Shown piece after piece: positions 1 through 64,000 of a stretch of DNA of 64,000 bases. The translations under genes were made by a program, and so were the position numbers. The stretch comes from Flaviaestuariibacter sp. (GTDB taxonomy: Bacteria; Bacteroidota; Bacteroidia; Chitinophagales; Chitinophagaceae): contig JAOQAI010000014.1 of assembly GCA_025963645.1 (NCBI GenBank), positions 1-64,000 of the forward strand, in the 5' to 3' direction. The notes beneath the pieces were generated by a model that was not told the origin of the DNA, did no database searches, and saw only the letters and a list, made by a program, of their open reading frames with translations. Each line of letters begins with the position of its first letter. Positions within the stretch are counted from its first letter, which is position 1.

Positions 1-135
1 TGATGCTATGGCACTTTACACATCCACACAATAGAAAATCTACCAAGCATTTTATGCTTTGCTGAAATACGCAAACTGATTTAAAAAATCGGTTTACTTA
101 CTATTTTTCAAACGAGTTGTGCAACTGTCACCACT

Positions 136-150
136 GTTAGCTGCAGACTT
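136..150. repeat. Left arm of inverted repeat flanking a membrane-protein gene
   Basis: GTTAGCTGCAGACTT matches the reverse complement of 680-694 at 14 of 15 positions. The arm overlaps the stop codon of the gene at 137-679. GTTAGC/GCTAAC ends around a single small gene recall integron cassette boundaries, but the fit to the GTTRRRY core is imperfect, so the cassette reading is an inference. Positions 1-135 hold no recognisable gene. Confidence 0.45.
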
Positions 151-679
151 TTCCGGTCCGAATTAAATGGTGTCCAAATAAGTAAAACCATAATGGAAAA
201 ACAGAAAACAGTCCAACCCAAAGTGGTACTGTCAACCACCCTGTAGTTGGAGTTACCGAAAAGAAAAAGGCGGCGATTGTTGTCAAAATAGATGCAATAA
301 AACCTAAAATGGAAGGTCGAATAAGAGTATTTTGGTAATTAATTTTTGTTTTGAAAATAATGTCAAAAAAAAGTTGAAGCAAAACAGCACCTATTGTACT
401 TCCAAGCAAAATTCTTATTGGAGAGAGTTTATAATCAATGTTTTTTATGTCAATGATATAAAGTGTCAACAGATAAATAATACAAGCTGTTAGAAAAAAT
501 AATATTCGTTGAATGATTGTTGATTTTTTAAAGAAGGAAATAATAAGTCCCAAAGTCGGTCCAGGAATAAAAAATGTAAAAAGCATAACCATAATTGCTT
601 CTTGATAAAGCATTCCTAAAATAGCGAAACAGAAAATAAAGCAACCTGCAATTAGTAAGGTCTTTTGAAATGTCGACAT
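137..679 (-). CDS. Multi-pass membrane protein of unknown function
   Basis: I do not recognise the family. The 180-residue product is very hydrophobic, with about six likely membrane segments (roughly residues 6-24, 28-48, 57-76, 89-109, 122-143 and 147-170) joined by short charged loops. It has no obvious catalytic motif. The ATG at 679 is the only sensible start. Codon use is AT-rich compared with the GC-richer genes that follow. The gene sits exactly between near-perfect 15-bp inverted repeats (136-150 and 680-694), which suggests it was acquired as a small mobile unit such as an integron-like cassette. No neighbour points to a function. Confidence 0.6.
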   Translation of the reverse strand: MSTFQKTLLIAGCFIFCFAILGMLYQEAIMVMLFTFFIPGPTLGLIISFFKKSTIIQRILFFLTACIIYLLTLYIIDIKNIDYKLSPIRILLGSTIGAVLLQLFFDIIFKTKINYQNTLIRPSILGFIASILTTIAAFFFSVTPTTGWLTVPLWVGLFSVFPLWFYLFGHHLIRTGKVCS

Positions 680-694
680 AAGTTTGCAGCTAAC
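680..694. repeat. Right arm of inverted repeat flanking a membrane-protein gene
   Basis: AAGTTTGCAGCTAAC is the partner of 136-150 and begins one base before the ATG of the reverse-strand gene (start codon 677-679). A small extra palindrome (CTAAT...ATTAG, about 700-717) lies just outside it. Confidence 0.45.
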
Positions 695-859
695 ACGCTA
701 ATTTATGCTATTAGACGCAACCAATGAAAAAATAGTCCTCTTGATAACCAACACTTTAGTATAATACATTTTTAGATTGTCGTTGCGCCAATCCTTTTTA
801 CAAAAAAATATAATATAAACCCTCCCCCTACCCGGAAAACTCCCTTTCCCAAGGCTGCC

Positions 860-1068
860 AAACCCTCCTGCTACCTGCAGCAACCTTTGGTAACGGCCTC
901 CAAACCCTCCCGCAACCTGCAGAAACAAAAAGGGGAAGCTCACAAAGCTTCCTGCAACCCGCAGGAACAAAAAGTAGGGGCCTCCAAAGCTTCCTGCCAC
1001 CGGCGGGAAGCTTTGGAGGCCGCGGAAAAACCTTCCTGCAGGTGGCAAATGACGAAGCATGCCCCTCG
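860..1068 (+). repeat. 42-bp tandem repeat array (five units)
   Basis: Five degenerate direct repeats run head to tail: 860-901, 902-943 and 944-985 (42 bp each), 986-1025 (40 bp) and 1026-1068 (43 bp). A partial unit begins at about 1069 and a degenerate one precedes 860. Units start AAAsCYTCC and carry a CCTGC-rich core with dyad symmetry. Because 42 is a multiple of three, frames stay open across the array on both strands, which creates apparent but unconvincing ORFs. The 480 bases between 695 and 1174 hold this array and otherwise AT-rich DNA without a believable gene. Confidence 0.75.
979..1021. repeat. Perfect 20-bp hairpin inside the tandem array
   Basis: Positions 979-998 pair with 1002-1021 across all 20 positions (one T:G wobble), leaving a 3-base ACC loop. 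The inner core GCC-ACC-GGC resembles the CCC-ACC-GGG core of the palindromes found in ispG and at 58.6-58.9 kb. Confidence 0.75.
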
Positions 1069-1174
1069 AAAACCTCCCTGCACCCCCGTTTTCCACAAGC
1101 CCGGCCTTACCTGTGGATTTCTTTTTTTGGAGAAGCCTCCCCGGCGGTTTTACCTTTTTGTAAAATTTACCGCT

Positions 1175-1930
1175 ATGCTTAAAAAATCACACGTTGGCAA
1201 GTGGCTAAGCGCCACTGTGCTGGCTTTTTTCGAAGATGCGAAAACCCTAATTACCAATGCGATGGCCGCATTAGGCACTACGCCGGTCACCTTTGCTGCG
1301 TCGCAAACAGCCTTTGAAGCATCCTTAATCAACCTGGACAGCCTTTTTAAAACCGGTGCCGCATCTGCCCATAGCAAAAAACTGCTCGAACTGGATGCCA
1401 AGCGGGATGGCTTGTTCACCGGCGTTCGCCTGCTGGTGCAGTCGCACACCTACCACCCCGATGCTGAGGTGCGGGCAGCAGCCAGCCTGCTGGAGCTAAG
1501 CATCAATGCTTACGGACGTGGCCTGGTAAGACGCCCGTTGGCCGACGAGACCGCCATCATCAACAGCTTGCTTAACGACTGGAAAGAGAAGTCCAGCCTG
1601 GTAGGCGCATTGCCCGCTATTGCAGGATTGCCCGCTTTTGTAACAGCGCTCACCGCAGCCAACACCGAGTTCAATACGCTCTACCTGAAGCGCACCACGG
1701 AGACCGCACAAGAGCCTGGTTTTACTACTGAGGAAGCGCAGGCCGCCACCATTGCCGCCTACGAGGCGGTGCTGGTCAAAATAAAAGGTTATAGCGAAGT
1801 GGCGGAAAACCCGGCGCCGTGGAAGACGTTGTTATCGCAGTTAAGCGCTTTGTGGGATAAATACGAAACCAACGAAGCCATCCGCGAAGGGCATGGCGCC
1901 GCCGCCAAAGCCGCCGCTAAACCTTCATAA
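1175..1930 (+). CDS. DUF6261-like protein
   Basis: The protein has 251 residues counted from the ATG at 1175. The frame is open back to 887, but that stretch only translates the 42-bp repeat array, so the internal start is preferred. The sequence is alpha-helical and alanine-rich. It contains a LDAKRDGLFTG segment, then an Ala/Leu-rich helix and an YGRGLVRRPLADET motif, a pattern typical of the DUF6261 family of Bacteroidota. The function of that family is unknown. There is no signal peptide or membrane segment, so it is probably cytoplasmic. A strong terminator follows at 1960-1989, suggesting a single-gene unit. The family call rests on recognition only. Confidence 0.65.
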   Translation: MLKKSHVGKWLSATVLAFFEDAKTLITNAMAALGTTPVTFAASQTAFEASLINLDSLFKTGAASAHSKKLLELDAKRDGLFTGVRLLVQSHTYHPDAEVRAAASLLELSINAYGRGLVRRPLADETAIINSLLNDWKEKSSLVGALPAIAGLPAFVTALTAANTEFNTLYLKRTTETAQEPGFTTEEAQAATIAAYEAVLVKIKGYSEVAENPAPWKTLLSQLSALWDKYETNEAIREGHGAAAKAAAKPS

Positions 1931-1959
1931 AGAAGTTCTCATATCAGTTAGTTGGGTCG

Positions 1960-1989
1960 CCGCTCCTCTTCGTGGGAGCGGTTTTTTTT
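1960..1989 (+). terminator. Rho-independent terminator
   Basis: CCGCTCC (1960-1966) pairs with GGAGCGG (1975-1981) and is followed by eight T residues. It lies 30 bases after the stop of the DUF6261-like gene. Confidence 0.85.
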
Positions 1990-2181
1990 GGCATCACATT
2001 TTGCGGGTGAGTTTGCTATTGTTTTATTCCCTGCTTACACACTTGATTGCCACCCCGCAGGTGATCTGTTGGTTTGTGGCTTATTGATGCCGATGTTTTA
2101 GCGGCCCCATCGGCATTTCCCTGCAGTGCAATAAGTTTCCGTACCCCGCCGTTTCTACCCCATCAGGCTAAAGCGAAACCT

Positions 2182-2310
2182 ATGAAACGATACGCACTTC
2201 TTCTCGCCTTCGCCGCCATTATCGCCATTACCTTTTCCTCCTGCGTCACATACAAACGCGATTGCCAGGGCGGCCGACACACCCGCCTGAAGAACGGTGT
2301 GGTGATCTAA
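2182..2310 (+). CDS. Tiny putative lipoprotein (42 aa)
   Basis: The ATG at 2182 opens a 42-residue product. It has a basic start (MKRY), a hydrophobic stretch and a lipobox-like FSSC, giving a predicted mature peptide of about 22 residues that begins at the cysteine and is rich in basic and polar residues. The longer frame from 2074 has no signal sequence and is less likely. Very short lipoproteins of this kind are common and uncharacterised in Bacteroidota. The next gene starts 49 bases downstream with its own promoter-like box. Confidence 0.55.
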   Translation: MKRYALLLAFAAIIAITFSSCVTYKRDCQGGRHTRLKNGVVI

Positions 2311-2345
2311 ATCCTATAAAACTTTGAACGATTTATTGCCGGCAG

Positions 2346-2353
2346 TAGCTTTG
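2346..2353 (+). promoter_or_regulatory. Bacteroidota -7 box (TAGCTTTG)
   Basis: It matches the TAnnTTTG element read by the primary sigma factor of Bacteroidota. The ATG of the DUF2490-like gene lies 7 bases downstream, so any transcript would be nearly leaderless. No clear -33 TTTG is visible. Confidence 0.45.
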
Positions 2354-2359
2354 CAGGCT

Positions 2360-3037
2360 ATGAAAATGCTGCGCCGCATTTGTTTCCTGATCTGCGTCAT
2401 TTTACCGTTCGCCTCATTCGCTCAAAAAAGTGAGGTCGGCAACTGGTTCATTTATTTTGGCAATCAAAAGATCAGCCCCCGCTGGAACTGGCACAACGAG
2501 GTGCAATACCGCAACTACAACTTCGCCGGCGACCTGGAGCAGCTGCTCCTGCGCACCGGCATTGGCTATAACCTCACGCCCAACAACAATAATATCCTAT
2601 TGGGTTACGGCTATATTCTTTCAAAGCCTTACATCGCCGGCACTGATAGGAAAGGCGAGACGCAGGAGCACCGCGTTTTCCAGCAATTCATCACGCGGCA
2701 ACAATTTGGGCGGCTCTACCTCCAGCACCGCTACCGCATCGAGGAGCGCTTTATCGAGGATGATTTTAAAGTACGGTTCCGGTACTTCCTGGCAGCCAAT
2801 GTGCCGCTTACAAAGAAGACGATGGAGGCGGGTGCACTCTACCTTTCTGCCTACAACGAAATTTTTATCAATGATCGCTCCCCCGTTTATGACCGCGACC
2901 GTATTTATGGGGCTTTGGGTTATGCTATCAATAAGGATTTGCGGGTAGAATTAGGCGCTATGTCGCAACTGTTGGAGAACCGCAAGCGAACACAATTCCA
3001 AGTGGTGTTATTTAATAATTTGCCGCTGGGGAAGTAG
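2360..3037 (+). CDS. DUF2490-like outer-membrane protein
   Basis: The ATG at 2360 is chosen because the signal peptide (MKMLRRI, a hydrophobic core, then SFAQ) starts there; the frame extends back to 2324 without signal features. The mature protein begins GNWFIYFGNQKISPRWNWHNE and continues with alternating aromatic and polar strands ending in a hydrophobic C-terminus, as expected for a small outer-membrane beta-barrel. The WFIYFGNQKI...W..H.E.QYRNYN pattern is that of DUF2490 proteins, which are widespread in Bacteroidota and of unknown function. The product has 225 residues, a normal length. No operon partner is evident. Confidence 0.75.
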   Translation: MKMLRRICFLICVILPFASFAQKSEVGNWFIYFGNQKISPRWNWHNEVQYRNYNFAGDLEQLLLRTGIGYNLTPNNNNILLGYGYILSKPYIAGTDRKGETQEHRVFQQFITRQQFGRLYLQHRYRIEERFIEDDFKVRFRYFLAANVPLTKKTMEAGALYLSAYNEIFINDRSPVYDRDRIYGALGYAINKDLRVELGAMSQLLENRKRTQFQVVLFNNLPLGK

Positions 3038-3269
3038 GTTGGATTTATCAGGTGTAGATAATCTCTTAACCTATTTTGTAAATGCCTGCCAGGCAGGTTA
3101 TCACGACCCTTCCTTAAAGACAGGTACAAAACGCATGCTTTTTCCATAGGGATGAACGGCAACCGTTTATACCGCCTCTATCCGCCTTATCCCTTTGCCC
3201 GAAGTGGTGTATGTATGTAACGAATAGCTTCGTATCCATTCAAAACACACACCCAACAAACTTCGGCTA

Positions 3270-5705
3270 ATGAAACAGCGCTTTTATTCCGTTATCCAAT
3301 CGCTTTTTGTTCTCTTTCTCCTCGTGCTCGTAAACAGTGCCGGCGCACAAGGCGGCAACCTTACCGGCAAACTGTCCGATAGTAAAGGCACCCCGGTTTC
3401 GTTTGCCAATGTCACCTTATTAAAGGCTGCGGACAGCTCTTTTGCCGCCGGTGTAATCACCGACTCGACAGGATGGTTTAGGCTAACCACACCAGCGGCG
3501 GGTACATACCTGCTTCGCTTCACCGCTATTGGGTTTGCAGAAAACCGTACCGCCCCTTTTGAAGCAATTGGTCCGGAATTCTCTAAGAACTTTGGTTCTA
3601 TAACCCTCAAAGGCGATAGTAAAACCTTGCAGGAAGTAAGTGTGGAGTCGTTGCGTCCTACACTCACGCAACTGCCCGACAAACTGGTAGTAAGCGTGGA
3701 AGGAACGGCTATGGCCGCAGGCAATACCGCCTTCACTGTCCTAAGCAAATCACCCGGCGTCTTTATTGACCCGGAAGGCAATATACAGCTCAATGGCCGC
3801 AGCGGCATTATGGTGATGATTGATGGCCGGCAAAGCTTTCTCTCAGCCCGCGACCTGCGGACGATGCTGGAATCCATGCCCGCCGAAAACCTGAAGAACA
3901 TCGAGATCATTACCAATCCCTCTTCCAAATACGATGCAGAAGGCACTTCCGGCATCCTCAACCTGAACCTAAAAAAGAATACGCAGCAAGGCTTGAACGG
4001 CAGCGTCAATACAACGTATAACAACAACTTCAAACAATACGGTGGCACGGCAAGTACCAGTATTGCCTACAAAAAGGGCCGTTTCAATTCTTATATCAAC
4101 AGCAGCATCGGCCGCTTTGTAGGCGGTCGGGACGCCACCTTTACACGGGTGTTCGTAGGGCCATCCGGCTCTACCTATTTCGACCAGGTAGCCGACGGCA
4201 ATTATTTACAGCAAGGTCCGCCATCGGTGCGCCTCGGCTCCGACTATACCATAAACGCCAAGCACAGTGTGGGCTTTATGGCATCGTATAATACGAATAC
4301 CGGTAAGTCGGATTTCCTGACCGATACTTATATTGGTACGCAACCAAAGACGCCGTCCAGTTTAGTGGAAGCTGATAATTACACGACGAATACGTACAGC
4401 AACTTCACCACGAATCTGCATTATGGCGGCAAGCTGGATACAGTAGGCACAACCCTCTCTGCGGACCTTGATTATGTGCATATCACCAACCGCGGCTTTT
4501 CTAACTTTTATAACTATTTCACCAACCTGGGCAACAGTACTAAAACGCAGGATTTTTTATACACTAATAACCCGAATGGTTATGATGTGTATTCCGGTAA
4601 GATTGATTACACCCGTCCACTGAAAGGCGGCCAGAAGCTGGAAGCCGGTGGCCGCATTAGCCAGGTAGTTTCCGATAACGACAACCAGTTTTATTTCAAC
4701 AATGGTTCATTGGTGATCGACCCAGCCCGCACCAATCATTTCAAATACCGCGAAGCCATCTACGCCGCCTACGCTAACTGGACAGGTACATTGAGTAAGA
4801 AATGGTCGGTGCAAACCGGGCTGCGGATGGAGCGTACCTTCTCTGAAGGAAACTTGCTAACAACTAATCAGGTCACGACGCGGAAGTACACCAACCTGTT
4901 TCCGACGCTTTTCCTGCAACAGAAGGTGTCCGCCAATTATGGCATTAATTACAGCATCACCCGCCGCATCAACCGTCCCAATTATGGTTTCCTGAACCCT
5001 TTCCGTGCTTACCGCGATCCATATACGTATTATGTGGGCAACCCGTACCTGCGGCCGTCTTACAGCAATGTTGTATCCATGACGCATCTTATCCGCAAGG
5101 TGTACACAGTCACCTTAAGCTACCAGCGGTCCGAGGACGTGATTTCCGAACTGCCTATTCTGGATGTTGACAACGCAGTAACGGTTTACACACAAGGCAA
5201 TATAAGCAAGAGCCGCAGTGTAGGTGCTACTGCTGTGGCACCGCTGAAAATTGCCAGAAAGTGGGACTCGCAAAATACCGCTGTACTCTCTTACAACAAA
5301 TTTTTACTCAACACTGATTCTACAAATCTTGTAAACGCCCAACTGTATTTTAGCCTACAGTCTAATCACACGATTCTGTTGCCAAAGGCACTGCGCATGG
5401 AAGTAAACCTGCTTTTGCGCGGACCAGGTGCCTCCGGACTTTACCAGATGGATGGCATGACACGAGTGGATATAGCTTTCAAACGCACATTTGCCAAGAA
5501 GAAGCTGGAAGCCGCGGTGAATGCTACCGATATTTTCAAAGGTTTCCGCCTGCGGTTTAAGACAAACATTGATAACAACATCAACGATTTCGACCAGTAC
5601 TTCCGGGTGCGTGCCATCTCTTTCTCCTTGCGGTATATTTTCAGCAAAGGGCAGAAAGTGGAAGAGCGTAAAAAAGCTACTGTGGATGAAGTGAACCGGA
5701 TCTGA
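3270..5705 (+). CDS. TonB-dependent receptor-like outer-membrane beta-barrel protein
   Basis: The protein has 811 residues. A signal peptide ends at about residue 26 (SAGAQ). A CarboxypepD_reg-like beta-sandwich follows (about 30-110), then a plug region (about 130-235) containing NGRSGIMVMIDGR and IEIITNPSSKYDAEGTSGI, then a long barrel to the C-terminus. The plug and the lack of a SusD partner fit the OMP_b-brl_3 type of TonB-dependent receptors rather than SusC. The substrate cannot be read from sequence, although iron or peptide-like ligands are usual for the group. It appears to be a single-gene unit, with a weak terminator-like structure at 5763-5803. Confidence 0.85.
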   Translation: MKQRFYSVIQSLFVLFLLVLVNSAGAQGGNLTGKLSDSKGTPVSFANVTLLKAADSSFAAGVITDSTGWFRLTTPAAGTYLLRFTAIGFAENRTAPFEAIGPEFSKNFGSITLKGDSKTLQEVSVESLRPTLTQLPDKLVVSVEGTAMAAGNTAFTVLSKSPGVFIDPEGNIQLNGRSGIMVMIDGRQSFLSARDLRTMLESMPAENLKNIEIITNPSSKYDAEGTSGILNLNLKKNTQQGLNGSVNTTYNNNFKQYGGTASTSIAYKKGRFNSYINSSIGRFVGGRDATFTRVFVGPSGSTYFDQVADGNYLQQGPPSVRLGSDYTINAKHSVGFMASYNTNTGKSDFLTDTYIGTQPKTPSSLVEADNYTTNTYSNFTTNLHYGGKLDTVGTTLSADLDYVHITNRGFSNFYNYFTNLGNSTKTQDFLYTNNPNGYDVYSGKIDYTRPLKGGQKLEAGGRISQVVSDNDNQFYFNNGSLVIDPARTNHFKYREAIYAAYANWTGTLSKKWSVQTGLRMERTFSEGNLLTTNQVTTRKYTNLFPTLFLQQKVSANYGINYSITRRINRPNYGFLNPFRAYRDPYTYYVGNPYLRPSYSNVVSMTHLIRKVYTVTLSYQRSEDVISELPILDVDNAVTVYTQGNISKSRSVGATAVAPLKIARKWDSQNTAVLSYNKFLLNTDSTNLVNAQLYFSLQSNHTILLPKALRMEVNLLLRGPGASGLYQMDGMTRVDIAFKRTFAKKKLEAAVNATDIFKGFRLRFKTNIDNNINDFDQYFRVRAISFSLRYIFSKGQKVEERKKATVDEVNRI

Positions 5706-5762
5706 TAAATAACAACCAAAAGAAGAATGCAGTAAGGTGTAGGCATACTATTTTCCTGAGCC

Positions 5763-5803
5763 AAACAGTGATCGCAGACTCCGTAAGACGGAAGCTGTTT
5801 TTG
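5763..5803 (+). terminator. Possible terminator
   Basis: Nested pairing AAACAG (5763-5768) with CTGTTT (5795-5800) and TCCGT (5780-5784) with ACGGA (5788-5792), followed by a short T-run. It lies between two convergent genes. Confidence 0.45.
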
Positions 5804-5817
5804 TAGAATGATGGCAA

Positions 5818-6411
5818 TCAAAACTTGGCTTTGACTCCAATGCCTAGGGTCACAATATCAGCAAGGCTTAATGCCTTGCGGTTGCCGGCATAGCTAAAAA
5901 TATCTACATCATACGCTAACAACTCATAATACAATCCCCATTGCCGGATGCGTTTATTGGGATTAGGTTTCGTCTGTATGGCTGATCCTAAGAAAATGCC
6001 GGCGTGCAGGGATGTAGGATGATCGTAGTATCTAAACGAATAGTGCTCCGGCGAAAAAGCGAAGTATTGTTTGCCAAATGTATAATTCACCAGCAGGCCG
6101 GTGGCCAATGGCTTCACCTGCAGTCCTTTTGCAGTGATGGGCCGGATGGGCCACCAGGCAAACTTGGCGGTAGTGGTATGAATCGGTAGCCCGTCAAGAG
6201 ATTTGGGTACATATCCATAGAAAAGATCCATCTCCAGTTTTTCTTTACGGTTGGCATAGCCCACACCTGCAGCGAGGAACCCAATGCCTCCGGCGTATTG
6301 CAGCTTGGCATGGTGCGGCACCAGCCAGTGACGACGTGGTTCCTCGCTGTCCTGTGCCGAAGCCTGGACAGTGCAAAAAACGAGAAGGAAAATGAGCAGG
6401 CGGTACGGCAC
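5818..6411 (-). CDS. Secreted or outer-membrane protein of unknown function
   Basis: I do not recognise the family. The GTG at 6411 immediately follows the stop of the upstream metallophosphoesterase gene and begins directly at a clean signal peptide (VPYRLL, hydrophobic core, ASAQ). An ATG at 6462 is also in frame but overlaps the upstream gene by 50 bases and adds a long charged leader, so it is less attractive. The mature part of about 175 residues has Gly/Ala/aromatic strands such as GGIGFLAAGVGYAN and GLLVNYTFGKQYFAF and ends in a short hydrophobic strand, like a small outer-membrane barrel. The genes abut, so it is probably co-transcribed with the phosphoesterase. Confidence 0.65.
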   Translation of the reverse strand: MPYRLLIFLLVFCTVQASAQDSEEPRRHWLVPHHAKLQYAGGIGFLAAGVGYANRKEKLEMDLFYGYVPKSLDGLPIHTTTAKFAWWPIRPITAKGLQVKPLATGLLVNYTFGKQYFAFSPEHYSFRYYDHPTSLHAGIFLGSAIQTKPNPNKRIRQWGLYYELLAYDVDIFSYAGNRKALSLADIVTLGIGVKAKF

Positions 6412-6412
6412 G

Positions 6413-7213
6413 TTAAAAGGTTTTTTCTTCAATGCGGTAACCGGTTCCGGTAACGGTGACAAGCCCGAAGCTGCGCCGCGCCATGCTGCCTACCACCAGG
6501 TATTCAGGCCCGTTGGGGTAAGGACGCGAAACGGAGTAGCGGTGCTGGTGCCCGTGGATGGATACCCGCACCTTGCCTGTAGCTGAGACAATACGGGAAT
6601 ACTCGGCGGTTTTCGTTTGATCAAACTCCCTGTCGAAGGGTGGCACATGCGAAATAACAAAGGCATTTTTATAAAGGTCATGGTTGGATAGTTGCCGCTC
6701 CAGCCAGGGCAGGTCTGGCAGGGAGCCATCATGCCCCACTTCATACGAATTGGTGTTTAGACAAATGAATTGGTTACCACTGTATTCAAATATAAAATTC
6801 TCCGGTCCAAACATTTGGGAGTAAATCAATCGTCCGTTTGCCAGCATATCATGATTGCCAATAACGCCAATAAAGGGCATCTTTAAGCCTTTGAGGCTAC
6901 GGGCTATCCATTGAAACTCGCGGTTGAGGCCAAAATCGCTGATGTCGCCGGCCAATACTACAAAAGCAATATCATTCAGTCCATTAGCGGCATGAACAAA
7001 GTCTTCGGTGTCTTCATAATGCCGTTGGGAGTCGCCCATTACTATAAAACGGAAGGTGTCTTTCCGGGGCAGTTCGGCGATCTTACGGATATTCCTGGCG
7101 TTCAGGTCCTTGTCGTTTTCGTCCAGCCGCACTTCGTTTGGGCTATACTGAAATGTTTTTTTGCAGGAAGCAAGACTACCGGCCGCAAGGAGCAGGAGTA
7201 GAAGTTTTTTCAT
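6413..7213 (-). CDS. Metallophosphoesterase lipoprotein
   Basis: The protein has 266 residues with a lipoprotein signal peptide (lipobox SLASC, cysteine near residue 17), so it is exported and lipid-anchored. The calcineurin-like phosphoesterase motifs appear in order: GDSQ (about 59-62), GDISD (about 89-93), GNHD (about 118-121), SHVPPFD (about 188-194) and GHQHR (about 220-224). The first motif is GDSQ instead of the usual D-x-H, as in several Bacteroidota members, so the metal site may differ. The substrate is unknown. It is followed directly by a small envelope protein gene and faces away from a second, unrelated phosphoesterase at 7377. Confidence 0.8.
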   Translation of the reverse strand: MKKLLLLLLAAGSLASCKKTFQYSPNEVRLDENDKDLNARNIRKIAELPRKDTFRFIVMGDSQRHYEDTEDFVHAANGLNDIAFVVLAGDISDFGLNREFQWIARSLKGLKMPFIGVIGNHDMLANGRLIYSQMFGPENFIFEYSGNQFICLNTNSYEVGHDGSLPDLPWLERQLSNHDLYKNAFVISHVPPFDREFDQTKTAEYSRIVSATGKVRVSIHGHQHRYSVSRPYPNGPEYLVVGSMARRSFGLVTVTGTGYRIEEKTF

Positions 7214-7376
7214 AGACTAGCATTAGGCGTTTACAAGTTGTAGGTGTTTGAAGAGTTCTGCCCTTATAAATCAAAATATAGTGCCACATTATCTCTTTCC
7301 ATAAAAGAGTTGTAGTGTTTAGATGAGTAGAATGCGGTCTGTTGTTTGCTTAAACAGAGATCATTAATCCCTTCAA

Positions 7377-8327
7377 ATGCGACCCCGGAATTTCTCTGCC
7401 CTGCTTCTTATTTCATCATTCTGGGTACTTCTTTCCTGCAACCGGAATACTTCTCCTGTGGCATCAATGCCCCCAACCGGTGCTACCGGGGATTCACTCA
7501 CCTTTCTGGTGGTGGGCGATTGGGGTAAAAAGGGAGGGCAATCACAAAGGGCGGTGGCAGCGCAAATGAACAGGGCTATACTGCATCATGGCGCTCAATT
7601 CATTATTACAACAGGCGATAATTTTTACTATAGTGGCGTTGCCAGTATTACGGATGCACATTGGAAGGAGTCTTTTGAAGAGGTGTATGATCAGCCCGGC
7701 CACCAGGTGCCCTGGCACCCGGTTTTGGGTAACCATGATTATGGAAAGAACCCTCAGGCCCAGATCGAATATTCGGCCCTTTCCAAACGGTGGCAGCTAC
7801 CTGCGCGGTATTATAGCATGCGTAGGGACATCAAAGGCAGCAAAGGGGTGCTGTTCGCTTTCACCGATACGTCCCCACTTTATGACCGCCACTATGCCGG
7901 CGGAATGTCGGACCTAACAAAGCAGGATAGCGCTGCACAGCTGGATTGGTTGCGGAAAGCCCTCACCCGTTCCGGGCAGAGTTGGAAGATCGTTATTGGT
8001 CACCACCCCGTTTATTCTGGCGGGCCGCATGGTAATACGAATGAGTTGGTTGCCAAGTTCCGTCCGCTATTCAGGGAAACGAATACGGATTTTTATATCA
8101 GCGGGCACGATCATAGCCTCCAACATTTGAGTGTGCCCGGGGAAGGCGTACAATACCTGGTGTCGGGTGGTGGTTCGGAAGGAACGCGATTAGCGAAGCA
8201 TCCCTTTAGCCGCTTTGGCAGGGCCGTTCCGGGGTTCATGATCATGACCTTGTATGCTGGCAGCGCTACCATCTATTTTTATAATAAAGCCGGAAAGCTT
8301 TTATACCGTCAGCAAGTAATCAAGTGA
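7377..8327 (+). CDS. Tartrate-resistant acid phosphatase-like lipoprotein
   Basis: The protein has 316 residues with a lipoprotein signal (lipobox LLSC, about residue 21). Metallophosphatase motifs run in order: VGDWG (about 46-50), TTGDNFYYSG (about 78-87), LGNHDYG (about 117-123), IGHHPVYSGG (about 205-214) and SGHDHSLQ (about 243-250). The GDWG/GDNFY combination is that of the ACP5/purple acid phosphatase branch, which uses a dimetal centre to hydrolyse phosphomonoesters. It is probably anchored at the cell surface or periplasm and could help scavenge phosphate. No phosphate regulon genes are adjacent. It is divergent from the lipoprotein phosphoesterase at 6413-7213. Confidence 0.85.
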   Translation: MRPRNFSALLLISSFWVLLSCNRNTSPVASMPPTGATGDSLTFLVVGDWGKKGGQSQRAVAAQMNRAILHHGAQFIITTGDNFYYSGVASITDAHWKESFEEVYDQPGHQVPWHPVLGNHDYGKNPQAQIEYSALSKRWQLPARYYSMRRDIKGSKGVLFAFTDTSPLYDRHYAGGMSDLTKQDSAAQLDWLRKALTRSGQSWKIVIGHHPVYSGGPHGNTNELVAKFRPLFRETNTDFYISGHDHSLQHLSVPGEGVQYLVSGGGSEGTRLAKHPFSRFGRAVPGFMIMTLYAGSATIYFYNKAGKLLYRQQVIK

Positions 8328-8374
8328 ATGAAAAGTCACTTATCAACAGCATCTCGCTAACCTCAACTGCCGCT

Positions 8375-8382
8375 TACCTTTG
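8375..8382 (+). promoter_or_regulatory. Bacteroidota -7 box (TACCTTTG)
   Basis: A perfect TAnnTTTG match 21 bases before the beta-lactamase ATG at 8404. It rules out the upstream TTG (8380), which lies inside the box. Confidence 0.6.
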
Positions 8383-8403
8383 CGGACAATTAATGATGTA
8401 TAT

Positions 8404-9210
8404 ATGAAGTATGGGGTGTTCCTCTTTTTGGCCATAACACTATTAGCCGGCTGTTCTCCTAACAACGTAAATAAGGACGAATCACTTGGAAAATATTTTA
8501 AGGAAGCCGGCGTGGAAGGGTGTTTTGCACTGCTGAATAATGCCAGCGGCGAATTCACGATGTATAACCTGGAGCGCTACCGCGACAGCGCCTACCTGCC
8601 GGCGTCCACCTTCAAGATCGTGAACTCGCTGATAGGGCTGCAAACCGGTAAGATCGTCAACGACAGCATGGTCATCCGCTGGGATGGCATTGACCGTGGA
8701 CGCACAGAGTGTAACAAAGACCTAAGTATGTATGATGCCTTCCGTCTATCTTGTCCACCCTGGTACCAAGAACTGGCACGACGCATAGGGAAGGACACGA
8801 TGAAGCGCTGGATCGATTCGCTTTCTTATGGCAATATGAAGATCAGTAAGGTAGATACCTTTTGGCTGGATAATTCTCTGAAGATCCGTGCGGACGAACA
8901 ATTGGGTTTGGTAAAGCGGCTTTATTTTAACCAGTTGCCTTTTTATAAATTGAACCAGGAGATCGTAAAGAAAGCCATGCTTTTTGAAGACACGCCTAAC
9001 TATAAGCTGAGCTATAAAACCGGTTGGGGCCAGCGCGAGAACGGCAACCAACTCGCCTGGATCGTAGGCTGGATCGAAGAGAACAGGCACCCCTATTTCT
9101 TTGTGCTGAATTTTGAGACCCCAAATAAGAACGCGGATATCCCAGGCATCCGCATGAAGATGCTGAAAGGCATGCTGAAGCAATTAGGGTTTATGGAAGG
9201 AAGGATGTAG
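8404..9210 (+). CDS. Class D (OXA-type) beta-lactamase, lipoprotein
   Basis: The 268-residue product starts at the ATG at 8404, where a lipoprotein signal begins (lipobox LAGC). Class D active-site elements are S68-T-F-K71 (acylated serine and the lysine that becomes carbamylated), Y142-G-N and K205-T-G-W. The region DAFRLSCPPWYQELARRIG aligns with the OXA S-x-V motif region but reads S116-C-P118, so the usual hydrophobic Val is a Pro. It would hydrolyse penicillin-like beta-lactams at the periplasmic face of a membrane. No blaR-type regulator, IS or integron is adjacent, so it looks like a resident chromosomal enzyme. Substrate range cannot be predicted. Confidence 0.85.
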   Translation: MKYGVFLFLAITLLAGCSPNNVNKDESLGKYFKEAGVEGCFALLNNASGEFTMYNLERYRDSAYLPASTFKIVNSLIGLQTGKIVNDSMVIRWDGIDRGRTECNKDLSMYDAFRLSCPPWYQELARRIGKDTMKRWIDSLSYGNMKISKVDTFWLDNSLKIRADEQLGLVKRLYFNQLPFYKLNQEIVKKAMLFEDTPNYKLSYKTGWGQRENGNQLAWIVGWIEENRHPYFFVLNFETPNKNADIPGIRMKMLKGMLKQLGFMEGRM

Positions 9211-9424
9211 GTTGATTAGTTGACCAGGTTGATTGAGTTGATAAGTGTACGTAAATGGTTCAAAATTTGTTAGAAGGAGCGAACAAGGTTTATACTGCAA
9301 TTAACTATTATCAATTTTTTATTCAACCTTTCCACTATTCAATGGATCAATTTGTAAACGAATTAATCTTTAACCTATCAACCTTTCCTTCCAATACCAC
9401 CATTTTGTTTACCTCTTAGCGCTA

Positions 9425-10393
9425 TTGCCGCTATTGTTCCTGTTCTTCCTGCTTTACCGCAGGTGGCAGCGCCGTGCCGCCCGCCGCATCGGCGATCCGG
9501 GCTTGGTAGATGCCCTGATGAAAGGCTACAGTCCGTCCCGTATGGCTCTAAAATTTTCTTTTCTATTCCTTGCTTTTGCTCTCGGCATCATCACGCTGGC
9601 AAACCCGAGAAGGGAAGGCCAGGGTGAGCCGGATATCCGCAATGGTATTGACCTGGTGTTGGCGGTGGATGTAAGCAAAAGCATGCTGGCAACGGATGTG
9701 TCGCCAAATCGCCTGACAGCCGCCAAAGCCTTGCTGCGCCAGTTATTAAAAGACCGCCCAAACGACCGGATCGCACTTGTACTTTTTGCCAGCCATGCCT
9801 ATTCGCAATTGCCGCTTACTTACGATCATGGAAATGCGGAACTATTGATCGATGCCATTGACCCTAACCTCTTTACGGCACAAGGAACTGCAGTTGCCGA
9901 TGCACTAATAGCCAGCAAGGATTTTTTGGCTGGTTCTGAAAGGCGATACAAAGCAGTCGTGCTGCTTTCTGATGGCGAAACCTTTGACCAGGAATCAAAA
10001 GACGGGAATGCCATAGCCTGGGCGGAAGAATTAAGAGATGCCGGCATCATGGTCACTACGGTTGGCTTCGGTTCTCCTGGGGGAGCGTCTATCATTGACC
10101 CGGTAACCAAGGCGGCTAAAAAAGACCTGCAGGGCAACACGGTTATCTCAAAATTAGACGAAGCGTTGTTACAAGAAATAGCGGCTATCACTAAAGGACA
10201 ATACTTTCGTTTTTCGCAGGTTGCAGAGACAGGAAGGGCAGTGGTAAAAAGCTTGTCAGCTATAAAAGAAGTGACGCTGGTTGATAAATCTTTATTGAGC
10301 TATCAAAGCCTCTATATCTGGTTTGCTATTCCAATGCTGATGCTGCTAAGCGTGGAGCTTTTTATTCCCGACCGAAAAAAAGTGAAAGCATGA
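9425..10393 (+). CDS. BatB-like von Willebrand factor A protein
   Basis: A membrane segment (about residues 1-12), a basic region (RRWQRRAARRIGDP), a second membrane segment (about 38-58), a VWA domain (about 75-270) and a C-terminal membrane helix. The metal-ion-dependent adhesion motif is complete: DVSKS (D-x-S-x-S), GTA and SDGE. The layout and the TPR gene overlapping it by 4 bases match BatB of the aerotolerance (Bat) operon, thought to act in periplasmic stress tolerance. MoxR, BatA and BatD are absent here. The start is uncertain: TTG at 9425 is given, but the frame is open to 9374 and encodes conserved-looking sequence (FQYHHFVYLLALLPLL) with no ATG, GTG or TTG. Confidence 0.8.
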   Translation: MPLLFLFFLLYRRWQRRAARRIGDPGLVDALMKGYSPSRMALKFSFLFLAFALGIITLANPRREGQGEPDIRNGIDLVLAVDVSKSMLATDVSPNRLTAAKALLRQLLKDRPNDRIALVLFASHAYSQLPLTYDHGNAELLIDAIDPNLFTAQGTAVADALIASKDFLAGSERRYKAVVLLSDGETFDQESKDGNAIAWAEELRDAGIMVTTVGFGSPGGASIIDPVTKAAKKDLQGNTVISKLDEALLQEIAAITKGQYFRFSQVAETGRAVVKSLSAIKEVTLVDKSLLSYQSLYIWFAIPMLMLLSVELFIPDRKKVKA

Positions 10394-10944
10394 AACCCTT
10401 ACTGGCACTGGTCTTTTTCTTAGTTACCCTTTTTGCAACGGCGCAAAATGCAGCCATTCGTAAAGGCAATGAATACTATCGAAATGGCGATTTTGCGTTG
10501 GCTGAGATCCAATACCGGTTTGCAGGTACGGGAACCGGCCAGTTTAATCTGGCCAATGCATTGATCCAGCAAAAGAAATACAGGGATGCCTTACCCGTTT
10601 TGCAAAAACTGGCGATCAGTGAAAAGGATGTAAAAGTAAAAGCAGCCGCTTATTACAATGCAGGTGTTATTTATAGCCGCCAAAAAGACCTGCAGCGCAG
10701 TATTGACGCCTACAAGGCATCATTACGCGTTGATCCTACAGATGTGCAAGCCAGGGAAAACCTGCAAAAAGCCTTGCTGGAATGGAAGCAACAGCAGGCA
10801 GAAAAACGGCAGCAACGAAAGCTCCTGCCATCACCAAAGAGCAGCGTAGAAAAAGACCTGCAACGGCTGCAGGAGAAAGAACGCCAGCTTCGCCAGCGTT
10901 TACAGCAAAAGCAAGGCGGCAAATCAATGGAGAATGACTGGTAA
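10390..10944 (+). CDS. BatC-like TPR protein
   Basis: The protein has 184 residues with a signal peptide (MKPLLALVFFLVTLFATAQ), three tetratricopeptide-like units (about residues 23-56, 57-92 and 93-126; for example NEYYRNGDFALAEIQYRFA and AYYNAGVIYSRQKDLQRSIDAYKASL), and a charged Gln/Lys/Arg-rich coiled coil (about 127-184). Its ATG overlaps the stop of the VWA gene (ATGA), which indicates translational coupling. BatC proteins are periplasmic scaffolds partnered with BatA/BatB. The low-complexity tail is usual for the family. A TAnnTTTG box at 11012 starts the next unit. Confidence 0.8.
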   Translation: MKPLLALVFFLVTLFATAQNAAIRKGNEYYRNGDFALAEIQYRFAGTGTGQFNLANALIQQKKYRDALPVLQKLAISEKDVKVKAAAYYNAGVIYSRQKDLQRSIDAYKASLRVDPTDVQARENLQKALLEWKQQQAEKRQQRKLLPSPKSSVEKDLQRLQEKERQLRQRLQQKQGGKSMENDW

Positions 10945-11011
10945 GAAATTCGATAATTTATCAATTTGCCAATTCGGTAATAGCAGGACACAGCCTGCTT
11001 TAATTCCAGCT

Positions 11012-11019
11012 TAACTTTG
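11012..11019 (+). promoter_or_regulatory. Bacteroidota -7 box (TAACTTTG)
   Basis: A TAnnTTTG match 61 bases upstream of the ispG ATG at 11081, in an AT-rich region with short GAATT/CAATT repeats on both sides. Confidence 0.45.
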
Positions 11020-11080
11020 CGCCCATCGGTTTGTTCTTAAATTGCTGAATTATCAAATTGTCGAATTGACGAATTACTCC

Positions 11081-13567
11081 ATGCAGCTTTATACTGAAAA
11101 TCTTATCTCTTATAAAAGACTCCCTACGAGGGAAGTATCGGTGGGTGGTTTATTGTTAGGAAATCGGCATCCAATTCGGGTGCAGACCATGACCACTACT
11201 GATACCATGGATACGTTAGCGACAGTAGAACAAACCATCCGCTGCATAAAAGCGGGCGCAGAACTGGTACGCATTACGGCGCCGTCAAAAAAGGAAGCCG
11301 AGAATCTGTTGCACATTCGAAACGAGCTGCATCGTCGCGGCTACAAAACGCCATTGGTGGCGGATATACATTTCACGCCCAATGCTGCTGAAATAGCGGC
11401 CCGCATTGTAGAGAAAGTCCGGGTGAATCCGGGCAATTATGTCGATAAGAAAAAGTTTGAGCTGATTGACTATACCGATGCGGATTATGCGGAAGAGATC
11501 GACCGCATCCGGGAACGGTTTACACCACTGGTAAAAATCTGTAAGGAATACGGAACGGCTATGCGAATCGGCACAAATCATGGTTCGCTGAGCGATCGCA
11601 TCATGAGCCGCTATGGCGATACGCCGATGGGCATGGTGGAAAGCGCGATGGAGTTTCTGCGAATTGCACGGGGAGAAAGCTATCACAATATTGTGCTGAG
11701 CATGAAATCTTCCAACCCACAGGTAATGGTGCAGGCTTATCGCTTGCTGGTGCGCACTATGCAGGATGAATTCGGTTTGGCTTATCCGTTACACCTGGGC
11801 GTGACGGAAGCAGGCGATGGCGAAGATGGTCGCATCAAAAGCGCCGTCGGTATCGGCACTTTGCTGGAAGAAGGCATTGGCGATACGATACGCGTATCGT
11901 TGACGGAAGATCCTGAGTTGGAGATACCGGTTTGTAAGGATATAGTGAAGCGATACAAGAGCCCATCCCCAAAAGTTGGTCTGGATGTGGAAGAGGGTAC
12001 TAAAGCCCCTTCCCGGTGGGAAGGGGAGGACGCGTCTGATATTCTTGTAGAAGAAGATACTGTTGGATATCGATATGCTGATCCGGCGCTTTATGGTTTG
12101 TTGAAAGGTTTTGTAGAAAAGCATCGTTCTAATCCTACTCCGGCGGAAGCAGCCATGTGGATACTGCTTAGGACAAAAAAGTTGGAGGGCTATAAATTTA
12201 GAAGACAACATATCATTGACCGTTACATTGCTGATTTTATTTGCCTGAAAGAAAAGTTGGTTATTGAGATTGATGGACTAATCCATCAACTACCGGAAAA
12301 CATGGCTAGTGATGAAATTCGTACCAATGCTTTAAAATCTATTGGTTTTCGTGTTATTCGCTTTTTTAATGAACAAGTAATAAATCAAACTGAGCAAGTA
12401 ATTGAAGAAATACTCTCTAACCTAAAACAAGACCGCACTAACAAAGAACACAACGACCTAAGTTCCCCCACCGGGGGACAGGGGGCTTACAAACGCCGCG
12501 AAACCTTTGAAGTATCGAACATGGGTGGGCGCCAGGTGCCGGTGGTGATAGCCGATTTGAGTAAGCTATCTAGTATCTCGCCAACCGATTTGCAAAGCAT
12601 CGGTTACACGTATAATGAACTTACAGATAAGTGGACCATTGCAGATACAGCAGCTGATTACGTCTTCACCGGTAATACCATTTTGCCTTTTGCCCTGCCG
12701 GGAACATTGAAAGTAATTGTTTACCCGGTTACCTGGCTTCAAACAGAAGACAAAGAGAAATACTTTCCTATCTGGGAGGATGCCGCTTACACAAAAGCAG
12801 TGAAAAAGAGCTCGCTTAATTTTGTAATGGTAGATTGTTACAGCGAGGAGCCGGTAGAAGTAGATTACACCAACCTCGAGGCATGCGCTAAGGATTCATC
12901 TGTGGTGCTCTGCCTCAGTAGTCAACATAGCCAGTCCATGCCTGCTGTGCGGCGAATGTTTATTGAGCTGATGAACCGCGGAATAAAAAACCCGGTAGTC
13001 ATTATCGTTGACAGTAATTGGAGCACGCCAGATGAACACCTGGTGCATTATGGTACCGAAGCCGGTGCGCTATTGCTGGATGGCTTCGGCGACGGTATCT
13101 GTTTAGGTATGACGGCGGAAAGCTATCAGCGGCAAGCTACTAGTTTGGGCGCCGTCAGCGGTCGCAACTACCAGCAAACTACCACCGTTGAAGGATTCAT
13201 CAATAATGTTGCTTTCATTATCCTGCAAGCTACCCGCACCCGCATTTCTAAAACCGAATATATTTCTTGCCCTTCCTGTGGCCGGACGCTGTTTGATCTG
13301 CAGGAAACCACGGCAAAGATCCGGGCGGTAACGAATCACTTAAAAGGCGTAAAGATTGCCATTATGGGATGCATTGTAAATGGGCCGGGAGAGATGGCGG
13401 ACGCTGATTTTGGGTATGTCGGCAGTGGTCCAGGAAAGATCACCCTATACAAAGGAAAAGAGGTGGTGAAAAAGAATGTGCCGAGTGATGTTGCGGTAGA
13501 AGAATTGATCAACCTCTTGAAAGAGAATGATGCCTGGATCGATCAGGAATTAACTATTACGAATTGA
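11081..13567 (+). CDS. ispG: 4-hydroxy-3-methylbut-2-enyl diphosphate synthase (IspG) interrupted in frame by a DUF559 element
   Basis: IspG catalyses the reductive ring opening of MEcPP to HMBPP in the MEP isoprenoid pathway. Residues 1-290 form the TIM barrel, about 470-690 the extra A* domain of the long Bacteroidota form, and the C-terminus carries the [4Fe-4S] ligands in SCPSCGRTLFDL and MGCIVNGPGE. Residues about 294-469 are foreign: GC-rich palindromes surround a complete DUF559 domain (about 350-450; NPTPAE, D385-F, E396-I-D398-G). The frame is intact throughout, and removing the insert leaves about 652 residues, near the usual length. The insert lies at a domain boundary, so activity may survive. 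ATG 11081 is preferred over an upstream start at 11042. Confidence 0.92.
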   Translation: MQLYTENLISYKRLPTREVSVGGLLLGNRHPIRVQTMTTTDTMDTLATVEQTIRCIKAGAELVRITAPSKKEAENLLHIRNELHRRGYKTPLVADIHFTPNAAEIAARIVEKVRVNPGNYVDKKKFELIDYTDADYAEEIDRIRERFTPLVKICKEYGTAMRIGTNHGSLSDRIMSRYGDTPMGMVESAMEFLRIARGESYHNIVLSMKSSNPQVMVQAYRLLVRTMQDEFGLAYPLHLGVTEAGDGEDGRIKSAVGIGTLLEEGIGDTIRVSLTEDPELEIPVCKDIVKRYKSPSPKVGLDVEEGTKAPSRWEGEDASDILVEEDTVGYRYADPALYGLLKGFVEKHRSNPTPAEAAMWILLRTKKLEGYKFRRQHIIDRYIADFICLKEKLVIEIDGLIHQLPENMASDEIRTNALKSIGFRVIRFFNEQVINQTEQVIEEILSNLKQDRTNKEHNDLSSPTGGQGAYKRRETFEVSNMGGRQVPVVIADLSKLSSISPTDLQSIGYTYNELTDKWTIADTAADYVFTGNTILPFALPGTLKVIVYPVTWLQTEDKEKYFPIWEDAAYTKAVKKSSLNFVMVDCYSEEPVEVDYTNLEACAKDSSVVLCLSSQHSQSMPAVRRMFIELMNRGIKNPVVIIVDSNWSTPDEHLVHYGTEAGALLLDGFGDGICLGMTAESYQRQATSLGAVSGRNYQQTTTVEGFINNVAFIILQATRTRISKTEYISCPSCGRTLFDLQETTAKIRAVTNHLKGVKIAIMGCIVNGPGEMADADFGYVGSGPGKITLYKGKEVVKKNVPSDVAVEELINLLKENDAWIDQELTITN
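11957..12490 (+). mobile_element. Palindromic element carrying a DUF559 domain, inserted in frame in ispG
   Basis: About 528 bases interrupt ispG. Near the left end CCCCTTCCC (12006-12014) and GGGAAGGGG (12018-12026) form a perfect 9-bp hairpin with a GGT loop. At the right end, 12457-12488 contains CCCCC-ACC-GGGGG (12465-12477) and is nearly identical to 58627-58656 (reverse) and close to 58856-58888. The two ends are therefore in opposite orientation. Between them lies an open DUF559 domain, of the PD-(D/E)xK/Vsr-like endonuclease fold, with its acidic residues kept. I infer a mobile element in which DUF559 may act in mobility; the exact borders are estimates. Confidence 0.75.
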
Positions 13568-13645
13568 ACATAGCCGTTTTTCTAAAAAATGGCATGGATG
13601 ATCCGGCGCTAAGAACCATCATCCATCAACTATGAACCCTCAAAT

Positions 13646-15355
13646 ATGCAAACAGATTATTTAGTCATTGGATCAGGGATAGCTGGCTTAACCTATGCAC
13701 TAAAAGTAGCACAGCATTTTCCGGAAAAACAAGTCACCATCATCACCAAAGCTGCTGCAGATGAAACGAACACCAAGTATGCACAAGGCGGTATCGCCGT
13801 AGTAAATGACCTGGAAAATGACTCTTTTGATAAACATATTGAGGACACGCTGATTGCCGGTGATGGCTTGTGTAACCCTGAAGTAGTGGAGATAGTGGTG
13901 AAGGAAGGCCCTGCAAGAGTGCAGGAGATCATTAACTGGGGCGCCCAGTTTGATAAAGACCCAGAAGGAGACTATAAGCTGGGTATGGAGGGAGGTCACT
14001 CCGAGTTTCGCATTCTGCATTATAAAGATGTGACCGGTAAGGAAATGGAGCGGGCACTATTAGCGGCTGTTGAAAGAGCACCGAACATCACTATCGTAAA
14101 GCATTGTTTTGTTATCGATATCATTACGCAGCATCACCTGGGATATCTTGTCACTAAATCTACTCCTGATATTTGTTGCTATGGTGTGTATGTGCTAAAC
14201 ACCGCTAACAACCAGATAGAAAAGATCATCTCCAATACAACGCTCCTGGCCACCGGTGGTAACGGGCAAGTCTATCGCACCACTACCAATCCCTACATCG
14301 CTACAGGTGATGGAGTGGCGATGGTGTACCGCGCTAAGGGTCGCATTGAGAATATGGAATTCATCCAGTTTCATCCTACTGCCTTATACGAAGCAGGCAA
14401 GCGGGGACAAGCTTTTCTCATCACCGAAGCGGTCCGTGGCGATGGCGGTATTTTGCGCAACAGCAGTGGTGAAGCTTTTATGGAACGTTATGATCACCGA
14501 AAGGATTTAGCGCCGCGTGATATCGTAGCCCGTGCCATTGATAATGAAATGAAGATTGGTGGTACGGAGCATGTGTGGCTCGATTGCCGGCACATGGAAA
14601 CCGAAAAATTCAAAGATCATTTTCCGAATATTTATGAAAAGTGTTTATCGCTTGGCATTGATGTCGCAAAGCACATGATTCCTGTCGCACCGGCAGCGCA
14701 TTATAGTTGCGGAGGTATCAAAACCGATGAATGGGGCAGAAGCTCTATCAAGAATTTATACGCCTGTGGCGAATGTGCGAGTACGGGTTTGCATGGGGCT
14801 AATCGCTTGGCTAGTAACTCACTTTTGGAGGCAATGGTGTTTGCGCATCGGTGTTATAAAAGCCTCCTCCAAACCTCCTCCAACCGAGGAGGCTTTGCCG
14901 CCACACCAGGCCAGCTTAGCGGAGTGTCTTCTGATGAATCGAATACGTTGCAAAGCGGGCCTTGTGGAGCAGCGGCTCCCTCTCCGGCTACGCTGGAGAG
15001 GGCGGGGGGTGAGGTCCCCGACTGGAACGCCCAAGGCACTTCCGAACCAAAGGAGATGATTTTGATCACCCAAAGCCTGAAAGAATTGCAGCAGGTGATG
15101 AGCGATTATGTGGGCATCGTAAGAAACACTATTCGCTTGGAAAGAGCAATCAAGCGCATTGATCTGCTCTTTGAAGAGACAGAAGGCTTGTATCAAACAT
15201 CTACTGTTTCACCGCAGTTGCTGGAGTTGCGCAATATGATCACGGTAGGCTACCTGATCACTAAAGGCGCATCGTTCCGCAAGGAAAGCCGCGGACTGCA
15301 CTATAACGTGGACTTTCCGGATAAGTCAGATTTGGTTCAAAATATTGTTTTGTAA
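13646..15355 (+). CDS. nadB: L-aspartate oxidase (NadB) with an in-frame palindromic insertion
   Basis: NadB oxidises L-aspartate to iminoaspartate, the first step of NAD synthesis with NadA. The N-terminal FAD motif is VIGSGIAGLTYALKVA. The family block KYAQGGIAVV, the succinate-domain segments MEFIQFHPTALY and ITEAVRGDGG, the SCGGIKTDEWGR stretch and the ANRLASNSLLEAMVFAHR signature are all present. Residues about 406-456 are extra, Ser/Ala/Gly/Pro-rich sequence encoded by two palindromes, located between the catalytic part and the C-terminal helical domain, which resumes at VPDWNAQGT. Without it the length would be about 518, normal for the family. It follows ispG by 78 bases and precedes the acyltransferase by 7, a likely operon. 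Confidence 0.93.
   Translation: MQTDYLVIGSGIAGLTYALKVAQHFPEKQVTIITKAAADETNTKYAQGGIAVVNDLENDSFDKHIEDTLIAGDGLCNPEVVEIVVKEGPARVQEIINWGAQFDKDPEGDYKLGMEGGHSEFRILHYKDVTGKEMERALLAAVERAPNITIVKHCFVIDIITQHHLGYLVTKSTPDICCYGVYVLNTANNQIEKIISNTTLLATGGNGQVYRTTTNPYIATGDGVAMVYRAKGRIENMEFIQFHPTALYEAGKRGQAFLITEAVRGDGGILRNSSGEAFMERYDHRKDLAPRDIVARAIDNEMKIGGTEHVWLDCRHMETEKFKDHFPNIYEKCLSLGIDVAKHMIPVAPAAHYSCGGIKTDEWGRSSIKNLYACGECASTGLHGANRLASNSLLEAMVFAHRCYKSLLQTSSNRGGFAATPGQLSGVSSDESNTLQSGPCGAAAPSPATLERAGGEVPDWNAQGTSEPKEMILITQSLKELQQVMSDYVGIVRNTIRLERAIKRIDLLFEETEGLYQTSTVSPQLLELRNMITVGYLITKGASFRKESRGLHYNVDFPDKSDLVQNIVL
14859..15013 (+). repeat. Double palindromic element inside nadB
   Basis: First palindrome: AAAGCCTCCTC (14859-14869) pairs perfectly with GAGGAGGCTTT (14886-14896). 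Its 34-bp core, 14866-14899, matches the reverse complement of 61583-61616 in pyrC at 31 of 34 positions. Second palindrome: 14978-14988 pairs with 14992-15002 (11 bp, one wobble, TAC loop), and its right flank to about 15016 resembles the reverse complement of 42761-42781. The whole segment encodes about 51 in-frame residues. Confidence 0.8.
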
Positions 15356-15362
15356 AAGGCTT

Positions 15363-16238
15363 ATGTATTACATCGTTTTTGCGATCTTCTATCTGATCTC
15401 TCTGCTGCCATTGCAGGTATTATACCTCTTGTCTGATCTGGGGTATTTTATTGTGTATCATGTGGCGGGCTATAGAAAAGCAGTGGTTTTAGAAAACCTG
15501 ACAATCGCTTTCCCCGAAAAAACGGAAGAAGACCGGGTGAAGATCACGAAGCAGTTTTATAAAAACTTCGCCGATACTTTTATTGAGACAATTAAATTTT
15601 TAAGTGCAGATAAGAAGTTCTTTGCCAAACGTTTTTCTTCTGACTACACGGTAGTTCAAGAGTTGCTAGCTTCTGGCAAAAGCATTCAATTGCACTTAGG
15701 ACATAATTTCAACTGGGAGCTGGCGAACCTTACGTTTCCGTTTTACATCCAGCACAAAACCTTGGTGGTGTACAAGCCACTGAACAACAAAGTTTTCAAC
15801 CGCCTGTTTTATTATATCCGTTCCCGCTTCGGTAGCCAACTAATTGCTTCTACACGTATGGCGGCGGAGATGATGCCGCACCGCGGTACACAATACATCA
15901 TTGCATTAATCGCCGATCAATCGCCGCAAGTAGGTACCAAAGCTTATTGGGTGGATTTTTTCGGTCGTCCTACGGCATTTATAAAAGGACCAGATGGTTC
16001 CGCTCGCCGGAATAATTACCCTGTGGTTTTTAATCATTTTACGAAAATGAAACGCGGTTATTACCATGGGCATAATGAGTTGGCTACTGCTACTCCCCGC
16101 GACCTGCCGGAAGGTGAATTGACGAGGATGTATGCGGTGTTTTTAGAGCGGGTAATGAAAGAGCAGCCGGACATGTGGCTGTGGAGTCACCGGCGGTGGA
16201 AATGGGAATGGAGAGAGGAGTATGGATTGATTAAGTGA
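15363..16238 (+). CDS. Lipid A biosynthesis (lauroyl-type) acyltransferase
   Basis: The 291-residue protein has an N-terminal membrane segment (MYYIVFAIFYLISLLPLQVL) and the acyltransferase block LHLGHNFNWE, which supplies the HX4(D/E) catalytic pair (about residue 114). The family motif IALIADQSPQ and the tail MWLWSHRRWK, typical of LpxL/LpxM enzymes, are also present. These transfer a secondary acyl chain to Kdo-lipid A at the inner membrane. The ATG at 15363 is used because the hydrophobic segment starts there; it lies 7 bases after the nadB stop, so the gene should be co-transcribed with nadB. Confidence 0.88.
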   Translation: MYYIVFAIFYLISLLPLQVLYLLSDLGYFIVYHVAGYRKAVVLENLTIAFPEKTEEDRVKITKQFYKNFADTFIETIKFLSADKKFFAKRFSSDYTVVQELLASGKSIQLHLGHNFNWELANLTFPFYIQHKTLVVYKPLNNKVFNRLFYYIRSRFGSQLIASTRMAAEMMPHRGTQYIIALIADQSPQVGTKAYWVDFFGRPTAFIKGPDGSARRNNYPVVFNHFTKMKRGYYHGHNELATATPRDLPEGELTRMYAVFLERVMKEQPDMWLWSHRRWKWEWREEYGLIK

Positions 16239-16266
16239 GTAGTCAGTAGTCAGTAGGAATGGGTTC

Positions 16267-16713
16267 TTAGTCACCTTCCCACCATGTCATATCAATAAAG
16301 GATTTTTTGCGGTTAACCGTAATGCTGCCTTTGAATACTACCGTTTCTAAAGCTTCAATATTATCATATTGCGGACCTTTTGCTCCAGTAAATCTTCCCG
16401 TAATTGATACCTTTCCAATTCTTTTATCTGTAAAATGAAAGAAGGAAGAATCTTTACTTATCTCAAAGTCTTTAGATGAAATATCAATCCATTTGCCTTG
16501 TTTTTGCAGTCTTAAGCTAGCTGTGTTACTATTTGCATTGAGTGTAAAAATGGATAACCATTGTAAAGTGTAATTACTGATTGCTATATCATCTTTCGAG
16601 AAATAATAGCCGTCAGGAGTAAATACAATATTGTCAATTTCTTTCTTCTTTACATTCTGTGAATTTGCTTGAAAGGAAGTAAGCAATAATGTAATTAAAA
16701 TGAGTCTTAGCAT
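16267..16713 (-). CDS. Small exported protein of unknown function
   Basis: The 148-residue product has a signal peptide (MLRLILITLLLTSFQANSQ) and a mature part rich in Lys, Asp, Ser and Thr with several predicted beta strands, ending MTWWEGD. I do not recognise the family. There are no cysteines in the mature part and no membrane anchor, so it is probably periplasmic. Codon use is AT-richer than in the adjacent acyltransferase and rhodanese genes. It is convergent with the acyltransferase and in the same direction as no close upstream gene, so it is probably transcribed alone. Confidence 0.55.
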   Translation of the reverse strand: MLRLILITLLLTSFQANSQNVKKKEIDNIVFTPDGYYFSKDDIAISNYTLQWLSIFTLNANSNTASLRLQKQGKWIDISSKDFEISKDSSFFHFTDKRIGKVSITGRFTGAKGPQYDNIEALETVVFKGSITVNRKKSFIDMTWWEGD

Positions 16714-16794
16714 ATGAGCTTCATCTGATTTAGGCTATTCTAATAAAAGTAGTTGAAAAGGCCTTTATTATTGACTCTCACTATTGACCATTCA

Positions 16795-18204
16795 CTAATT
16801 CAGCACACTCTTCTCCTTCTCCGTCGGAATTCTTTCCTCCAACTTGATCTTTCCCCAACCCCCCAGCACATTGCGCAGGTTATGAATGCCCTGGCGTTTC
16901 AGGAGCGAAGCCGCGATCACGCTACGGTAACCGCCGGCACAATGCACATAAATATTTTGTTCGTCTTCCAGGTTCGCCATGCTGGCAGGGTCGGTCATTT
17001 CACTGAGTGAAATATTCACGGCATCTTTTACGTGTCCATCTGCATATTCCACAGGCTTGCGCACATCCACTATGACTATGTTTGGATCAAAGGGCAGGTC
17101 CATCGCCAGTTCGTCGGCTTCTACATCAATCACCATATCGATATCTTCGCCGGCTGCCCGCCAAGCTTCAAAGCCACCCGCCACATAGCCGATCACTTTT
17201 TGAAAACCCACTCTTGCCAAACGCACAACGGTTTCTTTTTCTTTTCCTGCTTCAGCGAGAATCATCAATTCCTTATCAAACGGCAACAAACTGCCCGCCC
17301 ATTCGGCAAAGCGTCCTTCCAGCCCCACGAAGATGGAACCAGGAATAAAACCTTGTGTAAATACAGTAGCATGACGGGTGTCTATCAAGAGCACGTCGGC
17401 TTCTAATGCTTTCTTCACTTCCTCAATCGAAAGCGGCTGCAACCCTTTTTCTAAAACGGAGTCAAGGCTGTCGTAGCCTTCTTTATTGATCTTCGCATTG
17501 ATGGGAAAATAGGACGGTGGTGCTGCCAGACCATCCGTAACCGATAAAATAAAAGCTTCCTTCGTTTGTGCCTGCAACGCATAGTTGCTAGCTTTTTCTT
17601 CACCGATCGTACTGAACGTATTCGGTCCTAAATTCTTACCACAAGAAGAGCCAGGACCATGCGCCGGGTAAACGATCACGTCATCCGCAAGAGGCATGAT
17701 CTTGTTTTGCAAACTTTCATACATCATCCCGGCCAAATCTTGCGTGGTGATTTCTTCGCCTTTTTGTGCCAGGTCCGGACGGCCTACATCGCCGACAAAC
17801 AGCGTGTCGCCGGTGAAGATGCAATAATCCTTGCCGCTCTCGTCTTTCAACAAATAGCAAGTAGATTCTAACGTATGCCCGGGTGTGTGAAGTGTCGTGA
17901 AGCTTAAAGCACCCAATGAAAACACTTCACCGTCTTTTGCTACATGCACGGGGAATTTGGTAACTGTTCCGGGACCGTAGATGATGGTAGCGCCGGTTGC
18001 TTTTGCCAGGTCAATATGACCGCTGACAAAGTCCGCATGAAAGTGCGTTTCGAAAATATATTTGATGGTAGCGTTGCGCTCTTTTGCCAATTCCAGGTAA
18101 GCGTCAATATCGCGAAGCGGATCAACGATCGCGGCTTCGCCGTTGCTTTCAATATAATAAGCGGCTTCGGAGATGCAGCCGGTATAAAGCTGTTGTACAA
18201 ACAT
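16795..18204 (-). CDS. Persulfide dioxygenase-like MBL-fold protein with two rhodanese domains
   Basis: The 469-residue protein begins MFVQQLYTGCISEAAYYIES, the usual start of the ETHE1-like family, which fixes the start at 18204. The metallo-beta-lactamase domain (about 1-235) has THFHADFVSGH and GHTLEST. Two rhodanese domains follow (about 260-365 and 375-460). The second keeps the active cysteine loop VHCAGGYRS; the first has AEAGKEKE there, so it is probably not catalytic. Such proteins oxidise glutathione or protein persulfides to sulfite and move sulfane sulfur. It lies just after an ArsR-family regulator gene and right behind a terminator-like hairpin. Confidence 0.88.
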   Translation of the reverse strand: MFVQQLYTGCISEAAYYIESNGEAAIVDPLRDIDAYLELAKERNATIKYIFETHFHADFVSGHIDLAKATGATIIYGPGTVTKFPVHVAKDGEVFSLGALSFTTLHTPGHTLESTCYLLKDESGKDYCIFTGDTLFVGDVGRPDLAQKGEEITTQDLAGMMYESLQNKIMPLADDVIVYPAHGPGSSCGKNLGPNTFSTIGEEKASNYALQAQTKEAFILSVTDGLAAPPSYFPINAKINKEGYDSLDSVLEKGLQPLSIEEVKKALEADVLLIDTRHATVFTQGFIPGSIFVGLEGRFAEWAGSLLPFDKELMILAEAGKEKETVVRLARVGFQKVIGYVAGGFEAWRAAGEDIDMVIDVEADELAMDLPFDPNIVIVDVRKPVEYADGHVKDAVNISLSEMTDPASMANLEDEQNIYVHCAGGYRSVIAASLLKRQGIHNLRNVLGGWGKIKLEERIPTEKEKSVLN

Positions 18205-18248
18205 AAAAAAAGGCTTTGCCGCAAAAATAGTTATTGCGGCAAAGCCTT
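18205..18248 (-). terminator. Intrinsic terminator abutting the start codon of the next gene
   Basis: On the minus strand AAGGCTTTGCCGCAA (18248-18234) and TTGCGGCAAAGCCTT (18224-18210) form a perfect 15-bp stem with a 9-base loop. A seven-T run (18211-18205) follows and ends at the ATG of the persulfide dioxygenase gene. It could terminate arsR transcripts or act as an attenuator. Confidence 0.8.
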
Positions 18249-18271
18249 CGGGCACCTTTTAGGTGAATGTT

Positions 18272-18601
18272 TTATTTTAACAGTTGCTGCGAGAACTGGT
18301 GCACTTGCGCCAGGCGTTCGTTGCTTACTGAGTAATAGATGAATTTACCATCGCGGATCGTGGTAACAAAGCCGGCCTTGCGCAGGATGGCTAAGTGCTG
18401 GGAGGCTACAGACTGCTCCAGGCGCAGCTTCACATAGATTTCCGTAACGGTTATCTTTCCTTTCTGATGAATGAGCTTCAGGATCTGTTGTCGGAGCTTA
18501 TGGTTAACAGCTCTTAAAATAAGGGCTGCTTTTTTTAAAGTCAGTACATCAATTTTGAGGTCTGCTTCGACTTTTGTCAGTGGTTCTGGTTGCTCGTTCA
18601 T
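18272..18601 (-). CDS. ArsR-family winged-helix transcriptional regulator
   Basis: The 109-residue protein has an ArsR-type winged helix: LRQQILKLIHQKGKITVTEIYVKLRLEQS (helices 2-3), recognition helix VASQHLAILRKAGFV and the wing TTIRDGKFIYYSV. ATG 18601 is preferred because a TAnnTTTG box lies at 18633-18626. The neighbouring persulfide dioxygenase/rhodanese gene is often controlled by BigR/SqrR-type ArsR proteins, which sense persulfides through two cysteines, but this protein has no cysteine at all. If it senses reactive sulfur it must do so differently, or it may respond to another cue. Confidence 0.85.
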   Translation of the reverse strand: MNEQPEPLTKVEADLKIDVLTLKKAALILRAVNHKLRQQILKLIHQKGKITVTEIYVKLRLEQSVASQHLAILRKAGFVTTIRDGKFIYYSVSNERLAQVHQFSQQLLK

Positions 18602-18625
18602 AAAAACTAATTGAGAGATATAGGA

Positions 18626-18633
18626 CAAATGTA
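18626..18633 (-). promoter_or_regulatory. Bacteroidota -7 box (TACATTTG, minus strand)
   Basis: A TAnnTTTG match on the minus strand 25 bases upstream of the arsR-family ATG at 18601, which supports that start over the codon at 18628. Confidence 0.5.
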
Positions 18634-18684
18634 TAATGTAGATCGTAGAAATACAGTTAAATCTTCTTTGCGCACAACAATTTC

Positions 18685-19356
18685 TTAGACAAAAGGCTTA
18701 GAAGGAGGCGAAAAAAAGGCTTTACCGTAGAAAGGTTCGCAATAAGCAAGGTCAGCGAAGTCCTTTTTTTGAAACGCGGCATAAGCCAGTGGCACCATAC
18801 TTTGTGCAGTTGCGCTCACCTCTTTGAACCTTGCATTCGGATGGTTCATGAGGGTTTGGAACTTCTGGCTGCCATTGCCAAAAAAGAGAACGGGATCTTT
18901 ATCCAACCAATCAATAAAACTGGTTTGATCTAATACCAATGGTGTACTTGGAAGAACTTCGGTTAAGGAAGCATCATACAAAGCAGTAAAGACTTCCATG
19001 CGCCGTGCATCTATCATGGGGCAAAGTAAGCCATGAGCAGGTAAGGCTGCTGCAGCCATCATCTGCAAGGTGTTAATGGCAATGAGAGGAATTTTCAACG
19101 CATAGCACAATCCCTTAGCACTTGCCATGCCTACCCGCAATCCGGTGTAAGAGCCTGGTCCTGCACTGATGGCAACCGCCGATAAGCTGGATAGCGAAAT
19201 AGCCTGTTCTTTAAAAAGCTGTTGAATGGCAGGCTGGAGCCAGGAGGCGCCTTCACGTTGTTCGCTATTTTCGCTGGACGCTAGTATCTTGTCGCCATCA
19301 GCTAAACAAATAGAAGTACCTATCACTGCAGTATCTATAGTAAGGATCAGGCTCAC
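18685..19356 (-). CDS. tsaB: tRNA threonylcarbamoyladenosine biosynthesis protein TsaB
   Basis: TsaB is a catalytically inactive paralogue of TsaD and its scaffold in making the t6A modification at position 37 of ANN-decoding tRNAs. Here the 223-residue protein begins with GTG (19356) and the ASKHA-fold strand SLILTIDTAVIGTSICLAD. It carries the conserved block AISAGPGSYTGLRVGMASAKGLCYALKIPL (about 64-93) and a Met-rich helix, NTLQMMAAAA. Its C-terminal half is less conserved, as is usual. The length is normal (about 220-235). It stands alone between the arsR-family gene and a small lipoprotein gene on the same strand. Confidence 0.93.
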   Translation of the reverse strand: MSLILTIDTAVIGTSICLADGDKILASSENSEQREGASWLQPAIQQLFKEQAISLSSLSAVAISAGPGSYTGLRVGMASAKGLCYALKIPLIAINTLQMMAAAALPAHGLLCPMIDARRMEVFTALYDASLTEVLPSTPLVLDQTSFIDWLDKDPVLFFGNGSQKFQTLMNHPNARFKEVSATAQSMVPLAYAAFQKKDFADLAYCEPFYGKAFFSPPSKPFV

Positions 19357-19394
19357 GGCAGCAAAATAAATGAAAGAGAAACGAATAGGCTAAA

Positions 19395-19871
19395 TTATTG
19401 ACAGGCTATTTTGCGGAAAGGGGGCATTTCAGAAAAACGAAGGTTGCTTGGATTGCTGTAGACGATCTTGTTATCTCTTTGTGTGCGTTCGCCGGTAGCT
19501 TCCAGCAGTTGATTATTTTGAATTTTGAAGATCACTTGCCGTACCGAGGTTATTCCTTCGGATTCAAAAGTATAATCGGCATAGACCAGGCTGTCCCGCA
19601 ATACGCCGTTGATGGTGCCTTTATTCTGATCTTTCTCGAACCATTTATAAACCAGCTGACCCGTCACCGTGCTGTCCTTAAGTTGGAGGGAAAGGGTAGC
19701 AGTGTCCTTTGCTGTTTGCACAGCGTAACATCCATCCAGTATTACCAGCTTTGCACCGACGGGAATCGTATCAGTAGCACTAGCATGAACCGACTCGTCG
19801 CCAGGTTTGTCAACACTTTCAGAATTACAGGCAGCCAGAAAACAAATTGCCAAAAAGAAGATATGCTTCAT
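19395..19871 (-). CDS. Lipoprotein of unknown function
   Basis: The ATG at 19871 starts a lipoprotein signal (MKHIFFLAICFLAAC), which decides against the longer frame from 19961 that overlaps the next gene. The 158-residue product has a beta-rich mature part with segments such as LQLKDSTVTGQLVYKWFEKDQ and GVLRDSLVYADYTFESEG, suggesting a small beta-barrel or lipocalin-like fold. This pattern is seen in uncharacterised Bacteroidota lipoproteins that follow a C-Y-x(n)-L-x-L-K plan. No catalytic residues can be named. It follows the 68-residue membrane protein gene by 7 bases, so the two are probably co-transcribed. Confidence 0.65.
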   Translation of the reverse strand: MKHIFFLAICFLAACNSESVDKPGDESVHASATDTIPVGAKLVILDGCYAVQTAKDTATLSLQLKDSTVTGQLVYKWFEKDQNKGTINGVLRDSLVYADYTFESEGITSVRQVIFKIQNNQLLEATGERTQRDNKIVYSNPSNLRFSEMPPFRKIACQ

Positions 19872-19878
19872 AGCGTTA

Positions 19879-20085
19879 TTATACCGGTGGGCGGGCATCG
19901 TCGCTGGTGGTACGCACCAAGCCAATGCCGGTAAAAAAGAAAATAGCGCCCAGGATTCCATATACGATCAGCGCTTTTATCTGGCTATTGCTGCCTTTGG
20001 CATCCATGAAAAGAATGGCGGCATAGATGAGCCCAAAAATGCCAAGTATGGTAAGAATGATTCCGAAGGTTCGTTTTACGTTCAT
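19879..20085 (-). CDS. Small two-helix membrane protein
   Basis: A 68-residue protein with two likely transmembrane helices (about 8-27, GIILTILGIFGLIYAAIL, and 38-57, ALIVYGILGAIFFFTGIGLV) and a short polar tail. The family is not recognised with certainty; small proteins of this type are common in Bacteroidota. The ATG at 20085 is the first in frame. It is the first gene of a short reverse-strand pair with the lipoprotein at 19395-19871. Confidence 0.65.
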   Translation of the reverse strand: MNVKRTFGIILTILGIFGLIYAAILFMDAKGSNSQIKALIVYGILGAIFFFTGIGLVRTTSDDARPPV

Positions 20086-20227
20086 GATCTGTCGTTTGCG
20101 GATAAGCTTGCAAAAAGATTGCCAAGAGAATAATTACGATTAATACTCTGCTCTATAAGAAAACGAATCGAGCTAATACCGTGGCAAGCGATTTGGTAGA
20201 GGAAAGAAGGAACAAAATGAAACGGAT

Positions 20228-20449
20228 ATGAAAAAACTACTTGGCTTTGCTATAACGGCTCTCGTTTTTGCTGCCTGCAGCGATGCTGGCGACGAACGTC
20301 CTGAGGATATGAAAACGGTAATGCAAAGTGAACCGCCTACTTCCGACCCGAATGGGGGCAATGCGGGTCCTTACGATACATCCACCCGCGGCGTTCAGGA
20401 TACCAGCACTGTTATAGATTATGATACGGCTGCCCGCAAACGGCAATAG
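20228..20449 (+). CDS. Small acidic lipoprotein
   Basis: A 73-residue product with a lipoprotein signal (MKKLLGFAITALVFAAC, cysteine at 17). The mature part of about 57 residues is rich in Asp, Ser, Thr, Pro and Gly and looks disordered (for example PPTSDPNGGNAGPYDTSTRG). No family is recognised. Its stop codon abuts the stop of the convergent amidase gene at 20450. It is probably an outer-membrane-anchored small lipoprotein. Confidence 0.6.
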   Translation: MKKLLGFAITALVFAACSDAGDERPEDMKTVMQSEPPTSDPNGGNAGPYDTSTRGVQDTSTVIDYDTAARKRQ

Positions 20450-21268
20450 CTATTTCAGGGCTTGTTTATAAAGGCTGTAAAGTACTTTTCGGTCACTTTC
20501 GCTTAGTGTTTTGGCGCCCTCTTGCGCTAAAAACTTTCGGCGAAATGCCTGGATGGTGGCACTGGTGTCTTTTACATCATAACCAATGATCTTCAGCGCA
20601 TCCACATTATTGAAATAAAGAGGAATTTGCATATTGCTTGTATCGCTCCACCACAGTCCAAAACCCCTGTCCGCAAAACGCTTCCACGGAAAATGGACAT
20701 TGGGATCATTCTTCCGGGTAGGGGCAATATCTGCATGGCCGATAAAGTTGGCAGCAGGAATGCTATACTTGCGTTTCAGCGTATCCAGCAAGGTCATCAG
20801 GCTGCCCAATTGCTCTTCGGAAAAAGGCTGAAAGCCATCGTTGTCAATCTCAATACCAATAGAAGAGGAATTCACATCATTAATATTGCCCCATTTGCCA
20901 GCGCCGCCATGCCAGGCTCTCAGGTAATCGTTCAGCATATGATGCACCGTACCGTCCTTGCAGATCACGTAATGCGCACTTACCTGTGTCCGTGGTAGCG
21001 TAAAGGTTTTCAGGGTTTGCTCACAACTATTTTGCGCGGTGTGATGGATCACTACAATATTGGGCTTGCGCATATTGAAATTAGTAGTGCCCACCCAGGA
21101 TGATGCAGTAGCCATGGTTTGATTGCCGGGATTTCGCATTAATTCCTTGGCATAAGCTTCCGCCTGCTTTTTGTAGGATTTATTGGTAGTCGCATAAGGA
21201 CCTTTGTTGCAATGCGTAAAGCTCAGCGTTATAAAACAGATGAAAATGAAGCCTGCTATTCTTTTCAT
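20450..21268 (-). CDS. N-acetylmuramoyl-L-alanine amidase (Amidase_2 family) lipoprotein
   Basis: The 272-residue product, starting at the ATG at 21268, has a lipoprotein signal (lipobox FTHC). The Amidase_2/PGRP-like domain (about 60-225) shows VVIHHTAQ (first Zn ligand), VSAHYVICKDG, AWHGGAGKWG, SSSIGIEIDNDG and FIGHADIAPTRKNDP (second His and the Lys region). This zinc enzyme cuts the lactyl bond between MurNAc and L-alanine in peptidoglycan or its fragments, so it likely acts in wall recycling at the outer membrane, similar to AmiD. The frame runs upstream to 21316, but the signal peptide fixes the start. Confidence 0.88.
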   Translation of the reverse strand: MKRIAGFIFICFITLSFTHCNKGPYATTNKSYKKQAEAYAKELMRNPGNQTMATASSWVGTTNFNMRKPNIVVIHHTAQNSCEQTLKTFTLPRTQVSAHYVICKDGTVHHMLNDYLRAWHGGAGKWGNINDVNSSSIGIEIDNDGFQPFSEEQLGSLMTLLDTLKRKYSIPAANFIGHADIAPTRKNDPNVHFPWKRFADRGFGLWWSDTSNMQIPLYFNNVDALKIIGYDVKDTSATIQAFRRKFLAQEGAKTLSESDRKVLYSLYKQALK

Positions 21269-21380
21269 GAAACCGATGTTGAAGGCGAAAAGTACGAATA
21301 CATCTCTTTCTTGCACAAACCTTTTCTAAAAGTAACTGGTTCCATTTTTGAGCTCATTACTTTTTATAAAAAACAAGTAT

Positions 21381-21974
21381 ATGCCGAAATTAGAAGGAAA
21401 GAAAGTGGCCATTCTTACAGCGGATGGCTTTGAAGAAGTAGAACTAACCAGTCCGTTAAAAGCCTTGCAGGATGCAGGTGCCACCGTGCATATTGTTTCG
21501 CTGAAAGCCGGCACAGTGAAAGCATGGAATAGTGATCATTGGAGCATTGAAGTGCCCGTAGATAAAGTGCTGGATGAGACGGCGGCGGAAGATTATGATG
21601 CATTGGTATTGCCCGGAGGCGTGATCAATCCGGACACGTTGCGCACCAACACAAAAGCGATTGCTTTTGCACAGCATTTTATTGAACAGGGTAAACCGTT
21701 GGCAGCCATCTGTCATGGTCCGCAGTTGCTTATCGAAACCGGCATGATCTCTACCCGGACACTGACCTCTTATACCTCTATTAAAACAGATTTGATAAAT
21801 GCCGGTGCGCTTTGGGAAGATAAAGAAGTGGTAGTGGATAATGGTTTGGTGACAAGCCGCAGCCCGAAAGACCTGGAAGCCTTCAATAAAAAGATGCTGG
21901 AAGAAATTGGTGAGGGCAAGCACGCTACCACGGGGCAGTTCACCCATGCCGACAATAAGTTTGGCATTTCCTGA
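21381..21974 (+). CDS. DJ-1/PfpI-family (type 1 glutamine amidotransferase-like) protein
   Basis: A 197-residue protein of the DJ-1/PfpI superfamily. The ATG at 21381 gives the usual start (KKVAILTADGFEEVELTSP, which contains the conserved Glu). The nucleophile elbow is LAAICHGPQLL (Cys about residue 116), followed by DNGLVTSRSPKDLEAF, typical of the YraA/PfpI intracellular protease or chaperone branch. These proteins act in stress defence, including proposed deglycase or protease activity, which remains disputed. It is probably a single gene, divergent from the amidase. Confidence 0.88.
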   Translation: MPKLEGKKVAILTADGFEEVELTSPLKALQDAGATVHIVSLKAGTVKAWNSDHWSIEVPVDKVLDETAAEDYDALVLPGGVINPDTLRTNTKAIAFAQHFIEQGKPLAAICHGPQLLIETGMISTRTLTSYTSIKTDLINAGALWEDKEVVVDNGLVTSRSPKDLEAFNKKMLEEIGEGKHATTGQFTHADNKFGIS

Positions 21975-22066
21975 CACTAAAAGTTACGAATCAGAAAGTT
22001 TCGCCTTTAAGAGCGAGGCTTTTGTGTAATGGTTTTGTTGCTGTAACTTACCCCTAAACTACTGCC

Positions 22067-22513
22067 ATGAAAAGTTTATTTGAACCAAGTGTAGCTGGCG
22101 AAACGATCCAACGCCTGCAACAACTAAAGCCGGATCAGCCGGCTGCCTGGGGCAAGATGAATGCCGCCCAAATGCTTACCCATTGCGAAACTACTTTCCG
22201 CGTTTATTTTGGAGAGCTGCGATTAAAACAAAGCTTGGTAGGTATTTTATTTGGACGCATGGCTAAGAAGAAATTGTTTACCGAAAAGCCCTGGCAAAAG
22301 GGTTTGCCAACGGCTAAAGAATTTATTATAGCAGATAAAAAAGAATTTAATGCCGAAATGGAAAAATTGCTGGCGCAGATCCAACGCTTTCATGCGTCCG
22401 GTAAAGAGCAAACGCCACCAAAGCATCCCTTCTTTGGAAAGATGACCGCCGATGAATGGGCGGTTCTGGGCTATCGGCACCTCGATCACCACTTGCAACA
22501 GTTTGGGGTGTAA
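22067..22513 (+). CDS. DUF1569 protein (DinB-like fold)
   Basis: A 148-residue protein with the DUF1569 pattern: KMNAAQMLTHCE (about 31-42, first metal-type His), a lysine-rich middle, and MTADEWAVLGYRHLDHHLQQFGV at the C-terminus (His triad). The helical bundle with three histidines is shared with DinB/YfiT metal-binding proteins. Family members lack a proven function; some may be thiol-dependent transferases. It stands alone, followed by a region of 158 bases with a 21-bp repeat. Confidence 0.8.
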   Translation: MKSLFEPSVAGETIQRLQQLKPDQPAAWGKMNAAQMLTHCETTFRVYFGELRLKQSLVGILFGRMAKKKLFTEKPWQKGLPTAKEFIIADKKEFNAEMEKLLAQIQRFHASGKEQTPPKHPFFGKMTADEWAVLGYRHLDHHLQQFGV

Positions 22514-22577
22514 TCACTCATTTTTATTGGATGTGGAAAACAGGTGTAGCCGATTGTAGTACAATGATTTGGCTTCT

Positions 22578-22598
22578 GTTGTGTCACTCACTTGTACG
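22578..22598 (+). repeat. 21-bp dispersed repeat, copy 1
   Basis: These 21 bases (starting GTTGTGTCACTCACTTG) recur exactly at 58743-58763 in the same orientation, again in an intergenic region. Confidence 0.6.
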
Positions 22599-22671
22599 CT
22601 TGATAATTCCATTCGGCATCGTTCCCCACAACATGGTTTGCTTTTTGGAATAAGCTTGTTAAAAGAAGCGT

Positions 22672-23427
22672 ATGCCGGAAGGTCCATCACTCGTGATTTT
22701 GAAAGAGGAAGTAGCTGCCTTTAAAGGAAAAAGGATCATAGCAGTCACTGGCAACTCCAAGCAGGACATCAAACGGTTGGAAGGACAGAAGATCGTTGAT
22801 TTTAAAACCTGGGGCAAACATTTTTTAATCTGCTTCAAAGGGTTTACGGTAAAGATCCACTTTATGCTCTTTGGCAAATACACCATCAATGAACGTCGCG
22901 AAGGTCCGGTTCGTATGGGACTGGAATTTGAAAAGGGGGAGCTTAATTTCTACACCGTTTCGGTTCAGTTTATAGAGCAGCCATTGGATAATGTATATGA
23001 TTGGACGGCCGATGTAATGAATGAGGCCTGGGATGCCAAAGCAGCTAAAGCAAAACTTAAGGCTAAGCCTGCAACGTTGGTTTGTGATGCGCTGCTGGAC
23101 CAGCAGGTATTTTCCGGTGTGGGAAATATCATTAAGAATGAAGTGCTCTATCGCATCCAGGTGCATCCGGAAACAACGATCGGAAACCTGCCCACAAAAA
23201 AGCTGAATGAGTTAGTTAAAGAAGCGGTTCATTACAGCTTTCAATTCCTCGAATGGAAAAAAGAATACACCTTGAAAAAGCATTGGCTGGCGCATACCAA
23301 AACCGTTTGTTCGAGAGATGGTAACAAGATCATTAAAAAATACTTAGGCAAGACGGCGCGGCGTACTTTTTTTTGTGAATGGTGCCAGGTAAAATATGGA
23401 AGTGATGAGAAGATCAGTGTTGAATAA
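22672..23427 (+). CDS. Fpg/Nei-family DNA glycosylase-like protein
   Basis: A 251-residue protein. The N-terminus MPEGPSLVIL supplies the Pro nucleophile and Glu of the Fpg/Nei base-excision glycosylases, followed by a beta-sandwich region with KTWGKHFLI and FMLFGKY. The helix-two-turn-helix segment is FSGVGNIIKNEVLYRIQVHP (about 143-162). The C-terminal zinc finger is atypical: CSRDGNK...FFCEWCQ keeps three cysteines, with Asp where the second Cys of the first pair would be. It probably removes oxidised bases with AP-lyase activity, but the branch (Nei-like) and the metal site are uncertain. Confidence 0.85.
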   Translation: MPEGPSLVILKEEVAAFKGKRIIAVTGNSKQDIKRLEGQKIVDFKTWGKHFLICFKGFTVKIHFMLFGKYTINERREGPVRMGLEFEKGELNFYTVSVQFIEQPLDNVYDWTADVMNEAWDAKAAKAKLKAKPATLVCDALLDQQVFSGVGNIIKNEVLYRIQVHPETTIGNLPTKKLNELVKEAVHYSFQFLEWKKEYTLKKHWLAHTKTVCSRDGNKIIKKYLGKTARRTFFCEWCQVKYGSDEKISVE

Positions 23428-23582
23428 GGCTGCGAAATACTCAATAGCTTGCCAACTGTAAAAGAGTAGATACTTACAAGTTCAGGACAAACTCCATAGG
23501 TGATAGCAGCATTGTGCTCTCAACCATACTTTTCAATAATCAATATTCAATGCTCAGGGTTTAGATGAAACTTGTTGCTGCA

Positions 23583-23615
23583 CCAGGTGATTTCTTTCCT
23601 CGCCTGGCTTTTTTT
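23583..23615 (+). terminator. Possible terminator between convergent genes
   Basis: CCAGGTGA (23583-23590) pairs with TCGCCTGG (23600-23607, one wobble), followed by C and seven T. It overlaps the last codons of dprA on the other strand. Confidence 0.5.
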
Positions 23616-24714
23616 ACACCAGTTTATACATCTTTCCCGGCAGTCCTGCGACTATGCTTTGCAATTCAAGGTTAAGAATAGCCGCAGCCACAGCGCTACT
23701 GCTAAGCCCGCTTCGCAAATTAATTTCGTCAATATGTGTCAGTTCTTTATGTTGCAACAGATCAATGATTCCTCGCTCATCCGATGATAATTCAATAAAG
23801 AGTTCACGTTGTTTTTTGGGCTGTTTCTTCACTTCTTTCCAACCCATCACTTCCAGCAGCTGGTCAGCATCTGTCAGCAAGATGGCTTTGTTATTTTTAA
23901 TAAGATGGTGACAACCGGCACTTTGTTTATCCGTGGTGCGACCGGGTACCGCAAAAACATCGCGGTTATAAGCGTCCGCTAATTTTGCTGTGATCATGCT
24001 GCCGCCGGCGATAGCTGTTTCAACAACAACGGTCGCATCGCACAAGCCGGCTACCACGCGGTTTCGCAGCGGAAAATTGTGCTTGTCGGGTTTGGTGCCG
24101 CTGAAGAATTCAGTAAGAATGCCGCCACCTTCTTTGATCATTTCTTTTGCTAAACCGGCGTGTGCCGCGGGATAGATTTTATCCAAACCATGTCCAACCA
24201 CACCAACTGTTGCCAACCCGTGTTTAATAGCGGCTTTATGTGCAACCGCATCAATCCCGAAAGCCAATCCGCTTAGTACCAGGACGCTTTCTGATGCAAG
24301 GTCTTCAACCAATTTTTCGGTGAAGGTTTTGCCGTAATCGGTATTGCTGCGGGTACCTACGATGCCTACTATTTTGGAAGCATTCAGGTCAGCCGATCCT
24401 TTATAAAAAAGAAGAGTGGGAGGATCGTAGCAATTGAGCAAGCGCTTTGGATAATCGGCATCATTCAGGAATAAGGTCTTCACCTTGAACTTCTCAATGA
24501 ATTTCATCTCCGCTTCTGCCACGTGAAAGTCCTGGAACTTGCGTATGCAGCCAGCCCTGAAAGGTCCAATGCCTTCTATCTTCTCCAGCTGTGATGTTTT
24601 TGCCTTGAAGATGGAAGAGGCATCGCCCAAATGCTGTAACAATATCTTTGATTGTACATCGCCAATATTAGGTACAAGTGTAAGCGCCAGTTGGTATAAA
24701 AGTTCAGCGTTCAT
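23614..24714 (-). CDS. dprA: DNA-processing protein DprA
   Basis: DprA loads RecA on incoming single-stranded DNA in natural transformation and is kept in many non-competent species. The 366-residue protein has an N-terminal helical HhH-like region (NIGDVQSKILL), the Rossmann-like core with VGTRSNTDYG, VLSGLAFGIDAVAHKAA and HNFPLRNRVVAGL (DNA-binding part), and a C-terminal winged-helix DML1-like domain (about 305-366). The length is typical. Its ATG abuts the stop of hicA, so it lies at the end of a compact operon with hicB-hicA upstream. Confidence 0.93.
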   Translation of the reverse strand: MNAELLYQLALTLVPNIGDVQSKILLQHLGDASSIFKAKTSQLEKIEGIGPFRAGCIRKFQDFHVAEAEMKFIEKFKVKTLFLNDADYPKRLLNCYDPPTLLFYKGSADLNASKIVGIVGTRSNTDYGKTFTEKLVEDLASESVLVLSGLAFGIDAVAHKAAIKHGLATVGVVGHGLDKIYPAAHAGLAKEMIKEGGGILTEFFSGTKPDKHNFPLRNRVVAGLCDATVVVETAIAGGSMITAKLADAYNRDVFAVPGRTTDKQSAGCHHLIKNNKAILLTDADQLLEVMGWKEVKKQPKKQRELFIELSSDERGIIDLLQHKELTHIDEINLRSGLSSSAVAAAILNLELQSIVAGLPGKMYKLV

Positions 24715-24906
24715 TTACATTTTGGGAATCTCCAATTGTTTGCAGATCAAATCGCAAAGGTGTTTATCTAATTTCGGGTGACGTGGTAAAGTGGTCTTTT
24801 TATTCGTAAAGGTATTTTGATAAATATCGTGCTTGCTTCCATGGCGGTGCAAAAAGCAATGGTGCTGTGCAAGATGTTGAATAAATTCATTACGCTTTAC
24901 CGACAT
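24715..24906 (-). CDS. hicA: HicA-like mRNA interferase toxin
   Basis: A 63-residue protein with the double-stranded RNA-binding-like HicA fold: an N-terminal helix (NEFIQHLAQHHC), strand motif RHGSKHDIYQN holding the catalytic histidine region, LPRHPKLDKHL, and a final helix (LCDLICKQLEIPK). HicA toxins cleave mRNA and are neutralised by HicB. Here HicB is encoded directly upstream with a 1-base overlap, the less common hicB-hicA order. The usual GSHH motif reads GSKH. The stop abuts the ATG of dprA. Confidence 0.82.
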   Translation of the reverse strand: MSVKRNEFIQHLAQHHCFLHRHGSKHDIYQNTFTNKKTTLPRHPKLDKHLCDLICKQLEIPKM

Positions 24907-25109
24907 CAGGTAAAGATTAAATCTTCTTCCAAAACAGTATTTCCGGAAGGCGTCTCTGCCTGCATATCTTCAAGGTAAAGCTGTAAGGCATCAAGTGTTG
25001 ACTCTTTTGCTTCTTCAATGCTTATGCCCTGAGAAACTACGGATGGAATTTCCTTGATGGTTCCAATATAAAACTCTTCACCTTTCGAGATTACAATCGT
25101 CAGCTTCAT
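24906..25109 (-). CDS. hicB: HicB-like antitoxin
   Basis: A 67-residue partial RNase H-like fold: KLTIVISKGEEFYIGTIKEIPSVVSQGISIEEAKESTLDALQLYLED. The pattern G.I.E.P.V.SQG.S.EEA is that of HicB antitoxins. There is no C-terminal DNA-binding domain, so any autoregulation would need another domain or partner. The ATG at 25109 is chosen; the frame runs two codons further to a TTG at 25115, inside a TAAATTTG promoter-like box (25120-25113). It lies 12 bases after ompA. Confidence 0.82.
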   Translation of the reverse strand: MKLTIVISKGEEFYIGTIKEIPSVVSQGISIEEAKESTLDALQLYLEDMQAETPSGNTVLEEDLIFT

Positions 25110-25121
25110 ACCCAAATTTAC

Positions 25122-27035
25122 TTATTTAGCAATTACCTTGGCTTCCGTGCGCCGGTTTTGTGCCCTGCCTTCTTCCGTTTTATTGTCGGCGATGGCTTGG
25201 GTGGCGCCAAAGCCTTTTGGCACCAGGCGGGTATCTTTTATGCCTTTATAAATAAGATAATTGACCACCGAACGTGCCCGTTGTTCCGATAGTTTCTGGT
25301 TATCAACAGCCGATCCTACGTTGTCCGTATGTCCTTCTATCTGCAGCCTTACGGTAGGATTGTCTTTAAGGAATTGCGCCACGCGGTCCAGCTCTGCACC
25401 CGATTCCGGCTTGATCTCGTATTTCTTTACATCAAAGAAAATATTGCGTAACACCACGGCGGCATTCACTTCTATGGGCTGCAGCGGTATGTTCTTTTGA
25501 TACGTTGAATCGGGTGTTTTGTTGCGCAGCAGGAAGCGATCGGAATAAAACAAATACCCTTTGCGGGTGACATTAAATGCATAATCTTTTCCCAATGGTA
25601 ATGTGATAAGATAGTTGCCGGTTTCATCTGTCTGCACTTTTGAAAAAGTTTGGTTCGTGGCAATGTCAACGAGTTCCACAGACGAGGGAAGTCCTGCGTT
25701 AGTCCTTTGATCAAAGACTTTTCCTTTCACCCATAAGGTCTTTAAGGGCCGCATGCCCGGACGCATTTCAAAGCTATAAATATCCAGCCCGCCTTTGCCC
25801 TCCGGGCGGTCGCTGGCGTAATAAGCGGTCACACCATCCGAAGCAATGGACAAGGCACTCTCTTCATCAACCGTATTTATCGGGTAACCTAAATTCTCTG
25901 GTTTGCTCCACTTACCATTGGCTGTTTTCCGTGTTACAAATAGATCCTGTGCACCATAGCCTTGCAGACCATTGGAAGCGAAGTAAAGCGTTTGATTATC
26001 GGCGTGGATAAAAGGCGTGAGTTCATCTCCGGAAGTGTTGATCTCCGGGCCCAGGTTCTCTGGTTCAGACCATCTGCCGGTTGGTCCCAAGTGCGTTACA
26101 TAAATATCGCTTCCTCCATAGCCACCCGGGCGTCGGCTGACAAAATAAAGATCTCTTTTATCTGCTGATAAACACGGTTGTGTTTCCCATTGATCCGTAT
26201 TGACACGGCTGCCTAAATTAATGGCTTCACTCCAGCCATCATCGTTTAAATAAGAGATATAAATATCACAACTGCCAGCTCCATCAGGACGGTAACATCC
26301 GGTAAACACCAGCCACTTGCCATCTTGTGAAATGTTTTGAGCGCCTTCATTTTGAGTAGTATTGATGCTGCCGTTAAGGCGAAAAGCATCTCCCCAATTC
26401 TTGTCTTCTTTGTGCGCTACGAAAAAATCTTCATTGCGGCCTTGCAAGCGGCGGGTAAAGATCATATCGCTTCCGGCAACGGTTAGGGATGGGAAATATT
26501 CTGATTCAGAAGTGTTAATGCCGCCCCCCAAATTTTGCGGGGCAAATACATAATTCCCAGGGTGTGTTTTAGCAAAGTCCAATGCAAATTGAAATGATTT
26601 GCGGCGGAACTCCGCCGCTTTTTGTGTGCTTGCCGGCAGCTTGGGGCTTCTCAGGAGCGCATCTATCACATTCAATGCTTTTTGAAACTGCCCCGCACCC
26701 GCCAGGTTGATGGCATACGGAAGACGTAAGTGAGAAGTATAATTGGTATCTAAGGCAAGCCCTTTCTCGTAGGTTTTGATACTTTGTTCATAGTTCTTTA
26801 ATTGGCCATACACACCGGCAAGGGAAAGGTAGGCGTCAATGTAAGCGGGGTCGCGGCGGATGGCTTCGCTGAAGGATTCTACGGCATCATCCCATTTCTG
26901 TGCATCTATTTTATCCAGCCCTTTTGTATACGCTTCAATGGCCTTCTTATCAATCTTCGATTGATCATATTGTGCGGATGAAATAAGAGTAAAAAGTATA
27001 AAGCAAAAAGTAAAGAATGATCTCAGGCTTTTCAT
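25122..27035 (-). CDS. OmpA-family protein with TPR and PD40 repeats
   Basis: The 637-residue exported protein has a signal peptide ending SSAQ, two to three TPR units (about 30-150: WDDAVESFSEAIRRDPAYIDAYLSLA), WD40-like PD40 beta-propeller repeats (about 175-415) with recurring NLG..INT and DIYVTHLGPTGRWSEPENLG motifs, a carboxypeptidase-regulatory-like beta domain (about 425-510) and a C-terminal OmpA domain (about 520-637). The OmpA domain carries the peptidoglycan-binding signature EGHTDNVG and the LSEQRARSVVNYL helix. It likely tethers the outer membrane to peptidoglycan and resembles the PorE-type layout of type IX secretion-associated proteins, but no other secretion gene is nearby. 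Confidence 0.88.
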   Translation of the reverse strand: MKSLRSFFTFCFILFTLISSAQYDQSKIDKKAIEAYTKGLDKIDAQKWDDAVESFSEAIRRDPAYIDAYLSLAGVYGQLKNYEQSIKTYEKGLALDTNYTSHLRLPYAINLAGAGQFQKALNVIDALLRSPKLPASTQKAAEFRRKSFQFALDFAKTHPGNYVFAPQNLGGGINTSESEYFPSLTVAGSDMIFTRRLQGRNEDFFVAHKEDKNWGDAFRLNGSINTTQNEGAQNISQDGKWLVFTGCYRPDGAGSCDIYISYLNDDGWSEAINLGSRVNTDQWETQPCLSADKRDLYFVSRRPGGYGGSDIYVTHLGPTGRWSEPENLGPEINTSGDELTPFIHADNQTLYFASNGLQGYGAQDLFVTRKTANGKWSKPENLGYPINTVDEESALSIASDGVTAYYASDRPEGKGGLDIYSFEMRPGMRPLKTLWVKGKVFDQRTNAGLPSSVELVDIATNQTFSKVQTDETGNYLITLPLGKDYAFNVTRKGYLFYSDRFLLRNKTPDSTYQKNIPLQPIEVNAAVVLRNIFFDVKKYEIKPESGAELDRVAQFLKDNPTVRLQIEGHTDNVGSAVDNQKLSEQRARSVVNYLIYKGIKDTRLVPKGFGATQAIADNKTEEGRAQNRRTEAKVIAK

Positions 27036-27103
27036 GTGTTGAAGTTAAAAAGAACCGATGAGGGTATCGGGGGGTTTAACGTTCCGGCAACGAGCTTAAA
27101 TGC

Positions 27104-27685
27104 CTATGGCACATTGATGTATTTATGAACCTGCAGGGAAAGCTGCCATTTAGGATTTGCTTTCACATAATCAATGATCAGTGGTGTGACGATAGCCGCT
27201 TTATCCCATTCCGGCTGAAGAAAGAGCTTGCAATCCGGGCTAACCTGCGCTGCCCAGGCTTCGGCCCAGGCAAAGTCGGATTTATTAAAGACCACCACTT
27301 TCAATTCAGATGCTTTTTGCACGGCTTCCGGGAGAGGTGCCTTGAATTTTTTAGGAGATAGCGTTATCCAGTCCAGCGTACCGCTGAGTGGCGAGCTGCC
27401 GGAGGTTTCGATATGGGTTCGCAAGCCTGCTTCTTGTAAGGAGGCAGTAAGTGTTGTAAGATCATGGAGAAGCGGTTCGCCGCCGGTGATGACGACGATC
27501 TGCGCTGGCGTTTCTTTTATTGTAATCACTAAATCTTCAACGCTGTACTTTGGGTGCTTATCGGCATCCCAGCTTTCCTTTACATCGCACCAAACGCAAC
27601 CCACATCGCAGCCACCTAACCGGATAAAGTAAGCTGCCCGACCCTGGTGCACACCTTCTCCCTGGATGGTATAAAAATGTTCCAT
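27104..27685 (-). CDS. queE: 7-carboxy-7-deazaguanine synthase (QueE)
   Basis: This radical SAM enzyme converts 6-carboxytetrahydropterin to 7-carboxy-7-deazaguanine in queuosine precursor synthesis. The cluster motif GGCDVGCVWCDVKESWD gives C-x3-C-x2-C, and FYTIQGEG, ITGGEPLLH and HIETSGSSPL are family blocks. The ATG at 27685 gives about 193 residues; a TTG at 27751 is in frame and would add 22 residues in an AATTTTC-repeat region. Homologues often have a few residues before the VMEHFYTIQGEG block, so the true start may lie between. It sits between folD and ompA on the same strand. Confidence 0.9.
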   Translation of the reverse strand: MEHFYTIQGEGVHQGRAAYFIRLGGCDVGCVWCDVKESWDADKHPKYSVEDLVITIKETPAQIVVITGGEPLLHDLTTLTASLQEAGLRTHIETSGSSPLSGTLDWITLSPKKFKAPLPEAVQKASELKVVVFNKSDFAWAEAWAAQVSPDCKLFLQPEWDKAAIVTPLIIDYVKANPKWQLSLQVHKYINVP

Positions 27686-27754
27686 TACCGGAAGTAGTGA
27701 AGCGGATGAAAGGCTTGCTTGACCGGGCGCTATAAAATTTTCAATTTTCAATTT

Positions 27755-28654
27755 TCAATTTTGGATGAGAAAGCCGTCGTAGTGTTTGAGGGCGCAGGCT
27801 TTAAATGTATTTTTCATGAGTGCGGCAATGGTCATAGGTCCTACACCACCGGGAACGGGTGTGATAAAAGATGCTTTTGGCGCTACGGCTGCAAAATCTA
27901 CATCGCCGCTGAGGCGGTAACCGCTTTTCTTGGAGCTGTCATCAATGCGGGTGATGCCTACATCAATAATAACAGCGCCTTCTTTCACCATATCTTCTTT
28001 TACAAAACCCGGTCTGCCCAAGGCTGCTACAATAATATCTGCGGTAGCACAAATTTCTTTAAGGTTTTTAGTATGGGAGTGGCAGATCGTAACCGTTGCA
28101 TTGCCATAATTACCGGAACCACTCAAAAGCACACTCATAGGGCGTCCTACAATATTGCTGCGGCCAATCACAACCGCGTGTTTCCCCTTCGTTTCTATTT
28201 TATAGTATTCCAGCAGCAGCATGATACCATAAGGGGTGGCAGGAATATAAGTGGGCTGTCCTAATACCAATTTACCCACCGTACTGGGGTGAAAACCATC
28301 CACATCTTTTGCCGGGTCAATGCAGTTAATTACTTCTTCGGCGGAGATGTGATCGGGGAGGGGCAATTGTACCAGAATGCCATCCACTTCAGGATCGCCA
28401 TTCAAGTCACGGATGGTATCGAGTAGCTTAAAAGCGCTGATGGAGGCTTCGAAGCGGATCAGGGTGGATTTAAAACCTACTTCTTCGCAGGCCTTCACTT
28501 TGGCGGCTACATATGTTTCGCTGGCGCCGTTATTTCCTACTAAAATAGCAACGAGGTGTGGGACCTCTTTTCCATTGGCTGCCAGTTGCGCCACCTCCAA
28601 TTTCAAACCATCCTTAATTGCCTGCGCCGCCAGCTTCCCGTCCAAAATTTGCAT
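27755..28654 (-). CDS. folD: Bifunctional methylenetetrahydrofolate dehydrogenase/cyclohydrolase (FolD)
   Basis: FolD interconverts 5,10-methylene-, methenyl- and 10-formyl-tetrahydrofolate, supplying one-carbon units. The 299-residue protein shows the catalytic block [16 protein letters not shown] (Tyr and Lys), the signature [10 protein letters not shown], the NADP-binding [17 protein letters not shown], and [18 protein letters not shown] at the C-terminal end. The length is as expected. The box TACCTTTG (28666-28659) ends five bases before the ATG, so the transcript may be leaderless. It is probably the first gene of the run folD-queE-ompA-hicB-hicA-dprA. Confidence 0.95.
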
Positions 28655-28658
28655 GGCG

Positions 28659-28666
28659 CAAAGGTA
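28659..28666 (-). promoter_or_regulatory. Bacteroidota -7 box (TACCTTTG, minus strand)
   Basis: A TAnnTTTG match whose last base lies five bases before the folD start codon, suggesting leaderless transcription. Confidence 0.5.
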
Positions 28667-28742
28667 AAGGCGCTATAGGGTCGGTAAAAATATTTTGACA
28701 CATTCAAGGTTCTCTTAACTTTAGAACAACAAAACTGCCGCC

Positions 28743-29567
28743 TTGAGAAAGATATTGTTTTGCGTTATCCTTTGTTTGCAAATGAAATTCTGCGGTGCCC
28801 AAATAAGCAAAGCCCCGGCAGCCTCGGTTTACACACGCCTTACCGCCTACACGCCCAATAATGCCGATGCCTTTTCTTTTAGCGGTAACCAGGCAGCACT
28901 CGCACAGGTTAAAAGCATTTCAGCTGGAGTTTACGGGGAGCGGCGATTTCTATTACAGGAGCTCTCCCTTTACCAGGCTGCTTTCGCTTTGCCTACCAGG
29001 AGTGGCAATTTTGGTTTGCAGGGCACCTATAGCGGAAGCGCCTCCTATAACGAATCCGGAATTGGGTTGGCGTATGGAAGAAACCTCGGGTCCAAAATCG
29101 CCATAGGCGCTCAGTTTAACTATCATGCAGTAAAAGTGGCTGGCTATGGTTCGGCCGCTTCTATCAATTTCGAGGGAGGCATTTTATTCCATTTTTCGGA
29201 AAGCCTTACAGCAGGATTGCATACGTATAATCCAACCGGTTCTCAAATGGGCAAAAACAAAGAGGAAAGGCTGCCTGCCGTTTATACCGCCGGTTTAGGC
29301 TACGAGGTATCTGAACAGTTTTTCATTAGCGCTGAAATCCAAAAAGAGGAGAACCAGCCAGTTTCTGTGAATGGCGGCATGCAATACCGTTTTGCGGATA
29401 AGCTTTTTGCCCGTGGCGGCTTTGCTTCTGCTACTTCCGCCTTCTATTTTGGAGCCGGTGTTTCATTGAGCCGTTTTCGGCTGGATGTGGTCACTTCTGT
29501 TCACCCGCAATTGGGATTAACGCCGGGCATTATGCTTTTGTATAACGGAGCTAAAAAGGAGCCATGA
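28743..29567 (+). CDS. PorV/PorQ-like outer-membrane protein
   Basis: The 274-residue product starts at TTG 28743, needed to include the signal peptide (RKILFCVILCLQMKFCGAQ); the next ATG would cut into it. The mature part resembles PorV/PorQ barrels: a NADAFSFSGNQAALAQ stretch near the N-terminus, then repeated Gly-rich amphipathic strands (NFGLQGTYSGSASYNESGIGLAYGRNLGSKIAIGAQ begins at about residue 88). PorV/PorQ proteins assist type IX secretion, but nothing else of that system is visible, so the role is unclear. Its stop overlaps the next ATG (ATGA), showing translational coupling. Confidence 0.7.
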   Translation: MRKILFCVILCLQMKFCGAQISKAPAASVYTRLTAYTPNNADAFSFSGNQAALAQVKSISAGVYGERRFLLQELSLYQAAFALPTRSGNFGLQGTYSGSASYNESGIGLAYGRNLGSKIAIGAQFNYHAVKVAGYGSAASINFEGGILFHFSESLTAGLHTYNPTGSQMGKNKEERLPAVYTAGLGYEVSEQFFISAEIQKEENQPVSVNGGMQYRFADKLFARGGFASATSAFYFGAGVSLSRFRLDVVTSVHPQLGLTPGIMLLYNGAKKEP

Positions 29568-31597
29568 GAAACCGCTTTCTGCTCTTCCTCGTTTTTGTAG
29601 GCATGGCTACTATTCAGAGCAAGGCACAGGTAGTGCCCGTCACTACCGAACAGCAATTGGAAAACTTATCCGAAACAGATGAAAGCCAATTGGAAAATGA
29701 TCAGTATTTACAAGAACTACGGTATTTCCGCCTGCATCCATTGAATATTAATGCCGCGACCGCGGACGATTGGCACCAGTTCAGATTCGTGACCGATCTG
29801 CAAATACAACATTTTCTTCGCTATCGCCAGGCATTCGGCAAGTTTTTGAATGTGTACGAATTGCAGGCCGTACCTTCTTGGGATGCCATTACACTACGCC
29901 GCATCTTGCCTTACATTACCGTCACTAATACCCCGGATGCTGAATCGCTAAAACGACGTTTGCGGGAAGGTGAGCATACGCTTTTAGCAAGAGAAACAAG
30001 GGTTTTGGAAGATCGGAAAGGGTATTCTTCCAAAATAACCAATGGTTACAGGGGAAGTCCCGATCATGTCCTGCTTCGGTATCGCTACCAGTATAAAAAT
30101 TTATTGCGCTATGGTGTCACGGCCGATAAAGATGCCGGTGAAGCTTTTGGAAAAGGGGCGCAAGCAAAAGGCTTCGATTTCTATTCTTTTCATCTTTTTG
30201 CCAGCAATATTGGTGTCGTAAAATCATTGGTCATTGGAGACTACTCCGTTAATATGGGACAAGGGTTGCTTCAATGGCAGGCGCTTTCCTTTAAGAAAAG
30301 TGCGGATGCAATGGCTATCAAGCGGCAGGGTGCTATTCTTCAACCCTATGGTTCCGCAGGGGAATACAATTTCAACAGAGGAGTGGGCGCAACCTTTAAA
30401 AAGAAAAGCTTTGAAGTAACCCTTTTTGGTTCCCTGAAGCGAGTAAGCGCTAACCTGGTTGCCGATACAATATTTAATGACGACGGTGTCAGCAGTTTTC
30501 TCACCTCCGGTTTTCACCGCACTCCCTCTGAGGCAGCCGATAAGTCTGCCATTCAGCAAACTTCTTTTGGCGGCAACCTGACCTATAGCCGCAATGCCTT
30601 GCGTATAGGCATAAATGGGTTGGCATATCAATTCTCCAAGGGGTTAAAAGCGAAACCGGAGCCATATAATAAGTATGAAATAACCGGCAAACAATGGAGC
30701 AATCTTAGCCTTGATTACAACTATACTTTTCGAAACCTTCATTTTTTTGGCGAAGGCGCTATGGATAGGCGAGGGTCCAAGGCATTCATAAACGGCTTGC
30801 TCCTCAGTGCCAATGCGAAAGTTGATATTGCCTTGCTTTATCGAAACATAAGCCCTGCGTACAGGGCTTTATATGGAAACGCGTTCACCGAAAATACACT
30901 TCCCGAAAATGAAAAAGGGCTTTATACAGGCATTACGATTCGGCCGATGCCTGCCTGGAAGCTTGATGCTTATGCTGACTTCTACAGCTTTCCCTGGCTA
31001 AAGTTCCGGGTAGATGCCCCCAGCCGTGGACAAGATTATTTGGTACAAGCTACTTACCAGCCTAATAAGCAACTCGAACTTTATACCCGTTTTAGAATAG
31101 GGAAAAAAGCCATCAACCATGACCGGGACTCTGCTACCAATTGGGTGGTCGTCAAACCTCGTCAGAACTGGCGGCTACATTTTGCCTATAGTATTAACCC
31201 GGTAATTACAGTAAAAGCCCGGACAGAAGTTGTTTGGTATAATAAAAATGGGCTGGACCCTGAAACAGGTTTTTTGACCTTTATTGAAACAGGGGTTAAG
31301 CCATTTGAAAGGATTTCCGGGAATGTGAGGATGCAATATTTTGAAACGGAGGGGTTTAACAGCCGCATTTATGCTTTTGAAAGTGATGTGCTGTATAGTT
31401 ACAGTATTCCTGCCTTTGCCAACAAAGGATTTCGGTATTATATAAATCTGAATTATGATGTGACCAGAAAATTAGGCGCCTGCCTTCGTTTGGCACAAGT
31501 CATATATAAGGATCAAACATCAATTGGATCGGGGTTGGAAGAAATTTCAGGCAAGAAGCGAACAGAAGTCAAATTACAGGTTGTTTATGTCTTTTAA
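29564..31597 (+). CDS. Helix-hairpin-helix domain protein with outer-membrane barrel
   Basis: The 677-residue protein has a signal peptide ending SKAQ and an N-terminal ComEA-like helix-hairpin-helix region (about 45-125: LHPLNINAATADDWHQF... and FLNVYELQAV). A long Tyr/Phe/Arg-rich beta-strand region follows and ends in VVYVF, an outer-membrane barrel C-terminus. Proteins with this arrangement are frequent in Bacteroidota; their role is not established. The HhH motif may bind DNA or simply act as a structural module. The start codon overlaps the preceding barrel gene by 4 bases, so the two are made together. Confidence 0.78.
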   Translation: MRNRFLLFLVFVGMATIQSKAQVVPVTTEQQLENLSETDESQLENDQYLQELRYFRLHPLNINAATADDWHQFRFVTDLQIQHFLRYRQAFGKFLNVYELQAVPSWDAITLRRILPYITVTNTPDAESLKRRLREGEHTLLARETRVLEDRKGYSSKITNGYRGSPDHVLLRYRYQYKNLLRYGVTADKDAGEAFGKGAQAKGFDFYSFHLFASNIGVVKSLVIGDYSVNMGQGLLQWQALSFKKSADAMAIKRQGAILQPYGSAGEYNFNRGVGATFKKKSFEVTLFGSLKRVSANLVADTIFNDDGVSSFLTSGFHRTPSEAADKSAIQQTSFGGNLTYSRNALRIGINGLAYQFSKGLKAKPEPYNKYEITGKQWSNLSLDYNYTFRNLHFFGEGAMDRRGSKAFINGLLLSANAKVDIALLYRNISPAYRALYGNAFTENTLPENEKGLYTGITIRPMPAWKLDAYADFYSFPWLKFRVDAPSRGQDYLVQATYQPNKQLELYTRFRIGKKAINHDRDSATNWVVVKPRQNWRLHFAYSINPVITVKARTEVVWYNKNGLDPETGFLTFIETGVKPFERISGNVRMQYFETEGFNSRIYAFESDVLYSYSIPAFANKGFRYYINLNYDVTRKLGACLRLAQVIYKDQTSIGSGLEEISGKKRTEVKLQVVYVF

Positions 31598-31683
31598 GTT
31601 CAAAATGAAATGCTTATGAAAGAAAATGTTTAAATAAAAATTAATTATTTGTTAGAAAACTTATAATTTGGCGCAGCAATTTC

Positions 31684-31723
31684 CACGGAGCTATTGTCTC
31701 GTACAATAGGTTTTCCCTCCGTG
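31684..31723 (+). promoter_or_regulatory. Nested hairpin in the 5' leader of the SusC gene
   Basis: CACGGAG (31684-31690) pairs with CTCCGTG (31717-31723) and, directly inside, CTATTGT (31691-31697) pairs with ACAATAG (31703-31709). It lies 54 bases before the SusC ATG and may be a transcript leader structure. Confidence 0.5.
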
Positions 31724-31777
31724 AGAGAGGTTGACTAAGAGAGAAATCAAGGATTTATTAATTAAAACATCGTCTAA

Positions 31778-34700
31778 ATGAGAAAAGCTGCATCATTGCT
31801 TACGATGCTAATGCTCTTTTGCGTATTAGCATTTGCACAAACCCGTACCATTACGGGCCAGGTTAGAGACGCATCCGGAAATCCAATTCCTTTTGCGACA
31901 GTAACGGAAGCCGGGACCAAAAATGCCGTACAGGCAGATGCGAACGGTAATTACACAATCAAAGTTGGTGCCAATGCCCGATTAAACATCACGGCAACCA
32001 ATTACACCGCAATCAGTGGGTCAGAAGGTGGAAACATTACCCTGACAAGAAATGCAGAAAGAGAACAATTGCAGGAAGTGGTAGTTACCTCCCTTGGCCA
32101 AGTTAGACAAGCGAAAGAATTAGGTTATTCTACTGCAAAAGTTAGAGCGGCAGAATTAACCCAGGCGGCCCCGGTAAATCTTCAAAACGGTTTGACCGGT
32201 AAAGTTTCGGGCTTGAACATCAATACCACCAATGCTGGTGTATTTGCTCAAACCCGTATCACTTTGCGCGGTATCCGCTCTTTGACCGGTAACAACCAGC
32301 CTATGCTGATCCTGGATGGTGTGCCTTTAGGTCTGGGCTTCTTAAGCTCTATCAACCCTAACGACATCGCCGATGTTACGATCCTGAAATCCGCTGCTTC
32401 TACGGCCGTTTACGGACCTGATGGCGTGAACGGTGCGATCGTAGTTACTACTAAAAGAGGTGTAAAAGGAAGACCCTCTGTAACCGTAAGCCACACCACT
32501 CAAATGGAAAGCATTTCTTACATGCCTAAATTCCAGGAAGAGTTCGGCTCTGGTTATGCACAAGATGCTTTAGGTAATGGCACATTCGAGCCAATTGAGC
32601 AGCAAAGCTGGGGACCTCGTTTCGATGGTTCTATCCGTCAAATGGGACAAACAGGTCCAAATGGCGAAAAGCTGATGCTTCCTTACTCGTATGTAAAGAA
32701 TGGCAGAAGAAACTTCTTTAATACCGGCGTTACCAACCAAACAGATGTTTCTTACTCTGCCGGCGATTTCTATATCAGCGGACAGAATGTAAGCATCAAT
32801 GGTGTTATGCCTGGCGATAAAAACGATCGCCGCACTTTCACACTGAAAGCAGACAGAGAATATGGCCGTTTTAAAGCGGGCTTCAACATGCGTTATACCA
32901 ACTCTCAGTATGATGTAACCACTAATAACACCTTAGTTTATTATGGTGTTACCAGCGCTCCTGGTCAGTATGACCTGAGCATGTTTAAGGATTGGAGAAA
33001 CGATTACTTCTCTAGCCCGGATGGATACTATTCTCCTTACCTTGATAATAATGGTAAAACGCCCTATTTTGCAAAAGACAATGCAAGAGAAGTTGGAAGA
33101 GGTGATGATATCTTCGGTAATGGTGAATTGAATTTCAAAGCTGCTAACTGGTTGAATTTCACTTACCGTGTGGGTGTAACTTTTGCCAACTCTGATTTTA
33201 AACAGACAAGAGAAGCTTTTGATTATTCCGATTTTCATAAGACCCTGAGAGATCATGGCGCATTGAATATCACCTCTGCTGTTACTAACGGTAGCAATAC
33301 CAGCAACCGCCTCACTTCAGAGGTTTTTGCCAACCTGAACAAGCGCTTTGGACAATTTGGCGTTGGTGTTTTGTTAGGACAATCTTATCGTGAGTCCCGC
33401 TCAAGATCTTTGAGTGCCGGTAGCAATAATCTGGGAACTGCAACTGCCTATACTATCCAACTACGTAAAGGTGAGCCAACGGTAGGTGTAGGAAACTCTC
33501 TTTCCCGTTTAGAGCGTTATTTCACCCGCTTGAGCTTTGATTATAATAACTGGGCTTTTGTTGAAGCAACCGGAAGTTATGATATTGACAGCCGCCTGGT
33601 TAAGCCGGGCACTGAATACAAGAAAAGCGATATCGCTTATTTCTATCCTGGCGTAAGTGCTTCTTTGGTATTAAGCCAGGCCATTCCAATGGTTAAGGAA
33701 AGCAATACGATCAGCTACCTGAAATTGCGTGGTTCAGTTTCGAGAACCGGTAACGTGAACCTTGGCACTTACGGATTTGAAAACGTATTCTCCCGTGCAC
33801 TTTTCTTCCCTTATGGTGATGTCTTAGGATTCCAGGCAACTGCTACCACTGTAGCTAATGAATACAGCCCTGAGTTTGTTAATACAAAAGAAGTAGGTAT
33901 CGAGTTAGGATTCCTGAAAAACAGGATCAACCTTGAGGCTACTTACTACAACCAGAACAACACAGACCAGGTTATCAACGTACAGCAGTCAAACACAACC
34001 GGTTATACAACAGCCATTCAGAATGCGGCATCTTTTATCAATAAAGGATTGGAACTTGATCTTCGTTTGACGCCATTGGTTAAATTAGGAGATTTCGATG
34101 TTGATTTCAAGATGAACTATACGAACATGAGCAATAAGGTGACCAGCCTTATTGATGGTGTGAATCAGCTTGGAATCGGAAACTTTAACTACGCTGTAGT
34201 TGGACAACCCGCTTACGTTTTCCGAATCAATGATTACCTGAGAGATGACCAGGGACGTGTAATTGTAAGCAAAACAACCGGTATGCCAAGCATCGATCCG
34301 AATTTGAAGCAATTTGGTCAAACCATGCCGAAGCATATCTTAGGATTGAACCTGAATGTAAACTGGAAGGGCTTAAGCTTTAGTGCTGTAGCTGATTACC
34401 GTGCTGGTAACCAGATCATAGCTGATCAGTTAGGCGGATTCCTTGACGATAACGGTATCTCTGAGCGTAGCGCTCAAAACGGACGTCGTGCATTTGTATT
34501 CCCTAACTCAGTATATGATGATGGAACCGGAAAGTTTGTAGCTAATACAGATATTTATACACAAACTTATGGTCGTAGCTTCTGGAACAGTGCCTTGAAT
34601 ACTTCAGTTACCTCTAACTACCTGGCAAGCGGTGCTTTCTGGAAATTGAGAGAGCTGGCGTTGAACTACACGATTCCTACAAAGCTTTTCGGAAGCCGTT

Positions 34701-34903
34701 TGGGTAATGTAATTAAAGGTGCAACTGTAGGCATTAACGGTAGAAACCTGTTAATGTTCCTTCCAAAATCGAACGTTTGGACAGACCCAGAGTTTTCTGC
34801 CAGCGGTAATGGCGCTTACACCGGAAACGCTGTAGGAAGAAGCACTGCCTTTAACATGCCGCCAACAAGAATCTATGGCGCGAACCTGACTTTAAGATTC
34901 TAA
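31778..34903 (+). CDS. SusC/RagA-family TonB-linked outer-membrane protein
   Basis: The 1041-residue receptor has a signal peptide (ending LAFAQ), a CarboxypepD_reg-like domain (about 22-100, ITGQVRDASGNPIPFATV), a TonB-box/plug region (about 105-235) with LQEVVVTSLG, TLRGIRSLTGNNQPMLILDGVP and AASTAVYGPDGVNGAIVVTTKRG, and a large barrel. SusC proteins form a lidded transporter with the SusD lipoprotein encoded next. The GIRS...LILDGVP signature is typical of the family. There is no ECF sigma/anti-sigma pair or glycan hydrolase nearby, so the substrate may be a peptide or another oligomer rather than a defined glycan. Confidence 0.93.
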   Translation: MRKAASLLTMLMLFCVLAFAQTRTITGQVRDASGNPIPFATVTEAGTKNAVQADANGNYTIKVGANARLNITATNYTAISGSEGGNITLTRNAEREQLQEVVVTSLGQVRQAKELGYSTAKVRAAELTQAAPVNLQNGLTGKVSGLNINTTNAGVFAQTRITLRGIRSLTGNNQPMLILDGVPLGLGFLSSINPNDIADVTILKSAASTAVYGPDGVNGAIVVTTKRGVKGRPSVTVSHTTQMESISYMPKFQEEFGSGYAQDALGNGTFEPIEQQSWGPRFDGSIRQMGQTGPNGEKLMLPYSYVKNGRRNFFNTGVTNQTDVSYSAGDFYISGQNVSINGVMPGDKNDRRTFTLKADREYGRFKAGFNMRYTNSQYDVTTNNTLVYYGVTSAPGQYDLSMFKDWRNDYFSSPDGYYSPYLDNNGKTPYFAKDNAREVGRGDDIFGNGELNFKAANWLNFTYRVGVTFANSDFKQTREAFDYSDFHKTLRDHGALNITSAVTNGSNTSNRLTSEVFANLNKRFGQFGVGVLLGQSYRESRSRSLSAGSNNLGTATAYTIQLRKGEPTVGVGNSLSRLERYFTRLSFDYNNWAFVEATGSYDIDSRLVKPGTEYKKSDIAYFYPGVSASLVLSQAIPMVKESNTISYLKLRGSVSRTGNVNLGTYGFENVFSRALFFPYGDVLGFQATATTVANEYSPEFVNTKEVGIELGFLKNRINLEATYYNQNNTDQVINVQQSNTTGYTTAIQNAASFINKGLELDLRLTPLVKLGDFDVDFKMNYTNMSNKVTSLIDGVNQLGIGNFNYAVVGQPAYVFRINDYLRDDQGRVIVSKTTGMPSIDPNLKQFGQTMPKHILGLNLNVNWKGLSFSAVADYRAGNQIIADQLGGFLDDNGISERSAQNGRRAFVFPNSVYDDGTGKFVANTDIYTQTYGRSFWNSALNTSVTSNYLASGAFWKLRELALNYTIPTKLFGSRLGNVIKGATVGINGRNLLMFLPKSNVWTDPEFSASGNGAYTGNAVGRSTAFNMPPTRIYGANLTLRF

Positions 34904-34923
34904 TCAAATAAATTTGTAATATC

Positions 34924-36624
34924 ATGAAATTAAAAAATATTGTTTACTCTACCTCACTGGCAGTTCTGATGCTGGCAGCGGGAAGTTGTAAAAAAGAAAA
35001 GTTTGACATCAATGCCAATCCTGATGATGTAACGGATGTATCTGTTACCCCAACAGTGTTGCTTCCTGCAGCGCAGCAAACGACCAGTTCTATCGTGGCT
35101 ACCAACTTCACGTTTTTGCAAATGTGGATGGGCTATTGGGCCCGGTCTGGTTCTTATCAATCATTAGGAGAAATTGAGACCTATAAGTTTTCCAATGATT
35201 TCCAGGTTGGCGTTTGGAACAACCTTTATGCCAATGCGAACAACTACCACATCATGATGACCAAGGCGCAAGCTAGCGGTGCCGGCATGTATGAAGCGAT
35301 TGGTCGCATCATGAAGTCGCACAACTTCCAAATATTAGTGGACATTTATAATAATGTTCCCTACTTCGAAGCGTTCAGAGGAACCGCGGTGCCTACACCT
35401 AAGTATGATAAGGGTGTAGATATCTACAATGATATATTTAAGCAACTGGATACGGCGATCACTTTGTTGAAAAATCCAACTGCTATACAAGCGGCCAGCA
35501 ATCCCGAGATTGCGACTGCAGATTTGGTATATGCTGGTAATGCAACAAGTTGGATCCGCTTTGCTAATACACTTAGATTGCGTATGTTAATCCATTTGCA
35601 TAATGGAATTACGTCAGCACAAGTAGCGCCAGGCGTTGATGTAGCGGCTCAGGTGGGAAAATTCACTATTGAAGGATTCATTGGTGCAGGCCAATCTGCT
35701 CACTTAAATCCTGGATTTAGTGGTTCAAAACCTCAGCCCTACTACCGTTCTTATAATACGAATGAAAGCGGAACTGGTAGCCAGAATGACGTTGTTAGAG
35801 CAAATGATTACGCGGTCCGTTATTATCAATATAATGGTGATTGGCGAGTTGGCTATTTTTATACAAATCCACAACCTGTTACTAACACAACTAACGCTTC
35901 CGGACAACAAGTAACTAACTTCATATCAGGTAACAAAGGGATCCCTTTTGGAAAACCTTCTGGAGATCAATCACTCATCGGTTCCGCACTTTCAACAGTG
36001 AGGGGTGTTGGATATTCTCCAAATGGTGCAGCTTCACGTGCATGGATCATGACAAGTGTTGAAAGTTTATTTTTACAGGCTGAAGCTAAGCAACGTGGAC
36101 TTGCTATTCCGGGTTCTGGAACGGCTAAGAGTCTTTTAACAGATGCAATAAAAGAATCGTTCGTTTGGCTAAATGCCTCGCGACCAGCTATAAAGACAGT
36201 GCCACGTGCAGGGCATACACAAATTGATTCAATCACATTTACACCTACAGGCTCACTTACAGGACCTGTTAGAGGAACTGCAGAATTGTATATTGCGGGT
36301 AATGCGGGTTATGAGGATGTAGATATTGATGCACCTGGTGGTGGGTTGTATACCATCCTATCTCAAAAATGGTTTGCTCTCAATGGCATTGCCGCATTTG
36401 AAATCTGGACAGACTATAGAAGGACTGACATTAAATATGGTTCAAGCCCAGGTGTTGGTTTTGATCAAGGTCCTCCGGTTTCTATTGATCCGGGCAATAC
36501 GTCTACCGTCATCCCAAGACGTTTGTTATATCCTCAGAATGAGTATAACTATAATGCGGCTAATGTTGGTGAACAGGGTACTATCAATCAATTTACCAGC
36601 AAGATATTCTGGGATTTAAACTAA
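34924..36624 (+). CDS. SusD/RagB-family nutrient-binding lipoprotein
   Basis: The 566-residue protein has a lipoprotein signal (lipobox AAGSC). It starts KKEKFDINANPDDVTDVSVTPTVLLPAAQ, the pattern of the SusD-like_2 subfamily, followed by helical TPR-like segments (IGRIMKSHNFQILVDIYNNVPYFEAF begins at about residue 124) and the C-terminal block LSQKWFALNGIAAFEIWTDYRRTD. It caps the SusC channel and binds ligand at the cell surface. It follows the SusC gene by 20 bases and precedes a DUF1735-type lipoprotein by 24, so the three form an operon. Confidence 0.92.
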   Translation: MKLKNIVYSTSLAVLMLAAGSCKKEKFDINANPDDVTDVSVTPTVLLPAAQQTTSSIVATNFTFLQMWMGYWARSGSYQSLGEIETYKFSNDFQVGVWNNLYANANNYHIMMTKAQASGAGMYEAIGRIMKSHNFQILVDIYNNVPYFEAFRGTAVPTPKYDKGVDIYNDIFKQLDTAITLLKNPTAIQAASNPEIATADLVYAGNATSWIRFANTLRLRMLIHLHNGITSAQVAPGVDVAAQVGKFTIEGFIGAGQSAHLNPGFSGSKPQPYYRSYNTNESGTGSQNDVVRANDYAVRYYQYNGDWRVGYFYTNPQPVTNTTNASGQQVTNFISGNKGIPFGKPSGDQSLIGSALSTVRGVGYSPNGAASRAWIMTSVESLFLQAEAKQRGLAIPGSGTAKSLLTDAIKESFVWLNASRPAIKTVPRAGHTQIDSITFTPTGSLTGPVRGTAELYIAGNAGYEDVDIDAPGGGLYTILSQKWFALNGIAAFEIWTDYRRTDIKYGSSPGVGFDQGPPVSIDPGNTSTVIPRRLLYPQNEYNYNAANVGEQGTINQFTSKIFWDLN

Positions 36625-36648
36625 CTTCACCTATATAAAAAAATAACA

Positions 36649-37581
36649 ATGAGAAAGATTTCATTATTTCTGGCCCTCTCTGTCTCCTTGCTGGTGGCTA
36701 CCACAGGGTGCTTAAAAGATAAGGGTTTTGAAGATCAACGATACGGTATCCAGATTTCGGAAAGGACCGGTGTTGCTTTTCCACAGGCTTCATCCAGCCC
36801 TGTAATAGTGGGAATCACGGGACAGGCTGCGCCAATAACGATAGCCGGTCCATTGATTACGATTGAAGGATCTGGTGCTGCAAGCGGTGATGTAACCGTG
36901 AACCTGCAAACAGATAATGCTGCTGTAACGGCCAAAGGATTGGTTCCGCTTCCGGCAGGTTCCTATACTGTAAGCACTTTGAACCCTGTTATCAGAAAGG
37001 ACAGCACTTATATTGACAACATTACCATTACTATCAACAATAGTAATACGCTTGATCCTACTAAAACTTACGGGGTAGGTTTTAAAATCACTGGTGTTAG
37101 CCAGGGATACCAGATCGCAAGCAATTCTAATACGGTTGTGTTTGGTATAACTATTAAGAACAAATACGATGGTGTATACCGGCTGAAAGGATTTCATAAT
37201 CGCCCTGGTTTCCAGTTCCCTTATGACCAGACCATGCATATGATAACTACAGGCCCAAATACTGTCCAATTCTACTGGCCAGAAGTACGTTCTGTAGGCC
37301 ATCCAATTGGTACTGGACCAAACCCAGCGGTAAATGTTAGCTGGTATGGAGCTGCCATTGCACCTGTGGTTGAGTTTAATCAAACTACTAATCTCGTTAC
37401 CAATGTATTTAATGCTGATCCGGTTACACCTATCAGTATATACACAGGACTTGGTAGTGGTCAAGGACGTTTTGTAGAAACTTCTCCTACGGTTAAAACC
37501 ATGTATGTGTATTGGAGATATAATGCTAACGATGCCCGTGCTTTCATGGACACGCTAACCTATATCAGTCCAAGACCTTAA
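36649..37581 (+). CDS. DUF1735-type surface lipoprotein
   Basis: The 310-residue protein has a lipoprotein signal (lipobox TTGC at about residue 21) followed by a beta-sandwich domain (about 45-170) with VNLQTDNAAVTAKGLVPLPAGSY and KTYGVGFKITGVS, the pattern of the DUF1735 (BT_3987-like) N-terminal domain. A C-terminal domain (about 175-310) of the BT3987/lipocalin-like type follows. Such proteins sit next to SusD in many loci and probably bind ligand at the surface. The operon ends here with a strong terminator at 37594-37624. Confidence 0.82.
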   Translation: MRKISLFLALSVSLLVATTGCLKDKGFEDQRYGIQISERTGVAFPQASSSPVIVGITGQAAPITIAGPLITIEGSGAASGDVTVNLQTDNAAVTAKGLVPLPAGSYTVSTLNPVIRKDSTYIDNITITINNSNTLDPTKTYGVGFKITGVSQGYQIASNSNTVVFGITIKNKYDGVYRLKGFHNRPGFQFPYDQTMHMITTGPNTVQFYWPEVRSVGHPIGTGPNPAVNVSWYGAAIAPVVEFNQTTNLVTNVFNADPVTPISIYTGLGSGQGRFVETSPTVKTMYVYWRYNANDARAFMDTLTYISPRP

Positions 37582-37593
37582 GTGATATTTTTT

Positions 37594-37624
37594 AAAAAAG
37601 GGCTGCAATTGCAGCCCTTTTTTT
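37594..37624 (+). terminator. Rho-independent terminator of the SusCD operon
   Basis: GGGCTGC and GCAGCCC separated by AATT, flanked by an A-run and followed by seven T. It can act in both directions. Confidence 0.9.
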
Positions 37625-37694
37625 ATTTTGTGCTAGAAATCTCAGGAATAATTTTATCATTATTCAAGTAAATTAAATAGATTCATTATTCAAT

Positions 37695-38408
37695 ATGTTA
37701 ACTATGAAATATAGGGTTCTGCTCCTCTTATTATTACTCAATGCGACATCTTATTCGCAACAATTATCTTATTCCGATGCCGCCCAGGCCTATAACCGGA
37801 TCCTTTTGGAGAAGGGGAATGGTACGTACCAAAGGGTAAGCACCTACCGGGTGAGGGGAACACAATACTTGTTTGGCGAGAAGCACCAGGCCAACATGTT
37901 TGCAAAAGGAGAGACTGCTTACAATATCAAGATCAGCTATAATACTTTCAATCAGGAAGTCGAGTTTTATTCTACTTCAAATCCCAATAAGGCTTTGATC
38001 AAGGATGCTAAAGAAGTGGATTCGTTTGTGATCAAACCAAATGCGAATTTAGGGTTAACAGAAAACCTGGTGTTTGTAAATGGGCAGGGGTTAGGAGCCT
38101 CGAACAATGCTTTTTACCAAAAGGTATATGCCGGCGAAAAATTTAGCCTGTATAAAAAATATAAGTCTGAATTAGGTATCGTGACTACCAGTTACATTGA
38201 TGCTGATCTGCGGCAGTTTGATTTGTCCTATGAATATTTTTATTTTAATCATGCTACCAAAGAACTCAAAAAGATCAAACCTAATAATAGCACCGTAAAA
38301 AAAGAATTCAAGCAGGTGCCGAATATCGAAACCATTTTGGAAAATAATTCGTTAACAGCTAATCCCGAAGTAGCTTTGAAGCTCATATTTACATCCTTAA
38401 ATGACTAG
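37695..38408 (+). CDS. Exported protein of unknown function
   Basis: The 237-residue product has a poly-leucine signal peptide (cleavage about TSYSQ). ATG 37695 is given; an in-frame ATG at 37704 (MKYRV) would give a more standard signal start. The mature part is lysine- and asparagine-rich with predicted beta strands (GEKHQANMFAKGETAYNIKI, FVIKPNANLGLTENLVFVNG), and there is no recognised domain or catalytic motif. It is followed after six bases by a DUF3467 gene, which may be coupled. Probably periplasmic or secreted. Confidence 0.6.
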   Translation: MLTMKYRVLLLLLLLNATSYSQQLSYSDAAQAYNRILLEKGNGTYQRVSTYRVRGTQYLFGEKHQANMFAKGETAYNIKISYNTFNQEVEFYSTSNPNKALIKDAKEVDSFVIKPNANLGLTENLVFVNGQGLGASNNAFYQKVYAGEKFSLYKKYKSELGIVTTSYIDADLRQFDLSYEYFYFNHATKELKKIKPNNSTVKKEFKQVPNIETILENNSLTANPEVALKLIFTSLND

Positions 38409-38414
38409 ATATAT

Positions 38415-38729
38415 ATGAGCGAACCTGTTCAGCCAGCCAATGGCATCAATATAGAAATTACCGAAGAAGTGGCCGAAGGTGCTTATGCGAACCTGGCAAT
38501 CATCACACACTCCCATGCGGAGTTCGTTATTGATTTTGTGAATGTAATGCCCAGCACTCCGAAAAGCAAGGTGAAATCACGCATCATATTAACACCGCAA
38601 CATGCCAAGCGATTCATGAAGGCTTTGATAGAAAATGTGCAGCGCTATGAGGCGGCAAACGGCGATATAAAAGACCTGGAAGAAGTGCAAATACCACTGA
38701 CTTTTGGTGGACCTACCGGTCAGGCATAA
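38415..38729 (+). CDS. DUF3467 protein
   Basis: A 104-residue cytoplasmic protein with the DUF3467 pattern: INIEITEEVAEGAYANLAIITHSHAEFVIDF (residues 11-41), VNVMPSTPKSKVKSRIILTPQHAKRFMKAL and a helical YEAANG segment. The family is widespread in bacteria with unknown function and often lies near housekeeping genes. It lies 6 bases after an exported protein gene and ends at a bidirectional terminator shared with radC. Confidence 0.88.
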   Translation: MSEPVQPANGINIEITEEVAEGAYANLAIITHSHAEFVIDFVNVMPSTPKSKVKSRIILTPQHAKRFMKALIENVQRYEAANGDIKDLEEVQIPLTFGGPTGQA

Positions 38730-38745
38730 TTTAAAATAAATGGGT

Positions 38746-38779
38746 AAAAGGGTTTGTCATTCATTTGATGAACCCTTTT
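38746..38779. terminator. Bidirectional terminator
   Basis: AAAAGGGTT (38746-38754) pairs with AACCCTTTT (38771-38779) between the convergent DUF3467 and radC genes, with A-rich and T-rich flanks on both sides. Confidence 0.75.
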
Positions 38780-38783
38780 CTAT

Positions 38784-39476
38784 TTATAATATTCCTTCGT
38801 CAGCAAAGCTGTAATAGCCATCATCGCCTACAATCAGGTGATCTAATACTTTAATGTCAAAATACCTGGCGGCTTCTTTTATCTTTTGCGTCAGCTCTTC
38901 ATCTGCGCGGCTCGGCTTAAGGCTGCCGGAAGGGTGATTGTGGCAAAGGATCAGGCTAACGGCGTCTTCTTCCAAAGCCTTGCGTAAAATGATCCGGGGA
39001 TCGGCCACGGTGCCTGTCATGCCGCCTTCACTGATGATTTTAAAATGGTTTATCTTGTTAGCCCTGTTTAAAAAGAGCACGGCAAATACTTCATGGCGGT
39101 AATCTTTTAAAAGCGTTTGCAGGTAGTTAGCCACATCTCCACTGCTTGAAATGATCACTTTGTCACGTGGCGCCATCGCTTGCCTGCGCCGCCCGATTTC
39201 CATGGCAGCAACGATGGTAATGGCCTTGGCTTCACCAATTCCCCTGATTTTGGTCAGTTCTTTTACAGTGATTTTACCTAGTTCGGGCAGGTTGTTTTTC
39301 CCTAATTTTAAAACATCTTTTGCAAGGTCTAACGCACTTTTTTCACGGTTGCCATTCACTATCAAAATCGCCAGCAACTCACTGTCGCTAAGACTTTCAG
39401 CCCCCTTCAATAGTAGTTTTTCGCGGGGTCTATCGTCAATTGCCCATTGCTTAATTGAGTACTTTTCCTCTTGCAT
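38784..39476 (-). CDS. radC: RadC-family JAB-domain protein
   Basis: The 230-residue protein has an N-terminal helix-hairpin-helix part (about 25-100, KIRGIGEAKAITIVAAMEIGRR) and a JAB/MPN metalloprotease-like domain with the zinc motif ILCHNHPSGSLKPSRADEELT (H-x-H-P-x7-S-x2-D, about 175-195). Despite the old name RadC, a role in DNA repair has not been shown and the real function is unknown. The length and motifs are standard. It is probably a single gene, ending at the terminator shared with the DUF3467 gene. Confidence 0.92.
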   Translation of the reverse strand: MQEEKYSIKQWAIDDRPREKLLLKGAESLSDSELLAILIVNGNREKSALDLAKDVLKLGKNNLPELGKITVKELTKIRGIGEAKAITIVAAMEIGRRRQAMAPRDKVIISSSGDVANYLQTLLKDYRHEVFAVLFLNRANKINHFKIISEGGMTGTVADPRIILRKALEEDAVSLILCHNHPSGSLKPSRADEELTQKIKEAARYFDIKVLDHLIVGDDGYYSFADEGIL

Positions 39477-39542
39477 AGTTCAGGTAGGGTTAATACTTTT
39501 ATGTTGTCAATATCCAATAAATAACTGATAAAACCAATCCTG

Positions 39543-39740
39543 ATGAAAACCAATTCTACTTCCTCCCTGGGAGCATTGCACCCGATCTTTTTTTTCCTGG
39601 TCGTTTACGGCATCTCGCTTTTCCTCGCACTTTTTGTTTGCCGCACCATTTATTATGGTATCAATGAAAATGCGGCTCAATCAGAAGCTTCGCAAAAAGT
39701 TCAGGAAACTGATTTGACCGCGGCTGTTGCTTACAAATGA
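39543..39740 (+). CDS. Small single-pass membrane protein
   Basis: A 65-residue protein with one clear transmembrane helix (about 13-38, PIFFFLVVYGISLFLALFVC) and a polar C-terminal tail. No known family is recognised. Length, start codon and a hydrophobicity profile typical of a real protein, plus conserved synteny with prs that is plausible but untested, support it. A long hairpin follows at 39750-39793. Confidence 0.55.
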   Translation: MKTNSTSSLGALHPIFFFLVVYGISLFLALFVCRTIYYGINENAAQSEASQKVQETDLTAAVAYK

Positions 39741-39749
39741 ATTCAACTT

Positions 39750-39793
39750 CTGAAAATGTGCGGCAGCATCCTATCTTCGCCGCACATTTTCAG
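39750..39793. promoter_or_regulatory. 15-bp hairpin directly upstream of prs
   Basis: CTGAAAATGTGCGGC (39750-39764) and GCCGCACATTTTCAG (39779-39793) are perfectly complementary around a 14-base loop and end two bases before the prs ATG at 39796. No T-run follows, so it is not a standard terminator for the preceding gene; it could affect prs translation. Confidence 0.65.
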
Positions 39794-39795
39794 TT

Positions 39796-40752
39796 ATGCA
39801 AATGCAACCTTCAGCTAAGATTTTCTCCGGTACTGGCTCGCAACACCTGACCCAACAGATTTGTCAACGATACGGATGTAAGTCCGGAAAAATTACCATC
39901 CAGCGCTTTAGCGACGGTGAGATACAACCGGTTTTCGACGAAAGCATCAGGGGTGATGTCGTTTTCCTGGTGCAGAGCACTTATGCGCCTTCTGATAACA
40001 TCATGGAACTACTCCTGATGATTGATGCTGCACGCCGGGCTTCTGCCTGGAAAATTGTCGCTGTATTACCTTACTATGGCTATGCCCGCCAGGATCGGAA
40101 AGACAAACCACGGGTTGCCATCGGTTCAAAATTGGTAGCCAATATGCTTGTTGCCGCCGGCGCTGACCGGGTAATTACCATGGATCTGCACGCTCCACAG
40201 ATACAAGGCTATTTCGATATACCCGTTGACCACCTTGACTCTTCAGCCGTTTTTATACCTTATATAACACAGCTTAAGCTCGAAAACCTTACCTTTGCCG
40301 CCCCCGACGTAGGAGCAACGAACCGGATACGGGAAATTGCCTCTTATTTTGAAGCGGAAATGGTGATCTGCGATAAGCACCGGAAGCGGGCAAACGAGAT
40401 CTCCAGTATGGTGGTGATAGGCGATGTGGCGGATAAAGATATAGTGATCATTGACGATATATGCGATACTGCGGGTACATTGGCGAAAGCGGCTTCCATG
40501 ATGAAGGATAAAGGCGCCAGAAGTGTAAGAGCATTGGTAACGCACCCGGTTTTGAGTGGAAGGGCTTATGAGAATATTGAAGCCTCTGTGCTGGAAGAAC
40601 TGGTGGTCTGCGATACGATTCCTTTAAAGAAGGAATCGTCAAAGATTCAGGTGATCAGTGTAGCGGAATTATTTGCCGTAGCAATCCGCAACGCTTACGA
40701 GAACAAGAGCATCAACAATTTATTTATTCACTCGCAACGGAGGGATAAGTAG
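39796..40752 (+). CDS. prs: Ribose-phosphate pyrophosphokinase
   Basis: Prs makes PRPP from ribose 5-phosphate and ATP for purine, pyrimidine, His, Trp and NAD synthesis. The 318-residue protein shows the signature RVITMDLHAPQIQGYF (about 128-143), the ATP-site region PYYGYARQDRKDKPR, the PRPP loop IIDDICDTAGTL (about 217-228) and the FSDGEI block near the N-terminus. ATG 39796 or 39802 can both be used. The product is a cytoplasmic hexameric enzyme. It is followed after 29 bases by rplY and later by pth, a common order in Bacteroidota. Confidence 0.95.
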   Translation: MQMQPSAKIFSGTGSQHLTQQICQRYGCKSGKITIQRFSDGEIQPVFDESIRGDVVFLVQSTYAPSDNIMELLLMIDAARRASAWKIVAVLPYYGYARQDRKDKPRVAIGSKLVANMLVAAGADRVITMDLHAPQIQGYFDIPVDHLDSSAVFIPYITQLKLENLTFAAPDVGATNRIREIASYFEAEMVICDKHRKRANEISSMVVIGDVADKDIVIIDDICDTAGTLAKAASMMKDKGARSVRALVTHPVLSGRAYENIEASVLEELVVCDTIPLKKESSKIQVISVAELFAVAIRNAYENKSINNLFIHSQRRDK

Positions 40753-40781
40753 CAAAAGAGTCAATTTTTAAACAACATACA

Positions 40782-41372
40782 ATGAAAACAATTACAATCG
40801 AAGGACAACTGAGGACCGAACACGGGAAGACAGCCGCCCGTCTACTTCGCTCTCAGGAATTAGTGCCTGGTGTAATTTACGGGGGCGCCCAGGAAATTAA
40901 TTTCGTAGCGCCGGCAAAAGCCTTGCGGGCTCTCGTATACACACCAAGCTTTCAGTTTGCAGAAGTAACCATAGACGGTAAAACCTACCGCACTATTTTG
41001 AAGGACCTGCAATTTGATAAAATTTCTGATGAACTGATCCATGTGGATCTGTTGGAAATGGTAGAGGACAAAAAAGTAGTCGCTCAGATTCCATTGAAGT
41101 TTACTGGTGTTGCATCCGGCGTAAAAGCGGGTGGACGTTTGGTGCCGAAAATGAAATCTTTGAAGATCAAAACCTATCCGAAGTACCTGAAAGAGCAAAT
41201 TGAAGTAGCTGTTGATGCCCTGGAAATAGGTGGTAACCTGCGTGTGGAAGATGTGAAAGATGAGAACTACGAGATCATGAACTCTCCTCGTATTCCGATC
41301 GTTTCTGTAGTAACAACCCGTGCCCTGCGCCAGGAAGAAGCTGCCGCTGCTACACCAGCCAAGAAGAAATAA
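40782..41372 (+). CDS. rplY: 50S ribosomal protein L25 (Ctc form)
   Basis: The 196-residue protein has the L25 beta-barrel at the N-terminus (TITIEGQLRTEHGKTAARLLRSQELVPGVIYGG) and the TL5/Ctc-type C-terminal beta domain (about 95-185) that binds 5S rRNA, followed by an Ala/Lys-rich tail (EEAAAATPAKKK). The long Ctc form is standard in Bacteroidota. The order prs-rplY-pth is a known conserved cluster. A strong terminator (41393-41416) follows. Confidence 0.95.
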   Translation: MKTITIEGQLRTEHGKTAARLLRSQELVPGVIYGGAQEINFVAPAKALRALVYTPSFQFAEVTIDGKTYRTILKDLQFDKISDELIHVDLLEMVEDKKVVAQIPLKFTGVASGVKAGGRLVPKMKSLKIKTYPKYLKEQIEVAVDALEIGGNLRVEDVKDENYEIMNSPRIPIVSVVTTRALRQEEAAAATPAKKK

Positions 41373-41392
41373 GTCTTACCTTCTTTTTTATA

Positions 41393-41416
41393 AATCCCGC
41401 TTCGGCGGGATTTTTT
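41393..41416 (+). terminator. Rho-independent terminator after rplY
   Basis: AATCCCGC (41393-41400), TTCG loop, GCGGGATT (41405-41412), then T residues. A classic stable tetraloop terminator. Confidence 0.92.
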
Positions 41417-41444
41417 ATTGCACACCCGCGATATTTGTAATTGT

Positions 41445-42023
41445 ATGAACAAGTTTTTGATCGTCGGCTTAGGGAATGTGGGACCAGAGTATGCGCATAC
41501 CCGTCACAATATTGGTTTCGATGTGGTAATGGCATTTGCATCGAAGCATGGCGGCAAATTCGATACGGCAAGATTAGCCTACCATGCGGAAGTAAAGTGG
41601 AAGGGCAGAACCTTTGTTTGCATTTGCCCCACCACCTTTATGAACCGTAGCGGCCAGGCTGTACGTTATTGGATGGACAAAGAGAAGATAGCGATTGAAA
41701 ATATTTTGGTGGTGGTGGATGACCTGGCGCTTCCGCTTACCAAACTACGGTTACGACCAGGCGGCAGTGATGCCGGACACAATGGCCTCCGTGATATACA
41801 AGCGGTATTAGCCACAACCGAATATCCGAAGCTGCGTTTTGGTATTGGGGCTGATTTTCCGAAAGGACGGCAGGTAGATTTTGTATTAGGAAAGTGGCAG
41901 CCCCCAGAGGAGCCAATGGTAAAGTTGAAAATTGAAAAATCAATTGAGGTGATTGAAAACTTCTCTACCATTGGCATAGCGGCAACTATGAACGCAATTA
42001 ACAAGCAGGAATTTAGTCTGTGA
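41445..42023 (+). CDS. pth: Peptidyl-tRNA hydrolase
   Basis: Pth releases peptides from prematurely dropped peptidyl-tRNAs. The 192-residue protein begins MNKFLIVGLGNVGPEYAHTR (residues 1-20, with the catalytic His in HTRHNIGF) and has TFMNRSGQAV, VVDDLALPLTKLRLRPGGSDAGHNGLRDI (about 92-120) and the FGIGADFPKGRQVDFVLG block. The ATG at 41445 gives the usual start; an in-frame upstream codon at 41418 lies just beyond the rplY terminator and is unlikely. It follows rplY and shares its conserved neighbourhood. Confidence 0.94.
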   Translation: MNKFLIVGLGNVGPEYAHTRHNIGFDVVMAFASKHGGKFDTARLAYHAEVKWKGRTFVCICPTTFMNRSGQAVRYWMDKEKIAIENILVVVDDLALPLTKLRLRPGGSDAGHNGLRDIQAVLATTEYPKLRFGIGADFPKGRQVDFVLGKWQPPEEPMVKLKIEKSIEVIENFSTIGIAATMNAINKQEFSL

Positions 42024-42149
42024 GAAACAACCGCAATTACTTACTTTAGCAATCCGTCAAGCATCTCCCATTTTTACGGAAGCTGCGAATACATTGGATA
42101 AACAGCAAGGTTTGCCAGCATCCATTGTATTAAACCTAAACCACACTAT

Positions 42150-42761
42150 ATGAAAATGTTTTGCGTCGGCCGGAATTATGCCGAACATGCGAAGGAATTA
42201 GGTAACGCTGTCCCAGATGAACCTGTGATCTTTATGAAGCCAAAAAGTGCTTTGCTGCAGCCGCAGGTTCCTTTCTACTATCCCGAGTTTACAAATGAAC
42301 TACATTACGAATGCGAGCTTGTCTTCCGCATATCAAAGAATGGAAAATACATACCGGAGAACTACGCCCATAAATATTACGATGCCGTTACTGTTGGGAT
42401 AGATTTTACAGCCCGTGATATTCAAACGAAATTAAAAGAGAAAGGCTTGCCTTGGGAAAGAGCAAAGGCCTGGGATAATTCAGCCGTGGTTGGCAAATGG
42501 ATACCTATCACAGGTATTAAGAACCGAAAAGATATCAGTTTTAATTTTCAGAAGAATGCAAAAGTGGTGCAGCAAGGCAACTCCAGCCAAATGATTCATA
42601 GTATAGATAAGGTCATTTGCTTTATCTCTAATTTTTTCTCCGTAAATATCGGCGACCTTATATTTACGGGTACACCGGCCGGGGTTGGAGAAACCGTTAC
42701 CGGTGATGTGCTGGAAGGTTTTTTAGGCGATGAAAGTCTTTTTAAGTTGGATGTAAAGTGA
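42150..42761 (+). CDS. Fumarylacetoacetate hydrolase-family protein
   Basis: The 203-residue protein is a compact FAH-superfamily member with CVGRNYAEHAKELGNAVPDEPVIFMKPKSAL (residues 5-35), ELHYECELVFRI (metal-binding Glu residues), the VGIDFTARDIQ block and the GDLIFTGTPAGVG signature. Such enzymes cleave or isomerise diketo acids such as acylpyruvates. The exact substrate cannot be told from sequence; FAHD1-like acylpyruvase or oxaloacetate decarboxylase activity is plausible. A palindromic element starts at the base after its stop codon. Confidence 0.88.
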   Translation: MKMFCVGRNYAEHAKELGNAVPDEPVIFMKPKSALLQPQVPFYYPEFTNELHYECELVFRISKNGKYIPENYAHKYYDAVTVGIDFTARDIQTKLKEKGLPWERAKAWDNSAVVGKWIPITGIKNRKDISFNFQKNAKVVQQGNSSQMIHSIDKVICFISNFFSVNIGDLIFTGTPAGVGETVTGDVLEGFLGDESLFKLDVK

Positions 42762-42802
42762 CCTCACCCCCGCCTCTCCTTTAGGAAAGGGTTAGGGTGA
42801 GG
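42762..42802. repeat. Intergenic palindromic element
   Basis: Outer arms CCTCACCC (42762-42769) and GGGTGAGG (42795-42802) are perfect complements, with an inner CTCTCC...GGAAAG part. It starts immediately after the stop codon at 42761. Its reverse complement resembles the right part of the nadB insert (14993-15016), sharing GGAGAGG, CGGGGG and TGAGGTC blocks in order. Confidence 0.7.
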
Positions 42803-42807
42803 TGTTA

Positions 42808-42815
42808 TATATTTG
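42808..42815 (+). promoter_or_regulatory. Bacteroidota -7 box (TATATTTG)
   Basis: A TAnnTTTG match 9 bases before the ATG (42825) of the E1 dehydrogenase gene. It supports that ATG over the codon at 42813, which lies in the box. Confidence 0.6.
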
Positions 42816-42824
42816 CGCCCTACC

Positions 42825-44894
42825 ATGAAACAACTTGATCGCGACTTTTTGCTGCACACCTATCGCCTGATGTATAGTGTGAAAGTGATGGCGGAAACCT
42901 ATGAAGCAAACCGGCAGATCACAAAATATGTACATTCTACTTCGCGGGGACATGAAGCGATACAATTAGCTACCGCTTTCAGCCTGAAACCTTGCGATTG
43001 GGTCAGCCCCTATTACCGTGATGAAAGTTTGCTGCTTGGAATGGGTTGGACGCCTTACCAATTAATGTTGCAGTTGCTGACGAAGGCAGATGACCCTTTT
43101 ACGGGTGGAAGAAGTTATTACTCACATCCTAATTCAAGGGAAGCCGATAAACCAAAGATCATCCATCAAAGCAGTGCTACAGGGATGCAGGTGATTCCGA
43201 CAACGGGTGTGGCACAAGGATTACAGTACTTACAACAAATTGGATCAGAACTTTTGCAAAAGAGTGATGTTGGTGAATTGCCGGTAGTTATTTGTTCTTT
43301 GGGCGATGCTTCGATAACGGAAGGAGAAGTAAGCGAAGCCTTACAATTTGCAGTGCTCAAAGGGTTGCCGATTATTTATTTAGTGCAGGACAATGAGTGG
43401 GGGATAAGCGTTACGGCAGCGGAAGGGCGGGCAATGGATGCTTACGAGTATGCCGAAGGCTTTAAAGGATTGAATAAGGTGCGGGTAGATGGGACGGACT
43501 TCTTTGAGAGCTATAAAACGATGCAGGAAGTTGTGGCTCATGTGCGGCAGAACCGGCAGCCATGGCTGGTGCATGCAAAAACCTGTTTGCTTAACCACCA
43601 CACCAGTGGGGTCCGAAAAGAATTTTACCGGTCGGAAGAAGACCTGGCAAAACACGCCTGCAACGATCCTTTGCCGAGGTTCAAACAAGCTATTTTAAAC
43701 AAAGTTGGCGAAGGGGCATTGAAGCAAATTGAAGAAGAAGTTGCAATAGAGATCCCGCAAAACTTTGAAAATGCCGTTGCTGCCCCGGAACCTAATCCGG
43801 CTACTGTTTCCGATCATGTATTTGTGCCGACACCCGTTGTGAAAGAGAAAGGCGAGCGGGCGCCGGCAGGCAAGGAAAAAGTGCTGATGGTGGATGCCGC
43901 ACTATTTGCTATTCGAGAATTGATGGAAGAGCACGAGGAATGCCTTCTGTACGGACAGGATGTAGGGAAGCGGCTGGGTGGTGTATTTCGGGAAGCGGCT
44001 ACTTTAGGGGAGCAGTTTGGCGATCACCGGGTTTTTAATACTGCTATCCAGGAGGCCTATATTATCGGTTCTACGGTGGGCATGAGTGCGGTAGGATTGA
44101 AGCCTATCGTAGAGGTGCAATTCGCCGACTATATCTATCCGGGATTCAACCAGTTAGTTACCGAGATTTCAAAATCCAGTTACTTGTCCTGCGGCAAGTT
44201 CCCGGTGTCTACGATTATCCGCGTACCTATCGGAGCTTATGGCGGCGGCGGTCCCTATCACAGCGGTAGTGTAGAGTCAACGCTGCTGACAATCAAAGGG
44301 ATCAAGATTGGGTATCCTTCCAATGCTGCTGATATGAAGGGGCTGATGAAAGCGGCTTACTATGATCCGAACCCGGTAGTGATGCTGGAACACAAAGGAT
44401 TGTATTGGAGTAAAGTCCCCGGAACCGAAGAGGCAAAAACAGTTGAACCAGCGAAGGATTATATGCTGCCTTTTGGCAAAGGCGCGGTTGTGCAAGAGGC
44501 TGATTTAAGATCTCTTGATAATGGCGAAAGCGTTTGCATTATTACTTATGGAATGGGTGTTTACTGGGCGAAAGCAGCTTCCAAACAATTTCCGGGACGA
44601 GTGGAGATCATTGACTTGCGAACACTTTTTCCGTTAGATGAAGACCTGATCTATACCACTGTAAAAAAGCACGGCAAATGCCTGGTGCTGACAGAGGAGC
44701 AGCAGAATAATTCATTTGCAGAGGCCTTATCAGGCCGTATCTTAAAAGCTTGCTTCCAGTGGTTGGATGCACCTGTAGAGGTTTTAGGTGCGTTAAACTT
44801 ACCTGCCGTGCCCCTAAATATGGGATTGGAAGCCGCAATGCTGCCAAACGCCAATAAGGTAGCGGGACGATTGAGAGAGTTATTGAATAGTTGA
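42825..44894 (+). CDS. 2-oxoacid dehydrogenase E1, fused alpha and beta subunits
   Basis: The 689-residue protein joins an E1-alpha part (about 1-310) and an E1-beta part (about 345-689). The alpha part shows STSRGHEAIQLA, SPYYRDESLLLGMG and the thiamine diphosphate motif CSLGDASITEGEVSEALQFA (about 157-176, with the N near VQDNEW). The beta part shows LYGQDVGKRLGGVFREA, FNTAIQEAYIIG, EVQFADYIYPGFNQ and PIGAYGGGGPYHSGS. Such fused E1 enzymes of Bacteroidota are usually called branched-chain 2-oxoacid or pyruvate dehydrogenase E1; the substrate is not certain here. E2 and E3 genes are not in the window. Confidence 0.9.
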   Translation: MKQLDRDFLLHTYRLMYSVKVMAETYEANRQITKYVHSTSRGHEAIQLATAFSLKPCDWVSPYYRDESLLLGMGWTPYQLMLQLLTKADDPFTGGRSYYSHPNSREADKPKIIHQSSATGMQVIPTTGVAQGLQYLQQIGSELLQKSDVGELPVVICSLGDASITEGEVSEALQFAVLKGLPIIYLVQDNEWGISVTAAEGRAMDAYEYAEGFKGLNKVRVDGTDFFESYKTMQEVVAHVRQNRQPWLVHAKTCLLNHHTSGVRKEFYRSEEDLAKHACNDPLPRFKQAILNKVGEGALKQIEEEVAIEIPQNFENAVAAPEPNPATVSDHVFVPTPVVKEKGERAPAGKEKVLMVDAALFAIRELMEEHEECLLYGQDVGKRLGGVFREAATLGEQFGDHRVFNTAIQEAYIIGSTVGMSAVGLKPIVEVQFADYIYPGFNQLVTEISKSSYLSCGKFPVSTIIRVPIGAYGGGGPYHSGSVESTLLTIKGIKIGYPSNAADMKGLMKAAYYDPNPVVMLEHKGLYWSKVPGTEEAKTVEPAKDYMLPFGKGAVVQEADLRSLDNGESVCIITYGMGVYWAKAASKQFPGRVEIIDLRTLFPLDEDLIYTTVKKHGKCLVLTEEQQNNSFAEALSGRILKACFQWLDAPVEVLGALNLPAVPLNMGLEAAMLPNANKVAGRLRELLNS

Positions 44895-44921
44895 TTCATT
44901 ATTGCGAATCTGCACATCCGC

Positions 44922-45572
44922 TTAATCTACCAGGTTATTTTTTACGGCAAAGAAAACCAGCCCCGCTGTATTCTTACTGCCAAACCGTTCCATCAGCCGA
45001 TCCTTAATTGCCTCTACGGTTCGGTTGCTGATATCCATTTTTTGTGCGATCTCCGTGGCGGTAAACTCCATGCAAATTAGCTTCAGCACTTCCCGTTCAC
45101 GGTCGTTCAGCGTGATTTCGCTGTTGAGGTTGGGAATGGGTTTTTGCTTGGCGTGGGATTTTTTAAGCAGGATGCGATTGACGAAATTATTCAGGTAATA
45201 TCCTTTTTCGCAAACATCCATAATCGCTTTCCGGATCTCTGTGGGTTCCGCATTTTTAAGAAGATAGCCTTGCGCTCCATTCTCCATCATGTGCGATACA
45301 AATCGCTCATCTTCATACATGCTTAAAACGATGATGCGGATATGCGGCTTTTCCTTACTAAGCTGCTTCGTTGTTTCAATGCCATCTTTAACAGGCATCC
45401 GCAGGTCCATCAATACAACATCCGGCTCGGAAACGGCAATGCCATCCAGTAATTCTTGTCCATTTTCAGCTTCCTGAACAAACTTTAAATTGGTGAAGGG
45501 ACGCAGCGATAACACCACGCCTTTCCGGAATATTTTATGATCATCGGCTATCGCCACTTTTATGACTTGCAT
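44922..45572 (-). CDS. NarL/LuxR-family response regulator, partner of the kinase at 45613-46446
   Basis: The 216-residue protein has a receiver domain (1-125: acidic D10-D11, phosphoacceptor D56 in VVLMDLRMP, LSMYED, LLKNA with the conserved Lys) and a LuxR-type helix-turn-helix (about 150-216: LNDREREVLKLICMEFTATEIAQKMDISNRTVEAIKDRL). The ATG at 45572 starts right at QVIKVAIADDHKIF; the frame continues upstream into the kinase gene and is not used. It follows the kinase by 40 bases and is a close paralogue of the regulators at 47887 and 49477. It likely activates or represses genes through GTAAAT-type operator sites. Confidence 0.92.
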   Translation of the reverse strand: MQVIKVAIADDHKIFRKGVVLSLRPFTNLKFVQEAENGQELLDGIAVSEPDVVLMDLRMPVKDGIETTKQLSKEKPHIRIIVLSMYEDERFVSHMMENGAQGYLLKNAEPTEIRKAIMDVCEKGYYLNNFVNRILLKKSHAKQKPIPNLNSEITLNDREREVLKLICMEFTATEIAQKMDISNRTVEAIKDRLMERFGSKNTAGLVFFAVKNNLVD

Positions 45573-45612
45573 ATAGAAACTACCTCGCGATAAAAGTAAG
45601 GTTTTCTGCGGC

Positions 45613-46446
45613 TCATTGGTGAAAAGGATCGTCTTTAGGGATTTCCATGGTGACTTTGTAATAGGTCTGTGAAGCATCCTTTTCAAAAAGAATTTTGCCA
45701 TGCGCCACCCGCAGCCGGCTTGTTATATTTTTTAACCCCAAACCTGTTTTGCTTTTATTAAGGCGGTCAAAATCGGCTTGCACAATCCCTTTGCCGTCAT
45801 GATGAATACGAAGCACAAAATGGCTGGCAGTCATGTGCTGCGTGATGTGGATAAAGCTGCAATGGCTGTGTTTTAAGATATTGTTGATCAGCTCCTGCAC
45901 CACCCGGAAAGCCAATAGCTCTGTATCCACTTGTAAGCGTTCCTTATAATCATGAAACCGGCAGCTGGCATTGATCGTACCCGAACCACCGATCTTTTGA
46001 ATAGCGTCATTAACAGCCGATTCCAAGCCAAAGTTTTTTAAAGTAGGTGGCATCAGGCTATGGCTGATATTGCGCACCAGTTGTATCGTATCGTCCAGTA
46101 TTTGCCGCGCTTGAAAGATGGACTGAAGTTGACTGGCCTTATCCAGGTTCACCAGGTTCTCATTGAGGTAAAGCCGTGCGGTAGCCAGTAACGGACCTGC
46201 ATCATCATGCAGATCCGCTGCAATGCGCTGGCGCTCTTCTTCCTGCATGCGAACGGAGGCATTCAGTAAAACCTTTTGCTGTTCTTGTTCCAAGGTTTGC
46301 AGTTGCATTTGGTACCGGATAACTTTGCGCTGGTGGAAGATGATGAAGATGATGAGGCAGATAACTAATGTTATCATCCCAAGCGTGCCTAAAAATAAGG
46401 CAGTGGAAACAACCGAGGAAGAATTTGTCGCCTGTAATAAAAACAT
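45613..46446 (-). CDS. Sensor histidine kinase, HisKA_3/NarX-like, with minimal sensor part
   Basis: The 277-residue protein has one N-terminal membrane helix (about 14-37), a coiled-coil linker (about 40-70), the HisKA_3 dimerisation and phosphorylation helix with RIAADLHDDAGPLLATARLY (His80), and a C-terminal HATPase (about 180-277) with the N box VVQELINNILKHS and the GLGLKNITSRL lid. Only about 13 residues precede the membrane helix, so it has no obvious extracellular sensor. Its signal may come from the 7-TM protein encoded 18 bases upstream. The cognate regulator follows. This is the HPK7 type paired with NarL-like regulators. Confidence 0.92.
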   Translation of the reverse strand: MFLLQATNSSSVVSTALFLGTLGMITLVICLIIFIIFHQRKVIRYQMQLQTLEQEQQKVLLNASVRMQEEERQRIAADLHDDAGPLLATARLYLNENLVNLDKASQLQSIFQARQILDDTIQLVRNISHSLMPPTLKNFGLESAVNDAIQKIGGSGTINASCRFHDYKERLQVDTELLAFRVVQELINNILKHSHCSFIHITQHMTASHFVLRIHHDGKGIVQADFDRLNKSKTGLGLKNITSRLRVAHGKILFEKDASQTYYKVTMEIPKDDPFHQ

Positions 46447-46464
46447 AAGGCTTGGCGTATATAG

Positions 46465-47142
46465 TTAGTTAGAATAAGTGTAATGTTTTTTCAATGAAGT
46501 TTGGTTTCTCTGCTTTAAAAAAACCAGAATACTTATCGAAAAAAGAACATTTTTCAATGTGGTGAAAATGTTTGTAAACATCCAGTATTGGCGGAATGTC
46601 GCTGCATCAACCTGGTTGGCAAAAATGTAAATAAAAAAACATCCCGCTAAATACATAATAATTCCACCAACAATCCAAAATTGATACTTATTATATATAA
46701 GAATTTGAGAAGGGGAATCCATCTCCTCATATAAATTATAGAAAGCGTAGATTAAAATCAGAACTGTTTCAACGCCAATTGGAACTGAGTCTAATGTTTT
46801 ATATTTCGTTAATAGAAAATAAAAAATTGCAAAAATGAAATATAACAGGCTAGCGTAAATGATTCCCTTTCTAATAAAAGGGCTTTTTATTAGCGTATAA
46901 AAACAATATGCAAATAGTAAATACTCTATAACAGTAAACGCAGAATAAAGAATTCTAATTACTGAAACAGAAAGATAAAAAGAAGTAAAATTGGTTATGA
47001 ACTCTATAAATGAGTAGAGAATCACAATTTGTAAGAGCCCTTGTTGTTTTGTTTTTATATAAAACAAAAAGAAAAGTAAGAAAGGAAGTAGGGCGGAGTA
47101 GACAGCTGTATATATAAAAAGGTTTTCTATAGTTTTGGTCAT
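46465..47142 (-). CDS. Seven-transmembrane protein of unknown function, possible receptor
   Basis: The 225-residue protein has seven likely transmembrane helices (about 8-29, 36-58, 62-85, 93-114, 122-141, 154-178 and 184-209), very short loops and a basic C-terminal tail. No known 7-TM family is recognised. The gene sits 18 bases before a sensor kinase that lacks a sensing domain and 41 bases after a 24-residue ORF. Its start codon lies in the loop of a 21-bp hairpin (47118-47164). I infer a membrane sensor that passes its signal to the kinase. The base composition is AT-richer than most of the window. Confidence is high that it is a gene but low for function. Confidence 0.75.
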   Translation of the reverse strand: MTKTIENLFIYTAVYSALLPFLLFFLFYIKTKQQGLLQIVILYSFIEFITNFTSFYLSVSVIRILYSAFTVIEYLLFAYCFYTLIKSPFIRKGIIYASLLYFIFAIFYFLLTKYKTLDSVPIGVETVLILIYAFYNLYEEMDSPSQILIYNKYQFWIVGGIIMYLAGCFFIYIFANQVDAATFRQYWMFTNIFTTLKNVLFSISILVFLKQRNQTSLKKHYTYSN

Positions 47143-47164
47143 TGACCAAATATAGAAAACCTTT
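47118..47164 (-). promoter_or_regulatory. Long hairpin enclosing the start codon of the 7-TM gene
   Basis: AAAGGTTTTCTATA (47118-47131) pairs perfectly with TATAGAAAACCTTT (47151-47164), and TTTGGTC (47134-47140) with GACCAAA (47144-47150): 21 bp with a 2-base bulge (47132-47133) and a 3-base loop. The ATG (47142-47140, minus strand) lies in the loop region. The upstream arm also contains a TATATTTG -7 box (47154-47147). It may block ribosome access unless it is opened by translation of the short ORF upstream. Confidence 0.8.
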
Positions 47165-47183
47165 ACAATAATTTATCTCTTTC

Positions 47184-47258
47184 TTAGTTAGCTTCCCACC
47201 AAATCGGGGTATTGTCTATTGGAGGTATCGCTCTGTATATCTTTTTAGTCGTTTTCAT
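47184..47258 (-). CDS. 24-residue ORF upstream of the 7-TM gene (leader or signal peptide candidate)
   Basis: ATG at 47258, stop TAA at 47186-47184. The peptide starts MKTTKKIYRA, continues with IPPIDNT and ends PIWWEAN. It is basic at the N-terminus with two prolines, two tryptophans and an acidic-polar end. There is no signal peptide or cysteine. An A-rich stretch precedes the ATG, as for many Bacteroidota genes. The stop lies 19 bases before the hairpin that contains the start of the 7-TM gene, so it could be a regulatory leader peptide. Alternatively it is the precursor of a signal sensed by the 7-TM/kinase pair. It may also be a chance ORF. Confidence 0.45.
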   Translation of the reverse strand: MKTTKKIYRAIPPIDNTPIWWEAN

Positions 47259-47431
47259 AATATTTTTTTGCGTTTAGGTGTTGTAAATCTGCACCTGCTA
47301 ACATTCTGTAGCAAGAGGTTTTTTCTTGATAGTTTATTCGTCATTCTCTAAAATGCAGTTCAGTCAAGGCATTCCACAGGATAATGGGGATTATTACAAT
47401 GAAAAATTACGTAATAATACTTTTAAAAAAT

Positions 47432-47444
47432 AGTAAATTTACGA
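47432..47444. promoter_or_regulatory. Operator-like site (AGTAAATTTACGA)
   Basis: It matches GTAAATnTACGA, the same core as the TTCGTA-N4-TACGAA site upstream of the regulator at 49477. It lies about 175 bases upstream of the 24-residue ORF. Confidence 0.4.
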
Positions 47445-47597
47445 TGATTGAATCGAGATTTAATGGATGCGAAAGAGGCTTTATGACTTCGGAGAGCGAC
47501 AAGAATAGCCAGATCACGTAGAATTCTATAAAGTTACTAAGTCTAACCTCAACGAGTAATCCCTATTTTTCAAGCGAAGAATAAAGGTTTGCAGCGC

Positions 47598-47635
47598 TTC
47601 GTATTTACACTCAAATCCTTTAGTAAATATACGAA
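47598..47635. promoter_or_regulatory. Inverted operator-like pair
   Basis: TTCGTATTTAC (47598-47608) faces GTAAATATACGAA (47623-47635) across 14 bases. They are complementary apart from two extra bases in the right arm. Confidence 0.45.
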
Positions 47636-47720
47636 CCCGGTTTGTCCCTGAGTGCTGATGATATGGGAGATGGTTGTTTCAAATAGTTATAATATCATTG
47701 CTTGTATTTTTACGCTCTTC

Positions 47721-47731
47721 TTCGTAAATCT
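47721..47731. promoter_or_regulatory. Operator-like half-site (TTCGTAAATCT)
   Basis: It is identical to the first 11 bases of the reverse complement of the 49377-49392 site, located about 100 bases before the -7 box of the regulator gene at 47887. Confidence 0.4.
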
Positions 47732-47827
47732 CCTACTCACCTGCCTGTATTCCTACGATTCTTACCCTTAAGCCAACTAAATCTTTGATTTTCAAGCGGC
47801 TGCCTATGAAAAAAACCAAAATTGCTT

Positions 47828-47835
47828 TAGATTTG
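47828..47835 (+). promoter_or_regulatory. Bacteroidota -7 box (TAGATTTG)
   Basis: A TAnnTTTG match 51 bases before the ATG of the response regulator at 47887. Confidence 0.45.
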
Positions 47836-47886
47836 TTTCATTTGAATGCGATCCTTTGAAAGCCAACAATAAAACCAAATACTGCG

Positions 47887-48543
47887 ATGAGTGAGCAGCA
47901 AATCAAAGTAGCAATTGCAGACGATCACAAAATCTTTAGGGACGGGATTCGTATGGCCCTAAAAGACCGCCCTTACCTGAGTATCATTTGGGAGGCCGAT
48001 GATGGCAAAGACCTGATGCATAAGATGAAGATCAAAAGCCCGGACGTGCTCCTGATGGACATCCGTATGCCCGAACTGGACGGAACCAATGCTATAGGAT
48101 TGATCCGAAAGCACCACGAAGAGGTAAAGATCATTGTACTAACTATGTATGATGACCAGGAAATGATCACGAAAATGATGGAGATGGGGGCTAACGCCTA
48201 TCTTACCAAAACCACTGACCCGGACGAGATCTACCAGGCGATACTTACCTGCATGAACGAGGACTTTTACTTTAACGACCTTGTGAACAAGGCGGTATTG
48301 CTAAAACTGCAACATAAAAAAACTGCCCGCCAATTTTACCCAAACCCTGTCAATTTCTCTGAGAAAGAACTGAATATTTTAAAATGCATCGCTGCTGATA
48401 AAACTACCGAAGAAATTTCAAAGGAGGTTTTCTTAAGCCCGCGTACCATCGAAACGATCCGGCAGAAAATGAAAGAAAAAGTAGGCGCTAAAACCATAGC
48501 AGGCCTGGTGATGTATGCCATGCGAAACAAATTATTGGATTAG
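47887..48543 (+). CDS. NarL/LuxR-family response regulator without adjacent kinase
   Basis: The 218-residue protein has a receiver (1-130: D12-D13, phosphoacceptor D58 in VLLMDIRMP, LTMYDD, LTKTTD) and a LuxR helix-turn-helix (about 152-218, FSEKELNILKCIAADKTTEEISKEVFLSPRTIETIRQ). It shares MMEMGANAYLTK, IYQAI and FYFNDLVNKA with the regulator at 49477 and is a paralogue of the one at 44922. No kinase gene is adjacent in its own direction; the kinase at 45613 lies across the intergenic region. A methyltransferase gene follows after 14 bases and may share its transcript. Confidence 0.92.
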   Translation: MSEQQIKVAIADDHKIFRDGIRMALKDRPYLSIIWEADDGKDLMHKMKIKSPDVLLMDIRMPELDGTNAIGLIRKHHEEVKIIVLTMYDDQEMITKMMEMGANAYLTKTTDPDEIYQAILTCMNEDFYFNDLVNKAVLLKLQHKKTARQFYPNPVNFSEKELNILKCIAADKTTEEISKEVFLSPRTIETIRQKMKEKVGAKTIAGLVMYAMRNKLLD

Positions 48544-48557
48544 CAATCTCACCAGGC

Positions 48558-49316
48558 ATGGTAAATCAATCAACAAAAAATATCAACGACCACTTTTTTG
48601 AAGGCCAGTATAAAGAGGTGTGGCGGCAAACCATTCCTCCAGGGCTAACCGAAGCGGAAGTTGATTTTATCCAGGAAATAGGCGATTTGGGTAAAGGTAG
48701 CCGGGTGTTGGACATCATGTGCGGTTACGGCCGTCATGCATTAGAAATGGGAAGGCGAGGCATCCAAACTATCGCTATAGATAATTCTTCCGACTACATC
48801 CGGGAGATAAATCAAAAAGCGGCTGAAGCAGCCCTTCCTGTTTCAGGCATCCAGCAAAATGTAAGTGCGTTGCGTTTAGAGGAAACCTTCGATGCCATTA
48901 TCTGCATGGGCAATAGCTTTGCTTTTTTCTCCGAAGACGAAGCGTGTGCCCTTTTATCAAAGCTCGGGGTTGCCTTGCAAAAAGGTGGGAAATTGATCAT
49001 TAATACATGGATGATCGCGGAGATTGCTATCCGGCATTTTAAAGACCGGGAATGGCATGCTATGCCTGACTATAAATACCTGATCCACAACAGGTTTCTT
49101 TTTCAGCCTGCCCGTATCCAATCCGTGCATACAATCATCCCGGCAAAGGGACCGATCGAAGAAATTGAGGGAGTGGACTATATCTTCACATTAGGTGAGC
49201 TGGAAAGACTGTTTTATCAAGCTGGCTTCTTACTTAAAGACGTTTACAGCACGCCCCGCAAAAAGAAATTCGTTTTGGGAGACGGGCGGGCTTACCTCGT
49301 AGCCGAAAAACAATAA
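48558..49316 (+). CDS. Class I SAM-dependent methyltransferase
   Basis: The 252-residue protein has the Rossmann-type SAM motif I, GSRVLDIMCGYGRHALEMG (about 49-67), an acidic motif II end (TIAIDNSSDY), and the motif IV-like FDAIICMGNSFAFF (about 110-123), which resembles SAM-dependent methyltransferases of small-molecule or cell-envelope substrates. The substrate is not predictable. The gene is 14 bases downstream of the response regulator gene, probably in the same transcript, so it may belong to the signalling module. Confidence 0.85.
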   Translation: MVNQSTKNINDHFFEGQYKEVWRQTIPPGLTEAEVDFIQEIGDLGKGSRVLDIMCGYGRHALEMGRRGIQTIAIDNSSDYIREINQKAAEAALPVSGIQQNVSALRLEETFDAIICMGNSFAFFSEDEACALLSKLGVALQKGGKLIINTWMIAEIAIRHFKDREWHAMPDYKYLIHNRFLFQPARIQSVHTIIPAKGPIEEIEGVDYIFTLGELERLFYQAGFLLKDVYSTPRKKKFVLGDGRAYLVAEKQ

Positions 49317-49376
49317 ATTATATTTTCCGCACTGATCACTGTTTTCCTCCGTAGTATTTATTTTTCATAGAATATG

Positions 49377-49392
49377 TTCGTAGATTTACGAA
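49377..49392. promoter_or_regulatory. Operator-like inverted repeat (TTCGTAGATTTACGAA)
   Basis: A near-perfect 16-bp dyad: TTCGTA, 4 bases, TACGAA reversed. It lies 44 bases upstream of the -7 box of the regulator at 49477. Similar sites occur at 47432-47444, 47598-47635 and 47721-47731. Confidence 0.55.
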
Positions 49393-49436
49393 ACGAAAAA
49401 ACGTAGTACTACCTTCAAAGGGGCTATGTTGTTTAG

Positions 49437-49444
49437 TAACTTTG
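49437..49444 (+). promoter_or_regulatory. Bacteroidota -7 box (TAACTTTG)
   Basis: A TAnnTTTG match 32 bases before the ATG at 49477. It lies downstream of the in-frame ATG at 49426, which favours the later start. Confidence 0.55.
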
Positions 49445-49476
49445 CTGCAGTTATTCTACGAACCGTAAATCCAAAT

Positions 49477-50145
49477 ATGAAAAATCTTGAGACCCCGATT
49501 AAAGTAGCCATTGCAGATGATCATCATTTGTTTCGCACCGGCGTAAAAACATCGCTTTCCGCTTATAAGGATATTCAAATGGTGGCAGAAGCCGAAAACG
49601 GCATGCAATTATTGAATTTGCTTCGGCACATAAAGCCGGATGTCTTGCTGCTGGATATTCAAATGCCCATCATGGATGGCTTAACCACGTTGCCTGAGGT
49701 AAAGAAATTATATCCTGAAATAAAGGTGATCATGCTGTCCATGCACAACGACCAGTCTATGATCAGCCGCATGATGGAGTTGGGCGCGAATTCTTATTTA
49801 ACCAAAGAGTCCGATTCAGAGACGATCTACCAAGCCATAAGAACCTGTTTTTCCGACGAGTTTTATTTTAATGACCTCACCAACAAGGCCTTGCTCAACC
49901 GCCTGCGCATGAAGAATGATGCGCCAGCTTCGATAGAAGTGGATGCTCATTTAAACGACAAGGAAAAGCTTGTATTGAAATTAATTTGCGAAGAAAAGAG
50001 TACCCGGGAAATTGCCGAAATGGTGGAGATCAGCCCCCGTACAGTAGAAGCTATACGTGATAAGCTGAAAGTAAAAACGGGTAGCAAATCCATGGCCGGC
50101 CTGGTTATGTATGCAGTGAAAGCTGGGATAGTGGTACAAGCATAA
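49477..50145 (+). CDS. NarL/LuxR-family response regulator without adjacent kinase
   Basis: The 222-residue protein has a receiver (1-132: D14-D15, phosphoacceptor D60 in VLLLDIQMP, LSMHND, LTKESD) and a LuxR helix-turn-helix (about 155-222, LNDKEKLVLKLICEEKSTREIAEMVEISPRTVEAIRDKL). It starts at ATG 49477 because the promoter box and the operator-like dyad lie upstream of it and downstream of, or overlapping, the ATG at 49426. It is closest to the regulator at 47887. The cognate kinase is not adjacent and may be the kinase at 45613 or lie elsewhere. It ends at a strong terminator. Confidence 0.92.
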   Translation: MKNLETPIKVAIADDHHLFRTGVKTSLSAYKDIQMVAEAENGMQLLNLLRHIKPDVLLLDIQMPIMDGLTTLPEVKKLYPEIKVIMLSMHNDQSMISRMMELGANSYLTKESDSETIYQAIRTCFSDEFYFNDLTNKALLNRLRMKNDAPASIEVDAHLNDKEKLVLKLICEEKSTREIAEMVEISPRTVEAIRDKLKVKTGSKSMAGLVMYAVKAGIVVQA

Positions 50146-50164
50146 ACCTTTCTTTTTATAAAGT

Positions 50165-50193
50165 AAATGCCCTGAAGTTCAGGGCATTTTTTA
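50165..50193 (+). terminator. Rho-independent terminator
   Basis: AAATGCCCTGAA and TTCAGGGCATTT are complementary around a very short loop, followed by a T-run. It ends the regulator unit before the aminotransferase gene. Confidence 0.88.
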
Positions 50194-50203
50194 TTTTGCG
50201 CCA

Positions 50204-51028
50204 ATGGCGTTTGTTTGTAGCAATGGATTGTTTGTAAATGCGGATCAGCCGGTGCTGCTTGCAAGTAACCGGGGTTTAAAATACGGGGACGGCGTATTCG
50301 AAACAATGCGGCTTCACAATGGCCGATTGCTGTTGGAAGAATTGCATTTTAAGCGGTTGTTTCAAGGCCTGCAATTGCTGCAAATCAATGCCACGCATTT
50401 ACAAAAAGAGTTACTGGTAAAATGCATAATGGATTTGTGTGTCCGTAATAATTGCCTCGCTTCTGCACGGGTTCGCTTAGCCGTATATCGGGAAGCAGAA
50501 AGTAGCGGTTTTCTTATTGAGGCAAACACCATAGAACCTTTCCGGTGGAATGAAACGGGATACACGGTTGATATTTTTCCGACTGCCCGCAAGTCCTGCG
50601 ATCACTATGCAAACTTGAAATCTGCGAATTACCTGCCTTATGTAATGGCGGACCGCTATGCGAATGAAAAAGGTTTAGATGAAAGCCTTGTGCTGAATGT
50701 GTTCGGGAATATTTGTGATGGGTCCAAGACCAATCTCTTTATCATCCATAATGGCGAATTGATGACACCAGCTTTGGAGCAGGGTTGCATCGCCGGTGTC
50801 ATGCGGGAAAATATTATAAACAGATTAGGTAGCTGTGGCGTAACTGTACATCAAACATCGCTGACCATTGAACACCTTTTGGCCGCCGATGCTGTATTCC
50901 TATCCAATGCTATCCGTGGAATCCAATGGGTGGCAAATTTCAAACAAGCGACCTACAAGCACGAAAAGGTTAGGGAAGTGTATGCACAAGTCTTTCCAAG
51001 TAGCTCGTCTACCCTTTATTCGGATTAA
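50204..51028 (+). CDS. Class IV aminotransferase / aminodeoxychorismate lyase-like PLP enzyme
   Basis: The 274-residue protein is a fold-type IV PLP enzyme: NRGLKYGDGVFETMRLHNGRLLLEELHF (about 22-49), the PLP lysine in YANLKSANYLPYV (about 144-156), and DESLVLNVFGNICDGSKTNLFI with the phosphate-binding region. The FETMR motif and the short length fit the aminodeoxychorismate lyase (PabC) and D-amino acid transaminase branch more than BCAT. I cannot separate these from sequence. It probably makes p-aminobenzoate for folate. Its last codons overlap the convergent outer-membrane protein gene by 4 bases. Confidence 0.85.
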   Translation: MAFVCSNGLFVNADQPVLLASNRGLKYGDGVFETMRLHNGRLLLEELHFKRLFQGLQLLQINATHLQKELLVKCIMDLCVRNNCLASARVRLAVYREAESSGFLIEANTIEPFRWNETGYTVDIFPTARKSCDHYANLKSANYLPYVMADRYANEKGLDESLVLNVFGNICDGSKTNLFIIHNGELMTPALEQGCIAGVMRENIINRLGSCGVTVHQTSLTIEHLLAADAVFLSNAIRGIQWVANFKQATYKHEKVREVYAQVFPSSSSTLYSD

Positions 51029-52305
51029 AAAAAGAAGTTGTTATTGCCTTCAAACCGTGGGTTCACAAAATTGTTCACCTTAGAGCCAAAGCGATAGTTA
51101 ATTCCAAAAAAAGTGTAATAATTATAGTTTGACGCGATCTGCCTGCGTCGGGTAAGAATGTCTGCTGGTTTAACTCCTTCTCCCGATAATGTAATTTGAT
51201 CACGGGTAAGTCCCGCAAAGAGCCCTGTTCTAAAAGAAAGTCCCCCGGTAATGCGCACATTGACACTGCCATTGAAACCAACGTTATAATAAAAAGTTCC
51301 CTTTACAAAATAATTATGGTAACTGATTCCAACGGATGAGCCACCCCATTTTTGTGTAAATGATAAAGCAATATCTGCTCCTTGCCCAAGTAAAGTTTCG
51401 GAGGTCTTTTTGTAAATGGTTGTATCAATATAACTGTTTCTCCTTACATCCACACTGTAGCGTAACGTCAAGAGTTTATTGTTTGATTCCTTGTAGGGGA
51501 AAAAATTATATTCAATAGCAGGAGAAAGGATTGATTGAATTTTTAGATTTGAAAAAGTACTGTTATTGACACTTACATCATATCCGTAAGACCAGTGCTG
51601 GTTGATGCTTTTAACTATCTGGTGATAGAGACTAATTCTTTGATTGAAGTAAACCTCATCATAACTTGGAGTTACGCCAGCAGGGTCTTTATAAGTAATA
51701 GTTGTCTTTTCTTTATTGCCATTAAACCGAAATATAACTTTTAGGTCATTGGTGATTCGGGTAGCGGATAGATTGCCGCCATATTCAACACCTTTATAAA
51801 CTCCATCGCCACTGAAATTACCACTTGACCCAAGATTGAATACCCAAAAATCCCAGGGATCTTTTGTAGGGGCGGTTGTAGTTGTAGCAGTTGTTTGCGG
51901 GGCTTGTTTGAAAGTAATAACCGCGTATTGCGCAGCGCTTGTCTTGGCAATGAATGGCGCTAATCCCAACTGGATATATTTAGAGAGAAGTTGCCTGTTC
52001 TCAAAGTCGGTATTATTGGGCAATGTGTTGAAACGTATGGTATCCGGGAATGTTTTAAACTTGTTTTGACCGTAAAAAATCAATTGGTACTGACTGCCGC
52101 CTCCACCATTGCTTTGTTCGGTTATTAACAGGTGCACATCAGCTGCTTTGTTGTCCGGCGTAAAATCTACCAGTGTGATTTCTGTTTTCAGGTAATTGAT
52201 ATCGCAATACGCATTACAATCAAGGAACAATTTGATCTTATCATTAGTTTGAGCAAAGCATAAAACGGAAATGGAAAGAGATAAGATTAAAATAAAAATT
52301 CTCAT
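51025..52305 (-). CDS. Outer-membrane beta-barrel protein of unknown function
   Basis: The 426-residue product has a signal peptide (ending VLCFAQ), an N-terminal periplasmic-type domain of about 120 residues (FLDCNAYCDINYLKTEITLVDF with two cysteines, ADVHLLITEQSNGGGG), a Thr/Pro-rich linker (about 134-147), and a long barrel-like part with alternating strands ending in NNNFFF, whose final aromatic residues are typical of outer-membrane insertion. Family unknown to me. It faces the aminotransferase gene and ends inside its last codons. Confidence 0.7.
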   Translation of the reverse strand: MRIFILILSLSISVLCFAQTNDKIKLFLDCNAYCDINYLKTEITLVDFTPDNKAADVHLLITEQSNGGGGSQYQLIFYGQNKFKTFPDTIRFNTLPNNTDFENRQLLSKYIQLGLAPFIAKTSAAQYAVITFKQAPQTTATTTTAPTKDPWDFWVFNLGSSGNFSGDGVYKGVEYGGNLSATRITNDLKVIFRFNGNKEKTTITYKDPAGVTPSYDEVYFNQRISLYHQIVKSINQHWSYGYDVSVNNSTFSNLKIQSILSPAIEYNFFPYKESNNKLLTLRYSVDVRRNSYIDTTIYKKTSETLLGQGADIALSFTQKWGGSSVGISYHNYFVKGTFYYNVGFNGSVNVRITGGLSFRTGLFAGLTRDQITLSGEGVKPADILTRRRQIASNYNYYTFFGINYRFGSKVNNFVNPRFEGNNNFFF

Positions 52306-52363
52306 GGCAGTAGTTGAAGGCTTAAATGTAGAAGAGGTTTCTTAAAAAATTTTGCTAAAGATG

Positions 52364-53182
52364 CTAAAACAAATCGATCCCCAGTATTCCTTCACTGTTG
52401 CCATAAATAGCGGCAAATGTATTTATAGCTTTCTTACCCTCTTCACCCAGGTCAACCGAAAAATCATTTACATATAGCTCAATGTGTTGGCGCATCACAT
52501 TTTCATCCATTGCCTGGGCATGCTGTTTTACATAGTCCGAAATCTCGGGATAAGATTGAAACGAATAAAGAAGGCTTTTGCGGATCAGGTAGTCAACTTT
52601 TTGCTTTAGCTCCAAACCCAATGTTCTTTTTATCGCAATACTACCCAATGGGATTGCCGCACCCGTACGGGTTTCCCAGATTTCACCCAGGTCAGCTATT
52701 TTGACCAATCCTTTCTGGTGGTAAGTAAAACGGTTCTCGTGAATGATGACACCGAGGTCCACGGTTTCGTGCAATACCGCTTCTTCAATGGCAGAAAATA
52801 AAAGAGGAACTCTCTTGTGTATCTCGGGGAAAGCATGATGCAGCAAGAAGTTAGCCGTCGTGTTCTCACCAGGGATTGCAACCGTAAGATTTCCAATGTT
52901 CGAAACGTCTACTTGCCTTTTTGCGATCAGCAGCGGACCAACACCTTTGCCTAAGGCTGCTCCGGAATTAAGAATGGTGTAGGTTGCCGCGTTTTCCAAC
53001 AATGCCGGAAAGCTTAGCTTGGTTATATCCAATCGGCTTTCAGACGCCCAGTTATTCAATGTCTGCACGTCTTCCAATACAGCTTCAAATTCCAGCCCTT
53101 CGGTGTCTATTTTGCCGTTCACCAACGCGTCAAAAATGAAGGTGTCATTAGGGCAAGGCGAAAAGCCGAGAGTTAATTTCAT
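52364..53182 (-). CDS. mqnD: 1,4-dihydroxy-6-naphthoate synthase (MqnD)
   Basis: MqnD is the last dedicated enzyme of the futalosine menaquinone pathway and turns cyclic dehypoxanthine futalosine into 1,4-dihydroxy-6-naphthoate. The 272-residue protein has the periplasmic-binding-protein-like fold with the signature GFSPCPNDTFIFDALVNG at the N-terminus, LDITKLSFPALL, and VAIPGENTTANFLLHHAFPE (about 100-119). Length and motifs match. Its ATG overlaps the mqnB stop by 4 bases (ATGA), so the two are coupled. No other mqn gene is in the window. Confidence 0.93.
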   Translation of the reverse strand: MKLTLGFSPCPNDTFIFDALVNGKIDTEGLEFEAVLEDVQTLNNWASESRLDITKLSFPALLENAATYTILNSGAALGKGVGPLLIAKRQVDVSNIGNLTVAIPGENTTANFLLHHAFPEIHKRVPLLFSAIEEAVLHETVDLGVIIHENRFTYHQKGLVKIADLGEIWETRTGAAIPLGSIAIKRTLGLELKQKVDYLIRKSLLYSFQSYPEISDYVKQHAQAMDENVMRQHIELYVNDFSVDLGEEGKKAINTFAAIYGNSEGILGIDLF

Positions 53183-53832
53183 GCCGGGAGTAGTTTAATA
53201 AGTACTTCCTGTAAAGAAGTATTCAGTGATTCAATAGCTGGTGCTAACTGCCAGGCAGCCTTATTGCGCTCACCCACGTAATTAGATAGAGAGCGGACCT
53301 GAAGAAAGGGGATGTTTTCCTGTAAACCCAGGTAATGAAAAGCCGCTCCTTCCATTGATTCAACATGGGCGCCCAATGTATTTTTAAAATGCGCAACCAT
53401 ATTTTTTTGAGTAGTAATTTGATTGACGGATACGCCTGCCGCTTGCGGTAAGCCGCACATCTCCAAAAGCGGGGCATGTGGGTTGGTGAGCCAGCCTTCT
53501 TGCCAGGGACTTTGAGTGGATGATAAAAGATTCAATTCAAATACGGTTCGGAAATAATCGTTTTCTATAACGCCCAGATCACCTATGGTGTCCTTGTTTA
53601 TTGCTACCGTTTGCGAGAGCGGAATAGCTTGATCGAAACATCCTCCAATTCCTGCCTGGAGCATTATATCGGGCCTTTTGGAAATGATCTGCTTCATCAA
53701 TGTATAGGTAGTGGCCACCAAGCCCACGCCGGTAATAAGCACGTCTATCTTTTGATTTAAGCCCTGCTTTTTTATAAAATTGGTAGTGGATTCGATTTCA
53801 AACGGAGTGGCGGCACACAACAATATTTGCAT
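53179..53832 (-). CDS. mqnB: Futalosine hydrolase (MqnB)
   Basis: MqnB removes hypoxanthine from futalosine in the alternative menaquinone pathway. The 217-residue protein belongs to the purine/uridine phosphorylase fold: ILLCAATPFEIEST at the N-terminus, LQAGIGGCFDQAIPLS (about 59-74), GDLGVIENDYF and the ligand motif VESMEGAAFHYLG (Glu pair, about 169-181), then VRSLSNYVGERN. It is the first gene of the mqnB-mqnD pair and divergent from the PTPS genes. Confidence 0.92.
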   Translation of the reverse strand: MQILLCAATPFEIESTTNFIKKQGLNQKIDVLITGVGLVATTYTLMKQIISKRPDIMLQAGIGGCFDQAIPLSQTVAINKDTIGDLGVIENDYFRTVFELNLLSSTQSPWQEGWLTNPHAPLLEMCGLPQAAGVSVNQITTQKNMVAHFKNTLGAHVESMEGAAFHYLGLQENIPFLQVRSLSNYVGERNKAAWQLAPAIESLNTSLQEVLIKLLPA

Positions 53833-53943
53833 GGTGCAAATTTCGGGTTAGAAAAAATAGCAAAGGTGGATAATCCGGCTTATGGCATTCAAGTGTGTTT
53901 CCTTATTCAAAACAGCTAATAGTTCTAATCAAGACTTCGGGGC

Positions 53944-53951
53944 TACCTTTG
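53944..53951 (+). promoter_or_regulatory. Bacteroidota -7 box (TACCTTTG)
   Basis: A TAnnTTTG match 17 bases upstream of the ATG of the first PTPS gene. Confidence 0.55.
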
Positions 53952-53968
53952 CGAAAATTAGTGGATAG

Positions 53969-54379
53969 ATGGTATATCTGACCCGGGTGGAACATTTTAA
54001 CGCGGCACACAAGCTTTACAATCCTGCATGGACGCCGGAAAAGAACGATGAAATGTTTGGCAAATGCGCCAACGAAAACTGGCATGGGCATAACTACGAA
54101 CTTTTTGTAACCGTCAAAGGCAGCCCTCACCCTGACACCGGCTTTGTGATGGATGTGAAGCGATTGAGCATCTTGATAAAGGACCAGGTATTGGAGAAGG
54201 TAGATCATCGTAATTTGAATGTGGATGTTGACTTTCTTGCCGGTAAGTTTTGTTCTACAGAGAACCTGGCCATCGGCATCTGGCAGCAATTGGAAAGCCA
54301 TTTGCCCCAAGGTGTTCAATTACACTGCATCAAGCTTTACGAGACGCCTCGCATCTATGTTGAATATTTTGGCGCATAA
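53969..54379 (+). CDS. 6-pyruvoyl-tetrahydropterin synthase-family protein, copy 1
   Basis: The 136-residue protein has zinc ligands H14 (HFNAAH), H39 and H41 (HGH) and the catalytic Cys C33 in KCANENWHGHNY, that is C-x5-HGH. It also has FVMDVKRLS, VDHRNLN and ENLAIGIWQQL with the Glu and Asp/His of the second subunit. C-x5-HGH is described for BH4-type PTPS, while QueD has C-x3-HGH, so tetrahydropterin rather than queuosine chemistry is likely, although queE elsewhere in the window needs a QueD activity. The ATG lies 17 bases after a -7 box. The next gene is a paralogue, then folE. Confidence 0.85.
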   Translation: MVYLTRVEHFNAAHKLYNPAWTPEKNDEMFGKCANENWHGHNYELFVTVKGSPHPDTGFVMDVKRLSILIKDQVLEKVDHRNLNVDVDFLAGKFCSTENLAIGIWQQLESHLPQGVQLHCIKLYETPRIYVEYFGA

Positions 54380-54388
54380 ATTAAGAAC

Positions 54389-54805
54389 ATGGGAGAAAAA
54401 GTTTCTGTTTTCCGGCGTGAACATTTTAATGCGGCGCATCGTTTATACAATAGCGAATGGACGGACGCTATCAATACGCAGGTTTTCGGCAAGTGCAGCT
54501 TGCCGCATTACCACGGGCATAACTATGAGCTGGAAATAAAAGTGACCGGTGAGGTGGATGAGCGGACGGGCTTTGTAATGGACATGAAAAAGCTGTCGGA
54601 TGTAGTAAAAGAACAGGTGTTGGAACGGTTCGATCACAAGAACCTGAATCTTGATACGCAAGAGTTTCGGGAATTGAATCCAACAGCGGAAAATATCGCC
54701 ATCGTAATATACAACCTGTTGCGGCCGGCCATCGAGGCTTCACTCGATCTGCAGATCAGGCTTTATGAAACGCCAAGAAATTTTGTCGAATACCCCGTGT
54801 CTTGA
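54389..54805 (+). CDS. 6-pyruvoyl-tetrahydropterin synthase-family protein, copy 2
   Basis: The 138-residue protein is a close tandem paralogue of the gene 9 bases upstream: H17 (HFNAAH), C36 (KCSLPHYHGHNY), H42, H44, then FVMDMKKLSDVVKEQVLERFDHKNLN and LRPAIEASLDLQIRLYETP. It also has the C-x5-HGH spacing. All ligands are present, so it should be active. Tandem copies may have split functions (for example BH4-type and queuosine-type, or 6-carboxy versus pyruvoyl products) or form mixed hexamers. It is followed by folE after 63 bases. Confidence 0.85.
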   Translation: MGEKVSVFRREHFNAAHRLYNSEWTDAINTQVFGKCSLPHYHGHNYELEIKVTGEVDERTGFVMDMKKLSDVVKEQVLERFDHKNLNLDTQEFRELNPTAENIAIVIYNLLRPAIEASLDLQIRLYETPRNFVEYPVS

Positions 54806-54868
54806 GATGTAAAATTGAAAATGTAAAATGCAGAATGTAAAACCTCTGCAAGCATAAAAGCAATAGTT

Positions 54869-55468
54869 ATGGCTTATAGAAAGATCGAACAATATGATGA
54901 GGAAGTCACTAAAGATTTGACGGATCATTTTAAACGCATTATTGAACTTACCGGTGAAGATGCAGATCGTGAAGGGTTAATCAAAACCCCGGAAAGAGCT
55001 GCCAAAGCTTTACAATTCAATACACAAGGCTATGGGCAAGACGCTGTGGCCATACTAAACTCCGCCCGCTTCAAAGAAGAAGTAAGCGAGATGGTGATCG
55101 TCAAAGACATTGAACTTTTTTCGATGTGCGAGCATCACCTGCACCCTTTCTTTGGCAAAGCGCATATCGCTTACATTCCAAATGGTTATATAACCGGACT
55201 AAGTAAACTGGCACGGGTGGTAGATGTGTATGCCCGCCGCCTGCAGGTGCAGGAGCGGTTGACCACGCAAATATTAAGTGCGATTAAAGAGAGCTTAAAC
55301 CCGCTTGGGGTGGCAGTCGTTATTGAAGCGAAACATTTATGCATGATGATGCGCGGTGTGCAAAAGCAAAACTCTTCTACCACTACTTCAGCCTTTGATG
55401 GCGAACTACTCAATAATCATGTTACCCGCAATGAGTTTTTACGATTGATTTCATCAAAACTCAGCTAA
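54869..55468 (+). CDS. folE: GTP cyclohydrolase I
   Basis: FolE converts GTP to dihydroneopterin triphosphate, the common precursor of folate, tetrahydropterins and queuosine. The 199-residue protein has the [19 protein letters not shown] helix, the zinc/active-site block [22 protein letters not shown] (about residues 83-104), [23 protein letters not shown] (about 110-132), the second zinc Cys in [10 protein letters not shown], and SAFDGEL. It uses the folE I type sequence. It follows two PTPS genes, forming a pterin-synthesis cluster. Confidence 0.95.
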
Positions 55469-55480
55469 GTTTGTTTCGCT

Positions 55481-55488
55481 TATTTTTG
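55481..55488 (+). promoter_or_regulatory. Bacteroidota -7 box (TATTTTTG)
   Basis: A TAnnTTTG match 19 bases before the fabD ATG at 55508. Confidence 0.45.
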
Positions 55489-55507
55489 CCGGCTTAATGA
55501 TTGAGTA

Positions 55508-56398
55508 ATGAAACACGCTTTTGTTTTTCCGGGCCAAGGAGCACAGTTTTCAGGAATGGGTAAACAGCATTACGATACTAATGCGTTTGCGAAAAAATTG
55601 TTTGAGCAAGCCAATGAAATCCTGGGCTTTCGTATTTCCGATACGATGTTCGCCGGCACCGACGAAGAATTAAAGCAAACAGCCATCACGCAGCCTGCTA
55701 TTTTCCTGCATTCTGTTATTGCTTTTAAAACCATTGATGGCGCTAAACCGGATATGGTCGCTGGCCATTCCCTCGGCGAATTTTCCGCACTTGTAGCCAA
55801 TGGAACCTTGTCATTTGAAGACGGGTTGAAACTGGTTTCCTTACGGGCAGGAGCTATGCAAAAAGCTTGTGAACAAGCGCCTTCTACTATGGCGGCAGTC
55901 TTGGGTTTGGCAGATGAAAAGGTGGAAGAAGTGTGCGCAAAAGTGCAAAACGAGTCAGGTGAAGTGGTAGTGCCGGCAAATTACAATTGCCCGGGACAGT
56001 TAGTTATATCCGGAAGCCTAAAGGGAATTGAAGCAGCATGTGAGGCCATGAAGACCGCAGGCGCTAAAAGAGCATTAATATTGCCCGTTGGTGGCGCCTT
56101 TCATTCGCCATTGATGGAGCCCGCCCGGAAAGAATTGCAGCAGGCTATTGAAGGCACTTATTTTAATAATCCTTCCTGCGCCGTATATCAAAACGTTGCT
56201 GCTAAGGGCGTTATTAATAAGGAGGAGATCAAGCAAAACCTCATAGATCAATTAACGGGCGCCGTTAGATGGACACAATGCGTACAGGCAATGATAGGCG
56301 ATGGCGCTACCCGGTTCACAGAATGCGGGCCGGGCAAGGTATTGCAGGGATTGATTTTGAAAGTTAATAAGGATGTTTCAGCTGAATCAGTAGGTTAA
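55508..56398 (+). CDS. fabD: Malonyl-CoA:ACP transacylase
   Basis: FabD loads malonyl groups on acyl carrier protein for fatty acid synthesis. The 296-residue protein has FVFPGQGAQFSGMGKQ at the N-terminus, the catalytic Ser in VAGHSLGEFSALVA (about 81-94), the Arg in LRAGAMQKA, the GAFHSPLMEPA block with the catalytic His (about 197-207), and the final ECGPGKVLQGL. Standard length. The other fab genes are not adjacent. It is followed by a convergent GNAT gene. Confidence 0.95.
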   Translation: MKHAFVFPGQGAQFSGMGKQHYDTNAFAKKLFEQANEILGFRISDTMFAGTDEELKQTAITQPAIFLHSVIAFKTIDGAKPDMVAGHSLGEFSALVANGTLSFEDGLKLVSLRAGAMQKACEQAPSTMAAVLGLADEKVEEVCAKVQNESGEVVVPANYNCPGQLVISGSLKGIEAACEAMKTAGAKRALILPVGGAFHSPLMEPARKELQQAIEGTYFNNPSCAVYQNVAAKGVINKEEIKQNLIDQLTGAVRWTQCVQAMIGDGATRFTECGPGKVLQGLILKVNKDVSAESVG

Positions 56399-56414
56399 GA
56401 GCTTAATGGCTTTG

Positions 56415-56864
56415 TTATATAGCAATGGCGCAATTAAACCATTCCCCGTCAAAAACGGCATTGTATTTTTTATAGAAATTAATAGCCGGCTCATTCCACT
56501 CCAGCACTTGCCACTGAATGCCATTAAAGCTCTGTGCCTTGGCTTCCGTTATCAGCTGTTCAAACAAAAGCTTGCCTAAACCCTGCCCCCGCATATCTTC
56601 CGACACATAAAAATCTTCCAGGAACATGCGTTGCCCTTTCCAGGTGCTGAACCGGACATACCACAAGGCAAACCCCTGGATCACACCATCTACTTCAGCT
56701 ACGAAAGCCCACCAAACCGGGTTAGCCCCAAAACCGCTTTCTTCAAAATGGTTCAGGGTTACTGTTACTTCTTTCGGAGCTCTTTCATACAGGGCCAGCT
56801 CTTTCACCAGTTCTACTATTCTTTCACAATCTTCTTTTACGGCTCTTCTTATTGAAATTTCCAT
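56415..56864 (-). CDS. GNAT-family N-acetyltransferase
   Basis: The 149-residue protein has the GNAT fold: strands ISIRRAVKEDCERIVELVKELALYE (residues 2-26), the acetyl-CoA loop MRGQGLGKLLFEQLITEA (R-x-x-G-x-G/A pattern, about 94-111), and the C-terminal IQWQVLEWNEPAINFYKKY. The pattern EWNEPAINFYKK and the AEVDGVIQGFALW strand resemble diamine (spermidine/spermine-type) N-acetyltransferases found in many bacteria. The substrate is uncertain. It lies 22 bases downstream of the PLP enzyme gene on the same strand. Confidence 0.88.
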   Translation of the reverse strand: MEISIRRAVKEDCERIVELVKELALYERAPKEVTVTLNHFEESGFGANPVWWAFVAEVDGVIQGFALWYVRFSTWKGQRMFLEDFYVSEDMRGQGLGKLLFEQLITEAKAQSFNGIQWQVLEWNEPAINFYKKYNAVFDGEWFNCAIAI

Positions 56865-56886
56865 ACACGAATAGTTTGCTTTTGTA

Positions 56887-58095
56887 TCAGGCTAGCGCCT
56901 GCTCTAAGTCACCAATAATATCTTCTGCATTTTCTATGCCTACATTCATCCGGATAAGTCCATCCGTGATGCCATATTTTTCCCTGTCTTCTCTAGGAAC
57001 GCTAAAGTGCGTCATGGATGCCGGGTGGGATAGCAGCGTATCGCAGGTGCCCAGCGAAACCGTCCGGATACACATTTGCAGTTTATTCATGAAATCAATT
57101 CCACCCTGCAAGCCGCCTTTCAATTCAAAGCTGATCATCGCACCCGGATGCCGCATTTGCTTTTGCGCAATCGCATAATCAGGATGCGAGGCCAGCCCGC
57201 CATAATTAACATGCGCTACCGCATCATGCGCTTCTAACCAGGCGGCAACTTTCTCCGCATTGCTACAATGCCGCTCCATCCGCACTTCCAGGGTCTTCAT
57301 TCCATTGATCAAAAGAAAGGCATCGAACGCGTTTGAATTGCCGCCCAATAAGCGGTGCGCTTTAGTGCCCTTCGTTCGCATCCATTCCAAATCACGTCCC
57401 AACAAAACGCCACCAATAGCGGTACCATGTCCATTCAAAAATTTGGTGGTGGAGTGCATCACGAAATCAACACCATATTTAAAAGGTTGCTGCAGATAAG
57501 GTGTGGCAAACGTGTTATCGCAAGCTACCAGAAGGTTGTACCGTTTGGCAATCACGGTCAACGCTTCAATATCCACGCATTGCATGGTTGGATTGGCGGG
57601 CGTTTCCAAATAAAGCATTTTAATGGAAGGATCGCCTTTGATAATGGCTTCTACGGTTTCGAGTTGACGTAAGTCAGCGATGATGGAAGCTATTCCAAAA
57701 TCAGGTAGCAACTTGTGCACAATTTCATCCGTTCCGCCATACAACGAGTAATGCGAAAGAATCTTGTCACCGGACTTTAGTGTCCCCATGAACAGCGTAC
57801 TGATAGCTGCCATGCCCGAAGAATGCAGGATGCCTTTTACTTCAATATCTAACCCAAAGGTTTCCAGGGCTGCTATTTTTTCCTCCGCCTCAGTAATGGT
57901 AGGATTGCCCCAACGACCATAAATATAGCCCGGCTCCTCGCCACTGAACCGGCGCATGCCTTGTTCGGCGGTATCATATACATAAGTGCTGGAGGCATAG
58001 ATCGGAACCAGGTGCGCATAGCGCGGATCTTGTTCGTGACCACCATGAACGGCAATAGAGCCAAAACCCTTTAGCGGAAATTTTTTATCAGACAT
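56887..58095 (-). CDS. Trans-sulfuration family PLP enzyme
   Basis: The 402-residue protein is a Cys/Met metabolism PLP enzyme (fold type I, gamma family). Features: YGRWGNPTITEAEEKIAALE (phosphate-binding R), SSGMAAIS (the G-M-A motif), YLETPANPTMQ, CDNTFATPYLQQPFKYGVD, and the PLP lysine in HSTTKFLNGHG (about 212-222). It could be cystathionine gamma-synthase, cystathionine gamma-lyase or methionine gamma-lyase; the sequence alone does not decide. The active site and length are complete. It is followed by a GNAT gene and is divergent from a DinB-family gene. Confidence 0.92.
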   Translation of the reverse strand: MSDKKFPLKGFGSIAVHGGHEQDPRYAHLVPIYASSTYVYDTAEQGMRRFSGEEPGYIYGRWGNPTITEAEEKIAALETFGLDIEVKGILHSSGMAAISTLFMGTLKSGDKILSHYSLYGGTDEIVHKLLPDFGIASIIADLRQLETVEAIIKGDPSIKMLYLETPANPTMQCVDIEALTVIAKRYNLLVACDNTFATPYLQQPFKYGVDFVMHSTTKFLNGHGTAIGGVLLGRDLEWMRTKGTKAHRLLGGNSNAFDAFLLINGMKTLEVRMERHCSNAEKVAAWLEAHDAVAHVNYGGLASHPDYAIAQKQMRHPGAMISFELKGGLQGGIDFMNKLQMCIRTVSLGTCDTLLSHPASMTHFSVPREDREKYGITDGLIRMNVGIENAEDIIGDLEQALA

Positions 58096-58142
58096 AGCAA
58101 GCTTATTCGTTAATTACAGTCACAAAAGTATTGGCAAACGCG

Positions 58143-58628
58143 ATGAAAGAAGTATTCGTTTCTTATGCCTCTTATAATAGCTGGGCAAATAGCCAATTGC
58201 TTCAGGTTATTAACACCCTTTCGCCAGAACAGCATAAGCAGGGGGTAACGAGTAGTTTTAATGGTTTGTATGCTACCGTTCTGCACCTGTTGGATGCCGA
58301 AAGCATCTGGTGGCAACGGCTGAAGCTGCAGGAAAGAGTTATACGGCCAAGCGATACTTTCAGCGGCGATATGAGGGAGCTTGCCGCTGCCTTACAGAAA
58401 GTAGATAACCAATGGCAGGATTGGGTGACGCAGGCTTCTGAACCGATGCTTCAACACGAGTTTATTTACCAGAACACGAAGAAAGAATCCTTTAAGCAGC
58501 CGGTCTGGCAAATGCTGCAGCATCTTTTCAATCACAGCACTTATCATCGTGGGCAATTAGTAACGTTGCTGCGGCAGGTGGGAGTGGAGAAGATTCCGGG
58601 GACGGATTATATTTCGTGGTGTCGATAG
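58143..58628 (+). CDS. DinB-family protein
   Basis: The 161-residue protein shows the DinB four-helix-bundle pattern: SYNSWANSQLLQ (the helix-1 W-A-N motif), ATVLHLLDAESIWWQRL (first metal-binding His at about 47), and the C-terminal LQHLFNHSTYHRGQLVTLLRQVG with two His ligands (about 126-139). It starts at ATG 58143; the TTG at 58131 would only add four residues. DinB/YfiT proteins bind a divalent metal and may act as thiol-dependent S-transferases; the substrate is unknown. Its stop codon (58626-58628) overlaps the left end of a palindromic element. Confidence 0.85.
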   Translation: MKEVFVSYASYNSWANSQLLQVINTLSPEQHKQGVTSSFNGLYATVLHLLDAESIWWQRLKLQERVIRPSDTFSGDMRELAAALQKVDNQWQDWVTQASEPMLQHEFIYQNTKKESFKQPVWQMLQHLFNHSTYHRGQLVTLLRQVGVEKIPGTDYISWCR

Positions 58629-58888
58629 CCCCCGTCCCCCGGTGGGGGAACTTAGGCCAGTGAAACTTTTCTTCCTCATTTTTTTCATGAAGGATCATTT
58701 CTGAGGTATATGAAATTGGCTGAATTGCTACTATGAACATTAGTTGTGTCACTCACTTGTACGACAGGTAATGCTATTGGACACTTTGCAAATCGCCAAC
58801 TGCTTACTGCCAACTTCTGAACTAAAGAAGGAATGCAATCATAATGCAACTCCGACCTAAGTTCCCCACCGGAGGACAAGGGGGCTTT
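58627..58888. mobile_element. Intergenic palindromic unit bounded by inverted repeats
   Basis: The ends are 58627-58656 (contains CCCCC-GGT-GGGGG) and 58856-58888 (contains CCCC-ACC-GGAGG). In opposite orientation they are near-identical to each other and to the ispG insert end at 12457-12488. The interior of about 200 bases has no ORF and holds a copy of a 21-bp repeat. The unit fills the whole gap between two convergent genes, touching both stop codons. It looks like a non-coding relative of the DUF559-bearing insert. Confidence 0.6.
58743..58763 (+). repeat. 21-bp dispersed repeat, copy 2
   Basis: Identical to 22578-22598. It lies inside the palindromic unit between the DinB and outer-membrane protein genes. 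Confidence 0.6.
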
Positions 58889-60555
58889 TAAAAGTCAAAT
58901 TCCCTTCTGTGCATATTCCAGCGAATGCCTCCCGAAAAAACAACCGTGCTGGCAGGTGAAACCGTGCTGATGGCAGCACTTTGCTTGCGGTACAGACCAT
59001 TAAATTCAATAAAAAAATTGGGACGCAGTTCATAGGAAACCAGCATAGAGGCAAGCGCTGTCTTGGTACGTAGCCCGCTGCCAATGTCAAAGCCATAATC
59101 CCTGTTGCGGTTGCCGCTCGGTAAGAAAATATTGCCGCCATACGAAACCGCACTGGTGTCCTTGCCCTGCACGTAATACATCGCCTTTGCTTGCAGCATC
59201 AGTTTCGGAATGGGATTATAACGAGCCAGCCCAATCCACTCCTGGAAGTTAGCCCCCAGTGGGTGTGCCAGTGGTTGGTTGTAGTGGGTATAGTTAGCTA
59301 CGGAGTCACGGTGCGAGTAGGTAAAAGGACGTACACGATTGCTTTCCAATTGCAGGTCCAGGTTTTTAATGCCTAACGCATCTATGTATTTGATGCCTCC
59401 CTGCAACGCGTATTTATTAGCCCACCAGCCATCACCAGCTTTGATCTCGTTCAATTTGAATTCATCCAGCAGCAACTGTCCATACACCTGAAAACGCTTT
59501 GCTACATTGGCTTTCACATCAAGTCCGGCAACGGCATTGTCAAAGCTGCCGTTCTGTTGTTCAATAGATCGGTAGAAGATAACAGGGTTCAGGTAACCAA
59601 ATTCAAAGTGGTCCTTTCGCCCAAATACAATGCCTTCAAAAAGCCCGATATTAAGCCATTTCGTCACATTCACATCCAGGTGGTGCATCGCCGCATATTT
59701 CTTTGGCAGTAATTGGTCGGCGTTTAGGCGCTGTGCCGAATTCAACTCCATAAAAAGATTCTGGTAATTGAATTTCCAGATGCGGGTATTCAGTTTCAGG
59801 AAAACAGTGGGCGCCGAAAAATCGCTCAGGAACAAGCTGCGATGCCCGTTTCCAATAAAGTTCTTATCATACCCAAATTGAATGTCGATCACTTTTGCTA
59901 CACCGAAGGTCACATAGCCACGGGCATCAAAATAATCAACGCCGCCTTTCTCTTTAAAGCTTTTATAAAATCCGGCACCCGGCACCGCGTTGCGCTCCGC
60001 GATGAACTGCTGCACATACAGCGGGTTGCGTTCCTGGTTGTCTGTTACATACGCCGCAAAGCCTACTTTATGGGCAATCCGTCCGCGAACAGCCAAGCCA
60101 CGGGTATTGGTAAAAAGGTGATCGTCATTGTCACGTTCTTTGCCAACCGTGTATTGAAATACAGGGTTGATCGCGATATAAAAATTCTCCAGGTTCTTTT
60201 CGTAAAGATTGCCCGGCGTTTCGTAGAAGCTTTTCAAGATGGGCCGCTTACTCATGTAGCGGTTGCGGCTACCTGAGGCATACTCGAGGTTGGAAAGCAT
60301 GGCCGTATGCAAATTGTACTGATCCACTTTCGTGAGTTGCGCCGAATCCAGCCGACTCAGCCGTGGAATCATCATCTGGCGGCTATACGGCTTGGTTTTA
60401 GAAAAGTTCAGGATCGAATCCGTTCCCAGCTTTATTTCCATGCGTTCCAGCAAAACATACTCTTTTGCGCCTTGCGGTAAATAAGTTGTTTGAGAAAGGG
60501 CGCAGAAAGGGGCGAGGAGTAAAATCGTTTTGAGAAGGGTTTGTTTATATTGCAT
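58888..60555 (-). CDS. Outer-membrane beta-barrel protein, RemB/Wzi-like
   Basis: The 555-residue product starts at the ATG at 60555, giving a signal peptide (MQYKQTLLKTILLLAPFC then ALSQ); the longer frame is dropped. The mature part has YVLLERMEIKLGT near the N-terminus, DIQFGYDKNFIGNGHRSLFLSDFSAP (about 225-250), NTRIWKFNYQNLFMEL and many barrel strands ending SGGIRWNMHRREFDF. The GYDKNFIGNG-RS-LFLSD motif is that of the RemB/capsule assembly (Wzi-like) group of outer-membrane proteins linked to gliding or surface polysaccharide. No gliding genes are near, so the role is unknown. It is divergent from pyrC. Confidence 0.75.
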   Translation of the reverse strand: MQYKQTLLKTILLLAPFCALSQTTYLPQGAKEYVLLERMEIKLGTDSILNFSKTKPYSRQMMIPRLSRLDSAQLTKVDQYNLHTAMLSNLEYASGSRNRYMSKRPILKSFYETPGNLYEKNLENFYIAINPVFQYTVGKERDNDDHLFTNTRGLAVRGRIAHKVGFAAYVTDNQERNPLYVQQFIAERNAVPGAGFYKSFKEKGGVDYFDARGYVTFGVAKVIDIQFGYDKNFIGNGHRSLFLSDFSAPTVFLKLNTRIWKFNYQNLFMELNSAQRLNADQLLPKKYAAMHHLDVNVTKWLNIGLFEGIVFGRKDHFEFGYLNPVIFYRSIEQQNGSFDNAVAGLDVKANVAKRFQVYGQLLLDEFKLNEIKAGDGWWANKYALQGGIKYIDALGIKNLDLQLESNRVRPFTYSHRDSVANYTHYNQPLAHPLGANFQEWIGLARYNPIPKLMLQAKAMYYVQGKDTSAVSYGGNIFLPSGNRNRDYGFDIGSGLRTKTALASMLVSYELRPNFFIEFNGLYRKQSAAISTVSPASTVVFSGGIRWNMHRREFDF

Positions 60556-60577
60556 TGAACCGGATTTAGTAAAAACA

Positions 60578-61978
60578 ATGCCACAAAAGTACCTGATTAA
60601 GAATATCCAGATCGTAAACGAAGGAACGATCAAAACTGCCGATGTTTTGATAAGTAATGAACGCATTGAGCGGATAGATGCCAACATATCCGAAGGCGGT
60701 GCGGAAGTAGTTAATGGCGAGGGTAAATTCCTGCTGCCGGGCGCTATTGACGACCAGGTGCATTTCCGCGAACCCGGGCTAACTCACAAAGCTTCTATCT
60801 ATACCGAATCCAAAGCGGCAGTAGCTGGAGGCGTTACCTCATTTATGGAAATGCCTAATACCTCGCCGCCTGTGTTTACGCAGGAACTGCTGGAGGATAA
60901 GTACAGCATTGCGGCGCAAACCTCCCTGGCGAATTATTCTTTTTACATGGGCACTTCCAATGATAATTTGGAAGAAGTGCTTCGGACAAATGAGAAGAAG
61001 GACCGTGTTTGTGGGGTTAAGGTTTTCATGGGCTCTTCTACCGGCAATCTCTTGGTGGATAATTACCTAACGCTGGGAAGGATATTTGGCGGCACTGAAT
61101 TGCTTATTGCCACCCATTGCGAGGAGGAGCGGATCATCACTGAGAACTTGGCGAGACTAAGAGCCACAAAAGCAGTGCTGGAACCATCGGATCACCCGAT
61201 CATCCGCGATGAAGAGGCTTGTTTCGAATCGTCGTTCAAAGCCGTGCAACTGGCCATGCAGCACAACACCCGCCTGCACATTCTGCATATTAGCACCGAA
61301 CGCGAGCTGCAGTTATTCACCAACATGATTCCATTGACCGACAAACGTATCACCGCCGAGGTTTGCGTGCATCACCTTCACTTCACGGCTGATGATTATG
61401 CACAGTATGGAAATTTGATTAAATGCAATCCGGCTATTAAGGCATCGCACAACCGTGAAGCGCTGTGGAAAGCCTTGCTGGATGACCGGCTGGATGTCAT
61501 CGCTACGGATCATGCACCGCACTTACTTGAGGAAAAAGTGCCCAACAATAAGGACTTCCGGGAAAGTTGGCCCCAGTGGGCTGGCAAAGCCTCCCCTGTT
61601 GGGGGAGGTTTGGAGGGGGCAGCAGGTGTTCCATTAGTGCAACATTCGCTACTGCTCATGCTCGATTATTATAAGCAAGGAAGAATCTCTCTGGAAAAGA
61701 TCGTTCAGAAGATGAGCCATGCCGTAGCTGATTGTTTTAGGATATGGGAACGGGGATATATCCGCGAAGGGTATTATGCAGATCTTGTCATTGTTGATAT
61801 GAATGATTCTACAACAGTTTCAAAAGAGAATATTCTTTATAAATGTGGCTGGAGCCCTTTCGAGGGGCAAACGTTTCCGGCGGCCATCACGCATACTTTT
61901 GTAAATGGGGCGTTGGTTTATGGAAATGAGGTATGGAATGAATCCTCAAAAGGGCAACGGTTATTATTTAACAGGTAA
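60578..61978 (+). CDS. pyrC: Dihydroorotase (PyrC) with a small in-frame palindromic insertion
   Basis: PyrC cyclises carbamoyl aspartate to dihydroorotate in pyrimidine synthesis. The 466-residue protein has the family blocks GAIDDQVHFREPGLTHKA (Gln where many homologues have the first His of H-x-H, a Bacteroidota trait), MEMPNTSPP, GVKVFMGSSTGNLL, LHILHISTERE and DVIATDHAPH (catalytic Asp). Residues about 325-349 are extra, including the peptide KASPVGGGLEGAAG encoded by a palindromic element (61583-61616); normal relatives have a short loop such as SPSGGPLVQH here. The ATG at 60578 is used. The palindrome is in frame, so the product is probably functional. Confidence 0.93.
   Translation: MPQKYLIKNIQIVNEGTIKTADVLISNERIERIDANISEGGAEVVNGEGKFLLPGAIDDQVHFREPGLTHKASIYTESKAAVAGGVTSFMEMPNTSPPVFTQELLEDKYSIAAQTSLANYSFYMGTSNDNLEEVLRTNEKKDRVCGVKVFMGSSTGNLLVDNYLTLGRIFGGTELLIATHCEEERIITENLARLRATKAVLEPSDHPIIRDEEACFESSFKAVQLAMQHNTRLHILHISTERELQLFTNMIPLTDKRITAEVCVHHLHFTADDYAQYGNLIKCNPAIKASHNREALWKALLDDRLDVIATDHAPHLLEEKVPNNKDFRESWPQWAGKASPVGGGLEGAAGVPLVQHSLLLMLDYYKQGRISLEKIVQKMSHAVADCFRIWERGYIREGYYADLVIVDMNDSTTVSKENILYKCGWSPFEGQTFPAAITHTFVNGALVYGNEVWNESSKGQRLLFNR
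61583..61616 (-). repeat. Palindromic element inside pyrC
   Basis: CCTCCCC (61590-61596) pairs with GGGGAGG (61602-61608) around TGTTG. The 34-bp unit, read on the minus strand, matches the nadB copy (14866-14899) at 31 of 34 positions, differing at three bases. Confidence 0.8.
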
Positions 61979-62015
61979 TCGAATTAATCTTACTAATCCC
62001 ACTAATCCGCGGTTC

Positions 62016-63332
62016 ATGCAGATAGACAAGGTCACCTTCAACGATATTTCCATCTTTCATACAGAGGAGGAATTATCGATTTTCCATAAATTAAATTTTA
62101 CGAAGACAGGTGTGGGTAAGGAATGGCTGCGACGCCTTTTCTCACAGCCGCATGAAGATATCAAGCGGGTCATTGGTACACAGAATATCATCAAGTCTTT
62201 GCTGGAACATTTGGATGAATGGCCAACCGATATCTCCAACGGCACCATATTGGTCATGGATAAATTTCTTGACTATAACATTGATCCGGTGCCGTCTGCC
62301 CGTAGCACGTTGAATGATGTGACCTACAAGATTTTCCATAGCAGCGACTACTCCATGATCAAATATTCGATCCGGCACTTTGCTGATTTCTACCGCGGAT
62401 TGAAGAAGTTGTCACGACTTTTTACGATAGCCGAACTGCCACCGCAGTTCCAGTTCTACGCCGATCGCATCAATAAAGTTCTGAGAGAAGCACCGTTGCA
62501 GGAATTGTCGCTGACCAATAGCGGTGATAAGTTTTCAATGAAACAGAATCTGCACTACGCTTATCATGTATCTACTACCTACAAACGCGATACACTGGAA
62601 ATGATCGACGTTTTTGGCCGGCTGGAGGCTTGGTACTCTATGGCGGTGGCGGTGAAAACCTTTGGCTTGACATTTCCTAAATTCAGGGATAGCGATCAGC
62701 CGCATTTTACCGCAGAAGGGCTGCATCATATCCTGCTCGATCACCCGGTTTCCTATGACCTCATTATGAACCCGGATCAGAATTTTCTTTTCCTTACCGG
62801 TGCGAATATGGCCGGCAAAAGCACGCTCATTAAGGCCATCGGTTCCTCTGTTTTCCTGGCGCATATCGGCATGGGCGTTCCGGTGCGTTCTATGGAGCTT
62901 ACACTTTTTGATGGCTTGCTTTCCAATATCACGGTGCAGGATAATATCGTAAAAGGCGAAAGCTATTTCTTTAATGAAGTGCAGCGCATTAAGACCACGA
63001 TTCAAAAGATCAATGATGGAAAGAAATGGCTGGTGCTGATAGACGAATTGTTTAAGGGCACCAATGTGCAGGATGCGATGAAATGCTCGCTAGCGGTGAT
63101 TAAAGGGTTAGTCAAAATGAAGAACTCCTTATTTATTTTATCAACCCATTTATATGAAATAGGGGATGAGTTGAAGCCGTATTCAAACATTGCGTTTAAG
63201 TACTTCGAAACGAATGTTACCGACGACCAGTTGGATTTTAGCTACCAGTTAAAAGAAGGTATTTCTAATGATCGTATTGGATATGTCATTCTTCGGCGCG
63301 AAGGAGTGGTGAATATGCTGGACAAACTGTAA
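62016..63332 (+). CDS. MutS-like ATPase (domains III and V only)
   Basis: The 438-residue protein has the MutS core and ATPase domains without the N-terminal mismatch-binding domain. It starts at ATG 62016 (MQIDKVTFNDISIF); the upstream frame to 61905 runs through the pyrC end and is not used. The Walker A motif is TGANMAGKST (T261 to T270), Walker B is WLVLIDELFKGTN, then STHLYEIGDEL. Such short MutS relatives occur in Bacteroidota and probably act as a DNA-structure ATPase rather than in mismatch recognition. The gene starts 37 bases after pyrC. Confidence 0.85.
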   Translation: MQIDKVTFNDISIFHTEEELSIFHKLNFTKTGVGKEWLRRLFSQPHEDIKRVIGTQNIIKSLLEHLDEWPTDISNGTILVMDKFLDYNIDPVPSARSTLNDVTYKIFHSSDYSMIKYSIRHFADFYRGLKKLSRLFTIAELPPQFQFYADRINKVLREAPLQELSLTNSGDKFSMKQNLHYAYHVSTTYKRDTLEMIDVFGRLEAWYSMAVAVKTFGLTFPKFRDSDQPHFTAEGLHHILLDHPVSYDLIMNPDQNFLFLTGANMAGKSTLIKAIGSSVFLAHIGMGVPVRSMELTLFDGLLSNITVQDNIVKGESYFFNEVQRIKTTIQKINDGKKWLVLIDELFKGTNVQDAMKCSLAVIKGLVKMKNSLFILSTHLYEIGDELKPYSNIAFKYFETNVTDDQLDFSYQLKEGISNDRIGYVILRREGVVNMLDKL

Positions 63333-63383
63333 CCGCGGATGTAAGGATTTATAAGATTATCAGGAATGATGTAAATTGTTTTC

Positions 63384-64000
63384 ATGTTTCGATTCTATTG
63401 TATAGCTGTTGCCATTTTATTTTACTTCAATAGTCATGCACAGCAAGTAATTGATGTGCAGCATTATCGTTTCGAGTTAGAACTATCCGATAATTCGGAT
63501 GCTATCACGGGCAAAGCAACCATCACCACAAAGTTCCTGGCAGTTGCTGGTGTGGTTAATTTTGATCTGGCGTCAATCAAGGAGGATAAAGGTTTTTACG
63601 CTTTCCAGGTAAAAGAAGGTGCCCAGCTATTGGCTGCTACGCATCGTAATGATGTGATTTCGATTTCACTTCCAACTCCGGCACGGAAAGGTGAGGTGCA
63701 TACCTATGAGATCAATTATATGGGCACACCGGAAGACGGCTTGATCATTTCCAAAAACAAACACGGCGACCGCACTTTTTTTTCCGACAACTGGCCCAAC
63801 CGGGCACACCAATGGATCCCGTGCAATGACCGTCCGGATGATAAAGCTTCTTTTGAATTTTTAGTAAAAGCTCCTGCTCACTACAAGGTTATTTCGAATG
63901 GTTTATTAGTTTCCGAAAAGAAATTGGATGCTGCTACCACCTTGACGCATTGGAAAGAAGTCATCCCACTATCCACAAAGATCATGGTGATCGGTGCAGC
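63384..64000 (+). CDS. M1-family metallopeptidase, N-terminal part (cut by window end)
   Basis: The first 205 codons of a protein with a signal peptide (MFRFYCIAVAILFYFNSHAQ). The segment VIDVQHYRFELELSDNSDA and the block FFSDNWPNRAHQWIPCNDRPDDKASFEF (about 132-160) are the N-terminal beta-domain signatures of M1 (gluzincin) aminopeptidases. The catalytic HExxH-E domain lies beyond the window. It is an exported zinc aminopeptidase. Start ATG 63384; partial at the 3' side. Confidence 0.88.
   Translation, partial: MFRFYCIAVAILFYFNSHAQQVIDVQHYRFELELSDNSDAITGKATITTKFLAVAGVVNFDLASIKEDKGFYAFQVKEGAQLLAATHRNDVISISLPTPARKGEVHTYEINYMGTPEDGLIISKNKHGDRTFFSDNWPNRAHQWIPCNDRPDDKASFEFLVKAPAHYKVISNGLLVSEKKLDAATTLTHWKEVIPLSTKIMVIGA

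Follow-up and report, generated by a model that had tools for sequence, protein, structure and literature searches.

The window (the whole stretch of DNA that was analysed, 64,000 nucleotides) carries on its forward strand an ispG (IspG/GcpE) gene with an in-frame insert (11081–13567), and host coding sequence flanks the insert on the left and on the right. The frame runs without a stop from 11042 to 13567, and its first in-frame ATG lies at 11081. A Pfam scan of the 841-aa frame returned GcpE split into two stretches around a single DUF559 domain (PF04480, aa 359–461, E = 3.6e-33, 114.1 bits against a curated cut-off of 20.6), together with a sub-cut-off match to MTES_1575 and nothing else. 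That a DUF559 domain sits in frame within ispG, as a sequence-only reading of this DNA had proposed, is therefore borne out, with GcpE on both sides. NCBIfam still calls the interrupted gene IspG (TIGR00612 ispG_gcpE, 447.5 bits, cut-off 280.25), and CPSCGR and GCIVNGPGE, which we take to be the iron-sulphur motifs of IspG, are both intact in the translation.

The insert takes the place of the loop after VKRY, where the match to the N-terminal GcpE barrel ends (residue 261 of 3noy). This loop is 191 residues long, versus 40 in each of the two closest empty relatives among those shown (L122 and L120), which served as the reference for net insert length and give a net gain of 151 codons. The full, nuclease-encoding insert measures about 530 bp, and the earlier figure of about 176 extra codons stands as a count of the whole insert but not as the net gain. 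A model of the full-length fusion, made without an alignment, had a mean pLDDT of 52.7; in it the DUF559 part alone was confident and the IspG part was uninformative.

Read 5' to 3', the insert consists of an outer arm, a spacer, a GC-rich hairpin, DUF559 and a right arm. The outer left arm, GCCCATCCCC, occupies 11961–11970, and its four outermost bases, GCCC, pair with GGGC at 12483–12486; the position of this arm outside the left hairpin places the start of the element near 11960. The left hairpin, CCCCTTCCCGGTGGGAAGGGG (12006–12026), codes for APSRWEG, and the same coding arm is present in remnants L130, L131 and L126. DUF559, a Vsr/EDxHD-like nuclease domain by Pfam, by homology to 3hrl and by its structure model, spans 12116–12424 and is followed by the right palindromic arm, TTCCCCCACCGGGGGACAGGGGGCTT (12463–12488), which codes for SSPTGGQGA. 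The left arm is C-rich and the right arm G-rich, and the nuclease frame reads through both. Coding arms of the ispG insert also border copies in metH and M23 peptidase genes of relatives: the outer arm GCCCATCCCC stands at the left of the M23 and metH copies L043, L050, L041 and L042, and the right arm recurs in metH (L042), in M23 (L043) and in remnants L131 and L126. The GC-rich palindromes named earlier as the bounds of the insert, CCCGGTGGG (12012–12020) and CCCACCGGG (12467–12475), are indeed present, both inside GC-rich hairpins.

A scan for such hairpins (arm of at least 8, GC of at least 70%) found three in the 64-kb window, whereas 20 mononucleotide shuffles, a cruder control than dinucleotide shuffling, averaged 0.15. 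One is in the ispG insert, one is terminator-like (37599) and one is in the adjoining gene (13646–15355), presumably nadB, with Pfam backing the enzyme class. This nadB-like gene holds, on the same strand, a nuclease-less in-frame palindromic scar (14860–15016) with a type-A-like left arm and a type-B right end, CCCTCTCC..GGAGAGGGCGGGGGGTGAGGTC; judged by these ends, the scar would belong to the same element family.

The DUF559 domain as a predicted nuclease

When a model of the insert (mean pLDDT 81.4, and above 90 across most of the DUF559 domain) was submitted to Foldseek, the endonuclease-like protein 3hrl came first (E = 1.2e-7), the homing endonuclease I-Bth0305I next (3r3p, E = 4.2e-4) and Vsr lower (1vsr, E = 0.062). 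3hrl is also the solved homologue of the DUF559 domain (E = 2e-20). By fold, and by its acidic residues and histidine, the insert fits the PD-(D/E)xK, Vsr/EDxHD-like nucleases, and we treat it as a predicted nuclease; the PD-(D/E)xK/Vsr-like class suggested earlier agrees with the matches to 3hrl and 3r3p and the weaker one to 1vsr.

The predicted catalytic residues, with roles suggested by the fold, are D385 (12233), E396 (12266), D398 (12272) and H402 (12284), counted from the ATG at 11081 and together spanning 12233–12286 on the forward strand. D385, E396 and D398 had been described as intact, and in a 38-row alignment (A3) E396, D398 and H402 are invariant and D385 nearly so. Among 186 copies, a set from which named copies identical to earlier ones were left out, the four residues D, E, D and H persist in 183, 185, 183 and 186, respectively. 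The divergent L060 and domains below 50 bits were excluded from the DUF559 profile. Among the 45 most similar pairs shown, dN/dS was 0.04–0.25 in 28 of the 29 computable pairs, which are not independent of one another; the outlying pair (L316/L341, 0.46) has few changes. These comparisons of coding sequence point to purifying selection on the putative catalytic residues.

Occupancy of the ispG loop

An ispG match was obtained in 190 of the 195 family genomes surveyed, and the loop was read by eye in all 18 genomes of the genus. One of these has the full insert (G000), three have same-type remnants that lack the nuclease (G014, G001 and G017), four have other short palindromic inserts (G011, G016, G010 and G003), nine have none (G002, G004, G006, G007, G008, G009, G012, G013 and G015) and one is unclear (G005). 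The ispG insert is thus not fixed among relatives, as it would be if it were the ancient, universally shared domain that the sequence-only reading had set against a mobile element; it is a presence/absence polymorphism.

The G014 remnant has an exact 30-nt block in common with the full M23 peptidase copy of the same genome and 22 nt in common with the G000 ispG copy, and the 30-nt identity points to movement between genes inside one genome. In G127, which belongs to another genus, this ispG loop holds a complete DUF559 element whose ends differ. Its DUF559 is placed elsewhere in the DUF559 tree with an SH-aLRT of 94, just below the 95 mark, so that a single origin of the G000 and G127 elements is disfavoured rather than excluded.

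Host genes and carriers

The window genome does hold further DUF559 copies, which the sequence-only reading had thought worth seeking. There are four in all: the ispG copy, a second in-frame copy in leuS, a copy between mreB-like and mreC-like genes (which we take to be mreB and mreC) and a stand-alone copy. The copy between the mre-like genes has clean inverted ends, and leuS also carries a nuclease-less scar at a second site. More widely, DUF559 was found in 30 of 58 relatives and in 106 of 214 family genomes. The 58 relatives gave 63 matches of at least 68 bits, a cut-off of our own choice; 28 of these fall within open frames 250 aa or longer, and recognisable host sequence is seen on one or both sides in all but one of the 28 (27/28).

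We fetched 118 distinct DUF559 copies, of which 88 are in long host frames and 30 are stand-alone, a split that is not a rate because long frames were fetched deliberately. Most stand-alone copies (24 of 30) are clear of any other frame of 100 aa or more, and the other 6 overlap one. The most frequent host is leuS with 33 copies, 25 at one loop (site 1) and 8 at another (site 2), followed by a B12-dependent mutase (11), metH (9, as 7 plus 2 at another site), argB (6, amino-terminal), aroC (5), and M23, cinA and adeC (3 each). Two copies each were found in ispG, metG, tdo, hsdR, an Lhr helicase and a DUF5522 protein, and single copies in a RecQ-like gene, in hemE (carboxy-terminal) and in one further case. 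We take the mutase gene to be icmF and the RecQ-like gene to be recQ, Pfam backing the class of both mutase and helicase; family scans confirmed the class for one representative of each main host and for leuS.

Separately from the fetched set, an alignment scan of named genomes for type-A elements was carried out, and the best 80 loci of 492 relatives were kept. These hold 82 copies, 81 in long frames and one at a contig edge, with 75 in recognised metH, metG, cinA, adeC, hutU or tdo sites and 7 elsewhere. By motif assignment, the cap/B12 linker of metH holds 36 of the 82 copies from these best 80 loci (2 at an edge), a second linker of metH holds 6 and its homocysteine domain 3; metG has 13, with 3 more in its later part, cinA has 7 (one of them at an edge), adeC 3, and hutU and tdo 2 each. 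Thus the same site is occupied in homologous genes across taxa at leuS site 1 (25), at leuS site 2 (8) and at the metH cap (36 of these 82). Carriers of type-A elements include Flavisolibacter nicotianae, F. longurius, Cnuella takakiae, Leeuwenhoekiella parthenopeia, Christiangramia sediminis, Flavobacterium zepuense, Salegentibacter holothuriorum, Winogradskyella and Ignavibacterium.

The architecture seen at ispG is found again in many genomes, among them the single-contig G003 and G015 (M23 peptidase), and mis-assembly, the other objection foreseen in the sequence-only reading, is therefore very unlikely. That reading is supported as to ispG, but its picture was too small: the element is family-wide, with full, nuclease-less and decayed forms. 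As for possible vehicles, matches came from 3 phage and 38 plasmid records, all below 60% identity, and so no vehicle was found among them.

Element ends and nuclease-less forms

Type-A ends were recognised in 53 of 79 named copies at a level beating the best of 73 controls, and many are worn. Type-B ends, a second type beside that of the ispG, metH and M23 copies, begin CCTCAC and finish GTGAGG, and are frequent in leuS, aroC and the RecQ-like helicase. The type-B end pattern has 51 matches in G010 and 22 in G011, where the reversed control pattern has none, and is absent from 8 of the 18 congeners; the window genome has three matches, all in leuS, so there is no large nuclease-less type-B family there. 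When regions around the short elements were fetched, 16 of 17 from G010 gave a nuclease-less element of 184–271 bp (mostly 194–217) with inverted type-B ends; overall, 2 of 20 regions had no element by the pattern and were dropped. The 16 G010 elements and 2 from G011 have a mean pairwise identity of 0.72. G010 has a single DUF559 match, which is stand-alone and has related but not identical ends. The short elements look like non-autonomous derivatives of a nuclease-bearing element, which would have been mobilised in trans.

A target duplication of at least 3 bp was seen in none of 30 type-B copies (2 bp in 5 of the 30), that is, there is no classical transposition footprint. Bases flanking the type-B ends of the 30 copies are complementary across the element, with a summed extension of 46 versus a shuffled mean of 18.3 (0 of 20000 shuffles as high); pairing is found at position -1 in 24 of 30 (12.3 expected) and at -2 in 15 of 30 (7.4 expected), with no excess at -3 (11 versus 9.1). 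We do not claim a palindromic target from this, because subfamily structure could cause such complementarity: the shuffle takes no account of subfamilies, most of the G010 short elements have GA..TC at these positions, and automatic anchoring chose a wrong right end in at least L034. The data do not bear out an exact homing site in leuS, where the points of insertion lie a few codons apart inside a single hypervariable loop, and in a same-genus comparison with empty sites (16 genomes) the loops were too diverged for a clean junction.

Vertical descent or movement

At leuS site 1, nuclease and host distances correlate weakly (Mantel r = 0.15, 118 of 2000 permutations as high, n = 23, with 2 of the 25 copies left out for want of anchors). 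On the DUF559 tree, which has few columns and leaves 54 of 115 inner branches open, this site needs 12 changes, at least three of them forced by well-supported branches. Different end types are present in a single leuS loop, which also argues for repeated arrival. By comparison, nucleases track their hosts at leuS site 2 (r = 0.52, 22/2000, n = 8) and do so strongly at the metH cap (r = 0.62, 0/2000, n = 34), fitting long vertical residence. Some sites therefore look like long residence, judging by these distances, and others like repeated invasion.

The leuS loop corresponds to the stretch between residues 235 and 243 of Thermus LeuRS (1h3n). Its length varies even in genomes that lack the element, so that tolerance, besides targeting, may explain the hotspot. 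In G057 the loop is occupied by PBECR3, an unrelated nuclease domain. We considered PBECR3 as a second element of this kind and did not retain it: it has 6 matches in 5 of 248 genomes, of which only the G057 match is known to be in leuS, and another lies in a 458-aa frame.

Discussion

In the textbook picture, a nuclease gene that hides in an essential gene does so as part of an intein or intron, which splices out. Inteins with homing endonucleases place the nuclease in frame inside conserved essential proteins and reuse the same sites across taxa. The element described here resembles them in having an in-frame nuclease in essential proteins and reused sites, and differs in that Pfam finds no protein-splicing domain. 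It apparently manages without splicing, being readable in frame and landing in permissive loops. Inteins with homing endonucleases are also treated in a section of PMC3943268.

The nearest precedent for in-frame palindromes is the Rickettsia palindromic elements (RPEs), which the excerpts of PMC10969869 and PMC2229807 used here describe as palindromic mobile elements of about 105–150 bp lying in frame within conserved protein genes; in the gmk example of PMC2229807, as excerpted, the RPE product is translated and tolerated. The likeness is the in-frame palindromic insertion into conserved genes. Unlike RPEs as portrayed in those excerpts, where the word "endonuclease" occurs 0 times, full copies here encode a conserved nuclease, belong to another phylum (Chitinophagaceae relatives) and stand beside nuclease-less forms.

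A DUF559 gene is assigned to the EDxHD family in an excerpt of PMC9403480, and EDxHD homing endonucleases such as I-Bth0305I are of the same fold class by Foldseek. Those described in the parts of PMC3943268 and PMC9403480 consulted reside in self-splicing introns or free-standing genes, whereas the nuclease here stays in frame, with palindromic ends and a domain of about 105 aa that has no long DNA-binding extension. The Vsr-like DUF559 protein VsrA is placed in the PD-(D/E)xK superfamily, with genetic evidence for DNA damage, in the available part of PMC12907096, where it is a free-standing mismatch-repair-like gene, whereas DUF559 here is a candidate for a mobile insert. The 184–271-bp nuclease-less copies of G010, with their terminal inverted repeats, resemble MITEs as outlined in part of PMC10969869, but the type-B copies lack target duplications of that length (at least 3 bp) and the full partner has a nuclease, not a transposase. 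Within open-licence full texts, a body of literature that mostly leaves subscription papers and preprints outside, we found no link of DUF559 with palindromic elements or in-frame insertions.

For the ispG-type element, the same end types occur across different host genes, nuclease-less forms have the same ends, and remnants lie at the ispG loop itself. The ispG insert is, in our judgement, probably a copy of a palindrome-ended mobile element with its own Vsr/EDxHD-type nuclease (DUF559), translated within the host protein and later decaying to coding scars, its mobility and DNA cutting being what we infer. The proposal of a mobile palindromic element tolerated as a protein insertion is in this sense supported, given that the insert is polymorphic in the genus and recurs in other genes. 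Since arms and nuclease are open in one frame, a copy in a permissive loop would be read as a further domain, its Pro/Gly-rich linkers presumably encoded by the C-rich and G-rich arms, and splicing at the RNA or protein level would not be required. The nuclease, made as a domain of the host protein, may then cut or nick DNA, either at the palindromic ends or at empty sites or close to them; repair by the host, from the occupied copy or via the palindromic ends, would copy the element in. Spread would be partly homing-like (same loops, homologous genes) and partly into further genes; a copy in a permissive loop would survive if it kept the frame, while others would be purged or left between genes. 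After arrival, the nuclease would often be lost by internal in-frame deletion, leaving a short coding scar.

It is possible, if unlikely, that the element is mobile but that an unrelated enzyme acting in trans recognises its ends, with DUF559 as cargo or a repair aid. This would suit G010, where nuclease-less copies with the same ends are common and the one DUF559 is stand-alone with related, non-identical ends. On the other hand, DUF559 is the sole Pfam domain in the insert, and its putative catalytic residues appear to be under purifying selection across 186 copies.

We think it improbable that DUF559 is a domesticated domain, fused because it helps the host (it might, for instance, protect the gene from foreign DNA) and inherited vertically. 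Purifying selection on DUF559, the correlation of metH-cap copies with their hosts and the unrelated PBECR3 domain in the same leuS loop of G057 would all fit such a role; at the same time, presence is patchy, with decay at ispG and leuS inside one genus, leuS site 1 copies do not track their hosts, and a domesticated domain gives no role to palindromic DNA ends or nuclease-less copies.

Removal of the insert before or during function, as an intein, an intron or by translational bypass, is very improbable. The long complementary ends could bring the edges of the insert together, and it is in a passage on intein-containing genes that PMC9403480 calls DUF559 an EDxHD homing-type endonuclease, but the ispG frame has no splicing (Hint) domain by Pfam, a comparison of positions 11000–13600 of the window with Rfam (E up to 1) gave neither an intron nor any other match, and all embedded copies, as the search was built to require, preserve the frame, for which splicing would have no need. 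That hypervariable loops captured a stand-alone DUF559 gene by chance, or that a metagenome was wrongly assembled, is scarcely credible: loops do vary in length without any element and the window genome assembly is 63% complete, but the same end types and loops recur across genera, in single-contig genomes and in named isolates.

To return to the proposed mobile nuclease-bearing element, there is a genuine possibility that it forms a class in its own right. We give even chances to a broader proposal, namely a distinct class of selfish element in which a non-splicing, coding-compatible homing or transposing nuclease would colonise essential Bacteroidota genes as a domain of the host protein, with palindromic ends serving both as DNA recognition sites and as protein linkers. 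Such elements would yield nuclease-less mobile derivatives, internal deletion would leave permanent coding scars that reshape conserved enzymes, and RPE-like protein-coding palindromes elsewhere could derive from them. The element offers an encoded nuclease as a candidate for how in-frame palindromic elements could move, a question first raised by the Rickettsia elements, and would account for unexplained domain insertions in leuS, metH, aroC, ispG and others. As such fusions are not misassemblies, they matter for annotation, and the insertions mark permissive loops that may be of use in protein engineering. Some host genes carry more than one copy: two DUF559 copies are found in one leuS frame in G029 and again in G161, and an acetyl-CoA synthetase gene also holds two.

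Nuclease-less inserts and mixed ends

The leuS gene of the genome that holds the window (L176, G000:C10) carries a DUF559 element in one loop and, in a second loop, a nuclease-less scar with type-B ends, the type that begins CCTCAC and ends GTGAGG. At another locus, L183 (G057:C6:40979-41308), the leuS loop that takes DUF559 is occupied by an unrelated, nuclease-like PBECR3 domain (E 1.4e-18); a scan of 248 genomes of the order gave six PBECR3 matches, spread over five genomes. Type-B ends also delimit 16 elements without nuclease in the congeneric genome G010 (L388-L404), mostly 194-217 bp in length, with a AGAGCGGATGCC..GGCATCCGCTCTT palindrome at the centre of most copies.

The neighbour of ispG, a nadB-like gene (window 13646-15355), contains a nuclease-less palindromic insert in frame at 14860-15016. 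Its left arm resembles type A, the kind of end found on the ispG copy, and its right end is type B; this insert with mixed ends is perhaps a nested scar. DUF559 is also present in two Lhr-type helicases (L218 and L220), where the flanking palindromes appear to be oppositely oriented and the left arm terminates in GCGAGG or GTGAGG, as if the elements were nested or inverted.

DUF559 in amino-terminal positions

In six genomes the amino-terminal part of acetylglutamate kinase (argB) is DUF559 (L046, L051, L234, L238, L240 and L249). The six copies form one clade of the DUF559 tree (support 97), and the group is possibly a single old fusion. At three further loci (L045, L048 and L304), DUF559 lies within the amino-terminal half of a short DUF5522 protein.

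Within the window, the third GC-rich hairpin (37599-37618) is followed by T's and looks like an ordinary terminator.
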